A stretch of 46,351 nt of DNA from a virus. Shown in pieces: positions 1 to 46,351 of the stretch; the stretch's first letter is position 1; each line of letters begins with the position of its first letter. The stretch is from the IMG/VR virus record IMGVR_UViG_3300032242_001264, positions 1 through 46,351 of that record; one strand, 5' to 3'. The position numbers and the translations under genes are program-made. A model generated the notes under the pieces. That model searched no databases. It saw only the letters and a list, made by a program, of their open reading frames with translations, and was not told the DNA's origin.

Positions 1-1
1 C

Positions 2-43
2 ATGGATGGTATCCCAGTCAATCAACCTTTCATGCAGATCTAG
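2..43 (+). CDS. 3' end of a gene entering from the left edge
   Basis: An open frame runs from the window edge to a TAG at 41-43 and reads as the tail ...GIPVNQPFMQI. It ends just before a strong promoter, which fits the end of an upstream plus-strand gene. Too little is visible for a function. The ATG at 2-4 may be internal rather than the true start. Confidence 0.4.
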   Translation: MDGIPVNQPFMQI

Positions 44-44
44 G

Positions 45-73
45 TTGACAAGACTGGTAAAACCTGTTATAAT
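45..73 (+). promoter_or_regulatory. Perfect sigma70-type promoter
   Basis: TTGACA at 45-50 and TATAAT at 68-73 are separated by exactly 17 bases, the full bacterial sigma70 consensus. It lies 24 bases before the ATG at 98, leaving room for a leader with the ribosome binding site AAGGA at about 88-92. As in T4, such promoters are expected to be read early by unmodified host RNA polymerase. Confidence 0.9.
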
Positions 74-97
74 ACATACATCGCAACAAGGAACACA

Positions 98-226
98 ATG
101 ACACAACCTAAATCCATTCCATCTAGCACCGGCGGCGTTATCACCTACACCAAGACCGGACTGATCCACACCGCAGGCAAAGCCTACAGTGGCAAGATTG
201 CCGCTCAAGAAGCCAAAGGCAAGTAA
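98..226 (+). CDS. Small hypothetical early protein (42 aa)
   Basis: A 42-residue frame starts at ATG 98 behind an AAGGA ribosome binding site and ends with TAA at 224-226, one base before the ATG of the next gene. The product is basic and polar with Gly-Gly and Thr-rich stretches and no membrane segment. It is the first gene after a perfect promoter and is tightly packed against the next one, which supports it being real. I do not recognise a family. Small proteins in this position of T4-like phages often act on the host early in infection, but nothing in this sequence shows that. Confidence 0.65.
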   Translation: MTQPKSIPSSTGGVITYTKTGLIHTAGKAYSGKIAAQEAKGK

Positions 227-227
227 T

Positions 228-425
228 ATGAACGTGCTCGCTACCATCATCGGCGGTCTTGCACTGATTGTCCTCCTCAGCTTCTTGATGAGCTGGCCTG
301 TGTATATGCTGTGGAACGGTGCCCTTGTTGGTGCCGTAGACGGGGTCCATAACATCGATTGGATGACCGCTTGGGGAATCAGCCTGCTGTGCGGCCTGTT
401 GTTTAAAAGCAACACCAGCAAATAA
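228..425 (+). CDS. Small membrane protein (65 aa)
   Basis: Start chosen at ATG 228, directly after the stop of the upstream gene; a longer reading from 189 would overlap that gene. The product has a hydrophobic helix at about residues 4-24 and a second hydrophobic stretch at about 47-59, separated by a short loop with acidic residues, so it is probably a two-pass inner-membrane protein. It is cotranscribed with the 42-residue protein from the promoter at 45-73. Function unknown; no enzymatic motif is visible. Confidence 0.65.
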   Translation: MNVLATIIGGLALIVLLSFLMSWPVYMLWNGALVGAVDGVHNIDWMTAWGISLLCGLLFKSNTSK

Positions 426-428
426 CAG

Positions 429-457
429 TTGACAAAGTGGTAAATCCTTGTTATAAT
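429..457 (+). promoter_or_regulatory. Perfect sigma70-type promoter
   Basis: TTGACA at 429-434, a 17-base spacer and TATAAT at 452-457. The flank TTATAATACATACAT resembles the first promoter closely, suggesting that the promoter cassette was duplicated. It drives the gene starting at 488. Confidence 0.9.
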
Positions 458-487
458 ACATACATGTTAAACAGAAAGGAAACTGAA

Positions 488-835
488 ATGGAAATGACAG
501 CACAACAGGTAGAGCAGATCGTTAACGATGCAATGACTTCAGCCGCAGAAGCAGCCAAACGTGCATTGGCACAATACGGCGATCGTGATTGCTGTGGCTT
601 TGCCTGGGTCAACATCTGGGAGCACAACGGCAAGAAGATCCGTGCTAACAGCAAACTGGGCAAGGCATTGATCGCCGCTGGTGTACGCAAAGACTACACA
701 GGTGCATTCTGCTTGTGGAATCCTTCAAAGGCAGGTGTGCAGAGCATGGGCATCTTGGAAGCAGGCGCCTATGCGGCCGCTGAAGTGTTCAAAGCCGCTG
801 GCTTTACTGCCTACGCTGGCTCACGCATGGACTAA
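488..835 (+). CDS. Conserved-looking phage protein of unknown function (115 aa)
   Basis: The start at ATG 488 (MEMTAQQ...) is preferred because AGAAAGGA sits 7 bases upstream and the predicted transcript begins near 464; upstream in-frame ATGs lie in the promoter. The N-terminal 30 residues are alanine-rich and helical. They are followed by a Cys-Cys pair in a GDRDCCGFAW segment, an aromatic WVNIWE stretch and a small-residue C-terminus. No catalytic motif is recognised. It has its own perfect promoter and is monocistronic before the next promoter at 855, pointing to strong early expression. Confidence 0.75.
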   Translation: MEMTAQQVEQIVNDAMTSAAEAAKRALAQYGDRDCCGFAWVNIWEHNGKKIRANSKLGKALIAAGVRKDYTGAFCLWNPSKAGVQSMGILEAGAYAAAEVFKAAGFTAYAGSRMD

Positions 836-854
836 TAAGTAAGACTGAAGGGGC

Positions 855-883
855 TTGACAACAGGCTCCTTTGGTGTTATAAT
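855..883 (+). promoter_or_regulatory. Perfect sigma70-type promoter
   Basis: TTGACA 855-860, 17-base spacer, TATAAT 878-883; third perfect copy in this module. It drives the AAA+ ATPase gene at 912 and the overlapping small genes behind it. A GAAAGGC-type ribosome binding site lies at about 900-906. Confidence 0.9.
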
Positions 884-911
884 ACACGCTTAAACAACAG
901 AAAGGCACACT

Positions 912-1790
912 ATGGCTACCAAAGCATCATCGCGCAAAGCATCCGCAACTACCAACGTTCTTGAGTTTGATCAAGAAGCTATCCGTAAGACAGAAATGGC
1001 TGTGGCCAAAGAGACAGACGCCCAAATCCTTGAGCGACTGCAAGAGCGCTTTATGATCCTTAACGAAATGACCAAAGCAGTCAAAGAAGGCCATGTACGT
1101 GCCATGATCGTATCAGGTCCTCCGGGCGTTGGCAAATCCTTTGGTGTTGAGGCTGTTCTCCAGAAAGCAGACCTGTTCAATACCTTGGCAGAGAAGAAGC
1201 CCAAGTTTGAGATCGTCAAGGGTGCCATGTCTAGCATTGGCCTCTACGCTAAGTTGTACGAGTTCTCGGAAGCAGGCAATGTTGTTGTGTTTGACGACTG
1301 TGACGACATCTTGATGGAAGAACAGAGTTTGAACACGCTGAAAGGCGCATTGGACTCAAGTGAACGCCGCTTCATCAGCTGGAACACAGACAGCAGAATC
1401 TTGCGTAGTGAAGGCATTCCAGATCGCTTTGAGTTCAAAGGTGCCGCTATCTTTATTACCAACATCAAGTTCGAACACGTTAAGAGTAAGAAGCTTCGCG
1501 GTCACTTGGATGCATTGGAAAGCCGTTGCCACTACATTGATCTGCAGATGGATACAGAGCGTGAGAAGATCTTGCGTATCAAACAGATCACCCAAGAAGG
1601 CATGCTGGATCGTTACGAGTTCAATGAGCCCGAAGCAGCTCGTGATGAGATCCTGGACTTCGTTGATCAGAACAAGGACAAGTTACGCGAGCTGAGTCTG
1701 CGTATGGTGCTCAAGTTAGCTGACTTGAAGAAGAGCTTCCCCGTAGCTTGGAAGGCAATGGCCAAGACCACTTGCATGAAGCGAGTATGA
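912..1790 (+). CDS. AAA+ family ATPase
   Basis: A 292-residue P-loop ATPase. Walker A is GPPGVGKS at about residues 69-76, Walker B is VVVFDDCD at about 124-131, a sensor-1-like asparagine lies in FITNI near 181-185, and a candidate arginine finger is in ALESR near 205. The architecture is a single AAA+ module with a short helical N-terminus and no fused DNA-binding or protease domain. Such single-domain AAA+ proteins are common and mostly uncharacterised in T4-like phages. It heads an operon with three small genes joined by ATGA-type or longer overlaps, so those products may work with it. Substrate unknown. Confidence 0.85.
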   Translation: MATKASSRKASATTNVLEFDQEAIRKTEMAVAKETDAQILERLQERFMILNEMTKAVKEGHVRAMIVSGPPGVGKSFGVEAVLQKADLFNTLAEKKPKFEIVKGAMSSIGLYAKLYEFSEAGNVVVFDDCDDILMEEQSLNTLKGALDSSERRFISWNTDSRILRSEGIPDRFEFKGAAIFITNIKFEHVKSKKLRGHLDALESRCHYIDLQMDTEREKILRIKQITQEGMLDRYEFNEPEAARDEILDFVDQNKDKLRELSLRMVLKLADLKKSFPVAWKAMAKTTCMKRV

Positions 1791-2017
1791 ACTGGGAACG
1801 TTTAGCAGTGTATGCAACTCTAGGGTGTCTACTGGATGCCCTAGAGTTAGGCTACTCTACATGGGGCTTTTGGTGTGTGCTGGCCTTGTTCATAGTCAGC
1901 GACTACCTAGCCCGCAAGGACGGTATGGAGCAGGGCATGTGGCTAACAGCTAACCTAAGCATAGAAGCATTAGAAGACATCAAGCGACAGATCAAACAAC
2001 TAGAGGACAAACAATGA
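1787..2017 (+). CDS. Small membrane protein (76 aa)
   Basis: The start ATG at 1787 overlaps the stop of the ATPase gene (ATGA), implying translational coupling; a longer reading from 1748 lies inside the ATPase and is not needed. Residues about 5-42 form two hydrophobic segments (GCLLDALELG and FWCVLALFIV), followed by a charged helical tail (EALEDIKRQIKQLEDKQ) likely to be a cytoplasmic coiled coil. Probably an inner-membrane protein linked in expression to the ATPase. Function unknown. Confidence 0.7.
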   Translation: MNWERLAVYATLGCLLDALELGYSTWGFWCVLALFIVSDYLARKDGMEQGMWLTANLSIEALEDIKRQIKQLEDKQ

Positions 2018-2289
2018 TCTACCCTGACACATGCACCTACTTGGGTAACAGCACAACAGCCTGTGGATGCCCTACCCTAGAGGGCCGTAGCTACTGTGCA
2101 GAGCACGCGGCTCTAGTGTATAAGGCGGGCACAGCTAGAGCACGCCGTGTTAAGGATGTTAAGGTAGCCGCCGCTGTGTGGGACTTGGAGTCAGAGTTCA
2201 ATGCCGCTGTAGAAGAACTTATAGAAGAAGGCTATGACTTTGCTGAAGAGACTTGGTCTGTGCCTGAAGAGGAGCTGGAAGATGCCTAA
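2014..2289 (+). CDS. Small Cys/His protein with a GcrA-like zinc motif (91 aa)
   Basis: It begins with an ATGA overlap on the previous gene. The N-terminal half has the spacing C7...CGCP...YCAEHA, which resembles the metal-binding C-terminus of GcrA-type cell-cycle regulators (Cys residues followed by a SYCxxHA motif). The C-terminal half is strongly acidic and helical, so it could be protein-binding. The likeness is a short motif match only and does not show DNA binding. Last but one gene of the early ATPase operon. Confidence 0.7.
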   Translation: MIYPDTCTYLGNSTTACGCPTLEGRSYCAEHAALVYKAGTARARRVKDVKVAAAVWDLESEFNAAVEELIEEGYDFAEETWSVPEEELEDA

Positions 2290-2386
2290 GATTTCTCGTG
2301 ATGATCTGATGGCCCTGGCCATCATCCTAGCTATGTTATTGGTCATAGCCAACGAAGAACTAATGGATGGACCGGCATGGTGGTAG
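2282..2386 (+). CDS. Very small membrane protein (34 aa)
   Basis: A 34-residue frame from ATG 2282, overlapping the end of the upstream gene by 8 bases, to TAG 2384-2386. A charged N-terminus (PKISRDD) precedes a hydrophobic helix at about residues 9-23 and a short tail ending in Trp-Trp, the profile of a single-pass membrane miniprotein. The overlap and position at the end of the operon support translation. Function unknown. Confidence 0.5.
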   Translation: MPKISRDDLMALAIILAMLLVIANEELMDGPAWW

Positions 2387-2668
2387 GGGTGGCCGGCCAT
2401 GGTGAAGTATGGTGGGGTGGTTAGGCTACACTTGCACATGCATACTAAAGTATGCAAGCAAGCATGTCAAACGATCTCAAATTCCCCCACCTTTTTCACC
2501 GTAAAATCACCATGGTGTTAGAGTAGATCACCATGGCCACAGATCTCCAAATCCTGCAATTTTTGCGCAGCAATTTTTTGAAGTACGTAAGACCTCGGTC
2601 TGTAGTACGATGGCCTATAGTAGACCAGATTTTAGGTCCGGCTCTTTACTGTAGACTCTACTCTAGCT
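2387..2668. other. Non-coding spacer with short repeats between convergent modules
   Basis: No convincing gene. The stretch lies between the plus-strand early operon and a minus-strand gene. It holds an 8-base palindrome GGCCGGCC near 2391-2398, a 7-bp inverted repeat TGCATAC/GTATGCA at 2439-2456 with a TAAA loop, the direct repeat ATCACCATGG at 2506-2515 and 2527-2536, and twin GCAATTTTT copies near 2557 and 2570. The hairpin has no T-run on either strand, so it is not a standard terminator. Confidence 0.5.
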
Positions 2669-2878
2669 TTACACTTTGTTCAGTTGCTTTAACACCTGTT
2701 CAAAGGGCTCGCTCACTTCCCAAGTACCGTGTGGTGGGCAGAATATAAAGGTAACCATTTCTATCATTCCGTCTTCTCGAGTCACTTGACTAGTGTGTGC
2801 TGTCACAACTAGATCTCTATCTATAGCTAATCGGGTGCCTCTATGCTGTGGGCTAGCGTTGGTTAAGTTTAAGTACAT
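2669..2878 (-). CDS. Small FlbD-like protein (69 aa)
   Basis: A 69-residue protein opening with an LTNASPQHRG segment, then a strand-rich core with VTREDG and a highly characteristic CPPHGTWEVSE segment. The pattern (short strands, a GTWEV turn and a final amphipathic helix) is that of small FlbD-family proteins, which are frequent in T4-like phages. FlbD of flagellated bacteria binds FliX/FlbD regulatory partners; the phage role is unknown. A strong sigma70-type promoter (2885-2913) ends only 6 bases before the ATG, so the mRNA should be essentially leaderless. Confidence 0.75.
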   Translation of the reverse strand: MYLNLTNASPQHRGTRLAIDRDLVVTAHTSQVTREDGMIEMVTFIFCPPHGTWEVSEPFEQVLKQLNKV

Positions 2879-2884
2879 GCTACT

Positions 2885-2913
2885 AGTATACAGTGTAAAA
2901 AGTTTCGTGTCAA
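2885..2913 (-). promoter_or_regulatory. Sigma70-type promoter giving a near-leaderless mRNA
   Basis: On the minus strand TTGACA (2913-2908), a 17-base spacer and TATACT (2890-2885). An A/T-rich block just upstream (about 2930-2955) could act as an UP element. Only 6 bases separate the -10 box from the ATG at 2878, so the predicted first transcribed base is at or next to the A of the start codon. Confidence 0.8.
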
Positions 2914-2950
2914 ACAGATTTGGGTCATTTGAAAATTTTTTTACAAATTT

Positions 2951-3172
2951 TTACGCCGTACGTATATGAAATCTGTCATGTTCCCACTGTAGAGCGAACT
3001 GTGTGTAATGTTGCTCTTGTGGTAATGTCACTATGAGTCCTAGGGCACTGTCCAGTCTAAAGTCGTGTTGGATGCCAGTGCGTTGACTCCAAACCAGTAG
3101 ATTCACTCTTAACAGCAACAGAGTTGGGCTGCTGTGTGCTGAGTCTAGGAATGTCATATATAGTGTGGTCAT
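2951..3172 (-). CDS. Small hypothetical protein (73 aa)
   Basis: The protein alternates hydrophobic strands (TLLLLRVNLLVW, ALGLIVTLP, FALQW) with polar turns, which looks like a small beta-rich fold rather than random translation. It lies in line with the FlbD-like gene downstream. Starts at 3172 or at the internal Met codon at 3157 are both possible; no clear ribosome binding site precedes either. No family recognised. Moderate confidence that it is a gene. Confidence 0.5.
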   Translation of the reverse strand: MTTLYMTFLDSAHSSPTLLLLRVNLLVWSQRTGIQHDFRLDSALGLIVTLPQEQHYTQFALQWEHDRFHIRTA

Positions 3173-3346
3173 TGTAGTGTGTATAGTTATCTACTGTGAT
3201 AATTCATCTTGGAAAAATCGTTTTTACCGCGGTGCGCTTCGCGCTTGGGTTAGGCTCTCTCCCTCCATTGGATTTACCAATATCTTGGTGTTTAATTGTC
3301 TATAATGATAAGTAAGGATACTCCCTGCCTTGGAATTTGTTACATT
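3173..3346. other. Divergent intergenic region with competing small hairpins
   Basis: It contains a GCGC-TTC-GCGC hairpin near 3235-3245 and two mutually exclusive 5-bp stems, ATTGG/CCAAT and ACCAA/TTGGT, sharing the middle arm at about 3268-3290. TATAAT occurs at 3301-3306, but no -35 box sits at the right distance, so I do not call a promoter there. Confidence 0.4.
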
Positions 3347-3787
3347 ATGCCCTTACACTGTATTAGGTCTTTAAAAGACCCCTTGATTTCTTTATTAGCT
3401 GATGATCCCGTTCGACCTGATATTCCCTGGGAATTTCGGGTTGGAGCACATACTGAAGTATTTGTACTGCGGGACAATGAAGGGCGAGAACAGGCAGTTA
3501 TATGTGCTGCCTATCGTAGTTTGATTCCCAGTAATGTTGTGGAGCTAGCTCTAGATCCGGAAGTGGAACCGCATGTAGCTGTATTCTACACCATATGGAG
3601 TTATGAGCCCGGGGCTGGACGAAAGCTGATTCGGGCTACTCGAGCACATATACAGGAGCATAGGCCTGCTATAAAGAAGTTTGTAACTCTATCGCCGCCT
3701 ACTGATATGGCTCGCCTGTTTCACTTGAAGAACGGGGCCGAGGTATTCCGCGTTAATCTAGATACTGTGAATTACCTTTATCCTTGA
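3347..3787 (+). CDS. Conserved phage protein, possible GNAT-like fold (146 aa)
   Basis: The ATG at 3347 (MPLHCIRSLKD...) is preferred; the frame is open upstream to a TTG at 3296, but a TATAAT lies across that extension. A long beta-rich core is followed by an AVFYTIWSYEPGAGRKLI segment, which resembles the strand, G-rich loop and helix of the GNAT acetyl-CoA-binding motif A. A later LFHLKNGAEVF stretch resembles the closing strand of that fold. The resemblance is structural and weak; no activity is claimed. The 3' end overlaps the convergent nucleotidase gene by 35 coding bases. Confidence 0.75.
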   Translation: MPLHCIRSLKDPLISLLADDPVRPDIPWEFRVGAHTEVFVLRDNEGREQAVICAAYRSLIPSNVVELALDPEVEPHVAVFYTIWSYEPGAGRKLIRATRAHIQEHRPAIKKFVTLSPPTDMARLFHLKNGAEVFRVNLDTVNYLYP

Positions 3788-4310
3788 TCGCTTGGAACAG
3801 GATATCCAACTGTGCTAGGGCGGCACTGTAATCACTGCCCACTTTAACAGCATGACCCTGTGCAGCACGCCATTCTTCACAGTTACTGGCGCGATCATCT
3901 ACTAGGATGTCGCCTGGACGGCAATGACGGTGCTTGTCGTGGCTGTAAGGTCCAAAGTGACAGACAACGCCCGGGTAGTATTCCATCATCCATTCTATCT
4001 TGTCCTGGAATACATCTGGAACTTCGTTATTCTGGGGAATGGCTGTGAGTACACGTAGTCTCCAGCCCAGAGCATCTTGAAACCGCAGTGCCTTGAGCAT
4101 GAGCAGATCGGCTTGTGGCATCTTGGGCAAGTGGCGATAGAAGTTAGGTGCTTCCACTAATCGTCCCCAGCTGCGTTCGGGCCACCGCCCATTGGCTTCT
4201 GCTTCCTGTTCTTCTTGCTTGGTAGCGTTTAGGTACTTGCGAGCACCTGTGTTGAAATCGGCTAGCACGCCGTCCATGTCCAAATATATGGTTTGTGTTT
4301 TATTGTTCAT
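3753..4310 (-). CDS. 5'(3')-deoxyribonucleotidase-like HAD phosphatase
   Basis: About 185 residues from ATG 4310. The HAD motif I is YLDMDGVLADF at residues 9-19 (nucleophile D11, acid D13) and the distal acidic motif is DILVDDR near the C-terminus, both typical of the NT5C family, which removes phosphate from (deoxy)nucleoside monophosphates. In a phage this would serve nucleotide-pool control. The start is chosen at MNNKTQ because a sigma70-type promoter (4318-4345) ends 7 bases upstream; a longer reading from 4361 would run through the promoter. Its 3' end overlaps the convergent gene at 3347-3787. Confidence 0.85.
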   Translation of the reverse strand: MNNKTQTIYLDMDGVLADFNTGARKYLNATKQEEQEAEANGRWPERSWGRLVEAPNFYRHLPKMPQADLLMLKALRFQDALGWRLRVLTAIPQNNEVPDVFQDKIEWMMEYYPGVVCHFGPYSHDKHRHCRPGDILVDDRASNCEEWRAAQGHAVKVGSDYSAALAQLDILFQAIKDKGNSQYLD

Positions 4311-4317
4311 AGTTTTA

Positions 4318-4345
4318 ATTATACACAAATATAGAGAAATGTAAA
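4318..4345 (-). promoter_or_regulatory. Sigma70-type promoter of the nucleotidase gene
   Basis: Minus strand TTTACA (4345-4340), 16-base spacer, TATAAT (4323-4318). Seven bases separate the -10 box from the ATG at 4310, again predicting a leaderless or near-leaderless transcript; no Shine-Dalgarno is present. Confidence 0.7.
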
Positions 4346-4356
4346 TAAATAAAAGT

Positions 4357-4386
4357 GCCAATCACGATCTTGCAGGATCTATTGGC
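4357..4386 (+). promoter_or_regulatory. Hairpin in the leader of the homing endonuclease gene
   Basis: GCCAAT at 4357-4362 pairs with ATTGGC at 4381-4386, with an inner GATC/GATC pair. It lies 27 bases before the ATG at 4414. It has no T-run. T4 homing endonuclease genes often have hairpins limiting translation from read-through mRNA; a similar role here is inference. Confidence 0.4.
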
Positions 4387-4413
4387 TCTAACAGTTTATA
4401 AGGAACTATCAGC

Positions 4414-5001
4414 ATGACTATTTACCTATACGTCAAAACCCATAATAAAACTGGGCTTAAATATCTCGGAAAAACCATAGAAAAAGATCCGCATAGTTAT
4501 AAAGGATCGGGAGTAGAATGGAAGAGTCATCTAGCAGAGCACGGTGCAGATTATACAACTACTATTATTAAAGAATGCAGTAATACATTAGAATTATCTC
4601 AATGGGGAAGATATTACAGTCAACTATGGAATATTGTAGAAAGTAAAGAATGGGCTAATCGAATTCCGGAAACTGGCGGCGGGCCGGGTGCAGCAAAAGG
4701 TAGTAAGAATCATATAGGTTCTAATAATCCTATGTTTGGAAAATCTCATTCTGATCAAGTTAAACATGCATCAAGTTTACGTAGATCTCTTACTAATTCT
4801 AAGAGACGCTGGTACAATGATGGTCATTGTAACTGCTTTCTTAAAGAATGTCCCGAAGGATGGAAATTAGGTAGGATAAATCAAAAACCTACTACTGCCG
4901 GAAACAAGTGGTATAACAATGGGACTATTGCAATATGTTCAAAAGAAAAACCAACGGGCAATGACTGGGTACCAGGAATGCTCAAGAAATCACAAACTTA
5001 G
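4414..5001 (+). CDS. GIY-YIG-type homing endonuclease with NUMOD3 motif
   Basis: A 195-residue protein. Residues 3-20 (IYLYV...KYLGK) match the GIY and YIG strands of the GIY-YIG nuclease core, and a Y-x-GSG-x-x-WK element follows at about 29-37. GSNNPMFGKSHSDQ at about 102-115 is a NUMOD3 DNA-binding motif, and later WYNDG/WYNNG repeats are typical of the DNA-binding tails of phage homing enzymes. It is free-standing, opposite in direction to its neighbours, and has a TAAGGAA ribosome binding site near 4399-4405. Such genes are mobile: they cut related genomes lacking the insertion. No interrupted gene or intron is visible around it. Confidence 0.85.
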   Translation: MTIYLYVKTHNKTGLKYLGKTIEKDPHSYKGSGVEWKSHLAEHGADYTTTIIKECSNTLELSQWGRYYSQLWNIVESKEWANRIPETGGGPGAAKGSKNHIGSNNPMFGKSHSDQVKHASSLRRSLTNSKRRWYNDGHCNCFLKECPEGWKLGRINQKPTTAGNKWYNNGTIAICSKEKPTGNDWVPGMLKKSQT

Positions 5002-5679
5002 TTCTTGATCATGTAAGCGGTCTATCAATGTGATCATACCTTTTAGTACATCAGCATTGCGTAGACTCTTGTAGACTAGATTTGGGATACTGAATTCGCC
5101 TAGCTCGGTCTGTAGCCCCACTTGTCTATACTTACGTAACAATTGTACAGTCTTTCTACAGACATGTAAATCCCCAGTTTTCATTGCAGTTTGAAGAACA
5201 CTTGTCCAACGAGCAACCATTTCCTTTAGTTCTGATTCATCATACTGCGGCATGTCTTTGTTTGGTTGTTTGATCCAACGTGAAGTTAATACACTGTAGC
5301 TGCTGCTGACTGCAGGTTCTCTATGATCTTCCACATACAGTTCAACTGGAATACCAAAGATGTTTATATTGAAATCACGCTTGTATAGCAGACGTTTGGT
5401 GTCAAACAGTTCCGCCACTTCACGATCGCAGGACACAGTAGAGTAGTCTGCAATCAGGTGTAGATCAATATCACTCTTGTTGGTATAGTTGTAGTTGGCA
5501 TTGCCCCCGGCTATGATTACGTCTAGAACTTTAAATGGAATGCCCACAAACTCTTTAAAGTCTTCGGCAATTCTCAGTAGAGCGCCCTGTACTTGGGGTT
5601 TTAACTTATTGTGATCCCAAAGTTTGGGATTTAATACAGTATTGTATTCGATGGGTTCGGAAAATTCGTTAAAGTGCAT
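4990..5679 (-). CDS. Pol-beta-superfamily nucleotidyltransferase-like protein
   Basis: About 229 residues. A GGNANY segment at 58-63 followed by SDIDLH at 69-74 gives the GG...DxD signature of the nucleotidyltransferase fold, and an acidic residue in VELYVED near 113 could be the third metal ligand. The C-terminal half is helical. The ATG at 5679 is preferred over that at 5685 because a late-type ATAAATA lies exactly 7 bases before it, a spacing seen at other genes here. Target unknown; related phage proteins are uncharacterised. The 3' end overlaps the homing endonuclease gene by 12 bases. Confidence 0.75.
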   Translation of the reverse strand: MHFNEFSEPIEYNTVLNPKLWDHNKLKPQVQGALLRIAEDFKEFVGIPFKVLDVIIAGGNANYNYTNKSDIDLHLIADYSTVSCDREVAELFDTKRLLYKRDFNINIFGIPVELYVEDHREPAVSSSYSVLTSRWIKQPNKDMPQYDESELKEMVARWTSVLQTAMKTGDLHVCRKTVQLLRKYRQVGLQTELGEFSIPNLVYKSLRNADVLKGMITLIDRLHDQELSL

Positions 5680-5686
5680 GATCATG

Positions 5687-5693
5687 TATTTAT
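5687..5693 (-). promoter_or_regulatory. T4-type late promoter element
   Basis: ATAAATA on the minus strand, 7 bases before ATG 5679. It matches the late-promoter core of T4-like phages and predicts a near-leaderless mRNA for the nucleotidyltransferase gene. Confidence 0.6.
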
Positions 5694-5712
5694 TGCGGTA
5701 AATATATTTGAT

Positions 5713-6270
5713 ATGATCAAAAACAATCTACAAGGCCATTTATTAGCAGCTAATCCCAGTAATCCCAGAGACGAGTTAGATCGTGCTGTGATATTGCTGA
5801 CCAGTCATACCAGCGGTAGCAGTGTGGGACTACAGATCAACAGGGTCTTGCCCGAACTCAGCTTGGCCAACATAGCCAACAACATAGGCATATGGATAGA
5901 TGATGATCAACCTGTATACAGTGGCGGCAGTGTAGGAGTCAACAAGATACACGTGATACATACCAATGATTGGTATGGTCATACCACAATTAAAATTACC
6001 AAAGATCTATGTGTGACCAATGATATATCTGTGTTGGCCGCTATCAGTAGAGGAGAAGGACCCGAGTATATACGGGCGTGTGCGGGCTTCTGGTTATGGG
6101 AAGATGGGCAGTTAGATCAACAGTTAGGAAACTTACCCGCAGAATTTGATCGACACAAATGGGAAACAGTACCTGCTACTGTTGAAAATGTATTTGGATC
6201 AACGGGATTGGAACAATGGCACGAAACATTAGAAGCCAGTGCCCGTATGCAGGTTTCACTTTGGTTTTAA
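5713..6270 (+). CDS. AlgH/YqgE (UPF0301) family protein
   Basis: About 185 residues with the family hallmarks in order: an N-terminal LLAANPSNPRDELDRAVILL segment, SHTSGSSVGLQINR at about 31-44, VYSGGSVG at 68-75, the HTNDW stretch near 83-87, SRGEGPEYI at about 112-120 and DGQLDQQL. AlgH/YqgE is a small bacterial protein of unsettled function widespread in Proteobacteria; a phage copy suggests acquisition from a host. The start at ATG 5713 is chosen because a TAAATA at 5699-5704 lies 8 bases upstream. Convergent with gp41, sharing 4 bases at the ends. Confidence 0.85.
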   Translation: MIKNNLQGHLLAANPSNPRDELDRAVILLTSHTSGSSVGLQINRVLPELSLANIANNIGIWIDDDQPVYSGGSVGVNKIHVIHTNDWYGHTTIKITKDLCVTNDISVLAAISRGEGPEYIRACAGFWLWEDGQLDQQLGNLPAEFDRHKWETVPATVENVFGSTGLEQWHETLEASARMQVSLWF

Positions 6271-7760
6271 TCCTTTTCAGGATTTAAATTACTCAACATA
6301 TTTCTAATCATAGGGCCAGTTGATGCTTTAACCTTGGGCTTCTCTATGCTCAAACCTTCTTTGGGATTGTCTCTATTGGCCCACGGAGCACTTGATACAT
6401 CCAGTTCTTCACTTACTGTATTGTTGGCTGTGCTGACAACGCTGGTTCGTTTGAAGCTGTTCATCATAGAGCTAGTGCCCTGTGCCTTTTGTTGACTAAA
6501 GCTCTGACCTTCTTCATCCTCACCGAGGTCGGTAATCCGCAGTGTATCCACATTGAATTCCAGTTCAACCTTCTGACCAACACCGCTACTACTACGTGTT
6601 TTCATAAACTGGATTTGATAACGTCCACGTTCCTTCATAGCGCGACTTGTAAAGATACCAATCACATTATCTGCTGTCATGATCTTACTCAAACCGCCAC
6701 TAATGTGACTGTGATCAAACTCAATTTCTTCAACAGCCGCACGGTTTAACTGACTAGCTGTAACAGTTACGCATTGGGTTTCCATAGCTAGATTTCGAAT
6801 CTCTTCAGACACATATTTGTCTTTTACGAACAGATCGCTGGGCGATACCTTCACTGATAAAGGCATCATCAAATCCAGGTAATCTATTAATAAAACGTCT
6901 GGTTTTACGCCTTTTTTGACCTGATATTCCTTCAAATAGGCTCGAATATCGTTACAATTTTTCCCCGAGGGCATATACTTGATCTGCATACTACCCGCCT
7001 TCTTTTCCATCATTTTAACCTTTAATTCAACATCGTCAATGTTCTTAAAGATCTCACGAGTTGGGATACCTGTAGTCATACTATCCAGACGCATGGACAC
7101 TAATTTCTCGCTCAATTCAAAAGTTAGGTACAGTACATTTAATCCTTGGAGTGCCCAGTTAACACCCATATTAGCCAGAAATAAACTTTTTCCGCCGCCA
7201 GAGCCAGCACAAAAAATATTAAGCTCGCCTCGATTGAACCCCCCATAAAGCTTCTTATCAATGCTAGGCCATCCAGTAGATATTTGTCCATTTCCGTCCT
7301 TTAATGCTTCTAGTCGAGCTCTCGGGTCCTCAAAGTAATCAGTACCCATATCTTTGTTTAGGCTAATTTGAATAGCGTCCTTGATCAACTTTTCCACAGG
7401 CCCATAATCGCCTGCTTCCAACAAATCACTGCTCTTAACAATAGCTCGTTCTAGCCCTTTATGTCGGCTAAAGTTCTCAAATTCGTCCATGAGCCATTCA
7501 TAGTTCTCACGGGGCAATGTCAGTTGTTGGAAGTCACTGCGGGTGGCTGCGTTGACAATGGCAACCTCGGGCATGACCTTATATTCGTCTACATACTTAT
7601 TAACAAACTCCGCGGCATCTTGTAGTCGTTGATCAAAGTTTTCATGATCAAAGATGTTCTGACAGCGGACAAATGTTTCTGCATCTGACAGGAACATTTC
7701 AAGATATAACTTCTGCATAGCAAAGTCATAATTGGGTTTAACAGTTTTTTCTTTATTCAT
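6267..7760 (-). CDS. 41: Replicative DNA helicase, gp41/DnaB-like
   Basis: 497 residues. A helical N-terminal domain of about 150 residues precedes a RecA-like motor with Walker A AGSGGGKS at 185-192 and Walker B VLLIDYLDLM at about 289-298. Downstream ASQLNR and KTRSSS segments match helicase motifs H3-H4. This is the hexameric 5'-3' fork helicase that pairs with the primase. It starts inside the end of the primase gene (8-base overlap), so the two are translationally coupled. The C-terminal 70 residues are polar and likely disordered. Weak AATCC/GGATT dyad at its 3' end may help convergent termination. Confidence 0.95.
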   Translation of the reverse strand: MNKEKTVKPNYDFAMQKLYLEMFLSDAETFVRCQNIFDHENFDQRLQDAAEFVNKYVDEYKVMPEVAIVNAATRSDFQQLTLPRENYEWLMDEFENFSRHKGLERAIVKSSDLLEAGDYGPVEKLIKDAIQISLNKDMGTDYFEDPRARLEALKDGNGQISTGWPSIDKKLYGGFNRGELNIFCAGSGGGKSLFLANMGVNWALQGLNVLYLTFELSEKLVSMRLDSMTTGIPTREIFKNIDDVELKVKMMEKKAGSMQIKYMPSGKNCNDIRAYLKEYQVKKGVKPDVLLIDYLDLMMPLSVKVSPSDLFVKDKYVSEEIRNLAMETQCVTVTASQLNRAAVEEIEFDHSHISGGLSKIMTADNVIGIFTSRAMKERGRYQIQFMKTRSSSGVGQKVELEFNVDTLRITDLGEDEEGQSFSQQKAQGTSSMMNSFKRTSVVSTANNTVSEELDVSSAPWANRDNPKEGLSIEKPKVKASTGPMIRNMLSNLNPEKD

Positions 7761-8757
7761 CTTTTAGTGCTTCTAGTTTTTTCTTTAGTAAATTAATCTT
7801 GATCTCACCATGAACTTTATAGTGAAGAATAGTAGTTAGCACATAGAGGCGACCATACTTTTTAACTGCGTCTGCAATGTCCTTGACATCATCACCCCAC
7901 GGCGGCAAACTGGCACTCCATCCATTCTTAATAGCAGCCGCTAACATTTTAGCTCCGGGCTTGTCTCTATCAGGCACTACAATAACTTCACGTCCTAGAT
8001 TGTTTAGGCGCATGATTTGAGCATCGTTGGGCTCATTGGTCATAATGCCCACACCATCGATAGCAATGGCATCAAATTGTCCTTCTGCTACAATCACAAA
8101 CTTGCGATCGTAATGTTGTGCATCTAGATTAAACACATAACCACTTTGACTATCGGTGAGATACTTTGGCTTGCCTTCTGTAATCTTACGTCCGGTATAG
8201 CCCACAATTTTACCTTCATGATAGAATGGGATCATTACCCTATCTTTATATCCTGCGGCTGGACTCCACATCCAATTATACCAATCTAGTTCCATACCGC
8301 GGCCTAAAATGTATTCTACTATCTTGCCAATGTCTTCTGCTATATCGGGCAAGTATGAAGTATTAATCCATTCCATTACGGACATGGTACCTTCTGGCAA
8401 CGGTTTTTCCAACAGTGTAAAATTCAGTGCTTTCTTCAGTACAGGTTGATCATCTTTGATCTTTAGTGCGGCTAGATTAAGTTTGCCTATATCCGCTTCG
8501 CCCATGCCCATCCAACTGAATAGGCTTTTAGTATTCTTACTTAACAGTTTGCCCGGCGTCCAACCTGCGGCAAATTGGCAATTGAAACAGTGATAAACGA
8601 ATCCGTCGCTTTCTACACGTACACCGCCACGGAGTCTTGTGTCGTAGCCTTCTCCCCTATGTTGACAACAGGGTGCGTCGAAACTTGTCCAACCACCAGA
8701 GGTCAGCTTTCGTTTAGGAGGTAGTAGTGCTAATAATGCAGATTGTATATCGTTCAC
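7753..8757 (-). CDS. 61: DNA primase, gp61-like
   Basis: 334 residues. A CHC2-type zinc-binding domain is visible: C30/C31 and H33 with C57 and C60 (YHCFNCQF). The Toprim core has the invariant glutamate in VAEGQFDAI at about 223-231 and the acidic triad region VVPDRDKPG at about 260-268. It synthesises RNA primers on the lagging strand with gp41. The start is a GTG at 8757, 9 bases after the upstream stop; no ribosome binding site is obvious, so it may depend on reinitiation from the upstream gene. Confidence 0.92.
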   Translation of the reverse strand: MNDIQSALLALLPPKRKLTSGGWTSFDAPCCQHRGEGYDTRLRGGVRVESDGFVYHCFNCQFAAGWTPGKLLSKNTKSLFSWMGMGEADIGKLNLAALKIKDDQPVLKKALNFTLLEKPLPEGTMSVMEWINTSYLPDIAEDIGKIVEYILGRGMELDWYNWMWSPAAGYKDRVMIPFYHEGKIVGYTGRKITEGKPKYLTDSQSGYVFNLDAQHYDRKFVIVAEGQFDAIAIDGVGIMTNEPNDAQIMRLNNLGREVIVVPDRDKPGAKMLAAAIKNGWSASLPPWGDDVKDIADAVKKYGRLYVLTTILHYKVHGEIKINLLKKKLEALKDE

Positions 8758-8766
8758 TTATACAGT

Positions 8767-9600
8767 TTAGCTTCGATAGAGGACTTTGTCAAGTGAACCG
8801 AAGTAATGAGGATTGTCGTTTTGTGACTCTGCAGGTGCTGTAGCAGGAACATGCACAATTCTAATGTAGCTGAATACACCGTTGAAGTTAAAGACATCAA
8901 TACCGGTAAAACCAGTATATGTTTTAGATTCAATAGTAACATATCGATCAGCGGCAGCAGGACTATTGCTCAATGTGCCTTGGATATAAACAGTGCCACG
9001 ATATGCTGTCATGTATACAGCTAATGTATGCAGACCAGAATTGCTGTTAAACGCAGGGTTGGCATAAATGTTGCCACTCTTGTGTTCGTATTTTCTAATG
9101 CTGTCATTATAGTAGGTTAAGAAAGAAGCTATCTCTTGGCTAGGTTGTAGTACTGGATAAGCGTCCTCGTCTAGTTGAACTGTGCCTGCAAGACCGTAAT
9201 AGGTATTGGCATAAGTTGGCAAATATGATCCGTCACTTTCTAGCAATTTTACTGTAAATTTATAGCTGGATTTAGGAATGTCGATGGTATCACTTTCTGT
9301 GAGTGTTAGCAATGCAACACCTTTTGTTCCTGTGCTTTCTTCTAAAACTTCTAATGGTCTTTCTATTAACAATCGTTGATTGACTGCATCAAACATGGAA
9401 AATACAAATGTTTGTGTATTGGAAATAGATACTTTTTTCTGATCACTATTCTTAAATTGAATACGGACCTGATTTTTAATACCTTTTTGTATTTTTAAAT
9501 CGTGTTGATACATAACTTGATTCGCTCCTCGAACAGTGGGATCCAAATCTAATATAACGTCGAGTGTGTTTGGATATAAATAGATTGGTAAAATTTGCAT
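8767..9600 (-). CDS. Probable virion structural protein, fibre/baseplate-like (277 aa)
   Basis: A beta-rich, Ser/Thr/Tyr-rich protein without catalytic motifs. The first 150 residues (RIQFKNSDQ..., TFVFSMFDAVNQRLL..., SYKFTVKLLESDG) resemble an N-terminal BppU-like fibre-attachment immunoglobulin fold. The C-terminal 100 residues look like a second beta-sandwich. Conserved proteins of this type occur next to primase genes in aquatic T4-like phages, but I cannot assign a virion position. A late-type promoter lies 5 bases before its ATG, which supports a structural, late role despite its place in front of gp61. Confidence 0.65.
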   Translation of the reverse strand: MQILPIYLYPNTLDVILDLDPTVRGANQVMYQHDLKIQKGIKNQVRIQFKNSDQKKVSISNTQTFVFSMFDAVNQRLLIERPLEVLEESTGTKGVALLTLTESDTIDIPKSSYKFTVKLLESDGSYLPTYANTYYGLAGTVQLDEDAYPVLQPSQEIASFLTYYNDSIRKYEHKSGNIYANPAFNSNSGLHTLAVYMTAYRGTVYIQGTLSNSPAAADRYVTIESKTYTGFTGIDVFNFNGVFSYIRIVHVPATAPAESQNDNPHYFGSLDKVLYRS

Positions 9601-9605
9601 ATTAC

Positions 9606-9612
9606 TATTTAT
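9606..9612 (-). promoter_or_regulatory. T4-type late promoter element
   Basis: ATAAATA on the minus strand, exactly 5 bases before ATG 9600. No Shine-Dalgarno lies between, so the message should be leaderless. Confidence 0.7.
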
Positions 9613-9621
9613 TGATAACTG

Positions 9622-10005
9622 ATGTCCTTACCCAACACCTTCCAAGATAACTATCCCTTTGTGGCCTGTGTCAAATCAAATGACATAGAGTATGTGGGTA
9701 TCGTGATCAATTTCGACGATTACGTAGCCAGTATCTACGATATATCTGTAATTAAAACGGATGAAGAACGTAAACTTTTTCTAGAGATGGGAGAAGTTTG
9801 GTGGTGGGAAAGTAATAGAAAAATTCCCATTAATATATTTCTAAAGAAAGAAATGCAGCTCTTTAAATATGCTATTAAAACATTCAATAGCAAAGATGCG
9901 GAAATAGTATTCGGGCCTACAGTAAATCTAAGTGAAATTGCCGAGAAGCGTATCAAACGTAAATCGATACAACTAGTTAGAATCCCTAAGAATAACCGTA
10001 GCTAA
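9622..10005 (+). CDS. Conserved T4-like phage protein of unknown function (127 aa)
   Basis: The protein contains YVGIVINFDDYVASIYDI and MGEVWWWESNRKIPINIFL segments, patterns I associate with an uncharacterised family conserved in aquatic T4-like phages. The C-terminal part is basic (EKRIKRKS...). It is mixed alpha/beta with no nuclease or NTPase motif. The gene points away from the structural gene at 8767-9600 across a 21-base divergent spacer, and its end overlaps the convergent DnaE-like gene by 20 bases. Confidence 0.8.
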   Translation: MSLPNTFQDNYPFVACVKSNDIEYVGIVINFDDYVASIYDISVIKTDEERKLFLEMGEVWWWESNRKIPINIFLKKEMQLFKYAIKTFNSKDAEIVFGPTVNLSEIAEKRIKRKSIQLVRIPKNNRS

Positions 10006-10564
10006 TACCTTCACAGATAAGATTCATCTGCACCACGATAACATGAGCATAGGCTATAGCGTGGGCCTTTTTAAAATAATATTCATCACCGGCGGGCTTC
10101 TGCCAAACTTCGCTCTTCACGACGGACCATTCTTGCCCAATCAGATATCGTTTTGCCGGGCGGATAATAGCCAATACAGCGGCTAACTCCTCGATACTCG
10201 TCGGTTTCATCTGTCTCAATATCGCCCCATGTCCGTTCACATGAAACAACAAATTCACGAATTCGTCTTGCAGTAATAAATCCCATAATGGTTCCGTGTT
10301 AAGTAATTCGATTAAGTGAGCTTCATTCCTAACATCCTTGTATACTGATACATTTAGGAAATCAAGTTTGAAGTATCCGCGATCCTCTGCCGTCTTGTAA
10401 TCAATGTTAGCAGTATCAGTTAGTGGATTATAGGGGATAGAGTGACAATATACACCGGTGTTGTGTTTCTTAAAACTTCCATTTTCTGATATAGCCGCCG
10501 GCACATGTTTGATAACATCAAGTGCCTGTGTCCTATCAAAGAAGTCAATATCAATATCCGGCAT
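9986..10564 (-). CDS. Mini DnaE-like protein (fragment of bacterial Pol III alpha fold)
   Basis: About 192 residues from ATG 10564 (MPDIDIDF...). Three blocks occur in the same order as in bacterial PolC/DnaE alpha subunits. They are PDIDIDF at the N-terminus, corresponding to the catalytic PDxDxDF; a GYFKLDFLNVSVY block, like the KxDFLGL segment; and an LFHVNGHGAILRQMKP-SIEELAAVLAIIRPAK block, like the vFQLES...lkP-siedl-AL-RPG segment. A terminal FKKAHAIAYAHV block matches FNKSHAVAYA. The intervening parts of a 1000-residue polymerase are missing, so it is not a complete polymerase. The same compact form recurs, to my recollection, in T4-like phages, arguing for a conserved small protein rather than decay. 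It overlaps the HldE-kinase-like gene by 14 bases. Confidence 0.7.
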   Translation of the reverse strand: MPDIDIDFFDRTQALDVIKHVPAAISENGSFKKHNTGVYCHSIPYNPLTDTANIDYKTAEDRGYFKLDFLNVSVYKDVRNEAHLIELLNTEPLWDLLLQDEFVNLLFHVNGHGAILRQMKPTSIEELAAVLAIIRPAKRYLIGQEWSVVKSEVWQKPAGDEYYFKKAHAIAYAHVIVVQMNLICEGISYGYS

Positions 10565-11345
10565 TTCTAATCTCGTCGTAAGATGGTGCGTAGTTTCCGC
10601 GATGTTGGACAGTAATTCCCGCCGCCACGTTAGCAAATATTATAGCTTTTTCTATGTCTTTTGTAAAGAGATATTGAGCAGCCAATGCAGCCATAAATGT
10701 ATCACCACATCCGCATACATCCATAACTTCTACCTGTTTGGTTGGATAGATGGTTTCGGTCTGACTGTTCTTATATAGGGCACCGCGTCCACCTAATGTA
10801 ACAATAGTATTCTTTGGAACGCTCCTACTGTTCTTATATTCCAGCTCATTAATCTTTATATAAGTCCAAGCGGCACTAAATCTATGTAGGTCTGTCTTTT
10901 TAGTATCAATGAATATAGGACAGTTAGCAGATCGAATAACCTGTTCTATGCTTTCATATGTTAAGAAACCTTTATCATAATCCGATATTAAGATTGCATC
11001 ATATGATTTAATATGGTTGGGAGTTTGTCCATCCCACGGAACAACTGCGGGTTCGGTGTCCACTCTTAATAAATGATGTCCGGACCGTTGATCGATATAT
11101 CTTGTTTTTTTAATTTCAGTATTGTTAGTAACAAAGTCTGGATCGATGTTTAAGTTCTGCAAATTTTTAAGAACGTTTGCAGACATGCCTGGTAATGAAT
11201 ATTCATTTGTTAATTTAATAACAGGGACAGGAGCTTCGGGACTTAATCGATCTACAGTTCCGATCTTGTATTCATCGATACAACTATCACCGATCAGTAA
11301 TATGTTGAATGATATTTGTTGTTGAGTAATTGTTGACGAGGTCAT
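10551..11345 (-). CDS. Heptose-phosphate kinase-like (HldE N-terminal domain, PfkB family)
   Basis: About 264 residues from ATG 11345. IGDSCIDEY near the start and VDRLSPEAPVPV closely match the HldE kinase domain (GDxxxDxY, DRxSPEAPVPV). The C-terminal CGCGDTFMAALAA is the PfkB anion-hole motif with the catalytic Asp. HldE phosphorylates D-glycero-D-manno-heptose 7-phosphate at O1 for ADP-heptose synthesis. Here the kinase is a separate gene from the nucleotidyltransferase. A longer GTG start at 11375 is possible. It overlaps the transferase gene by 59 bases. An ADP-sugar precursor role is inferred; the exact sugar is unproven. Confidence 0.85.
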   Translation of the reverse strand: MTSSTITQQQISFNILLIGDSCIDEYKIGTVDRLSPEAPVPVIKLTNEYSLPGMSANVLKNLQNLNIDPDFVTNNTEIKKTRYIDQRSGHHLLRVDTEPAVVPWDGQTPNHIKSYDAILISDYDKGFLTYESIEQVIRSANCPIFIDTKKTDLHRFSAAWTYIKINELEYKNSRSVPKNTIVTLGGRGALYKNSQTETIYPTKQVEVMDVCGCGDTFMAALAAQYLFTKDIEKAIIFANVAAGITVQHRGNYAPSYDEIRNAGY

Positions 11346-11682
11346 AAAATTTAATTTCTTTGCAAAGGTGAGCACCTACAATTGGTTTACCTTTATAGTC
11401 GCTGCCTTTGACCATAATGTCTGGTTTATAAGTTTCTAAAATATATTCTAGTTCTGCTTCATCTGCAAACGTACAAACTGCATCTACACATCTTAAACTT
11501 TGTAGCATAAACGCCCTATCCTGTTGATTGTTGATAGGTCGTGTAGGACCTTTTAGTTCAGTAACACGGCTGTCAGTATCGATACATACTAACAAATGTC
11601 CGCCTAGGCTTTTGGCATATTCCAACATTTCAATATGTCCGCGATGCAAAATATCAAAGGTACCGTTGACTACAATGTTCAT
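11287..11682 (-). CDS. Nucleotidyltransferase (HldE C-terminal domain / cytidylyltransferase-like)
   Basis: 131 residues. NGTFDILHRGH at 6-16 is the classic cytidylyltransferase GTFDxxHxGH motif, LVCIDTDSRV follows, and the later MVKGSDYKGKP segment matches the HldE adenylyltransferase C-terminus. It would transfer AMP (or another NMP) to a sugar 1-phosphate such as heptose 1-phosphate. In bacteria it is normally fused behind the kinase; here it precedes it as a separate gene. It starts with an ATGA overlap on the cupin gene, marking one operon. Confidence 0.9.
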   Translation of the reverse strand: MNIVVNGTFDILHRGHIEMLEYAKSLGGHLLVCIDTDSRVTELKGPTRPINNQQDRAFMLQSLRCVDAVCTFADEAELEYILETYKPDIMVKGSDYKGKPIVGAHLCKEIKFYDLVNNYSTTNIIQHITDR

Positions 11683-12035
11683 TTCTGGCTGTCACCTTTA
11701 CCTACACGGTAATTATCTTCTACGCTATCGGGTGTGCTAACTTCAATGATGGTGCCAGCTTCTAAACAGGTAATACGATGCGGTACTAATGGATCATTAT
11801 GATGCACCTCCCCCACGCCGATAATTTTTTTATGTATATCTGCATTATGGGTATCGATTACTTCGATTTCAAATAGACCAGACATTACATACCAAGTCTC
11901 TTCTTTCTCACGATGGAAGTGCATACTGAATTTTGCACCTTCGTTAAAGTTTAAAAACTTACTACAGTATTTGTTGTTGGTAACCCAAATTAATTCTGAG
12001 CCCCAACCCTTTTTAACTTCTCCCTCTAACCTCAT
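11679..12035 (-). CDS. Cupin-domain protein, sugar-phosphate isomerase-like
   Basis: About 118 residues from ATG 12035, chosen for the AGAGGTG ribosome binding site upstream; the open frame extends to 12080 without good signals. The single cupin has the metal motif FSMHFHREKEETWYVMSG (HxH...E) and the second conserved motif near VPHRITC. The fold matches the mannose-6-phosphate isomerase-type cupin domain. Coupled to the nucleotidyltransferase and kinase genes, it probably belongs to the same sugar pathway. Whether it is an isomerase or epimerase cannot be read from the sequence. Confidence 0.8.
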   Translation of the reverse strand: MRLEGEVKKGWGSELIWVTNNKYCSKFLNFNEGAKFSMHFHREKEETWYVMSGLFEIEVIDTHNADIHKKIIGVGEVHHNDPLVPHRITCLEAGTIIEVSTPDSVEDNYRVGKGDSQK

Positions 12036-12211
12036 GCCGGCACCTCTGAAAATCTCTGCAGGAAACTTTCTAGATAACAACTGTATTCTTTACCGTTTTT
12101 AAATTCTCCATAATGAACCCAAGTGTGTCCTTCAAGTTCTATCACAGATTTAACGTAGAATATTTTAGAGTCCCCGCTCCACCATTTACTTCCAACTTTT
12201 GGCAATTTCAT
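12032..12211 (-). CDS. Small conserved phage protein (59 aa)
   Basis: The start at ATG 12211 (MKLPKVGSKWW...) is supported by an AAAGGAA ribosome binding site; the frame is open to 12256 but overlaps the upstream gene. The pattern GSKWWSGDSKIFYVKSV...WVHY...YSCYLESFLQRF is typical of small SH3-like phage proteins that begin with a P-x-VGxxW motif. Function unknown. It overlaps the next gene by 4 bases within the long minus-strand operon. Confidence 0.75.
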   Translation of the reverse strand: MKLPKVGSKWWSGDSKIFYVKSVIELEGHTWVHYGEFKNGKEYSCYLESFLQRFSEVPA

Positions 12212-12236
12212 AAAATTCCTTTTGTTAATTTTATAC

Positions 12237-12713
12237 TTATTTCTCTGTAAGGTCAACTTCTAACCAAGTATGATCTCCCATGTATTTTACAGGACTCATA
12301 TATTCGTAGTCTGGAGGAACACCGGTTGACCAATCGTCGGGTCCGTTGAGCACCAGTAATGTTTTTTCTTTTTTCTTTTCCCAAACTAGCCAATACACCT
12401 GTCCCATCATTACTTGGAATTGATATTCTGCAGCATGAACAGCATCTGTAATTTCTAACCTACGCTTAATCTGTTGTGCTTGTTTTTCCAATACAGATAC
12501 CAATTCCATAATGCGATCATACTCCTGCTGAGCATACATCCTAGCATGATTGATCATAAGATCTTTTTGTTTAGTAACTGGTATTAGATCAAAATTTACA
12601 CCGCCTGCTTCCGTGGGATATTCGGATACATTCCTATTAAAAAAATTAATAGACAATCCAGTTGCTGTAGAATCATAACTTGTTCTGCCTTTAGCAGAAT
12701 TTGGTTGTGTCAC
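12237..12713 (-). CDS. DUF2452-family protein
   Basis: 158 residues from a GTG start overlapping the previous stop (GTGA). A central helical region (AQQEYDRIMELVSVLEKQAQQIKRR) is followed by FQVMMGQVYWLVWEKK, a GPDDW motif and a C-terminal KYMGDHTWLEVD, the layout of the DUF2452 family. The family is found in bacteria and T4-like phages and has no established function. It sits between two other uncharacterised genes of the replication operon. Confidence 0.85.
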   Translation of the reverse strand: MTQPNSAKGRTSYDSTATGLSINFFNRNVSEYPTEAGGVNFDLIPVTKQKDLMINHARMYAQQEYDRIMELVSVLEKQAQQIKRRLEITDAVHAAEYQFQVMMGQVYWLVWEKKKEKTLLVLNGPDDWSTGVPPDYEYMSPVKYMGDHTWLEVDLTEK

Positions 12714-13093
12714 AACTCTCCACTTTCAGCTAATTTTAACATTAGGCTATATTGTTCGTATGCTTTTTTCACCGCTGGGTATTTGTCTTTCAAATACCGC
12801 TCGTGTTCTTTCTGTTCCATCAGTGTTTCAAACATTCTATAATGTCCGTGTTTGGCCATATTGTTAAACACTTCAGATTCAAAGTTTGCAATCTTTTCTA
12901 ATTCACTTTCTGCAATTTCTACAGTGTACAATGGCTCACTATCAACTACAACATCTTCATAGACCCGATTAAAGTCCATAGGATCCTTAAAGTATTTTAT
13001 GTTAACTTTATGATATCTACTTGCTCTTTTATTTGTATCAAGGACTTGAATTCTATGATGTTCACAAAATTCTTTTATGTTATTATCGGTCAT
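12710..13093 (-). CDS. Conserved phage protein of unknown function (127 aa)
   Basis: Mixed alpha/beta, with an N-terminal region of strands (HRIQVLDTNKRASRYHKV, VYEDVVVDSEPLYTVEI) and a helical, charged C-terminal half (EQKEHERYLKDKYPAVKKAYEQY) that may form a coiled coil. ATGA overlap with the zinc-finger protein upstream and GTGA overlap with the DUF2452 gene downstream tie it into the operon. No motif recognised. Confidence 0.8.
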   Translation of the reverse strand: MTDNNIKEFCEHHRIQVLDTNKRASRYHKVNIKYFKDPMDFNRVYEDVVVDSEPLYTVEIAESELEKIANFESEVFNNMAKHGHYRMFETLMEQKEHERYLKDKYPAVKKAYEQYSLMLKLAESGEL

Positions 13094-13785
13094 TTTATTC
13101 CAACCTCTCTGCAGATTTCTTTTACTAATGCAACATCTGCAGGAATTTCTTTAAACTTACGCAACCAGAATGGAACATCAAATGCAGGGGCAATCATTTC
13201 TAATTGCTCGTCACTCATGGATTTAATCATCTTTTGTCCTGCATTACTGTTTAAAATTACCCAAGGACTAATGCGACCATTTCTGATATCATGCACTGCT
13301 TTGTTGAGACTTGCATAGGTAAAGTAATGTGCAAATTCTGCATTATGCTCGTCAGCCCATTCCATCATTGTCTGTAAACTTCTTTGCACTGCTGACTCAA
13401 CTGGTTCCACTTTGATCATGTCATACAGATATTTTTCATACAGTTCGTCACGGCACCATAGGTCCAACTTGACACCACTTTTGATCACATAGTCGATAAA
13501 CTTGTCTGGGTACAATGGATTTACGTTGTTGATAAAACTGCCAAATTTTACAAAGGCATTGTAATAACTGCTGTCTGCAAAGTTGTTATAGGTCTTGGGT
13601 TTCTTAGCGTTCTGTGTCAATTGCCAGAAACGATTAAATGCAACAAATCCCGCTTGAACACGCTTTTCAGTTTCCTGCAAAGCCCTACGTTTGCGTTCGC
13701 ACATGTGCGCAACAAGAGTCTTATCTTTCATAAAACTCTTATTACAGTGAACACATTTATAAGGTTGTTCTACTAGTTGCATCAT
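13090..13785 (-). CDS. Conserved phage protein with N-terminal C2H2-type zinc finger (231 aa)
   Basis: Residues about 11-28 (CVHCNKSFMKDKTLVAHMC) form a zinc-finger-like motif with the spacing C-x2-C...H-x-C. The remaining 200 residues are mostly helical and contain FWLRKFKEIPADVALVKEI at the C-terminus. Similar proteins are conserved in T4-like phages of aquatic bacteria next to uvsW and clamp-loader genes; none has a known role that I can name. Nucleic-acid or protein binding through the finger is likely but not shown. Confidence 0.8.
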   Translation of the reverse strand: MMQLVEQPYKCVHCNKSFMKDKTLVAHMCERKRRALQETEKRVQAGFVAFNRFWQLTQNAKKPKTYNNFADSSYYNAFVKFGSFINNVNPLYPDKFIDYVIKSGVKLDLWCRDELYEKYLYDMIKVEPVESAVQRSLQTMMEWADEHNAEFAHYFTYASLNKAVHDIRNGRISPWVILNSNAGQKMIKSMSDEQLEMIAPAFDVPFWLRKFKEIPADVALVKEICREVGIK

Positions 13786-14069
13786 TCTGCCGGTTCGTAT
13801 GTTGCTTCAAATATATCAGGCTTACAGGCATAAAATTCACCTTGAATGCCTTTAATAATCCAATCGCCCTCTGTGGCAATATGTTTTACAGTCAAGTGGA
13901 CACCGTCTTCAAGTGTACAGATTTCTGCTTCACCTTTGGCAGTAGGATGGCGAGCTTTACTGATATTGCCAATAGCGTCACCACAAAATTCTTTTAATTT
14001 AGCAATACCTTCAGCAGTATAATCAAACCGAACTGCTTCAATTACTACAGGTTTCTTTTTAAACTTCAT
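13782..14069 (-). CDS. Conserved phage protein, MKFxKKPVVIEA type (95 aa)
   Basis: It opens with FKKKPVVIEAVRFD and ends with GDWIIKGIQGEFYACKP followed by IFEATYEP, the signature of a small beta-rich protein family spread across many unrelated phages. Function unknown. ATGA overlaps with both neighbours show translational coupling in the minus-strand replication operon. Confidence 0.85.
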   Translation of the reverse strand: MKFKKKPVVIEAVRFDYTAEGIAKLKEFCGDAIGNISKARHPTAKGEAEICTLEDGVHLTVKHIATEGDWIIKGIQGEFYACKPDIFEATYEPAE

Positions 14070-14530
14070 TCGTATTCTTTCCGTTGTTTCTTGTCAAAGC
14101 CCATCTTGTCAAACAGCTCTTTGATATCATCTTTATCCATCATCTTGCCTAACATTTTAATCTCATCCATCTTCATTGCTGGATATAACTGCACCAATAA
14201 CTTTTCAATCTTGTTGGCTTTTTCTTTTTTACCTGCGGCTAGATATGGATGATAACAATTAACACCTGCACCAGTTGCGGCAAATAGTTTCCACAATAGT
14301 TCTTTGTGATTCTTACTCAAATCCCAGTGATTTTTATTGACCATTTCGTTGGTCATTTCAATAAACCATTCTTGTATATCTCTATCACCTTGAACACTGG
14401 CAGTATAACGCATGAGAATATAGGGACTAAATGCCTTGCGTTCATCATCAGTTAGGTTAGTGTAGAAATCGTAGTTCTTTTGATCTACTGCATTCAGTTC
14501 ACGTTTGATGTCGAGTTTTGCGGTTGCCAT
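14066..14530 (-). CDS. Candidate clamp-loader small subunit, gp62-like (154 aa)
   Basis: An all-helical protein with LNAVDQKNYDFYTNLTDDER, FSPYILMRYTASVQGD and WKLFAATGAG segments, the pattern I associate with gp62 of T4-like phages outside the T4 branch. gp62 joins gp44 to load the gp45 sliding clamp. The position in the replication operon near UvsW fits, but gp44, gp45 and gp43 are not in this window. It starts 32 bases inside the preceding gene behind an AGAAG-type ribosome binding site. The alternative is an uncharacterised helical protein. Confidence 0.6.
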   Translation of the reverse strand: MATAKLDIKRELNAVDQKNYDFYTNLTDDERKAFSPYILMRYTASVQGDRDIQEWFIEMTNEMVNKNHWDLSKNHKELLWKLFAATGAGVNCYHPYLAAGKKEKANKIEKLLVQLYPAMKMDEIKMLGKMMDKDDIKELFDKMGFDKKQRKEYE

Positions 14531-14768
14531 ATCTTCTTTCGTAATCGTCTGTTAGGTAATATGTTACTTTAACACGTTCCATGGCCGCTTGTAAAGTAGA
14601 ATTTGTTTCAGCCTCACGTCTTATGTCGCCCCATAGTTTGTCTTCCATTATTTTGTCGTACATACTTCTTTTCTTGGGACTTTCTGAATGTAATGTGCGT
14701 TTAGAAGATCCTACTTCTCTAACATATACAGTTTCTCCACCGTCGGGACTTTCAAATACTTTAGACAT
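14499..14768 (-). CDS. Conserved phage protein of unknown function (89 aa)
   Basis: It begins SKVFESPDGGETVYVREVG, a pattern common to a small protein family of T4-like phages, followed by a charged helical region (KKRSMYDKIMEDKLWGDIRREAE). No catalytic motif. It follows the upstream stop directly and overlaps the gp62-like gene by 32 bases. Confidence 0.8.
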   Translation of the reverse strand: MSKVFESPDGGETVYVREVGSSKRTLHSESPKKRSMYDKIMEDKLWGDIRREAETNSTLQAAMERVKVTYYLTDDYERRYGNRKTRHQT

Positions 14769-15272
14769 TTACCAACACTTAGTATAATCTACTAATTCAC
14801 TTTGACGGCTAACTTCTTTGACAAAGTATGCACAGGTCGGAACATCACCGGCATGTAATGGAGTTGTCAATAACTGTCCTTGGCGCATCTTTGGAAAATA
14901 CCATTTAACATCATGATAGATATCAATGATATCGATATCTAAAAATTCTGGTCTAAAACTGCTCAACGGGTTAAAACAGAATGTTTTGAAACCACGATCA
15001 TTTAAACTAGTAAGTGGTAGGATCTCCATGTCCGGGCCCTCTGGGTCTCCAACAATTGTACACCAATCTAATGGCATTACTAGCTCATGTTTTCCTATTT
15101 TTAGTGCTGCTGCTGGACCCGTAAAACTTTCAAGAAATATTAGTGGAACAAAGAAGTAATCGGGGTTAGAACTATCACTGTTGTCTAATACAGAAAATCT
15201 CAAGTCGTCGTCTATCTCTTCGGGTAAATCATTCAGGAAGAATGTTTTATTTTCTAATGTGAGAATCTGCAT
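14769..15272 (-). CDS. Conserved phage protein of unknown function (167 aa)
   Basis: A beta-rich protein containing LVMPLDWCTIVGDP, MRQGQLLTTPL and a C-terminal CAYFVKEVSRQSELVD segment ending in KCW. Genes of this type sit directly downstream of uvsW in aquatic T4-like phages. The start codon overlaps the UvsW stop (TAATG), so its level should follow UvsW. I see no enzymatic or DNA-binding motif. Confidence 0.8.
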   Translation of the reverse strand: MQILTLENKTFFLNDLPEEIDDDLRFSVLDNSDSSNPDYFFVPLIFLESFTGPAAALKIGKHELVMPLDWCTIVGDPEGPDMEILPLTSLNDRGFKTFCFNPLSSFRPEFLDIDIIDIYHDVKWYFPKMRQGQLLTTPLHAGDVPTCAYFVKEVSRQSELVDYTKCW

Positions 15273-16765
15273 TATTGGTATTTGACCTTTTCAATTGTAA
15301 ATGGGTAATGTGCATCTTTGTAGAACTTCTTTCGTTCTGTTAGATGCCGTTTTGCGTATTTGGTGCTGGCAGTTAAGTCCCAGATTTGTACGAAGTCCTT
15401 GTCGTCGGCTTTTCTAATGCCACGACCAATACTTTGTATAACGCGAACAAAGCTCTTTCCGGGCTCCAAAAGAACCAGATTAAAAATACGGGGGATATTA
15501 ATACCCACAGCGGCCACACCGTAAGTCGCCACAATAATCTTGTTATCAGCAGTTTTGATTTCGTCATATGATTCTTTTCGATCTTTAGTTTTAACTGCGC
15601 CTGATACAAATGCAACGTCTGGTTTTTCTCCTAATAGAGAAAACAAATCACTTAAATGTGTTTGTAAAAATGTGCCGCTCTCAATTCTATCTACTAATAC
15701 AAGAGTGTTTCCTGTTTCCGCAATACCTTTAATTATATTTGACAAGTAAGTCATGCGTTCAGTATTGGTTACAAGATATTTTAGCTCCTCTGCATAACCA
15801 CCAAATTCTTTCCATTCAGCTGTCTGTATAATATTGACATGACATCCACTCAACACACCTGCTTCTTGCAATGTATGTGCCTTGACTCGATTAACGACTT
15901 CGCCTAAACTTGCTCGCAATGACTGAAATTCATGGTCTGCTTTTGGCACAGTTCCAGTTAATCCCCAGCGTATAGGAGCATTGGCTAGATTGCGTGTCAA
16001 TAATGTTTTCAACACTTCTGCTTTAGCCATATGAACCTCATCAACCATCACAGTAGCAACACCGTCTAACAATTCTGCCAGTGTCAGCATCTCTTCATCA
16101 CGGTCAAATTCTTTGGATTTTTTGTCTAAAATATTGAGACTTTGCCAAGTGCAAATAGTGTGGGTTTTATTTAGGTCTTTTCTGTCACCGTAATAGACGC
16201 CAACATCTAATTTACAATTGACAAAATCTTCTTCAGTTTGTTCAACTAAACTCTTGTTAGGAACGATGGTTATTGTTCGACCATATTTTTCACAAATTTT
16301 ACTCAAAGTTGCAGTGGTAATTGTCTTGCCAAAACCAGTGGCAATTTCTTGGATACACTGAGGATTCTCAAGAAACTTATTGATAACTTCAACTTGGTCA
16401 TCTCGCAGTCGAATTTTTTCTCCTGCAAAACGATGTCCTTCTGGCCACGTTTGATCACCCCAAAAATCTTCAGAAATTTCAGGAAAATCCAGGGCCACAG
16501 GACGGCGTAGATCTTCAACTTCAATATAATAATTCTTTGCCTCGAGAAATTCCAACACCTGCGGCAGCATACTCAAGTAGGTAGTTCCACCGAGGCCGAA
16601 AAAACTAATACTACCGTCCCAGCGTCCTAATTTATAGCTGGGTCTATAGCGGGCAGTAGGGTCTTCGTACTTGAATTTTTTGACCAAAGCCTTACGTGTA
16701 TCAAGATCTAAATTTTCAATCTTGATATTAACTTCGTCTTTGATTATAATTTTACAAGAGGACAA
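15272..16765 (-). CDS. uvsW: UvsW-like superfamily 2 helicase
   Basis: 497 residues. An N-terminal domain (about 1-110, with LGRWDGSISFF) matches the small DNA-binding domain of T4 UvsW. The SF2 motor follows: motif I ATGFGKT at 142-148, motif II DEVH at 242-245, motif III LTGT near 269-272, and motif VI QSIGRGIRK in the second domain. UvsW remodels branched DNA (fork regression, R-loop and Holliday junction branch migration) and moves T4 from origin- to recombination-dependent replication. It overlaps the HARP-like gene by 14 bases. Confidence 0.95.
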   Translation of the reverse strand: MSSCKIIIKDEVNIKIENLDLDTRKALVKKFKYEDPTARYRPSYKLGRWDGSISFFGLGGTTYLSMLPQVLEFLEAKNYYIEVEDLRRPVALDFPEISEDFWGDQTWPEGHRFAGEKIRLRDDQVEVINKFLENPQCIQEIATGFGKTITTATLSKICEKYGRTITIVPNKSLVEQTEEDFVNCKLDVGVYYGDRKDLNKTHTICTWQSLNILDKKSKEFDRDEEMLTLAELLDGVATVMVDEVHMAKAEVLKTLLTRNLANAPIRWGLTGTVPKADHEFQSLRASLGEVVNRVKAHTLQEAGVLSGCHVNIIQTAEWKEFGGYAEELKYLVTNTERMTYLSNIIKGIAETGNTLVLVDRIESGTFLQTHLSDLFSLLGEKPDVAFVSGAVKTKDRKESYDEIKTADNKIIVATYGVAAVGINIPRIFNLVLLEPGKSFVRVIQSIGRGIRKADDKDFVQIWDLTASTKYAKRHLTERKKFYKDAHYPFTIEKVKYQ

Positions 16766-17936
16766 ACTGTGGATCCTTTACGTTTTTCTTTTCAGTATAA
16801 TATATCAAATTTTCATGATTTCCCACGTACTCTCTAATGGAATAATGAACTCCACCAAACCCCATGTTGATTACTGCGTTAAATTTGATATTAGATTTTA
16901 ACACAGGCTTAGGTAATTTGCTACTGATAAAAACTACTTTGGTATTTTCTGTGATAGGAGAATTTAACTTATTTTCTTTGATAAAAATATTGAATTTTTC
17001 GTCAATTTTTGAGTCCAGTCTAAACATTACAGAAATGCTCTCATTAGAGATACCTTGTGTTTGTAAAAATTCATAGGCTTGCGTTAATTTTTCAAATTCG
17101 CTGCCTCCTGGAATTACAAATAGACAAGGACTCATATGCTCCACAATTGCAGCTAGGCAAGAAATTGGAGTTTTTTCACAATTTATGTAGAAATCGTCAT
17201 TGGCCTCGGTCTGTAGGAATTTTTTAACATTTTCATCAAGGTCTAATAAATCAAGATAAACAGTTATTTCGTTGGACCAGGTAAAAATTCCTTTACGTCT
17301 TGCTTCAAACACTGCTCCCAAGATTTCAGTGGATTGCAAATCTGGCATATTTTTGGAAATATTGAGAAAAACCGGTTTTCCTTGATCTAATGCCAACATG
17401 GGAACAAACTGGTCCATGTGATCACAGATTACTGTTGTTTGATCTGCATAATTTTGAAACTGCTCATCACACGAAAATTCATCTGTTCGCATCAGCTCGG
17501 ATAAAAAATGCACAGCACTTTCAGTAAGGGCGAAAATCCATGCTTTTTTCTCGGGATCCCATGCAGCATGAGCAAAATCGTCTCTGTGTTTTCTAATGTT
17601 CTTGACCAATTCCTCATTGTAGGGGAATTCTAGTTTAATTGCACGACCAAATATAGGGTGCTCAACAATAGATATCAATTTAAGATTGTTTAATTTTCTA
17701 AAAGGATATTTATAAACTGGATTTTCCAAGAATTTTTCAACATCTTGTGTTATTAGGCTAGATAGTGTAGTAGCATGACGTTTTAAAATTCTTACTGCCA
17801 CGCCTGCCTGTTTTTCAGTGAAGCCGTTGCCGCGACTAATCTGGTCCGAAAAGCTATAGACCATTTGGCTATCCCAATTATTGAGTTTAACCTGTGGTGT
17901 AAATGCCAATGCGGTGATTAGGTCTTCTATGTTCAT
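16752..17936 (-). CDS. Protein with HARP-like segment, upstream of uvsW (394 aa)
   Basis: Residues about 97-150 (KLEFPYNEELVKNIRKHR...DPEKKAWIFALTESAVHFL) resemble the HARP domain of SMARCAL1-type annealing helicases. The N-terminal segment GFTEKQAGVAVRIL precedes it. The C-terminal half has alternating strands and helices like a helicase domain (ISSKLPKP, FNAVINMGFGG), but no Walker A or DExH motif is visible, so it may be an inactive or partner subunit. It has its own sigma70-type promoter with a 5-base gap to the ATG and overlaps uvsW, suggesting a joint role at forks. Confidence 0.75.
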   Translation of the reverse strand: MNIEDLITALAFTPQVKLNNWDSQMVYSFSDQISRGNGFTEKQAGVAVRILKRHATTLSSLITQDVEKFLENPVYKYPFRKLNNLKLISIVEHPIFGRAIKLEFPYNEELVKNIRKHRDDFAHAAWDPEKKAWIFALTESAVHFLSELMRTDEFSCDEQFQNYADQTTVICDHMDQFVPMLALDQGKPVFLNISKNMPDLQSTEILGAVFEARRKGIFTWSNEITVYLDLLDLDENVKKFLQTEANDDFYINCEKTPISCLAAIVEHMSPCLFVIPGGSEFEKLTQAYEFLQTQGISNESISVMFRLDSKIDEKFNIFIKENKLNSPITENTKVVFISSKLPKPVLKSNIKFNAVINMGFGGVHYSIREYVGNHENLIYYTEKKNVKDPQFVLL

Positions 17937-17941
17937 GATTT

Positions 17942-17970
17942 ATTATAGCACGATTAGAGAAAAAGATCAA
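17942..17970 (-). promoter_or_regulatory. Sigma70-type promoter for the HARP-like gene and uvsW operon
   Basis: Minus strand TTGATC (17970-17965), 17-base spacer, TATAAT (17947-17942). Five bases separate TATAAT from ATG 17936. The -35 box lies in the last codons of the upstream gene. Confidence 0.65.
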
Positions 17971-18422
17971 AGACTAATATCTTCAAGTCCTGCGGCACGT
18001 AGTTTAATAATATTGCTCAATTGCCATTGTTTAATTTCAAGGCCTTTGATAATGCCCAACCATTGATTACGCAACATGGCAAATTCGTTGATGATTTTTT
18101 CCATATCAACGACATCTGCTTCACCTTCAACATATTTTTCACAATCACGACTGCTCAATGCACGTTGATAGTTTTCCAAATATTTCTTAAAGGCTTTTGA
18201 TCGAGTGCGTCTTAATTCAATGTTGAGATATTCGAGTATAGCTTCAACTTCTTGAAGTTGGTTAAATCTTTGTTCAACAATACCGGGAAGCGAAGCAGAG
18301 GACTTCTCCACGTTACCGTGAATCTTGACCTCTTTTCTTGCTTCGTCGATTTCGTTGTAGTAGTAATCTAAACAACTTGGAAGGTGTGCTATGTCTTTGG
18401 AGACTTTAGCATACCAGGACAT
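17967..18422 (-). CDS. Conserved helical phage protein between uvsX and uvsW (151 aa)
   Basis: A nearly all-helical, charged protein: HNVEKS-like turn, FNQLQEVEAILEYLNIELRRTRSKAF, YQRALSSRDCEKYVEGEADVV and a C-terminal KQWQLSNIIKLRAAGLED. It is conserved in aquatic T4-like phages to my recollection. Size, helicity, a C-terminal hydrophobic helix and its position beside uvsX recall the recombination mediator UvsY, but clear UvsY motifs are missing, so I leave it unnamed. It follows the acidic protein gene after 2 bases. Confidence 0.75.
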   Translation of the reverse strand: MSWYAKVSKDIAHLPSCLDYYYNEIDEARKEVKIHGNVEKSSASLPGIVEQRFNQLQEVEAILEYLNIELRRTRSKAFKKYLENYQRALSSRDCEKYVEGEADVVDMEKIINEFAMLRNQWLGIIKGLEIKQWQLSNIIKLRAAGLEDISL

Positions 18423-18424
18423 GA

Positions 18425-18664
18425 TCAGTCCTCGTCTTTGCCGTAATCGATCTCGTCGTCCTCATCTTCGGCATTCTCATTTACTACAAGCTCAATAGCA
18501 TTGTCTAAATGAGGGTCGTACCCCATGAGACCTTCGAGGACAGATAACTCTACGTCCTTGCCGATTAAAAAATCAACATAGTGATTAGCGGCTGTTTCTT
18601 TGTTTTTATCAGAGACATACTCGCGGAATATGTCCCACACTTCGATAATTAGATCTTCTTCCAT
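18425..18664 (-). CDS. Small acidic conserved phage protein (79 aa)
   Basis: A helical N-terminal part (VWDIFREYVSDKNKETAANHYVDFL) and a GYDPHLDNAIE motif lead into a very acidic tail rich in Asp and Glu. The pattern is conserved next to uvsX in aquatic T4-like phages. The start codon shares a base with the UvsX stop (TAATG), which couples its translation to UvsX. An acidic DNA-mimic-like tail could bind a basic partner, but no partner is known. Confidence 0.8.
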   Translation of the reverse strand: MEEDLIIEVWDIFREYVSDKNKETAANHYVDFLIGKDVELSVLEGLMGYDPHLDNAIELVVNENAEDEDDEIDYGKDED

Positions 18665-19722
18665 TATGCTTCCTCAGTTTCTTCTGTAGATACAGGTACG
18701 ACAGAACTTTCTGTCCATTCAGACATCATAATAGTTAGTCCATCTTTCTCATTCTTTTCCCAAGCCTTGCGGAATTGTTTGATAATTTCGCCGTCCTTGG
18801 TTGTATAAACAAGACTATTGCCTTCCTTCTTCAATGCGCCTTTGCCTTCAAACAGATCAACTAATCCGCTGAATGGGCTCATGCCAGTTGAGTAAGGAAT
18901 TTCAACTTGGACTGACTCAAATGGTTTTGCGTAGCGTGTTTTCATAATCTTACAAGCTGAACGGATACCGTTTACAGTTGTAGTTTTATTACCATCAGCG
19001 TCAGTTTTCAATTTCAACTTGCGCATTGCAACCACGATAGATGACGCATAGATAAAGCCTTGCCCGCCACTAATTTTGTCATCTGGGTCAAACATATCCT
19101 GACTTGCGTATGTATGATTAGTACAAACCAATCCAACATTCCAAGAACCAAACATGTTAACACAGTTACGAACAAGACTTGTAAGTGCTTTAGGCTTACG
19201 GCCCATGTCACCTTTCATTTCACCTGCTTCAAACTGATTCACGTCTGTAGGAGTCAATAACATACCCAACGAATCAACAACAAATAATACCTTAGGACGT
19301 TGTTCCTCAGGCATCAATTTGTATTCTTTCATGAATTCACTGATGGTTTTTGCCACATCGTCAATCATAGCCATGTTAAGTTTCAATAACTTTTCATCGC
19401 TAGTATCAACGCCTAGATCCTTCAACCATTGTTCGTCAAGAGCGTTTTCGCTGTCGACTAAGATAACATAAATGCCTTGTTCCTGTGCTGCCTTGATAAT
19501 GTTCCCGGAGCAGATATAACTTTTACCTGCACCGGATTCACCTGCAAACACAGTGACCTTACCCAGGGGAACCCCTTTAAAGAAGTCCCCTGAGATAAGA
19601 TAGTTAAGAGCATAGTTACCAGTTGAGATCCAGTCTGTGGGATCGTTAAAGCCAATACCTAATCCATCGATGGATTTAGTAATGCTTTTACGAAATTTAG
19701 AGATATCAAATGCTTTTGACAT
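18664..19722 (-). CDS. uvsX: UvsX recombinase (RecA-like)
   Basis: 352 residues. Walker A GESGAGKS at 61-68, Walker B LFVVDSLGML near 145-155, and a DNA-binding loop region around ISGGQGFIYASSIVVAM. It forms filaments on single-stranded DNA for strand exchange and recombination-dependent replication with gp32 and UvsW. A strong AAGGGGG ribosome binding site stands 4 bases before the ATG, and the gene follows gp32 after 9 bases, so the two are very probably coexpressed. Confidence 0.96.
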   Translation of the reverse strand: MSKAFDISKFRKSITKSIDGLGIGFNDPTDWISTGNYALNYLISGDFFKGVPLGKVTVFAGESGAGKSYICSGNIIKAAQEQGIYVILVDSENALDEQWLKDLGVDTSDEKLLKLNMAMIDDVAKTISEFMKEYKLMPEEQRPKVLFVVDSLGMLLTPTDVNQFEAGEMKGDMGRKPKALTSLVRNCVNMFGSWNVGLVCTNHTYASQDMFDPDDKISGGQGFIYASSIVVAMRKLKLKTDADGNKTTTVNGIRSACKIMKTRYAKPFESVQVEIPYSTGMSPFSGLVDLFEGKGALKKEGNSLVYTTKDGEIIKQFRKAWEKNEKDGLTIMMSEWTESSVVPVSTEETEEA

Positions 19723-19731
19723 TTAACCCCC

Positions 19732-20730
19732 TTAAGCCTTGTTGCGATTGCGAATCATCGCAATGATGTCGGCTGCACGACTACCTGCATCACCAGTTGC
19801 TGGAGCAGATTGCTCTGCCGCAACAGCTTTAGCGGGTGTTGCTGCCGCAGGTTCAAAAGGGACGTCATCTTCATCTATCGGAGTAGATGCCGCTGGTGAA
19901 GGAGTTGCTGCACGTGGTGCAGAACCTGTTGCTTGACCACTACCACCGTAGCCTGCTGGTTTGAAGTATTGTGCCCAACGATCTGGATCATATGCTTCGC
20001 CATCAACTGACGCTTCTAACATTTCCTTGATCACTTTGAGTTCAACTTCACCGGGCTTCTTAGGTAGGAAGCTCTTCAAATCGTGAAGACCGTATTGCTC
20101 AATTGCTGCGTTTTCTGCTTCGCTCAGAGCACGTTCACGACGGGCCCAAGTTGAAGTAGAGTAGTCGGCATAGCCGCCTTTAGATGTCTTTGCAATCTTG
20201 AAATCCAAGCCACGGACATAGTCTGTTGGCAATTCTTCAATTTCACTATCCATTAATGCGTTCTTGACGATGTTGAAAATCTGACTGCCGATAATGAATC
20301 GACGGATTGGATTTTCGGGTGTTTTGTCTTCTTGTAGTTTAGAATCAACCACATAACCTTGGAACAGGTAAGACTTTTTCTTCCAGTACTTACGACCCAT
20401 ATCTTCCAATGACTTGTCTTTGAACCAAGGGCGAACCTCAGTCAATACTGGACAAGTCTCTCCCCACATTTCCATACAAGGAACTTGCACAGTCACGGGC
20501 TTGGAGTTGGTTTCACCCTTGATTCCGGCAAATGGCAATTTGATCATTGCACGTTCGATCCAGAAGAAAGTGTTGTTTGGATCCGCATCAGGTAAGAAAC
20601 GTACTGTGGTAGTAGTACCTTCTGCTGCATTCCAATGGGGGTAAATTGCGTTGTCTCCACCGTTCGAGCTGCCGGTGTTGTTTTGAGAACTTGCTTGAAG
20701 TTTCGCGCGAATTTCTGCTAATGTTGCCAT
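19732..20730 (-). CDS. 32: Single-stranded DNA-binding protein, gp32-like
   Basis: 332 residues. The N-terminus has the cooperativity region (ATLAEIRAKLQ), followed by an OB-fold core with VRFLPDAD, FFWIERAMIKLPF, WKKKSYLFQGYVV and FIIGSQIF. Only Cys85 and Cys93 are evident in the expected zinc region. The C-terminal third is Ala/Pro-rich with an acidic DEDD patch, then ends in a basic DIIAMIRNRNKA. It coats ssDNA at forks and recombination sites. The leader carries a strong hairpin and a late-type promoter (20793-20830), and an AAAGG ribosome binding site lies 9 bases before ATG. Confidence 0.93.
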   Translation of the reverse strand: MATLAEIRAKLQASSQNNTGSSNGGDNAIYPHWNAAEGTTTTVRFLPDADPNNTFFWIERAMIKLPFAGIKGETNSKPVTVQVPCMEMWGETCPVLTEVRPWFKDKSLEDMGRKYWKKKSYLFQGYVVDSKLQEDKTPENPIRRFIIGSQIFNIVKNALMDSEIEELPTDYVRGLDFKIAKTSKGGYADYSTSTWARRERALSEAENAAIEQYGLHDLKSFLPKKPGEVELKVIKEMLEASVDGEAYDPDRWAQYFKPAGYGGSGQATGSAPRAATPSPAASTPIDEDDVPFEPAAATPAKAVAAEQSAPATGDAGSRAADIIAMIRNRNKA

Positions 20731-20792
20731 AATGTTTTGCCTTTATAAAATGTATTATGCCTCTTTCTTAAAGCCAACTGACTAAAAGAAAA

Positions 20793-20820
20793 ACTGTGCA
20801 TAGCGTTAACTATACACAGT
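20793..20820 (-). terminator. Strong hairpin with T-run upstream of gp32
   Basis: ACTGTGTATAG pairs with CTATGCACAGT (11 bp with one G-U pair, 6-base loop), followed on the minus strand by TTTTTCTTTT. This is a rho-independent terminator shape for the 842-residue gene. Because the late promoter at 20823-20830 would start transcription near 20817, inside the first arm, the same sequence may instead be a 5' cap hairpin on gp32 mRNA. Confidence 0.65.
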
Positions 20821-20822
20821 TT

Positions 20823-20830
20823 TATTTATA
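20823..20830 (-). promoter_or_regulatory. T4-type late promoter for gp32
   Basis: Minus strand TATAAATA, the full T4 late consensus, about 92 bases before the gp32 ATG. A poor -35-like TTGCAG lies 16 bases upstream, so weaker early use by host polymerase is possible. Confidence 0.65.
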
Positions 20831-20873
20831 CACGCAACCTATAAGGCTGCAATAATATGGTTTATTTTGCCAA

Positions 20874-23402
20874 TTATTTTTTATACTTGGCAAGTCTTAA
20901 AATATCAACCATTTCTGGTAAAGGGCCTTTTGGTCCGCCACGCATACTATATGGGCTGGACATTTTCATTTGATCCATACGAGATTTAGTCAATGTACCT
21001 TTTTTACCTGCCCTATCTGTCTTATATACATCATTAGAGCCTGCTATACTTCTTCCACCCAATGTGTCAAAGTTAGGTGCTTTGCCATCACCATGACTTG
21101 CTGGGTAACCACCTCTCAATGCATCCATAGCATCGCCGATAGAATGGAATGTACCTTTGACTTCTTCTCCCATTTCTCCATGGTAGTCGATAGTGATTTC
21201 TCCAGTTTTCAAATTATGTTCAATATGGCCGTCTGCATAATAACCACCTTCGCGATCATCGTAATTAAACACTTCTATATTAGGATCACTAGAATCGTCT
21301 TGATACCATCCACTCATTGTATCCATTGCTTTTGCAAAATTGCCCACACCCTCATAGGCAGGCATAATATTTTTATCAACTGGGCCTTGATCACCGATGC
21401 CTTCTACTTTTGCCTTAACGTTGCCTAATAATTCTTTTAGTCTTGCTAAGCCATCGTCGCCATGACTAGCTGATGCGTGTCCGTTGGCTACTTGTCCGTG
21501 CTTCTGTTGCCATTCTTGTGTTAGCTTTTGAATAAATGCCTCTGCCATTTGACGTGCCTGTTCGCCTGCTTCTTCACCAAACTTTTCTGCAATTTGTTTT
21601 TTAACATCTAATGCGATGCCTTCTTCACCACGGAATGGACCAACTGTAGGATTATCTCTGTTGTAGAAACTGCCAACAATTTTAGCAACTTCTTTGATCA
21701 TAGATCCTTTATCTTCGCCCATTGCGCCCGGTGGAGGAACCATATCTGTATTTTCATTTTGTCCCATGTGCTGTAGTTCGCTCATGGTGTCGCCAAGGAA
21801 GTCTTCACTGTTGATCAATGAACGAGCTTGATTAGGACTCATGTTTAATTCTTTTACCAATATCATGCCAATTGCTTTTACTAGTTCGCCTTCTTTTGCT
21901 GGATCATAAGTAATGCCATGATTGAATAAAATTTCTGCAACTTGATAACAGGTTCTGTCTTCTGCTGCTTCTGCTGTGGGTTGTTCTGGAGCCACTGGTG
22001 CTGGTTCTGCAGGAGCTTGTGTTCCACTCATGCCCAACGCCACCAATAGCTCGGGATAGTTTTCTTGTGCCCATAACTTGAATACTTCAATAGGATCAGT
22101 TGTACTGTCTAAATCTTTTGCCTGCTGGAATTTATTTTCCAAATCGTCGTCATCTAGACCAAATTCGCTAAAGAAACTGTACGCGGTATCTAAATTTAAT
22201 TGACCGTCTGGTAAATCTGATAATGCTTGTTTTAAATCTGCAATTTGATCGTCTGCTAGTTTGCCTTGTTCTGTTGCCTCTGCCCAGTTTTCAAATGCGT
22301 CAAATGCGCTTTCTTTAACTTCATCATTGCATTCACACGGATCACAATGACATTTTTCACACTCTTCTTTTTCTTCGCTAACATAATCTTCAAGATCAAC
22401 TTTATTAGTCTCTCTCATGATGCTGTGTAGTAGGGGAAAGAAACCTGCTAGTTCTTCTTGGAATGTAGACTGTGTAAATTTCTGTTTGTATTCTTCCATA
22501 GTGACAGCATCAAGTTCCATGATGTCGTCGTCCATAGGAGCCTGTGCGCCCAGGCCTTCTGCCCATGCTTCGTAGTGATGACGCTTACCTAGTGCTTCAA
22601 TTTGTGATTTAAGTTCTTGTAGTCGGCCTACGGCCCTTTCTGTAATGCCTGTAGCGTCATCATGTAGGCTAGTGCGTTGAATTTTACGTTGGAATTCTTG
22701 TAGTTGAGCTATGTTTTCGCTCATTTTGATAATTGCTTTGCCTGCTTGATCATGTGGTGCACCACCGTGATCTACGTGTTGTGCCATGGCGAATGCGCCG
22801 GCTGGATGAATGAATGGATACTTAAATCTTTCACCATCTTTGTTCTGGATAAAAATTGCTTTGATATTGTTTTTCTGGCTACGACTTCCAGAAAATGTTT
22901 CATCTACTGGTTTAGCGTGGCGAACAATAACTTCTGTACTGCCTTTAACTGCTCTACTGGTTTTCTTTGTGCTCTTATGGTTCCAGCGTGATTCGTTCAT
23001 GTTCATAGTAGGTTCTTCCTTAGGGCCCTGTGTGGCGGCCAAATGTTGAAAATCGTTTTTATCTAGATTTGTCTTTGCGATATCGCGTGTGTCAAATCTT
23101 AACAGTCTACGCATAGCAAAGTAGCGCATTTCTTTTAAGAAACTATACCACATCTTCTTGGCTGCATCGTCTTGATTTTCTGTAATACCTTGACTGTAGT
23201 AAATCTTTAAACTGCCCAAATCATTTAAACTGATGCTTACACGGCCTAGGTTGTGCCCTTCCATTACGAAGTCAAAGTCGAAGAATCGTGCATCTGCGGG
23301 GTCAATAGTGACTGCACCGGCTTCGTCGCCCATTTCTAAATTGCTGAAACGGCTGCGAACTTTGTCGAATAAATCTTGGGAAATAATTTGGATAGCGTTC
23401 AT
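20874..23402 (-). CDS. Large protein of unknown function between terminase and gp32 (842 aa)
   Basis: An 842-residue, mostly acidic protein with no assignable enzymatic domain. The N-terminal 110 residues form a compact alpha/beta region (FDFDFVMEGHNLGRVSISL). Residues 200-215 carry a His-rich FAMAQHVDHGG stretch. A Cys cluster CEKCHCDPCEC lies at about 348-358. Long Ala/Pro/Glu-rich linkers separate helical segments after residue 360, and the C-terminus is basic and Gly/Ser-rich. The late-type promoter before it suggests a virion or assembly role. The start at 23402 is fixed by that promoter, 7 bases upstream. Confidence 0.8.
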   Translation of the reverse strand: MNAIQIISQDLFDKVRSRFSNLEMGDEAGAVTIDPADARFFDFDFVMEGHNLGRVSISLNDLGSLKIYYSQGITENQDDAAKKMWYSFLKEMRYFAMRRLLRFDTRDIAKTNLDKNDFQHLAATQGPKEEPTMNMNESRWNHKSTKKTSRAVKGSTEVIVRHAKPVDETFSGSRSQKNNIKAIFIQNKDGERFKYPFIHPAGAFAMAQHVDHGGAPHDQAGKAIIKMSENIAQLQEFQRKIQRTSLHDDATGITERAVGRLQELKSQIEALGKRHHYEAWAEGLGAQAPMDDDIMELDAVTMEEYKQKFTQSTFQEELAGFFPLLHSIMRETNKVDLEDYVSEEKEECEKCHCDPCECNDEVKESAFDAFENWAEATEQGKLADDQIADLKQALSDLPDGQLNLDTAYSFFSEFGLDDDDLENKFQQAKDLDSTTDPIEVFKLWAQENYPELLVALGMSGTQAPAEPAPVAPEQPTAEAAEDRTCYQVAEILFNHGITYDPAKEGELVKAIGMILVKELNMSPNQARSLINSEDFLGDTMSELQHMGQNENTDMVPPPGAMGEDKGSMIKEVAKIVGSFYNRDNPTVGPFRGEEGIALDVKKQIAEKFGEEAGEQARQMAEAFIQKLTQEWQQKHGQVANGHASASHGDDGLARLKELLGNVKAKVEGIGDQGPVDKNIMPAYEGVGNFAKAMDTMSGWYQDDSSDPNIEVFNYDDREGGYYADGHIEHNLKTGEITIDYHGEMGEEVKGTFHSIGDAMDALRGGYPASHGDGKAPNFDTLGGRSIAGSNDVYKTDRAGKKGTLTKSRMDQMKMSSPYSMRGGPKGPLPEMVDILRLAKYKK

Positions 23403-23409
23403 ATTCTTA

Positions 23410-23415
23410 TATTTA
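23410..23415 (-). promoter_or_regulatory. T4-type late element fused to the terminase stop codon
   Basis: Minus strand TAAATA, whose first three bases are the TAA stop of the large terminase gene; the next ATG (23402) follows after 7 bases. Confidence 0.6.
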
Positions 23416-25002
23416 GTACGAACTAATGTATATGGGCATGGGTAAGTCGTGATCTTCCATGCCCGAATGATCCCTCATCTTGTCGTAGATTGCAGGATCC
23501 CAGTCTTGTAATAGCATAACCATACGTATAACTAATAGCAGTGCAGCCACTAGGTCGTCGTGTTGTCCTACTTTAGCTTTGAATGTAATGCCCTGTGCTA
23601 CAAATGTTTTCAACTCGCTGACCAACACTTTACTGTTAATTTTGATTTGTTTTGTTTCAATTAGCTGTTTAAGTTTAGCACAAGCTGATATTTTTGCGGC
23701 ATGTGTAGTGTTGAATCCTTTGCGGAAACGGCGCACATGCCCTTTCTTAATTGGCTCACTTAGGAATAATCCTGGGAATGTGTCTTCACCTAATTCATTG
23801 ATAGCAACTAATGCTGCTTCACCTAGTGTATTATTTTCTACACTGTAATAAATGTTAGATGCAACACCCGCGGCCTGACATTTGTCGTCAATGTGCTTTA
23901 ACAAGTCCCGTAAAATGCGGGCCTGTGATTGTACTGGGGTCATATTATGATGCCATTCGCATACCTGATCCATACTAGGTAATTCCATGATCTGTATAGC
24001 AGCATAATCACCACCTGTACCTAAGCTAGGATCTAATGCTACAAGATACATACTATTAGGGTTGATTCTTTTATACCAACGTGCCTGCCCCATTTTCATA
24101 GTGGGCTCACGTCCTTCCATATCAGAAAGACTAATACTGTTGATCAACGTTTCGTCAAAGATTAAGAATTCACATTCGTGTTCTCGCTGGAATCGTTCGT
24201 ATCCTACACGCGATACTTCTTCGTTCTTCCACTTTTCATCACGGTCTGGGTGCTCTGACCAAATAGCAATACAAGGATAGAATCCGTTGCGTCCTAGTTC
24301 TTGAGCATTGCCGTGTTCGTCAAACCGCTTGTTAGCCTCGTTCCAAATCTGCGCAAATTGGTCTTCGTCACTATTCGGAGTTGATGTAATAATTGCCTTA
24401 CCACCAGTTGCCAATGTAGGCGAAATGGATGTCCAGAACTCGACAGCGATATTAGGTTCTACATAGGCAAACTCGTCACAGTATAGCAATGATACAGACA
24501 TACCACGACCTGTTGTTTCAGTTGTTGTCTGTGCAACAATGCGTGATCCGTTGTCAAACTCTAAACTTTGTTTGTTATAACTTGTAACACCTGCGCGGAT
24601 AAAGTCAGGACATGTTTCATATGCATACCGTAGACGTTGCATAATTTCCTGAGCACCAGTATATTTGTGCGCCGAGATAAGAATTGTACTGTCGGGTACG
24701 AACATAGCGTACCACAGTAAATAGCCTACGGCTGTTGTGGTCTTTCCCATCTGGCGCCCTAGCATATTTACACTGAAGCGGTGACCGTGATAGCTATCTA
24801 GTAAACGTTTTTGATAATCAAACGGTTTATATTGAATCTTACCTTTTGTGGGATGTTGGATAAAGAAGAAATTATCCAAGAAATATTTTGGGCCAGTAAT
24901 CGGGTCACTACATTTGAGCATATGCTCAACATCTTCGTCAGTCCAACGCTGTGTAGCGTTAGCTTTTTTAATTAAATTACCATCTAAACTTTTACTTGCC
25001 AT
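23413..25002 (-). CDS. 17: Terminase large subunit, gp17-like
   Basis: 529 residues. The packaging ATPase has an adenine/arginine segment and Walker A GRQMGKTT at 82-89, and Walker B LLYCDEFAY at about 172-180 with the catalytic Glu. A coupling motif STPNS follows. The C-terminal RNase H-like nuclease shows VALDPSLGTGGD, VENNTLG and HDDLVAALLL acidic motifs. It pumps and cuts DNA during capsid filling. It starts behind a terminator and a TAAATA element 5 bases before ATG, so it should have its own leaderless late transcript. Confidence 0.96.
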   Translation of the reverse strand: MASKSLDGNLIKKANATQRWTDEDVEHMLKCSDPITGPKYFLDNFFFIQHPTKGKIQYKPFDYQKRLLDSYHGHRFSVNMLGRQMGKTTTAVGYLLWYAMFVPDSTILISAHKYTGAQEIMQRLRYAYETCPDFIRAGVTSYNKQSLEFDNGSRIVAQTTTETTGRGMSVSLLYCDEFAYVEPNIAVEFWTSISPTLATGGKAIITSTPNSDEDQFAQIWNEANKRFDEHGNAQELGRNGFYPCIAIWSEHPDRDEKWKNEEVSRVGYERFQREHECEFLIFDETLINSISLSDMEGREPTMKMGQARWYKRINPNSMYLVALDPSLGTGGDYAAIQIMELPSMDQVCEWHHNMTPVQSQARILRDLLKHIDDKCQAAGVASNIYYSVENNTLGEAALVAINELGEDTFPGLFLSEPIKKGHVRRFRKGFNTTHAAKISACAKLKQLIETKQIKINSKVLVSELKTFVAQGITFKAKVGQHDDLVAALLLVIRMVMLLQDWDPAIYDKMRDHSGMEDHDLPMPIYISSY

Positions 25003-25007
25003 GCTAT

Positions 25008-25013
25008 TATTTA
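25008..25013 (-). promoter_or_regulatory. T4-type late promoter for gp17
   Basis: Minus strand TAAATA, 5 bases before ATG 25002, immediately downstream of the terminator at 25021-25044. No Shine-Dalgarno in between. Confidence 0.65.
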
Positions 25014-25044
25014 CTGAAAAAAATAGCCTCCGAAGAGGCTATTT
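25014..25044 (-). terminator. Rho-independent terminator, UUCG tetraloop
   Basis: On the minus strand AAATAGCCTC-TTCG-GAGGCTATTT: a perfect 10-bp stem closed by a UUCG tetraloop and followed by a T-run. It ends transcription of the gene at 25063-25899. Confidence 0.92.
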
Positions 25045-25062
25045 GGATTACATCCTAATGTA

Positions 25063-25899
25063 TTATTTTGTCAAACCAGCTAGTTTTAACATAGATGCCA
25101 TGCTTTCATTTGCACCTTCTTTGGTGTTTCTTACGGCATCAGCAGAGTCGCCAGATGCGGCTTTGCGTTTGTATGCAGGAATATTAACTGGATTCTTTGG
25201 ATCTAGATCTTTCAAACGATCTTCAATTCCTTCTTCCATTTCTTCGTCATCTTCTTCAGCAGCTTCGTCCATTTCTTCTTCAGAAGATTCACCGATAAAC
25301 TTTTTGTATTCTTTCATCAAGTTTTCAAATGTAGCAGTAGGCTGTGTTCCAATACGCTTTTCGCCGTTACTAGTTTCGCCGCCACCTTGTGGATTGTCTT
25401 GCTTGGCAAATTCGTTAGCATCAAATGCTGGAGGCTTTGTAGGATCAGCTGGACTGTTGTCATATTGACCCTCATCTTCTTGCTCTTCCTCGTCATCATT
25501 CTCTGCATCGTGGTCATCCATGTCGTGATCGCCATCACCGTCCATTTCTGGATTTAACTTGTCGATTACAGAACGCATCATATCGCTGTCAGTAGCAGCA
25601 GGTCCAACGGCTGTAACTGGCTCAGCAGTCATCACAGTTGGTTCAGGTTCCATGCCTAGGTGCTCTGGTTCTACTTTGCTTAATCCTGCTAGAGACATAA
25701 TGTCTTTTAGCATACCGCTCAATTCTTCGCCGCTAGCAGCAGTCATGTTGATACTGGCAGGAGTGTTTGGAGCACCACCCATCCCGTCCATCATGCCCAT
25801 TGGCCCGCATTCCTCTAAGTCTGCGCTTTCTCTAACAATGTTAGGATTTTGTGCATCTAGCTCAGCTAGGCGTTTCATTACGTCGATCATTTTCATCAT
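25063..25899 (-). CDS. Very acidic low-complexity protein, possible head core/internal protein (278 aa)
   Basis: The middle is extremely acidic (long Asp/Glu runs near residues 118-145 and 208-230) and Met/Gly/Pro-rich near the N-terminus (ECGPMGMMDGMGG). Short helical ends bear an N-terminal MIDVMKRLAELDAQN and a C-terminal SMASMLKLAGLTK. Acidic low-complexity proteins are typical of T4-like scaffolding core, which fits the packaging context, but no family is recognised. An AAGGA ribosome binding site 7 bases before the ATG supports the start. It ends in a strong terminator. An NIVRES site might be cut by a gp21-type protease. Confidence 0.75.
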   Translation of the reverse strand: MMKMIDVMKRLAELDAQNPNIVRESADLEECGPMGMMDGMGGAPNTPASINMTAASGEELSGMLKDIMSLAGLSKVEPEHLGMEPEPTVMTAEPVTAVGPAATDSDMMRSVIDKLNPEMDGDGDHDMDDHDAENDDEEEQEDEGQYDNSPADPTKPPAFDANEFAKQDNPQGGGETSNGEKRIGTQPTATFENLMKEYKKFIGESSEEEMDEAAEEDDEEMEEGIEDRLKDLDPKNPVNIPAYKRKAASGDSADAVRNTKEGANESMASMLKLAGLTK

Positions 25900-25901
25900 G
25901 A

Positions 25902-26495
25902 TTATTTCCTTGGGTCTTCTGCCAATTTTAATACACCACCGTGTGTATCTGATGGCGTATCGGTACTATATTTTGCAGCACCTTCTGTTGGGATTTCTTC
26001 TCCGCGGGCTTTACGCTGTAGTTTCAAGATGTCATTTAATTCTTTAACAAATCCAGTGTTGTATTTGTCGCCGTAATAATCTTCAAATTGAGGATTGCCT
26101 GCTTCTTTGTAATTGGGATCATTTAACAAAGCACCTTCACGTTCTGTGACAGGAGTTTGATATTCTTCACTTGGTTCGCCAGGACGACGAACAACTAAAT
26201 TCTGTTTGCTAACACCTAGTTCTGTTGCTAGGTATTCTGTAAGTTCTTGTTGTGTAGTTGGGTAATCTAATGTAACTTCATAGATACTAACTTCGCAATT
26301 CTTAACTTGTGGAAAATCTAAAGGAAGTGCTTGAATCGGAGTTTTAGCAGACTTTTTGAATCCACTCATTGCATATCTGTCTAACAATGTTTTCATTGCT
26401 GCTTCTTGCTCTGTTGTGAAGTCACCGGCCACTTTAACACGGAAGTCATACTTCTTTGAAGATTCGGAGAGGTATTCTTTGAATGTCTTGGTCAT
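25902..26495 (-). CDS. Candidate internal head protein with capsid-targeting-like N-terminus (197 aa)
   Basis: The N-terminus TKTFKEYLSESS resembles the T4 capsid-targeting sequence (MKTYQEFIAEA) that directs internal proteins into the prohead. YLSE-S also fits the gp21 cleavage rule (L/I-x-E followed by A, G or S). The body is alpha/beta with VKVAGDFTTEQ, TPIQALPLDFP and YPTTQQELTEYLATELG segments. It lies between the small terminase and the acidic protein. The targeting and cleavage are inferred from motif similarity. A late element 4 bases before the ATG supports late expression. Confidence 0.8.
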   Translation of the reverse strand: MTKTFKEYLSESSKKYDFRVKVAGDFTTEQEAAMKTLLDRYAMSGFKKSAKTPIQALPLDFPQVKNCEVSIYEVTLDYPTTQQELTEYLATELGVSKQNLVVRRPGEPSEEYQTPVTEREGALLNDPNYKEAGNPQFEDYYGDKYNTGFVKELNDILKLQRKARGEEIPTEGAAKYSTDTPSDTHGGVLKLAEDPRK

Positions 26496-26499
26496 AGTG

Positions 26500-26505
26500 T
26501 ATTTA
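26500..26505 (-). promoter_or_regulatory. T4-type late element fused to the small terminase stop codon
   Basis: Minus strand TAAATA, whose first three bases form the TAA stop of the terminase small subunit gene; ATG 26495 follows after 4 bases. Confidence 0.6.
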
Positions 26506-26985
26506 TTTATTCAGATTCTTTAGTTTTTCCAGGATGCTATTACGATCTGTGATAATATATCCCTGTCCCTCTACAGTTTCTGCACCTGTATCATTACCGT
26601 TTTTCTTGTCAATTGCTAACTTCTTTAGTTGCAGATCGACCATCTTTAACTTCTTATCAATCTTGTTAGTCTTGGCTGTAATGGCTGCGTTCATCATTTG
26701 TGCGGCAATTTCAAACATACGTGATCCATAACGTGGGTCAACGTTCATACCTAGATCCATTAGATCGTCATATGCCTGTTCAGCTTTAGCAGCAAGCCCG
26801 TCTAATTCTGCATCACTAACATCGCCTAGCCCTTTTACACGAGGTAATGCGGCAGCAATCTTGTCAAATTCTTCTAACCTATCTTCTAAACTAATTGGGA
26901 TAGTTTCTGTGGGAGTAGGCTCCGGAGCGATGTACTCTGTTTTTTCAGGAGCGATATTTAAAACTTCTTCTAAACGTTTGGTCAT
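26503..26985 (-). CDS. 16: Terminase small subunit, gp16-like
   Basis: 160 residues, mostly helical. A Pro/Thr-rich N-terminal linker is followed by AELDGLAAKAEQAYDDLMDLGMNVDPRYGSRMFEIAAQMM and a charged coiled coil (KTNKIDKKLKMVDLQLKKL is split across the second half), the usual layout of T4-like gp16, which forms a ring that recognises DNA and stimulates gp17. It lies close to gp17, but two genes separate them, unlike the adjacent order in T4. A TAAGTA element that includes the upstream stop lies 5 bases before its ATG. Confidence 0.75.
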   Translation of the reverse strand: MTKRLEEVLNIAPEKTEYIAPEPTPTETIPISLEDRLEEFDKIAAALPRVKGLGDVSDAELDGLAAKAEQAYDDLMDLGMNVDPRYGSRMFEIAAQMMNAAITAKTNKIDKKLKMVDLQLKKLAIDKKNGNDTGAETVEGQGYIITDRNSILEKLKNLNK

Positions 26986-26993
26986 AATATTAC

Positions 26994-27437
26994 TTATTTT
27001 CTTTTGGAGCCACCGCTGTAAATATCAGTCTCGTTCATGATTCTAAAACGTATACCCTGTTGTTTGCACCAATTGCTAGCTGCGGCCCATTTGGCCATGT
27101 TCTTAACATATTGAGCTTGATTGTAGGGATTTTTACCAACTTTTTCTTTTAACATTTGGTTAGCTGGTTTGATTTCAATTAGTTCGACATGCTTGCTCAT
27201 GTTCTTATCAACGTAAGTGATTAAGAAATCAGGGACATACACTGTCTGTTTTCCTGTTAGTGGATCACGATAGGGAATTTTAACACACTCACTAGCCCAC
27301 TGCTGGATGCTAGGATTGTTATCGCAGAATGTCATAAAGGTGTATTCCCAACTTGATCTATATGTAGGATCACGACCTCCTACAAATTTATCAGGGTTCT
27401 TTACTTTGTAAACACCTTGACTGAACTTTAAGCTCAT
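26994..27437 (-). CDS. 4: Head-completion nuclease, gp4-like
   Basis: 147 residues. TYRSSWEYTFMTFCDNN, VYVPDFLI and LIEIKPANQ give the Glu, Asp and E-x-K residues of a TnsA/PD-(D/E)xK-type nuclease, as in the T4 gp4 head-completion family. The C-terminal AQYVKNMAKWAAASNWCKQQGI block is also characteristic. gp4 acts at the packaged head before tail joining. It overlaps the upstream gene by 4 bases (ATGA). Confidence 0.88.
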   Translation of the reverse strand: MSLKFSQGVYKVKNPDKFVGGRDPTYRSSWEYTFMTFCDNNPSIQQWASECVKIPYRDPLTGKQTVYVPDFLITYVDKNMSKHVELIEIKPANQMLKEKVGKNPYNQAQYVKNMAKWAAASNWCKQQGIRFRIMNETDIYSGGSKRK

Positions 27438-27805
27438 GCTACTACGTTTCTTTGCACTTCAAAATGTGGAGTAAACCCTCGAGCATAACCTAAGAAGCTG
27501 GTCTTTACTCTGTTGTAATTTAAAATCTCAGATACTAATGCTGATATTTCTGCACTATCCAACCCACGTAATGTATCTAAAATTTGCATGGGATTATATC
27601 CATCCTTCTTAGCCTGCTTCATAATAATAACTGCAACAGATTCTGCTGCTACAGGATCAAATTTTCGACTGGTGAAGAATCCAGTCATTGCTGCTAATAC
27701 TGATGCACTTAGTTCCAACGGTTGTGCATAATAATTATCAAACGCCTGCACAGTGGCATCTGCGGTTGATTTAGTTGCAGGTAAGTTGCTGTAAAGATTT
27801 TTCAT
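27434..27805 (-). CDS. Conserved structural-module protein of unknown function (123 aa)
   Basis: A helical protein with LELSASVLAAMTGFFTSRKFDPVAAESVAVII, then QILDTLRGLDSAEISALVSEILN and a C-terminal KTSFLGYARGF. The segment is strongly conserved in my memory of aquatic T4-like phages, always among head and tail genes. It is coupled to gp4 by an ATGA overlap. It could be a virion or assembly factor; no partner can be named from sequence. Confidence 0.75.
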   Translation of the reverse strand: MKNLYSNLPATKSTADATVQAFDNYYAQPLELSASVLAAMTGFFTSRKFDPVAAESVAVIIMKQAKKDGYNPMQILDTLRGLDSAEISALVSEILNYNRVKTSFLGYARGFTPHFEVQRNVVA

Positions 27806-27806
27806 T

Positions 27807-28973
27807 TTAATTGCCTGTTAATTTTTTAGCAAGTGCAGTTGTTGCTTGGGTGAGTCCATTGACACTAGAATTTTGACCAGAAAATAAATTAATTCCAAGA
27901 TTGCCCAATGCTCCAGCATTCCCAGTATTAATAGCATCTTTAAGTTGTTGACCTGCACCGCCTGGCTGATTTCCTGTGGCTGAAATATTTCCTAAGACGC
28001 CAGTTAATATACTGTACCCTTCTGTTTGCAATCCTGCTTTGCTTAATTGTCTTACATTTTTAGCTAGTGAGTTTGCTTGTATGGCTACCCCTAAAAAGTC
28101 TAAAGGACTTTTTGCATTAGTAAGTGCGCCAAACAATCCTGTTGCTCCAGAAATAACTCCACCACCGCCAAATAATGTATTAGTGCCATTGCCTCCGACA
28201 CTTAATGGGCTAGGGGAAGTATCATAGTATATTGCGGCAAAGTTTTCAGGAGCATTACCTTTTTGTATAATACCTTGACTATATATAACATTTTCATATG
28301 CTACAGTCATTTTACTACCTAGTATTTTATTACCTTCATCCTGACTAACACCGTCGTGCGCCCAATCTGTAACTATGGGATTAACCAATGTTACTTGTGT
28401 AAATTTATGCTGATGCATTACATAGATATCGATTGTGTCAAAGAATTGCGTTGATTGATTATTGTTTAACCCGTAGTTGTTATCTTTGATACCATATTTT
28501 GTATCAGTAAACGCTACAGGAATTTGTCCTTTAGATAGTTTGCCGCCTGTGCTATCACCGTAATTACTATCTGCAAAATAATATTTGTAATAGTTCTTCC
28601 ATAGATTTGTAGTGATATCGCTATTATCATCGTGAAAATCTATATTAATATTTCCGTAATTAAGTTTAGTCTGCACTACCGTTTTTCTATTATACTGATT
28701 AAGTGTTTCTGTAGTAATAGTGAATTTTGGAAGGTCAATCTTCTTAACTAGTAAGCCTACATTTTTACTGTATTTTTCTAACCATTCTTTATCTTTAATT
28801 ACACCTGATTTAAGGTTAAATGAGACAAAGTATAAAAATCCTAATTTAGGAGCGCGAGCATATGTATCTGCCACATATAGACGACTAGCATGTTTGTAGT
28901 CTTTCATCTGTGCAGAATTGCCAAATATACCAGCACCTACACCACCTAAAAAGTTTGTAAAAGGATTACTCAT
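27807..28973 (-). CDS. Tail-tube-fold protein, candidate baseplate/tube initiator (gp54/gp48-like)
   Basis: 388 residues. After an N-terminal YKHASRLYVADTYARAPK segment, residues about 45-215 alternate long strands (LGFLYFVSFNL, LVKKIDLPKFTI, VVQTKLNYGNINIDFHDD), matching the tail-tube fold of gp19 and the tube-initiating gp48 and gp54. The C-terminal 150 residues are Gly/Ala/Asn-rich and probably disordered. Its place directly after gp19 suits a tube-related role, but gp48 and gp54 cannot be told apart here. The late element 5 bases before the ATG follows a terminator. Confidence 0.7.
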   Translation of the reverse strand: MSNPFTNFLGGVGAGIFGNSAQMKDYKHASRLYVADTYARAPKLGFLYFVSFNLKSGVIKDKEWLEKYSKNVGLLVKKIDLPKFTITTETLNQYNRKTVVQTKLNYGNINIDFHDDNSDITTNLWKNYYKYYFADSNYGDSTGGKLSKGQIPVAFTDTKYGIKDNNYGLNNNQSTQFFDTIDIYVMHQHKFTQVTLVNPIVTDWAHDGVSQDEGNKILGSKMTVAYENVIYSQGIIQKGNAPENFAAIYYDTSPSPLSVGGNGTNTLFGGGGVISGATGLFGALTNAKSPLDFLGVAIQANSLAKNVRQLSKAGLQTEGYSILTGVLGNISATGNQPGGAGQQLKDAINTGNAGALGNLGINLFSGQNSSVNGLTQATTALAKKLTGN

Positions 28974-28978
28974 AGTAA

Positions 28979-28984
28979 TATTTA
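28979..28984 (-). promoter_or_regulatory. T4-type late promoter
   Basis: Minus strand TAAATA, 5 bases before ATG 28973, just downstream of the terminator at 28991-29019. No Shine-Dalgarno. Confidence 0.65.
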
Positions 28985-28990
28985 GTCAAT

Positions 28991-29019
28991 AAAAAAGCCG
29001 GGGATAAACCCGGCTTTTT
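28991..29019 (-). terminator. Bidirectional rho-independent terminator after gp19
   Basis: GCCGGG (28997-29002) pairs with CCCGGC (29009-29014), flanked by an A-run and a T-run so the stem extends to about 11 bp. It works in either direction; here it ends the tail-tube message. Confidence 0.9.
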
Positions 29020-29035
29020 GCGATGAACGATATTA

Positions 29036-29668
29036 TTAGCCGCCTAGTGCTAGTGTACGTGCAGTGCGTCCGACTGCTGCACCTAAGCCTGTCAATGCAC
29101 CTGCTGCATCAACTTGTACTGCGTTATCATAAGTGATAGTCATTGCAATATCCATTGGATCGTTGCTTGTGTAATCACCACCTTGATACGTTGCAACTTT
29201 TAGGAAACAACCATGGAATTCAAATGCTTCTAATACAGCAGGAGTATAAGCGCCGTTACCGCCATCTAAGATTTCAACACGCATCATAAACTTATAGTCA
29301 ATACCGCTAGCGGCACCGCTTTGTTCATAGAAGTCAAACTGCTTCTGTAGTTGTTCGCCAACTTTCTTACTAACTGCACCAGTGACATCATCACGAACTG
29401 TTAGTTTAGCATCGGCAAAACTGTGACGTCCTGCTAGTTTAACAGTGCTGTTATACACTGCTAACTTGATTTCTTCAAAGCTAACTTCTGGACGAGTTAC
29501 GTTCATGACCTGTTTGGTCAATTCTGTGCTAGGTGTTCCTGCAACACCAAATCCGTCTAGTGTAACACGGAAGCGGTATTTCAGCTTTGGCATCAACAGG
29601 CCTTGATTTGACGAACTTTGATCAGTCGACAAAGGCACTGTGAATCTATTTAAACTTGCGATTGGCAT
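29036..29668 (-). CDS. 19: Tail tube protein, gp19-like
   Basis: 210 residues, slightly longer than T4 gp19. The core YRFRVTLDGFGVAG, VMNVTRPEVSFEEIKL, YNSTVKLAGRHSFADAKLTVRDD is the tail-tube signature. It polymerises into the inner tube through which DNA passes. It has a full leader: TAAATA at 29691-29696 and AAGGAG 7 bases before the ATG, suggesting high late expression. A strong terminator follows the gene. Confidence 0.95.
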   Translation of the reverse strand: MPIASLNRFTVPLSTDQSSSNQGLLMPKLKYRFRVTLDGFGVAGTPSTELTKQVMNVTRPEVSFEEIKLAVYNSTVKLAGRHSFADAKLTVRDDVTGAVSKKVGEQLQKQFDFYEQSGAASGIDYKFMMRVEILDGGNGAYTPAVLEAFEFHGCFLKVATYQGGDYTSNDPMDIAMTITYDNAVQVDAAGALTGLGAAVGRTARTLALGG

Positions 29669-29690
29669 GTATATGCTCCTTATTCTTTAA

Positions 29691-29696
29691 TATTTA
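29691..29696 (-). promoter_or_regulatory. T4-type late promoter of gp19 with normal leader
   Basis: Minus strand TAAATA 22 bases before ATG 29668, with AAGGAG at 29681-29676. Unlike most late elements here, it leaves room for a Shine-Dalgarno. Confidence 0.7.
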
Positions 29697-29700
29697 CCTA

Positions 29701-32700
29701 TTATAGTCCGGCTGCAATTGCACCAGTATTCTTAATACGTAGTGGAATGTAGATGAACTCAACTGCTTTAACTGGTTCAATAGCAATATCCATATATAGC
29801 TCAGAGCGGTCAATTCTTGCAGGTGTATTGTTTGTGCCATCACATACAACAACGAAGTCATAAAGAGCACGTTGACCTACTAGCTCTAGTAATAGGCTTT
29901 CGGCAGCAGCTTTGATTTCACGGCGTGTTTGTGCATCGTTTGGTTCAAATAGATATGGCTTGGCTAAGATACCTAATTGTCTACGTAGGTATGCAACTAA
30001 ACGAACTACGTTGATACGATCCAATGCGCTAGCATTCTTAGCACGAGTGTATTGACCAAAGTTAACAACACCTACACCTGGTAGAGTTGCAATTGGGTTA
30101 ATCTTAACATCGTGTAGAACGTTGCGTAGACCTTCGTACAATGCAGCAGTCTTAAACTCACCTTCGGCTGTAATGTAACCAACGCTACTTGCATTGTCAA
30201 CACCACCACGACGTGTACCTGCTGGTGCAAACCATTGGTAGCTCTTGGCATCGCTATTGATGATTGTACGTAGCATCATGTGACTTGGCGGAACAACAAT
30301 GTTGTTACCTGTGTTGTCAGTTGTGTAACCACTTGGATAGAACATACCCATGTATTCGTCATATGTAACTGCGCCATCGTCACCGTTATCAAATGCTAGA
30401 CCAGTGTTCATGCCCCATGCATTTAATGCAGTTGCAGTTGGTGTTAAACGGAATGGTGTATCACCGATAACAAATGCTGTCTGACCACGATCAGTGTTAA
30501 ATGCAACCATGTTTGCAATAGCTTCTGGGTAACCAGGAGTTGCAATCAAGTTGAATACCAATGTATCTGTATCACGCACAGCAGCGTTGGTATCAATCAT
30601 TGCTTTTAGTTTAGATACAACATATCCACGTTGTGCATGACGACCAAACTTACCAGAACCATCTTCATTGTTAGGGCTAACCGTGACCCAACGATCTGGC
30701 GTATAGATTGGTAGTCCAGTAGCCGGATCAATCATGTTATCGTTTTGATATCTGATGTTTTTGCCTAGGTTAGCTTCTAAATTCAAATGTCCTTTTACAA
30801 ACTTCTTGATGTTATAACCGCTACGGCGTAGGTTCCATAACTTCATACCTTTTGGATACAATGCTGGATCTGGAGCATCTGGATCAACATAATCGTATGT
30901 TAATAATTTTTGTACAGAATCAGGCACTACATCATCACCAGCACCACTCCAACGTGCATCAGCAAACAACCAACCATTAGGAGTTGTTTGATCAGCAGTA
31001 TCTTGTAGTACCCACTTTAATGTAGCTACACCGTCATATACGTAAACATTCTTACCGTACATTTCTGTATCGGCAGTGGAGATCCAAATATCACCGTTAA
31101 CTAGATCGCTACCATCACTTTGTGTAGTAGGTTGTGTTGCACTGATGATAGGGCCTGCAGGATCAGTTCCTGTGTAACCACTGTAATTTTGATATCCAAC
31201 CCAGTGTGTACCATTATGAATCATAATGTCAACATCGTTAACATTTGAATCATACCATAGACGACCGTCATCTGGCAATACTGTAGGAGTTGTTTTTTTA
31301 GCTTCGTATACTAGCGGCTTCCAATTAGAGGCAATATATGTAAACCCTTCTTGTGTTGCGGCTGCATATAAATTAGCAGTTCCTGACTTTGTAACCATAT
31401 TGTAGGCAGATAGCCCAATAGTGCCCAATGGATTATTTGTACTATCAGATAATTCAAAATCTCCACCTAGCGCATGTTTAAATGTAACTTTATGTGTAGA
31501 TGCATCGTAGGTTGCAGATACATTTACCAACCCAGCGGCACTTAATGCAGCAGGAATTTGTGCAGCTACACTATTAGATAAACTACCAGAAACGTTGATT
31601 GTCTTGGTTGCTCCCCAAACACTGCTACTTCCTAATGTTTCTCTAATAGTAAATTGGCTGGTACTTGATTGTGTAGAAGTACTTGCACCGCTTACTACTG
31701 TTGTTGGGCTTGTAGAATTACGTCTCCATACTTTAAAAGTTGCTCTTGCAGTGCTTGCATTTGCTATTCCGTAGTGATCATAATCAGTTTCAACAAATAC
31801 TGTTCCCACTGGAATGTTTTTGCCGCCGCCTGTGTAGTCAAACTTTTCTAATGCTTGACGTGTACTGCTATAAATTGGAGCACTTACAGTAGTCCAAGAT
31901 TTCGTGCTACCGTTGTAATATTTTACAAGCCAATTTGCTCCAAGACCCGGAGTAGTTGTCTGAATCCAGATGCTGCCGGATACTGCTGTGCTGGTTGTCC
32001 ATGTTGGATAATCAGTATGGGGGCTTAGTTGTACTTTCTTACCACTGTCAAAACCGCCTTGTACTAATGTCCAAGTGTTATCTGCTTTTTTGTAGTATAG
32101 CTGATTTGTATTTGCACCAGTGATAACCATTGCATAGTCGCCCTGTAGGCCAAAAGAAGATGCAGGTATACTACCGTTTAATGCTGTATCCATATTGTCA
32201 TCATCGATAATTAATGGAGTTATAGTTTTAAACTTGCCGGCAGGATTTTGTCCAGTAGCATCATATTCTTTAATGCCGTATAGACTAGAATCGCTGTCAA
32301 CCCAGTACGTACCTGCAACCGGTGTGCCAGTTGGAATACTTGTGCTAGGCGTTAGTTGACCTAGGTCAACATCAGCACGGACAACATAAGCTCTAGAACT
32401 TACGCCTAGTGCGCTGTATGCAGCTTGTAAACCGTATTCGTTTAATTCGCCACCATGTACAGGATTACTACTAGCATCTGTATAGAATAGCGGGGTACCG
32501 AATGTATCAGTTAAGTCACGTTGACTTGTGATAACATAAACTTTACCTGCATTAGCAGCAGTCGTACCTTGCGCGGTACCTGTTGCAGAAGCGTTGCTCT
32601 TGTCTTGTGCAGTAGCAACGAAAATAAGTGGTGTAGTGCCAGGTGCCGACGGAGTATAGAAACTCTCGTCAATAACTGATACGCTTACGCCTGGTGAACC

Positions 32701-32712
32701 TAATGTGGCCAT
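29701..32712 (-). CDS. 18: Tail sheath protein gp18 with large variable insertion
   Basis: 1003 residues against about 660 in T4. Residues 1-125 (LGSPGVSVSVIDES...) and 610-1003 (YQWFAPAGTRRG, GVVNFGQYTR, EPNDAQTRREI, FIYIPLRI) are the conserved sheath core. Between about 130 and 575 lies an insertion containing roughly six copies of a short module of the form G-x-(I/L/V)-(W/F)-(I/V)-x-(S/T), followed by an aromatic/Gly turn and W (for example GTYWVDSD, GSIWIQTT, GRLWYDSN, GDIWISTAD). These probably decorate the outer surface. TAAATA (32743) and AAGGAG give normal late translation. Confidence 0.95.
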   Translation of the reverse strand: MATLGSPGVSVSVIDESFYTPSAPGTTPLIFVATAQDKSNASATGTAQGTTAANAGKVYVITSQRDLTDTFGTPLFYTDASSNPVHGGELNEYGLQAAYSALGVSSRAYVVRADVDLGQLTPSTSIPTGTPVAGTYWVDSDSSLYGIKEYDATGQNPAGKFKTITPLIIDDDNMDTALNGSIPASSFGLQGDYAMVITGANTNQLYYKKADNTWTLVQGGFDSGKKVQLSPHTDYPTWTTSTAVSGSIWIQTTTPGLGANWLVKYYNGSTKSWTTVSAPIYSSTRQALEKFDYTGGGKNIPVGTVFVETDYDHYGIANASTARATFKVWRRNSTSPTTVVSGASTSTQSSTSQFTIRETLGSSSVWGATKTINVSGSLSNSVAAQIPAALSAAGLVNVSATYDASTHKVTFKHALGGDFELSDSTNNPLGTIGLSAYNMVTKSGTANLYAAATQEGFTYIASNWKPLVYEAKKTTPTVLPDDGRLWYDSNVNDVDIMIHNGTHWVGYQNYSGYTGTDPAGPIISATQPTTQSDGSDLVNGDIWISTADTEMYGKNVYVYDGVATLKWVLQDTADQTTPNGWLFADARWSGAGDDVVPDSVQKLLTYDYVDPDAPDPALYPKGMKLWNLRRSGYNIKKFVKGHLNLEANLGKNIRYQNDNMIDPATGLPIYTPDRWVTVSPNNEDGSGKFGRHAQRGYVVSKLKAMIDTNAAVRDTDTLVFNLIATPGYPEAIANMVAFNTDRGQTAFVIGDTPFRLTPTATALNAWGMNTGLAFDNGDDGAVTYDEYMGMFYPSGYTTDNTGNNIVVPPSHMMLRTIINSDAKSYQWFAPAGTRRGGVDNASSVGYITAEGEFKTAALYEGLRNVLHDVKINPIATLPGVGVVNFGQYTRAKNASALDRINVVRLVAYLRRQLGILAKPYLFEPNDAQTRREIKAAAESLLLELVGQRALYDFVVVCDGTNNTPARIDRSELYMDIAIEPVKAVEFIYIPLRIKNTGAIAAGL

Positions 32713-32742
32713 TTTTCAATCTCCTTAATGGATTACTTCTAT

Positions 32743-32748
32743 TATTTA
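32743..32748 (-). promoter_or_regulatory. T4-type late promoter of gp18 with normal leader
   Basis: Minus strand TAAATA about 30 bases before ATG 32712, followed by AAGGAG at 32726-32721. Suits the high demand for sheath protein. Confidence 0.7.
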
Positions 32749-32810
32749 GCAGGTCCGGAGAAAAAATGCCCGGTTAAATACACTTGAAAAGGGCACTAAA
32801 AGGGCGGGGT

Positions 32811-33146
32811 ATGAGAAATTTATGTAGAACTTGCGGGCAAAGACCGGTAGCTGTTAATTACTACAAAGAAGGTAAGCCGTTCTATAGGTCAAAGTGCGAC
32901 CATTGTTCTAGAGGCAGGGGAGAAGGTAAGCCACTATGGGCATTGGCAGGCTACAAGAAAAAATTGTCTTGTGATAAATGCGGCTTTAGCAGTAAATATC
33001 CCGATCAATTTAATGTTTTTAATATAGATGGAGATCCTGCAAATTGTAGATTTACCAATCTAAAAACAGTGTGTGCCAACTGTCAACGCATATTGCATAA
33101 ACTTAAACTGCCATGGAAACAGGGAGACCTTACTCCTGACTTCTAA
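32811..33146 (+). CDS. HNH-like zinc protein conserved in T4-like phages
   Basis: About 111 residues from ATG 32811 (MRNLCRTCGQ...), a more natural start than a TTG at 32784. Four Cys pairs are visible: CRTC, CDHC, CDKC and CANC, with FNVFNIDGDPANCRFTNLKTVCANCQRILH forming an HNH-type pattern (an N..H-like ID-D, N, and C-x2-C-x4-H). Similar proteins are common in aquatic T4-like phages, sometimes as homing endonucleases. It lies on the opposite strand between sheath and gp1, so it may be an invader, but its genome-wide conservation would argue for an ordinary gene. The last 4 bases overlap gp1. Confidence 0.8.
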   Translation: MRNLCRTCGQRPVAVNYYKEGKPFYRSKCDHCSRGRGEGKPLWALAGYKKKLSCDKCGFSSKYPDQFNVFNIDGDPANCRFTNLKTVCANCQRILHKLKLPWKQGDLTPDF

Positions 33147-33823
33147 CCAAGTAAATCTAATGCAATCTTTGTACTGAAAGGTAAGTCTTTTTTAGGAAGC
33201 AGATTTTCTATCTGTGAATATAAATCGTCAATAGTAGTATCGTTGAGGACAACATGATCAATTTCACCACCCACCCACGCTGTTTCGCTAGCATGAATTT
33301 TAAGTTGTTCTAGTTTGTTTTTACTCAACGACCAAGAGGCATTGCCGTCAGGGCCTCGATTGAAGCTTTCAGCAGCAGTGTACCATACTGGATCATCACC
33401 ACGCTTGATACGGACTACAATGCCACCTGCATTATGAATAGATTGAATCTCGTTAGGAAAGCGGACATCACTGATAACAATATTGTCACCTGTTTTACGC
33501 ATCTTGTTTTCTACTGATGCAATCCAGATATCATCGTGGAAGCCTTTACGGCAAACTTCTGTACCCCAATATTGTAGAACCCACCGTGGTGTTAGTTTGG
33601 GCATGTTGAGTCGTTGTGCCCACCATTCATCGACTTGTTCTCGCCATTCGCGGGCTTCTGCTGTGCGGCCTTCTAGCAGTGTGCGGTCCCAACCAAATAC
33701 GTTTGCAACAGCATCTTTGAGTGTGTTGGCGAAACTATCTCGCCTAAAACCATGAAAATTAACCAAATAATCTGCGGCAGTATCTTTGCCGCTACCAATG
33801 AATCCAACAAACCCTACAATCAT
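33143..33823 (-). CDS. 1: Deoxynucleoside monophosphate kinase, gp1-like
   Basis: 226 residues with the P-loop GFIGSGKDT at 7-15, a lid/NMP-binding region with WVLQYWGTEVCRKGF and a terminal VISDVRFPNEI followed by a conserved VRIKR. It phosphorylates dNMPs to dNDPs to feed phage DNA synthesis. It has its own perfect sigma70-type promoter (33849-33877) and a GGAG ribosome binding site, so it is an early gene embedded among late genes. Confidence 0.92.
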   Translation of the reverse strand: MIVGFVGFIGSGKDTAADYLVNFHGFRRDSFANTLKDAVANVFGWDRTLLEGRTAEAREWREQVDEWWAQRLNMPKLTPRWVLQYWGTEVCRKGFHDDIWIASVENKMRKTGDNIVISDVRFPNEIQSIHNAGGIVVRIKRGDDPVWYTAAESFNRGPDGNASWSLSKNKLEQLKIHASETAWVGGEIDHVVLNDTTIDDLYSQIENLLPKKDLPFSTKIALDLLG

Positions 33824-33848
33824 AGTATCTCCAAGCGTGATGCTTATA

Positions 33849-33877
33849 ATTATATTACGTACAGATTACGGTGTCAA
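33849..33877 (-). promoter_or_regulatory. Perfect sigma70-type promoter of gp1
   Basis: Minus strand TTGACA (33877-33872), 17-base spacer, TATAAT (33854-33849), 25 bases before ATG 33823 with a GGAG ribosome binding site. Places an early nucleotide-metabolism gene inside the late region. Confidence 0.88.
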
Positions 33878-33885
33878 TAACTGAA

Positions 33886-34644
33886 TTAGCCAATGACAAA
33901 AGTTAGTGGCTCTCCGCCTTCTTTGTAATTGATTAGGTCCTGCTCTAACATTTCCATTTCAGCTTTGCCTTCAGCTTTTAGAGCAGTTCCGTTAAGTGTG
34001 GTTCCGCCTTGTGGGCTGGCAATTGTGGCAAACTTTTCACGTGCCTCGCCTAGTATAACTTTGCAACTGGCCAGACTGTAGTCTCTTAACCACTGACTTG
34101 CAGACGGATCTTGTAGTAGGTTAAAATCAGGACGATAGTTATACATCCAAACTAATAATTCTTCCTCACTGCGAGGACGTTGCATTATGGTCAACAATTT
34201 TGTAGTTTTGTTAAATGTAAAATTGACATCACTACCGAACATTTTACCTACTAGTTTCTGATAGCTAGCAAACGCATAATAGGTTGCCAAGCCGCCCATG
34301 TTAGAACTTGTTAACAAATAGGTGTTAGAATATGCTAGGTTGAACGGTTCAAATAATGTACCGCCATTACCGCCGCCGCTTCTACTACCGATACTACGAC
34401 GGAATAGTTGACGAACGTTCATTACTTCTTTGGGCAGAATATAATCATTTTGATCAACTTGCAGGGTAATAAATCCGAAACTTTCCTCTACAGCGTTTGA
34501 GCTACGCTGGCGGAATTTGTTTAGGGCACGATCTATCGCCGTATTGTAATGAATAGGGTCTAGTTCTACATCAACCATACCAGCACCAAGCATGGCCTGC
34601 ACATAGTCAATAACTTTTTGGCGTTCGTTTTCAGTTTCAGTCAT
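33886..34644 (-). CDS. 13: Neck protein, gp13-like
   Basis: About 252 residues from ATG 34644, chosen because an ATAAATA lies 5 bases upstream. The order VIDYVQAMLGAGMVDVELD, RALNKFRQRSSNAVEESFGFI, VRQLFRRSIG, LLVWMYNYRP and ILGEAREKFATIASPQGGTTLNG matches head-tail connector (neck) proteins annotated gp13 in T4-like phages. It closes the head after packaging and binds the tail through gp14/gp15. Unlike in T4 it is transcribed away from gp14 and gp15. Confidence 0.7.
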   Translation of the reverse strand: MTETENERQKVIDYVQAMLGAGMVDVELDPIHYNTAIDRALNKFRQRSSNAVEESFGFITLQVDQNDYILPKEVMNVRQLFRRSIGSRSGGGNGGTLFEPFNLAYSNTYLLTSSNMGGLATYYAFASYQKLVGKMFGSDVNFTFNKTTKLLTIMQRPRSEEELLVWMYNYRPDFNLLQDPSASQWLRDYSLASCKVILGEAREKFATIASPQGGTTLNGTALKAEGKAEMEMLEQDLINYKEGGEPLTFVIG

Positions 34645-34649
34645 ACGAA

Positions 34650-34656
34650 TATTTAT
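34650..34656 (-). promoter_or_regulatory. T4-type late promoter of gp13
   Basis: Minus strand ATAAATA, 5 bases before ATG 34644. Part of a compact 40-base divergent region serving gp13 and the gp14-like gene. Confidence 0.7.
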
Positions 34657-34671
34657 CAGTTTATGGCACGC

Positions 34672-34677
34672 TAAATA
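34672..34677 (+). promoter_or_regulatory. T4-type late element of the gp14-gp15 operon
   Basis: TAAATA 7 bases before ATG 34685, the same spacing as at 23402, 43990 and 5679. Leaves no room for a Shine-Dalgarno. Confidence 0.6.
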
Positions 34678-34684
34678 TAAGACT

Positions 34685-35896
34685 ATGCCAAGACTCTCAT
34701 TATACAAGCCGGAAAAAGGCGCCGATTTTAGGTTTTTAGATCGTGTGATCAACGAAGAATTTCAAGTTGGCGGCACCGACGTCTTTGTACACAAGTACAT
34801 GGGCCCGGTTGATCCGCTAGCAGGTGAGAGCACTCCGGGTGTCCCAAACAATAATAATCCTATTCCAGAATTAGGGATACAAGATTTAATATTCATGGAG
34901 AACCGTGATCGTCACTATGCCCCAGATGTCTATGTAATGCGCGGAATTTACACCATGCAGGACTTGGATTTTAATTTGAGTCAGTTTGGATTATTCTTAC
35001 AGAATGACAATATCTTCATCATGTTCCACTTGCGTAACACTGTTGATACATTGTTGCGTAAAATTATGCCTGGGGATGTTATTGAGTTGCCGCATCAGAA
35101 AGATGAATATGCACTTGATGATAGTCTAGTAGCATTAAAGAGATTTTATGTAGTACAGGATGTTAGCCGTCCTGCTGCAGGATATAGTCAGACTTGGTAT
35201 CCACACTTACTACGTGCTAAATGTGTGCCGTTAGTTGATAGTCAAGAGTTTAAAGAAATACTCGATAGCGATGCTGGTGCCGGCAACGGTAGCACACTAC
35301 GTGATTTGTTAAGTACCTATCAACGAAGTATAGATGTTAACAATCAGATCATTGCACAGGCAGATGCTGATGTCCCTAAAAGCGGCTTTGATGCTAGCCA
35401 CTTGTATGTTATTCCTACATCAACCGCTACAGGGTTGGTCAATGTTGCAGATGCTAGCATTGCCACAATGGATGCTACTATACAGCAGGCTGTATTAGAC
35501 GCCAGTGCGGTATTGCAAACTCCTAACAATAATAACATATACGTAGGTTATCTAACAGGGGATGGAGTTGCGCCAAATGGTGTGCCTTACGGGTTTGGTA
35601 TTTCATTCCCAGGTAATCCTATAACAGGACAGTTTTATCTACGAACAGATTATTTGCCCAACAGGCTGTTTAGATTTGACGGAAGACATTGGATCAAGTT
35701 TGAAGACAATGTTAGAATGACATTAAACAATTTTGGAACACAAGATGTTTCTACTGGTACATTTGTAGGTAAAGCTATACAGCAGACAGAAAAGACCAGC
35801 TTTATTAACAATACAAATACTGCTACCATTGCAGGTCAAATTGTTCAAGAAAGACAAGCATTAAGTAAAGCACTAAAACCTCAGGCGGATAATTAA
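34685..35896 (+). CDS. 14: Neck protein, gp14-like
   Basis: 403 residues, longer than T4 gp14 (256). The middle (VYVMRGIYTMQDLDF, FGLFLQNDNIFIMFHL, PGDVIELP, KRFYVVQDVSRPA...YPHLLRAKCVPL) has the order I associate with T4-like gp14. Near residues 316-337 it carries a GQFYLRTDYLPN...FDGRHW module of the same shape as modules in gp18 and gp15. It would link gp13 and the tail terminator. The gene ends 2 bases before gp15. Confidence 0.7.
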   Translation: MPRLSLYKPEKGADFRFLDRVINEEFQVGGTDVFVHKYMGPVDPLAGESTPGVPNNNNPIPELGIQDLIFMENRDRHYAPDVYVMRGIYTMQDLDFNLSQFGLFLQNDNIFIMFHLRNTVDTLLRKIMPGDVIELPHQKDEYALDDSLVALKRFYVVQDVSRPAAGYSQTWYPHLLRAKCVPLVDSQEFKEILDSDAGAGNGSTLRDLLSTYQRSIDVNNQIIAQADADVPKSGFDASHLYVIPTSTATGLVNVADASIATMDATIQQAVLDASAVLQTPNNNNIYVGYLTGDGVAPNGVPYGFGISFPGNPITGQFYLRTDYLPNRLFRFDGRHWIKFEDNVRMTLNNFGTQDVSTGTFVGKAIQQTEKTSFINNTNTATIAGQIVQERQALSKALKPQADN

Positions 35897-35898
35897 AA

Positions 35899-37302
35899 AT
35901 GGATTTTTTCTACGACGGTCAAACCAAACGATATATAACGCAGTTCATGCGTATCATGAGTAACTTCAGTTATCAAGATGCTAAAGGACAACTAACTCGT
36001 ATTCCGGTTCGATATGGAGATATGAGTAGGCAGGTAGGGGCTCTGTTGAAGAAAAACAGTGAGAACACTATTCCGTCTGCACCATTTATTTCCTGCTATA
36101 TCAAAGACATGCAGTTTGATCAATCAAGGATGCAGGATCCAACATTTATCAGTAAGGTGCAGATTAGAGAACAAGCACTTGATCCAGTTACTGGACAATA
36201 TGTAATTAATCAGCAAGGTGCAAATTATACTGTAGAACGTATGATGCCATCTCCTTATCTTGCTACATTTAATGCAGATATATGGACAACTAATACAGAT
36301 CAAAAGTTGCAAATATGGGAACAACTAGCTGTGTTGTTTAATCCTAGTTTAGAATTACAAACGACAGACAACTATATCGACTGGACCAGTATTAGTGTTA
36401 TTACACTGAAGAGTCACGTGTGGAGTAGTCGTAGTGTTCCGCAAGGCCTTGAACAAGATATAGATGTATTGAGCATGACATTTGAGACTCATGTGTGGAT
36501 TACTCCACCTGTCAAAGTCAAGAAGTTAGGTATTATTACTAAAATTATTGCCAGCGTGTTTTCTACAACACAGGGAACCATTGCTAACGATTTTTCTAAT
36601 CCCAATGCAGTATTAGAATCATTAGGTACTGAACAACAATCAGTTATTGTTACACCAGGCAACTTTGATTTATTGGTATTGAATAATGTTGCAACTTTAT
36701 TGTCTAGTAACGGAACAGGACTTACAACAGACACTGGTGCTACAACCGGTGTTAAGAGTTCGTGGATGACTTTGTTAGATTTATATCCAGGAAAATTCCG
36801 TGCTGGTTTAAGTCAGCTAAGATTGACCAAACCTGACGGTAATGAAATTGTTGCACATATTAGTTTAGATCCGTTAGATGAGTTTAAGATGGTACTAGCA
36901 TTTGACCTTGCTACAATTCCTACCAACACCCCTATTCAAGGACCTGCTCGTAATTCATATAATTTGGGATCAGTTGATGCTATTATCAACCCCGAAACTT
37001 ATAATCCTACTAACAAAGTTGCAGGTACTAGATACTTAATATTAAATGATATTAATAGTGATCCAATCAATGGCCCCGCTGCATGGTTACAGGGTAATGG
37101 TGACGGATTTAATGCTATTGGAAATGATATCATAGAGTGGGACGGAAATAACTGGGTTGTAGTATTCAATTCATCTACTGACACAGAAGTCACCTACATA
37201 ACTAATGCATATACCGGTGTACAATACAAATGGGAAAATTCATCCTGGAGTAAGAGTTTTGAAGGTATCTATAGTAACGGTGCATGGCGTCTAATTCTCT
37301 AA
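35899..37302 (+). CDS. 15: Tail sheath stabiliser/terminator gp15 with C-terminal extension
   Basis: 467 residues versus 272 in T4. FFYDGQTKRYITQFMRIMSNF, RIPVRYGDMSRQ, MPSPYLATFNADIWT, KLQIWEQLAVLFNPSL and MTFETHVWITPPV match gp15, the hexameric ring that ends the tail. After about residue 235 a low-complexity extension appears, ending in WDGNNWVVVFN and YKWENSSWSKSFEGIYSNGAW, modules like those in gp18 and gp14. It starts 2 bases after gp14 and overlaps the Nudix gene by 19 bases. Confidence 0.88.
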   Translation: MDFFYDGQTKRYITQFMRIMSNFSYQDAKGQLTRIPVRYGDMSRQVGALLKKNSENTIPSAPFISCYIKDMQFDQSRMQDPTFISKVQIREQALDPVTGQYVINQQGANYTVERMMPSPYLATFNADIWTTNTDQKLQIWEQLAVLFNPSLELQTTDNYIDWTSISVITLKSHVWSSRSVPQGLEQDIDVLSMTFETHVWITPPVKVKKLGIITKIIASVFSTTQGTIANDFSNPNAVLESLGTEQQSVIVTPGNFDLLVLNNVATLLSSNGTGLTTDTGATTGVKSSWMTLLDLYPGKFRAGLSQLRLTKPDGNEIVAHISLDPLDEFKMVLAFDLATIPTNTPIQGPARNSYNLGSVDAIINPETYNPTNKVAGTRYLILNDINSDPINGPAAWLQGNGDGFNAIGNDIIEWDGNNWVVVFNSSTDTEVTYITNAYTGVQYKWENSSWSKSFEGIYSNGAWRLIL

Positions 37303-37736
37303 ATCAAATCATATGTAGTGGCGGTCTTTTTCTTGCAAAAGACACACAGAGATTCTTATTTCTTCTCAGAACTCAGGGTAAAACTGCAGGAACTTGGGGA
37401 TTAGTTGGCGGAAAAAAGGAACCTACAGACCCCACTGCCGTTGACGCATTAAAACGCGAAATAACAGAAGAAGTAGGCAAAACACCTCAGATAAAAAAAA
37501 TAGTCCCTTTGGAACTATTCACAAGTAACGATCAAAACTTTCAATACAATACCTATGTTCTGTTGGTTGATAAAGAATTTATCCCTACACTAAATGAAGA
37601 ACATAGCGGCTATGCTTGGTGTAGTTATGATAGCTGGCCTAAACCGTTGCATCAGGGCGTAAAAAATAGCCTTAATAACAAAAGTATTAAGGCTAAATTA
37701 GAAATACTGTTAAGTTTATTTAAAATTATTGAATAA
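37284..37736 (+). CDS. Nudix hydrolase
   Basis: 150 residues. GTWGLVGGKKEPTDPTAVDA is followed by LKREITEEVG at about 56-65, giving the R-E-x-x-E-E-x-G part of the Nudix box with R58, E59, E62, E63 and G65. The first part of the box is irregular: one extra residue and no Glu at the usual G-x5-E position. It may cleave a nucleoside diphosphate-X compound; substrate unknown. It overlaps gp15 and ends in a zone where the opposite strand has a terminator. Confidence 0.88.
   Translation: MASNSLNQIICSGGLFLAKDTQRFLFLLRTQGKTAGTWGLVGGKKEPTDPTAVDALKREITEEVGKTPQIKKIVPLELFTSNDQNFQYNTYVLLVDKEFIPTLNEEHSGYAWCSYDSWPKPLHQGVKNSLNNKSIKAKLEILLSLFKIIE
37661..37695 (-). terminator. Minus-strand terminator buried in the Nudix gene
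   Basis: TAGCCTTAATA (37667-37677) and TATTAAGGCTA (37685-37695) form a perfect 11-bp inverted repeat with a 7-base loop; on the minus strand it is followed by TTTTTT. It would stop the fibre operon, while lying inside the last codons of the convergent Nudix gene. Confidence 0.85.
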
Positions 37737-37929
37737 CTTTATTGCTCAGAGGTCCTTGTGGAGGAGGATTACTCATGCTGCCGCTTTGATTTTCTACCTG
37801 AGATTGTGCTTGACGAGCTAGTTCATCAATAGTTCTACGGCTAAGTTTATGAGGAAGTTCCTCTAATCCTGCAATAATTGTATTGAAAGTTTGAATATCT
37901 ACTTTTAGTTCAATTGTTTGATCACCCAT
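37726..37929 (-). CDS. Small conserved protein at the end of the fibre operon (67 aa)
   Basis: A short protein: an N-terminal TIELKVDIQTFNTIIAGLEELPHKL region, a helix, and a polar Pro/Gly-rich tail. The pattern resembles small phage proteins coding next to DUF7936-type genes; function unknown. An AAGGAA ribosome binding site lies 5 bases before the ATG. It overlaps the convergent Nudix gene by 11 bases. Confidence 0.75.
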   Translation of the reverse strand: MGDQTIELKVDIQTFNTIIAGLEELPHKLSRRTIDELARQAQSQVENQSGSMSNPPPQGPLSNKVIQ

Positions 37930-37954
37930 ATTATTTCCTTATTTGCAAATAGGT

Positions 37955-37972
37955 TAACCTATCAGTAGGTTA
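37955..37972 (-). promoter_or_regulatory. Short perfect hairpin between two small genes
   Basis: TAACCTA and TAGGTTA form a perfect 7-bp stem with a 4-base loop in the 87-base gap upstream of the 67-residue gene. No T-run follows, so it is more likely an RNA-processing or stabilising stem than a terminator. Confidence 0.45.
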
Positions 37973-38016
37973 TAGTGTACTTATGATTAAAATACACACC
38001 TTATACTAATTATGGA

Positions 38017-38430
38017 TTAAACAGCTTCCGGAGGAACAATTGTTGTGCCCCAAGGTAAGTTAGCTTCGATTACTTGAACAACCTGTTGATCTATCTCTTT
38101 CCAGATTTGTTTTGTGATATGTGTAGCATAGTGCCCAACAACTACATCTTTGATCCAGCCAATGACAACTTCTTCAGTTAGTTGATCAAACGGAACAAAC
38201 ACATCACCGTCAGGCATAGTATTTGTTGTAAATGGAGTAGCTCCAATAAATGCTCCAGTTCTTTCGTATTCGTCAGTTGCACTACATTTCCAATGTGTTT
38301 GTATCACCGCATTTGTAAAAGTTCCTTCATTTCTAGTTTTTAAACTAGTAATGGACCAGGAGTAAGTAACAGTAGATGTACTACCGTCGGACCAAGTATG
38401 CACTTGTGAATTTGGAATATCGGTTGCCAT
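38017..38430 (-). CDS. DUF7936-like phage protein (137 aa)
   Basis: The protein begins with VHTWSDGSTSTVTYSWSITS, has HWKCSATDEYERTG, then FVPFDQLTEEVVIGWIKDVV and a helical C-terminus, a pattern matching a family common in T4-like phages (DUF7936 in my recollection). Possibly a small fibre or tail accessory protein, given its position after the fibre genes. TAAATA (38455-38460) and AGGAAA give normal late translation. Confidence 0.75.
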   Translation of the reverse strand: MATDIPNSQVHTWSDGSTSTVTYSWSITSLKTRNEGTFTNAVIQTHWKCSATDEYERTGAFIGATPFTTNTMPDGDVFVPFDQLTEEVVIGWIKDVVVGHYATHITKQIWKEIDQQVVQVIEANLPWGTTIVPPEAV

Positions 38431-38454
38431 TATAATCTTTCCTATATAGATTTT

Positions 38455-38460
38455 TATTTA
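38455..38460 (-). promoter_or_regulatory. T4-type late promoter with normal leader
   Basis: Minus strand TAAATA 24 bases before ATG 38430, with AGGAAA at 38443-38438. Confidence 0.6.
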
Positions 38461-38469
38461 GTGTTGTGA

Positions 38470-38709
38470 TTATATTGGATTGGTAATTATACCAGCTTCT
38501 ATTTCACGTTGAATTTGCGCCGTAAGTTTATCTATTACTTTATCCTGCATAGTTTGGTCAAATTCTGTTTCTAACTCTTCTAAAAGTCTTCTTGTCCCCG
38601 GAACAACTAGACCTAAATCGTAATCAGCTGTGTGTGATACTCCGTTATGTTCAAAGGTTATTGTCGCTGTACCTTTAGTAATATCACGTCTAGTTATATT
38701 AACCTGCAT
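38470..38709 (-). CDS. Small conserved protein behind the fibre gene (79 aa)
   Basis: The start at ATG 38709 (MQVNITRRD...) is chosen for the GGAG ribosome binding site 6 bases upstream, within the end of the fibre gene; a longer reading from 38721 lacks one. The N-terminal half is a small beta domain (GTATITFEHNGVSHTADYDLGLVVPG) and the C-terminal half a charged helix (LLEELETEFDQTMQDKVIDKL). Overlaps the fibre gene by 11 bases, which suggests a chaperone or accessory role; no family recognised. Confidence 0.75.
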   Translation of the reverse strand: MQVNITRRDITKGTATITFEHNGVSHTADYDLGLVVPGTRRLLEELETEFDQTMQDKVIDKLTAQIQREIEAGIITNPI

Positions 38710-41700
38710 CTTTATCTCCAATAAGTTGTATAATCATTTTTTCTAGTTTAGCAACCGTGGCTTCTAATTCTGCAACACGGTCGTCTGTTAGTTTACTTGT
38801 CACAGCCAATATTGCTGTTGTTTTGGCATAATCAACAGATAGCGTTCCCAAACCTGTTATGATTTTTCTTTCATCGTCTGCCTCATGTACAAATTCACCA
38901 CAGCCATTCTCTTGCAATGTTTGTGCTCCGTAGCCGATCATTGTCATGCCGTCGCGATCGTATTTAATAGCAGATTTTGCCAGACCGTTTCTTCTTTCTA
39001 TAACATTATCAATTTCTCGAACATTTTCTTTTAATCTTAGATCGGACCAATATGCTGTAACGTTACCTGTGAAATAAGTGTTACCACTCATATCACCGTA
39101 CATCAGCCAACCATACTGGGGATTATACATACCCCAGTTACTACCGTTGGCCATTAATATACAGTTATTTGGATATACTCCATATCCTCGCCAACCGTTT
39201 AGGCCGCTGCTGTATGTGGTTATATTACCGTAAGAAATTTCTGAATCTGCAGCCCAAATACCTCTACCATAGGAGTTCCAATATACACCAGTATTGCCTA
39301 CTGGTCGGAACCAATTATTGGCCATTACATAGCTCAACAGCGACGAACCGTTAGGATCTAAGTAGTACCCGGTATCATTTATATCATATATATAAGGAAG
39401 ATATGTATATCCGTTTGCATTTATATAGAATACATCACTACTGGCTCCATTACCGATACGTAGTGTCTGTGAACTGCCAGTTGTTCCGTTGTCCCAGTTA
39501 AGAATGACGGCATAACCATTATATGCATTTAGGTGCAGATTAGGCGTCATACGCATCAAGTAATTGCTCGGTGTGTAACCTCCCATACCAGTAATACCGG
39601 CGGTTGCAGCAAAACTCATATTACTAAAATACGAACTGCCTCCCGGATCTGCGTAGTATGCTGTATTATCACTATCGTAGAAAATAGGTCCCCTAACACT
39701 GGCTGAACCATATGTAATACTAGCAATAAATGCTTCGTAACTAGTTCCTGGATTATTAATAACTTTAATTCTACCACTAGATTCTATGCTTATTTGAGAA
39801 GCAACTACTCCACCCCAATGCCAAGAAATAGTAGGAGGATTATAGCTAACAGATCCACCATACTGAGATTCTCTTAATTGAATGCCTGCATCGCTGTAAC
39901 TTGTTGAGCTATTGTTACCTCTAGCAAATTGCCAAGTTCCTGTAACTTTACCGCTGCCGTTGGGATCAAGATAATATGTCGAATCGTTATAATCGTAGAA
40001 TATAGTACCGTAGACAGCACCGCTAAAAGATGCAGATGTTCCTGAGTATCCACCAGCAGCAGTTACACTTGCTGAAGTACCCGAGGCACCGTTACCAAAG
40101 TAAATGCCGCTGGTACCTGAATAGTAATTTAGATAAATTGCTCTACTGGAGCCAGAATCTAAATGCAGGTTACCGTTTGTTGTTACAACAGATGCAATTG
40201 AGTCAGTACGAGTGATAGCATTTACACCGTCGCCACCAACTTGTAAGTATGATGACCATGTAGCATTAGGTCCAAATCTAACATAGTTAGAACCGTTTGC
40301 CGTACCGGCTGCACCGGACATAATTACCTGCGGGCCAGCCAATTGTGTTGATGATGTGTTTGCAAATGCACTAGATTCCCAGGAAATTGCCCATCCACTA
40401 TTCCATGTGCTTGCCGCATAGTTAGCATAACCTGCCTGGAAATCTGTTACAAAAACGTTGCAATAACTCCATACTGTTGCAAGTTCTCCAATATATACAC
40501 AATAATTTGCGGTTCCTGTATCATAACCAAATCTCACATTTAATGCAGTGCGACTTTGTGTAGTCATGTAGGCAAATGTATTGATCCAGACACCAGGTGC
40601 TGTTGTGTAAGTATATCCACCGCAGTTAATATCAAACGATAAACCATCATAAGTATAAACTTTAACAGTAAATCTCAACATGGTATTAGATACACTAATA
40701 CCTGTTGGTAATTTGATCTTAATAGCACCAGTTACGGATGATGCTCCTTGCCAACTACTTGCGCCCCCTGGACTTAATAAACGTAACGCAGAGTTTGTAC
40801 CAGATACATCAGAATTGCCTTGCGTAGTATTAATTGTTGTAGCGTTAATACCACCACTCATAGTGCCGCCTGCCAGAGGTAGATAAATTCCACTCAATGA
40901 CGGAATATCTGCAGCCACTAATGCACGGAAAGAAGGAGTTCCGGCAGATCCGTTGGGTGCGGCTAACACATAGTTAGCTGTTTTGCTAGCATATGGATTT
41001 TGTGTATCTCCGTACCCGGACGCTAAGGCAATTGTAACAGCAGATGAACCATTATAACTTGTTCCGCTTAACGGAGAACTAATAGTTAACGCATTAGCAA
41101 GAGACCCAGCAGTTAATCCACTTGCACTTATCCAAGTAGGAGCAGCATTACCATTACTTTGTAGTATTTGACCAGATGTTCCGTAATTGCTTGCTCCATT
41201 AAATGCCAGCGCACCAGCTGATGTTAATGACATTGCAAGGGTTAGAGTAGCATTGTTACCAAGTGCAACTGTTTGACTTGCGCCAACATACCAGTTATGT
41301 TGATTACCGCTAATTGTATATGCAGCACGGTTCAATGCGCCAGCACCGTAAGAACTAAGGAATGTACCGGCGGCTGCACTACTTGGGTATACACCATATC
41401 CAATAACTGGTCCACCACTACTATATTCTGTACCAATGTTAGTAAGAGAACCAGTTCCGTAATTACTTTGTAATAAAATTGTGCCGTTTGTACTGCCCGA
41501 TCCGCCCGCTACAATACTGCCTAGAACGTTTAGTTTGTTAGTAAAACCGGTGTTAAGTTGCGATGAGGTTCCGAAATATCCATTACCGCTTGCAAGGATA
41601 TCACCAGTATTAGCAGTTACAGAATAAGTACCAACAGCTAGAGATCCTGAAACTTTTTCATTGCCGCCTACAAAACTATTACCTTGATTCCATAAACCCC

Positions 41701-43990
41701 AAGAATTGGTAATTGTTACGTTTGTACCAGCAACTGGTGCATCAACATATAAATTAGTAGCATTGGTGACTGTTATAGCATTAGTTGATGCGAAGGTAGG
41801 AGCTTGTAAACTTGCACCTGCTCTAAATGTTACGGTAGCACTTGCTGCTGAACTAGTATCAGTTAATGTAGCAACTCCACTATTAAATATCGGGCTTACT
41901 GTAGTCCATGAAGCAGTGCTTAAATTTCCAGTTCTAGAAAATATACTAGTTTGTACTGTTCCAGTAACTGTTAAAATATTAGTGCCGCTATTCCATGCTA
42001 GGTTAGAACTAAATCCTGTTGCACTTGTAGCTGTTTGATATGGTATTTGACCAGTACTTCCGCCGGCAATATTGGTAGCAGTAGATGCAGCACCGGTGCT
42101 AATAGTTACCCAAGTTGGGCTTGCATCACCATTACTCTGCAAAACTTGACCGCTAGTACCGTAGTTAGTGGGTCCGTTAAATGCTAGACCACCGTTGGCT
42201 GTTAGACGAATTTTTTCCGATGCACCTATTGCCCAGGTAAAAATACTTGCAATAGAATCTAACTGAACATACGAGGATCCACTGCGGTTATATGATTGGA
42301 ATAAATTTTTGCCAGATGAATATCCTGGGCCAAATTCAATTCCTTCTGCCCCTGCATTGCTCACAACTAGATTATAAGATGGGTTGGTTATTCCAATACC
42401 AATGTAGCCACCGTACGGTTGTAATGTCATATTGCCAGATGCACTACCACTTATGTTTACTTGCTGTATATAAGGAAGGTCGCCAGGTCCTGAACCAAAT
42501 GCAAAACCGTAGCCGGATGTATTTTTAGGTTGGATGTATAATGTTGAAAGGGATTGAGCTGTTGCTAAAGAGGAAGCGTTACTTGTTCCTCCTATTACTG
42601 TTAATTTACCATATGAAGACGTTCCGCCTATACTGACAACACCTGTGCTTGCATTGAATCCAACAGGATTAGTAGTCGATACAGTAGCAGCGGTAGTAGT
42701 AGACCCGCTTGCTGATACTCCTACAATATATTCAAATGCATTAGTGTTAGCAGTTGCATTGATATTAACAGCAGAAAGACTGCTCTGATTTATCCATGTT
42801 GGACTTGCATTACCATTGCTTTGTAATAGTTGTCCAGATGTTCCATAATTGGTAGATCCGCCAAATGCTATTCCTTTTAAACTAGTAATTCTAAGTGCTT
42901 CAGTTGTGCCATTACTTGAGAATATTAAATCACCGTTATTTGTAGTAATGGTAGAAGTTGTCGAATTAGTTGTATCACCCAATATCAATTGTGGAGCAGA
43001 TGTAGATGCTCCGATATAAGTTTGTCCTCGTACATCTAATCTGTAGTTAGGTCTGTTGGTATTGATGCCAACGTACTGACTTGAATCAACACGAATAGCT
43101 TCGGTCCCAGCAGTCGTTAAAGATACTGCACTTGAAGTAGATAAAATTATAAAGGCATTTGATATCGAATAATCACTTAATGCAATTTGGGTTGCATCTG
43201 AATATAATACACCAATTGTACCAGTAGATGCGCCACGAAATCTTACTACTGAATTAACACTACCTACAATATGTAAAGGTGCTGTCGGAGTTGCAATTCC
43301 CATTCCAACATAATTAGTATTGGGCAAATAAGTTAAACCAGAATTTGCAGCTACCTTTATTATGTTACTACCAGTGCTAACAGAAATAAATGTAAGATAT
43401 TGAACAACTGAAGTTGATGTTTCGTTTGCAACAACAACATTGGTAGCAGTAGATGTATTACCTGCACCTAAAGAACTTAGTGATGTCCATTGCGGTACTG
43501 ATCCAGTTGATGATAGTACATACCCGGCAGTAGTACTAATATTCAACATTGTAGTTGTACCAGTTGACGTCTGATATGGTAAAGAACCAGTTAATCCGCC
43601 TGCTAGATTAGTAGCAGTAGTTGCTGTTGTGGCCAAGTCAGCTAATGCGGCACGACCAACATAGATGCTCGATGTATTGGTATATACAGGGGCACTTGTT
43701 CCTGCACTTACTAATATTTGACCTAATGTACCAGTATTAACAAAACCAGTAGCGCCTGCTCCTGTTTGGTATACTAACTGTCCAGCGGTACCTGCAGCTA
43801 TATTAGTTGCAGTTGTAATGGTTCCATATATTGTACCGCCTACATACAAGTTTCCGCCAATACCTGCACCGCCTACTACTTGTAATGCACCAGTAATAGT
43901 TGACGATGCTGTATTCGAACCGCTAACAAACAGTTGGGTATCAACGGTTGCGGTGCCGTAAATTCGTGTTCCAGATAAGAGTTTTGCCAT
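38699..43990 (-). CDS. Giant fibre protein with S74 self-cleaving chaperone domain (1763 aa)
   Basis: Most of the protein is Gly/Ser/Thr/Asn-rich beta-repeat sequence. Three GTSGQxLQSNGxAxPTW repeats lie at about 41120-41205, 42105-42185 and 42790-42870, and three YY(L/A)DPNGS-type repeats at about 39345-40000. The last 116 residues form a peptidase S74/intramolecular chaperone domain: WSDLRLKEN with the catalytic Ser1649 and Lys1654, then DGMTMIGYGAQTL and a coiled-coil tail. In this family the domain trimerises the fibre and then cuts itself off. A TAAATA element lies 7 bases before the ATG. Likely a receptor-binding fibre or long surface spike. Confidence 0.9.
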   Translation of the reverse strand: MAKLLSGTRIYGTATVDTQLFVSGSNTASSTITGALQVVGGAGIGGNLYVGGTIYGTITTATNIAAGTAGQLVYQTGAGATGFVNTGTLGQILVSAGTSAPVYTNTSSIYVGRAALADLATTATTATNLAGGLTGSLPYQTSTGTTTMLNISTTAGYVLSSTGSVPQWTSLSSLGAGNTSTATNVVVANETSTSVVQYLTFISVSTGSNIIKVAANSGLTYLPNTNYVGMGIATPTAPLHIVGSVNSVVRFRGASTGTIGVLYSDATQIALSDYSISNAFIILSTSSAVSLTTAGTEAIRVDSSQYVGINTNRPNYRLDVRGQTYIGASTSAPQLILGDTTNSTTSTITTNNGDLIFSSNGTTEALRITSLKGIAFGGSTNYGTSGQLLQSNGNASPTWINQSSLSAVNINATANTNAFEYIVGVSASGSTTTAATVSTTNPVGFNASTGVVSIGGTSSYGKLTVIGGTSNASSLATAQSLSTLYIQPKNTSGYGFAFGSGPGDLPYIQQVNISGSASGNMTLQPYGGYIGIGITNPSYNLVVSNAGAEGIEFGPGYSSGKNLFQSYNRSGSSYVQLDSIASIFTWAIGASEKIRLTANGGLAFNGPTNYGTSGQVLQSNGDASPTWVTISTGAASTATNIAGGSTGQIPYQTATSATGFSSNLAWNSGTNILTVTGTVQTSIFSRTGNLSTASWTTVSPIFNSGVATLTDTSSAASATVTFRAGASLQAPTFASTNAITVTNATNLYVDAPVAGTNVTITNSWGLWNQGNSFVGGNEKVSGSLAVGTYSVTANTGDILASGNGYFGTSSQLNTGFTNKLNVLGSIVAGGSGSTNGTILLQSNYGTGSLTNIGTEYSSGGPVIGYGVYPSSAAAGTFLSSYGAGALNRAAYTISGNQHNWYVGASQTVALGNNATLTLAMSLTSAGALAFNGASNYGTSGQILQSNGNAAPTWISASGLTAGSLANALTISSPLSGTSYNGSSAVTIALASGYGDTQNPYASKTANYVLAAPNGSAGTPSFRALVAADIPSLSGIYLPLAGGTMSGGINATTINTTQGNSDVSGTNSALRLLSPGGASSWQGASSVTGAIKIKLPTGISVSNTMLRFTVKVYTYDGLSFDINCGGYTYTTAPGVWINTFAYMTTQSRTALNVRFGYDTGTANYCVYIGELATVWSYCNVFVTDFQAGYANYAASTWNSGWAISWESSAFANTSSTQLAGPQVIMSGAAGTANGSNYVRFGPNATWSSYLQVGGDGVNAITRTDSIASVVTTNGNLHLDSGSSRAIYLNYYSGTSGIYFGNGASGTSASVTAAGGYSGTSASFSGAVYGTIFYDYNDSTYYLDPNGSGKVTGTWQFARGNNSSTSYSDAGIQLRESQYGGSVSYNPPTISWHWGGVVASQISIESSGRIKVINNPGTSYEAFIASITYGSASVRGPIFYDSDNTAYYADPGGSSYFSNMSFAATAGITGMGGYTPSNYLMRMTPNLHLNAYNGYAVILNWDNGTTGSSQTLRIGNGASSDVFYINANGYTYLPYIYDINDTGYYLDPNGSSLLSYVMANNWFRPVGNTGVYWNSYGRGIWAADSEISYGNITTYSSGLNGWRGYGVYPNNCILMANGSNWGMYNPQYGWLMYGDMSGNTYFTGNVTAYWSDLRLKENVREIDNVIERRNGLAKSAIKYDRDGMTMIGYGAQTLQENGCGEFVHEADDERKIITGLGTLSVDYAKTTAILAVTSKLTDDRVAELEATVAKLEKMIIQLIGDKDAG
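39345..40000 (-). repeat. Three YYLDPNG-type repeats in the fibre
   Basis: Copies near 39345-39390, 39638-39690 and 39950-40000 encode variants of FYD-x(2-4)-T-x-YY(L/A)DP(N/G)GS. This short motif is familiar from fibre proteins of aquatic T4-like phages and probably forms trimer beta-turns. Confidence 0.7.
41120..42870 (-). repeat. Three GQ-LQSNG repeats in the fibre
   Basis: Copies at about 41120-41205, 42105-42185 and 42790-42870 encode FNG-x(2)-NYGTSGQ(I/V/L)LQSNG(N/D)A(A/S)PTW. A shorter GNVL/GYVL variant recurs in the gene upstream, so the two fibre genes share repeat building blocks. Confidence 0.7.
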
Positions 43991-43997
43991 AGTCTTC

Positions 43998-44004
43998 TAT
44001 TTAT
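43998..44004 (-). promoter_or_regulatory. T4-type late promoter of the S74 fibre gene
   Basis: Minus strand ATAAATA, 7 bases before ATG 43990. No Shine-Dalgarno between. Confidence 0.65.
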
Positions 44005-44012
44005 TCGTTATT

Positions 44013-44234
44013 TTAAGTTGGTTTATCAACTTCATTAAAACCGTTTGATACTAATAATGTTCCTGTATTAGTTTCACGTTTTGCAACACTGCCGCCGTTG
44101 ATGGAAACTTCATCAAGCAATGCGGCATATTGGGTAGTGGTATTAACACGAATGGTAGAAGTTGTAACTTCGTCAAACTGGCCACTGATAAACAGTGTGC
44201 CAGTTGAAGTTAAACGGGCTGCAACAATAGCCAT
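44013..44234 (-). CDS. Small fibre-associated protein (73 aa)
   Basis: Two similar halves: STGTLFISGQFDEV and NTGTLLVSNGFNEV, each a strand-turn-strand unit, so it looks like a small internally duplicated beta protein. Its start shares a base with the stop of the upstream fibre gene (TAATG), coupling their translation. Probably a fibre accessory or tip protein; no family recognised. Confidence 0.75.
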   Translation of the reverse strand: MAIVAARLTSTGTLFISGQFDEVTTSTIRVNTTTQYAALLDEVSINGGSVAKRETNTGTLLVSNGFNEVDKPT

Positions 44235-46351
44235 TATCCAAACACCGTGTCTAAACTATTTGTAAGAGTGTTATAGTATTGATATACAGCACTAGCACTA
44301 GTTGTTCCAACAAATCCTACTCTATTACCAACATAGATACTATCTGCAACACCGAGGCCGCCGCGCACCTGTAATGCACCTGTACCAGTAGATGTTGATA
44401 ATGCAGTGCTTGCTAATGTTAGCGTATTATTGTAACTAGGAGCACTTGTTCCGTTGCTTACTAATACATTGCCAGCGGTGCCTGGACCGTAAAAACTTGT
44501 TGTACCTGTTGAACTTTGATAAGGAACTTGGCCGGCAGTACCACCAGCAATGTTTGTGGATGTAGTAGCATTACCTGCACTTAATCCGCTAATTGCACTC
44601 CATATTGGAGTTGTTCCGTTAGATGTTAGTACATAGCCATTAGACCCAATACTTAAGAAGGTAGTTGTTCCAGTGGATGATTGATATGGCAAACTACCAG
44701 CTGCACCATTAGCTATGTTAGTAGCAGTTGATGCAAATGTAGAAGTGGTAGCAGTAGTTGCAACACCAGTTAAATTACCAAAGAATGTTGTAGCAGTTAC
44801 GTTACCGCCGACAAATACTCCGCCACCAATACCAACACCACCTGTTATTTTTAAAGCTCCGGTTGATGTACTTCCGCTTGCGGTAGCATTTGTTATACTT
44901 AATGCAATAGTAGTTGAAGAACCTCGACCAGTAACACTTTGTAAAGTACTAGTATCCCAAATCGTTACTGCACCGGTGCTTGTGTTAACAGCAGTGTCAG
45001 TTCCTGCAAATATAGCAGTTTGAGTAGCATACTGATTAACACTAGCAGTGGTTAATATCTGTGCGCCAGCAACATAACTTGTTTGGCCAACATATAATGC
45101 ACCGCCTATGCCAACGCCGCCGACTACAGTCAGTGAACCAGTTGCAGTTGAACTGGATGCAGTTGTATCTGTTAGTATAATACTGCCAAGTCTAAAAGTT
45201 CCATTGGTACCAGTTACGTTAGGAGCATTATCAGCACTGGCATTTACTAACCATTCTAAATAACCTGTTCCATTATCACGACCTAAGAATCCGTTACGAT
45301 CAGTCGTATCATAATAGTGAAATCTTAAACCAATATCAAGTCCGTCGTTGACTAACCATTGGCTACCTGTATTGTTGGGAAAATGTAATTCAATAATGTT
45401 ATCTGTGTATACTGTGTTAGTGGTCAACACAGAAGTAGATGTACCGTTAAATACTACACTACTATTGAATATAGACGGGCCTTGAATGAACAATGAACCG
45501 GCACCAATACCACCTTGAACATACAAAGCGTTGGCTTGTAATGTGCCAGTGTTAGATGCAGTATTAAGAATTGAAATAGTATTGGTAGTACTATTACCAC
45601 GATTGGTTACACTTTGTAATGTACTGTTATTCCAAATTGTAATATTGCCAGTTGCTGTATTAATAGCAGTATCAGTTCCAGCAGTGATGGTTGTTTGGTT
45701 AGCATACGAATTAATAGTTGCGGTAGTAATAACCTTTTGATTATTTGTATATATGTCTCCCCCAACATACATATCACCGCCAATACCAACTCCTCCTACA
45801 ACTTGTAATGCACCAGTGATAGTAGAGGTTGACGGAATAGTACCTGCTAATGTTAAAGTATTATTGTATGTAGGAATACTGGAACCATTACTTATTAATA
45901 CATTACCAGGAGTTCCGGTACTTACGAAACTAGTAACACCTATTGCAGATTGATAAACTAATTGTCCGGCAACACCGCCTGATATATTTGTAGAAGTAAA
46001 TGCATATGTACTTGTACCAGCTACAATTGCATAATTAGATGTATTTGCATATGTAGAAGTAAATGCAATATCAGCATATGTAGAAGTTGTAGCAGTAGTT
46101 GCATAACTTGAAGTACCGGCTACAATTGCATAGTTGGATGTATTTGCAAATGTAGAAGTAAATGCAATGCCAGCATATGTAGAAGTAAATGCAATATTGG
46201 CATAGGTGCTTGTTCCAGCAACTATTGCATAATTGGAAGTATTTGCGTATGTAGAAGTAGTAGCAGTATTTGCATATCCTACAGTTAAATTACTAAGACT
46301 ATACCATTTTGGTGCAGATACATCTGCATATAAAATTTCTCCAGGATTACC
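44234..46351 (-). CDS. Large fibre-like protein, N-terminus beyond the right edge
   Basis: The minus-strand frame is open from 46351 to the stop at 44234, about 705 residues, so the Met at 45772 is internal. Content: Thr/Ser/Gly/Ala-rich repeats with an N-terminal LSNLTVGYANTATTSTYA array, repeated G-x-LQVVGGVGIGG and GG-x-AGQ-PYQS-x-TGTT segments and NGF-like turns. This is fibre or long surface protein sequence without enzyme motifs. It shares repeat types with the S74 protein, but ends without an S74 domain. Promoter and start are outside the window. Confidence 0.85.
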   Translation of the reverse strand, partial: GNPGEILYADVSAPKWYSLSNLTVGYANTATTSTYANTSNYAIVAGTSTYANIAFTSTYAGIAFTSTFANTSNYAIVAGTSSYATTATTSTYADIAFTSTYANTSNYAIVAGTSTYAFTSTNISGGVAGQLVYQSAIGVTSFVSTGTPGNVLISNGSSIPTYNNTLTLAGTIPSTSTITGALQVVGGVGIGGDMYVGGDIYTNNQKVITTATINSYANQTTITAGTDTAINTATGNITIWNNSTLQSVTNRGNSTTNTISILNTASNTGTLQANALYVQGGIGAGSLFIQGPSIFNSSVVFNGTSTSVLTTNTVYTDNIIELHFPNNTGSQWLVNDGLDIGLRFHYYDTTDRNGFLGRDNGTGYLEWLVNASADNAPNVTGTNGTFRLGSIILTDTTASSSTATGSLTVVGGVGIGGALYVGQTSYVAGAQILTTASVNQYATQTAIFAGTDTAVNTSTGAVTIWDTSTLQSVTGRGSSTTIALSITNATASGSTSTGALKITGGVGIGGGVFVGGNVTATTFFGNLTGVATTATTSTFASTATNIANGAAGSLPYQSSTGTTTFLSIGSNGYVLTSNGTTPIWSAISGLSAGNATTSTNIAGGTAGQVPYQSSTGTTSFYGPGTAGNVLVSNGTSAPSYNNTLTLASTALSTSTGTGALQVRGGLGVADSIYVGNRVGFVGTTSASAVYQYYNTLTNSLDTVFG
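46009..46290 (-). repeat. 99-bp (33-residue) tandem repeats
   Basis: The TGC of a TGCATA(A/G)TT core recurs at 46028, 46127 and 46226, exactly 99 bases apart, encoding units like TSNYAIVAGTSTYA with TSTYA and TSTFA spacers. About three copies lie near the right edge and the array may continue. Confidence 0.8.

Follow-up and report, generated by a model that had tools for sequence, protein, structure and literature searches.

Introduction

A split, minimal DNA polymerase III alpha subunit has been described in the group 2.2 jumbo phages (Iyer et al., 2021, Viruses 13:63; PMC7824862), with homologues in phages Atu_ph07, CBB and PA5oct. The CBB genome paper noticed a truncated, 172-residue alpha-like protein (PMC5259590), and the alpha subunit of Atu_ph07 was reported as gp316 (PMC6102473). 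PF07733 was present in 51.9% of the largest cluster of jumbo phages in a marine survey (PMC9123017). No experiment on the split polymerase was found in the literature that we searched.

Other DnaE proteins are also encoded in two pieces. In Krampusvirus, DnaE occupies two adjacent genes (56 and 57 of Microbacterium phage AnnaSerena). There the break falls between PHP domain and polymerase, the polymerase is otherwise full-length, and the split was an independent event. In cyanobacteria, DnaE is encoded by two genes with a split intein.

Here we describe a member of the jumbo-phage family in a 46,351 nt stretch of viral DNA (the window; IMG/VR record IMGVR_UViG_3300032242_001264), which is a genome fragment. 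The gene encodes what is almost certainly the C-terminal half (C-half) of a split mini-Pol III alpha. It agrees with the published jumbo-phage proteins in having a DnaE metal-binding palm and a finger remnant in ~190 residues, with no difference of kind. What is new is the addition of an unannotated member, the precise split point relative to Escherichia coli DnaE, counts of invariant positions across the family, and divergent members with the two halves ~6–20 kb apart.

Results

The C-half open reading frame

The open reading frame was correctly located in the initial annotation, which gave no strand; it lies on the minus strand, with an ATG at 10564–10562 and a stop at 9988–9986. An ORF check found the plus strand closed across 9986–10564. 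The ATG is the likely start because most IMG/VR relatives begin exactly at MPDIDID, and a TTG start, giving 216 residues, was rejected on the same grounds. The gene upstream encodes a PfkB/HldE-kinase-like protein and has its stop at 10551, inside the C-half gene. The overlap already noted between the two is real (Table 1) and may couple their translation. Downstream, the C-half gene meets a convergent gene of PHROG 11637.

Table 1. Features of the C-half locus and of its conserved neighbours in the window.
Feature	Position	Strand	Remarks
DnaB-like replicative helicase, PHROG 19	6267..7760	-	Conserved downstream neighbour
DnaG-type primase, PHROG 47	7753..8757	-	Conserved downstream neighbour
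Convergent 127-aa gene, PHROG 11637	9622..10005	+	3' ends overlap by 20 nt with the C-half gene
C-terminal half (assignment almost certain) of split minimal DNA polymerase III alpha	9986..10564	-	192 aa, PHROG 11778; palm D3/D5/D7, K66-x-D68, reduced finger region, FKKAHAIAY helix
KLDFLN, residues 66–71	10352..10369	-	Third catalytic Asp, D68 = E. coli D555
Codons 1–7, MPDIDID	10544..10564	-	ATG = E. coli M399 equivalent; D3 and D5 = metal-ligand positions
Overlap, end of PfkB/HldE-kinase-like gene and start of C-half gene	10551..10564	-	14 nt
PHROG 11058 protein	13090..13785	-	Weak N-terminal zinc-finger match; most constant upstream neighbour, 75/80
UvsW-like helicase	15272..16765	-	Conserved upstream, same cassette

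The C-half is a DnaE palm without thumb and most of the index finger

HMM searches matched the C-half to PHROG 11778, labelled 'DNA polymerase' (3.8e-67), and to the DnaE family, PHROG 405 (9.4e-8). With phmmer, it matched Mtb DnaE1 (E = 0.0097), and a PDB sequence search returned Pol III alpha only. The match to the Pfam finger domain was marginal and below cut-off (E = 0.0058). The initial annotation had picked out four blocks, PDIDIDF, GYFKLDFLN, LFHVNG...MKP...IRPAK and FKKAHAIAYAHV. All are present and in the order of DnaE, and the PHROG, phmmer and shuffle scores (the last given below) mark them as more than chance. It had also credited the protein with two catalytic Asp residues, a count that must be raised to three: PDIDIDF holds the equivalents of D401 and D403, and KLDFL that of D555.

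An AlphaFold2 model of the C-half, made with 91 sequences, had a pLDDT of 93.7. When this model was compared with the PDB using Foldseek, the top 14 matches were Pol III alpha or DNA polymerase entries (E from 4e-4 to 0.3) and the rest were noise. The TM-scores of ~0.4 are low, which probably reflects the deletions and the splitting of the chain. Structure prediction and profile searching were among the checks proposed in the initial annotation; both returned DnaE and so favoured its reading.

Against the whole of E. coli DnaE, an HMM of the C-half scored 9.8 bits, in three pieces (399–419, 596–641 and 752–767). The score rose to 34.0 when residues 428–519 (the thumb) and 653–737 (most of the index finger) were taken out of DnaE. 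For a variant with 428–507 removed the score was 33.7 bits, compared with 12.1 for the best of 5000 shuffles. Since removal of the thumb and finger insert raises the score, the protein is a palm from which both have been deleted. In E. coli numbering, the thumb deletion spans ~428–507 and that of most of the index finger ~653–737, with RRA at 709 among the lost residues. A remnant of the finger region persists (MKP...IRPAK and H168). An alignment by eye pairs K-H-N-T-G-V, at C-half positions 33–38, with K-H-A-G-G-V at 510–515 of E. coli. The phage protein shares with bacterial DnaE the palm fold, the three catalytic Asp residues (D-x-D and K-x-D-[FIL]-L) and, in order, the HxxG, IRP and K-x-H motifs. 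Unlike bacterial DnaE, it consists of two chains, is without PHP, thumb, clamp-binding, OB and HHH_6 domains, and has lost most of the fingers. A possible clamp-binding motif near the C-terminus (QMNLI/QLNLL) was not counted; it lies within the long terminal helix homologous to 'YQTxxLK' of DnaE.

A separate gene encodes the N-terminal half

The palm segment that precedes the C-half, with the triphosphate loop GxGRGS, is encoded by a second gene of ~170 codons (the N-half). In 14 of 15 C-half genomes, one further short ORF matched PF07733 above the cut-off (E from 1e-8 to 1e-14, model positions ~15–97); the 15th genome is a 150-kb fragment. A stand-alone mini-protein was rejected on this evidence. 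The N-halves belong to PHROG 11127, are mostly 162–190 residues long and terminate in ...LDxxEFL[RKN]-stop. An AlphaFold2 model of the N-half (pLDDT 92.1) had Pol III alpha, PolC or DNA polymerase entries as its top 19 fold matches in the PDB.

The N-half aligns to residues 319–392 of E. coli DnaE and the C-half from residue 399. The halves therefore abut, with six residues (393–398) missing. A split intein was rejected, the junction being without extra residues. In contrast to cyanobacterial DnaE, neither half carries intein parts and the split point is different; the N-half ends EFLR-stop and the C-half begins MPDIDIDF. A third piece encoded elsewhere (PHP, thumb or fingers) was also rejected, since no PHP or HHH_6 domain was found anywhere in 14 genomes. 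PF17657 matches fell almost entirely on the C-half; the exception was a single weak match in CBB, below threshold.

Among phage records searched with tblastn, the N-half was present in nearly every record with a C-half. In a second IMG/VR set of 11 contigs, it was found in 3/3 contigs above 330 kb and 2/8 below 180 kb. The N-half was not found in the window, which would be explained by the window being a fragment. No fused or adjacent N- and C-half genes were seen in 80 N-half loci (with 3 kb flanks) or around 172 C-half ORFs. Distances between N-halves correlate with those between C-halves (r = 0.75, Mantel p = 0.0005), a correlation that shared ancestry alone could produce. The N-half has a cassette of its own, flanked by genes of ~84 and 94 codons and beside a GroES-like co-chaperonin (loci L098, L111 and L114–L193).

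The active site is invariant across a widespread family

In 91 diverse aligned C-halves, residues D3, D5, D7, H34, G37, K66, D68, W94, R135, P136, K138, K165 and H168 were invariant. Positions D3, D5 and D7 correspond to E. coli D401, D403 and D405, and K66 and D68 to K553 and D555. The D-x-D-x-D motif was kept in all C-half ORFs examined. Similarly, W133-G134-x-G136-R137-G138-S139-S140 was invariant in 60 N-half sequences. The family is under purifying selection, with a median omega of 0.13 among pairs with usable dS; the few saturated pairs above 1 are meaningless.

A tblastn search with the C-half matched 82 phage records, ~60 of which carry the short form. Among these are jumbo phages of Sinorhizobium (54% identical). 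Other jumbo phages with the short form infect Agrobacterium, Pseudomonas, Vibrio, Klebsiella, E. coli, Erwinia, Salmonella, Xanthomonas, Salicola and Stenotrophomonas, and the form also occurs in a 141-kb Alishewanella phage. Most of these genes are annotated as hypothetical, 'membrane protein' or 'DNA polymerase'. In IMG/VR, more than 550 stretches matched the C-half. A search of plasmids turned up ordinary, complete DnaE and, beyond this, no more than a weak match without annotation.

The C-half gene lies among replication and recombination genes

The surrounding cassette has a conserved order, SSB-UvsX-UvsY-UvsW … C-half … primase-DnaB. In 80 IMG/VR loci, the C-half was accompanied by a virion protein in 73, primase in 69, UvsW in 68, DnaB in 60 and UvsX in 47, the counts for distant genes being limited by contig ends. 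The PHROG 11058 protein (Table 1) is perhaps a replication factor. The initial annotation read the protein as a pared-down relative of DnaE that could assist the phage fork. Homology, fold and conserved synteny with primase, DnaB, UvsW, UvsX and SSB support this, save that the protein does not stand alone.

The PHROG 11637 gene (~120 codons) was beside the C-half in 77/80 of these loci, always on the opposite strand, in a cassette that otherwise runs in one direction. It is also convergent to the C-half in most isolate phages checked, with a 3' overlap usually of 4–30 nt. Upstream of the C-half, at 10551–11682 of the window (minus strand), the HldE-like kinase (PfkB) and a nucleotidyltransferase have separate genes that overlap, and a cupin-like gene comes next. 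Because HldE-like genes were beside the C-half in 15–25 of the 80 loci only, we regard them as an accessory sugar cassette outside the system.

In divergent members, both halves are found ~6–20 kb apart, and this proximity supports a joint function. The N-half adjoins UvsW in two such contigs (G009 and G010). In a divergent jumbo phage (G008, 64500–76000), the ~6 kb that separate the halves include a clamp-loader-like AAA gene, an arrangement that is possibly closer to the ancestral one.

A family B polymerase was present in 14 of the 15 C-half genomes, the exception being the fragment. No match to family B was seen among the genes checked in the window, itself a fragment, and no family A polymerase was found in the C-half genomes searched.

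Discussion

We consider it probable that the C-half supplies the metal-binding part of a C-family (Pol III alpha/DnaE) nucleotidyltransferase that is minimal and split, is rebuilt with the N-half and serves as an auxiliary polymerase at the fork. The published account of the family (PMC7824862) reaches a like conclusion. A catalytic heterodimer of the two halves is quite likely. The halves would associate non-covalently to rebuild one palm active site, in which GxGRGS of the N-half would hold the triphosphate and D3, D5 and D68 of the C-half the metals. The least certain step is that the dimer would act as an auxiliary DNA polymerase beside the T4-like family B polymerase of the phage; for a role in fork synthesis, we see the case as evenly poised. 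Such synthesis would be short rather than bulk replication, because the dimer lacks the thumb, the PHP domain, the C-terminal domains and most of the fingers. The dimer could extend the RNA primers of the neighbouring primase or fill gaps; the gene neighbourhood is what suggests primer extension. In Bacillus, DnaE hands over to PolC, and by analogy primer extension may precede takeover by the family B polymerase. With the thumb and most of the index finger deleted, the dimer may be poor at templated synthesis or depend on a further protein for it.

Alternatively, the nucleotidyltransferase made by the two halves could be active without being a templated DNA polymerase, for example as an enzyme that extends RNA or DNA ends by adding nucleotides. 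The palm has kept an invariant active site although thumb, PHP domain and most of the fingers are gone, a family B polymerase is already available for replication in these genomes, and the Pol-beta-like nucleotidyltransferase superfamily has many members that are not polymerases. However, the constant neighbours are fork and recombination proteins, which favours DNA synthesis, and the finger region is partly kept (MKP...IRPAK and H168). We think this activity unlikely.

The presence of a family B polymerase in all the large genomes checked would also suit a structural or regulatory subunit of a family B holoenzyme, the palm only binding nucleotide or primer ends. A pure scaffold would not need invariant metal ligands, and we give such a subunit very little weight. 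Least credible is a subunit or decoy in which catalysis is unimportant and which, to the benefit of the phage, binds the partners of host Pol III or vies for the primer end: a DnaE-like surface is retained and phages do inhibit host replication, but the catalytic Asp residues are invariant in all C-halves examined, 14 genomes lack PHP and HHH_6 domains, and in very divergent phages the protein is conserved together with an N-half under equal constraint. The competition with host Pol III suggested in the initial annotation thus finds no support, the PHP, HHH/C-terminal and other host-contacting regions being gone.

Returning to the split auxiliary polymerase, its thumbless, almost fingerless heterodimer of ~360 residues might, tentatively, be the smallest known C-family catalytic core. 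It might then act between phage primase and family B replicase, as a polymerase devoted to primer extension or as a nucleotidyltransferase that is no polymerase. As the family and its split are already published, the value of the present analysis is a clean confirmation with sharper, testable details. In a large group of jumbo phages, two polymerases of unrelated evolutionary origin are maintained. One is a T4-like enzyme of family B; the other is a Pol III core encoded by two genes, whose predicted active site is intact but which is without thumb, PHP or clamp-binding parts. If active, the split enzyme would define the minimal C-family polymerase, and its two chains (168 plus 192 residues) should be easy to make and assay.
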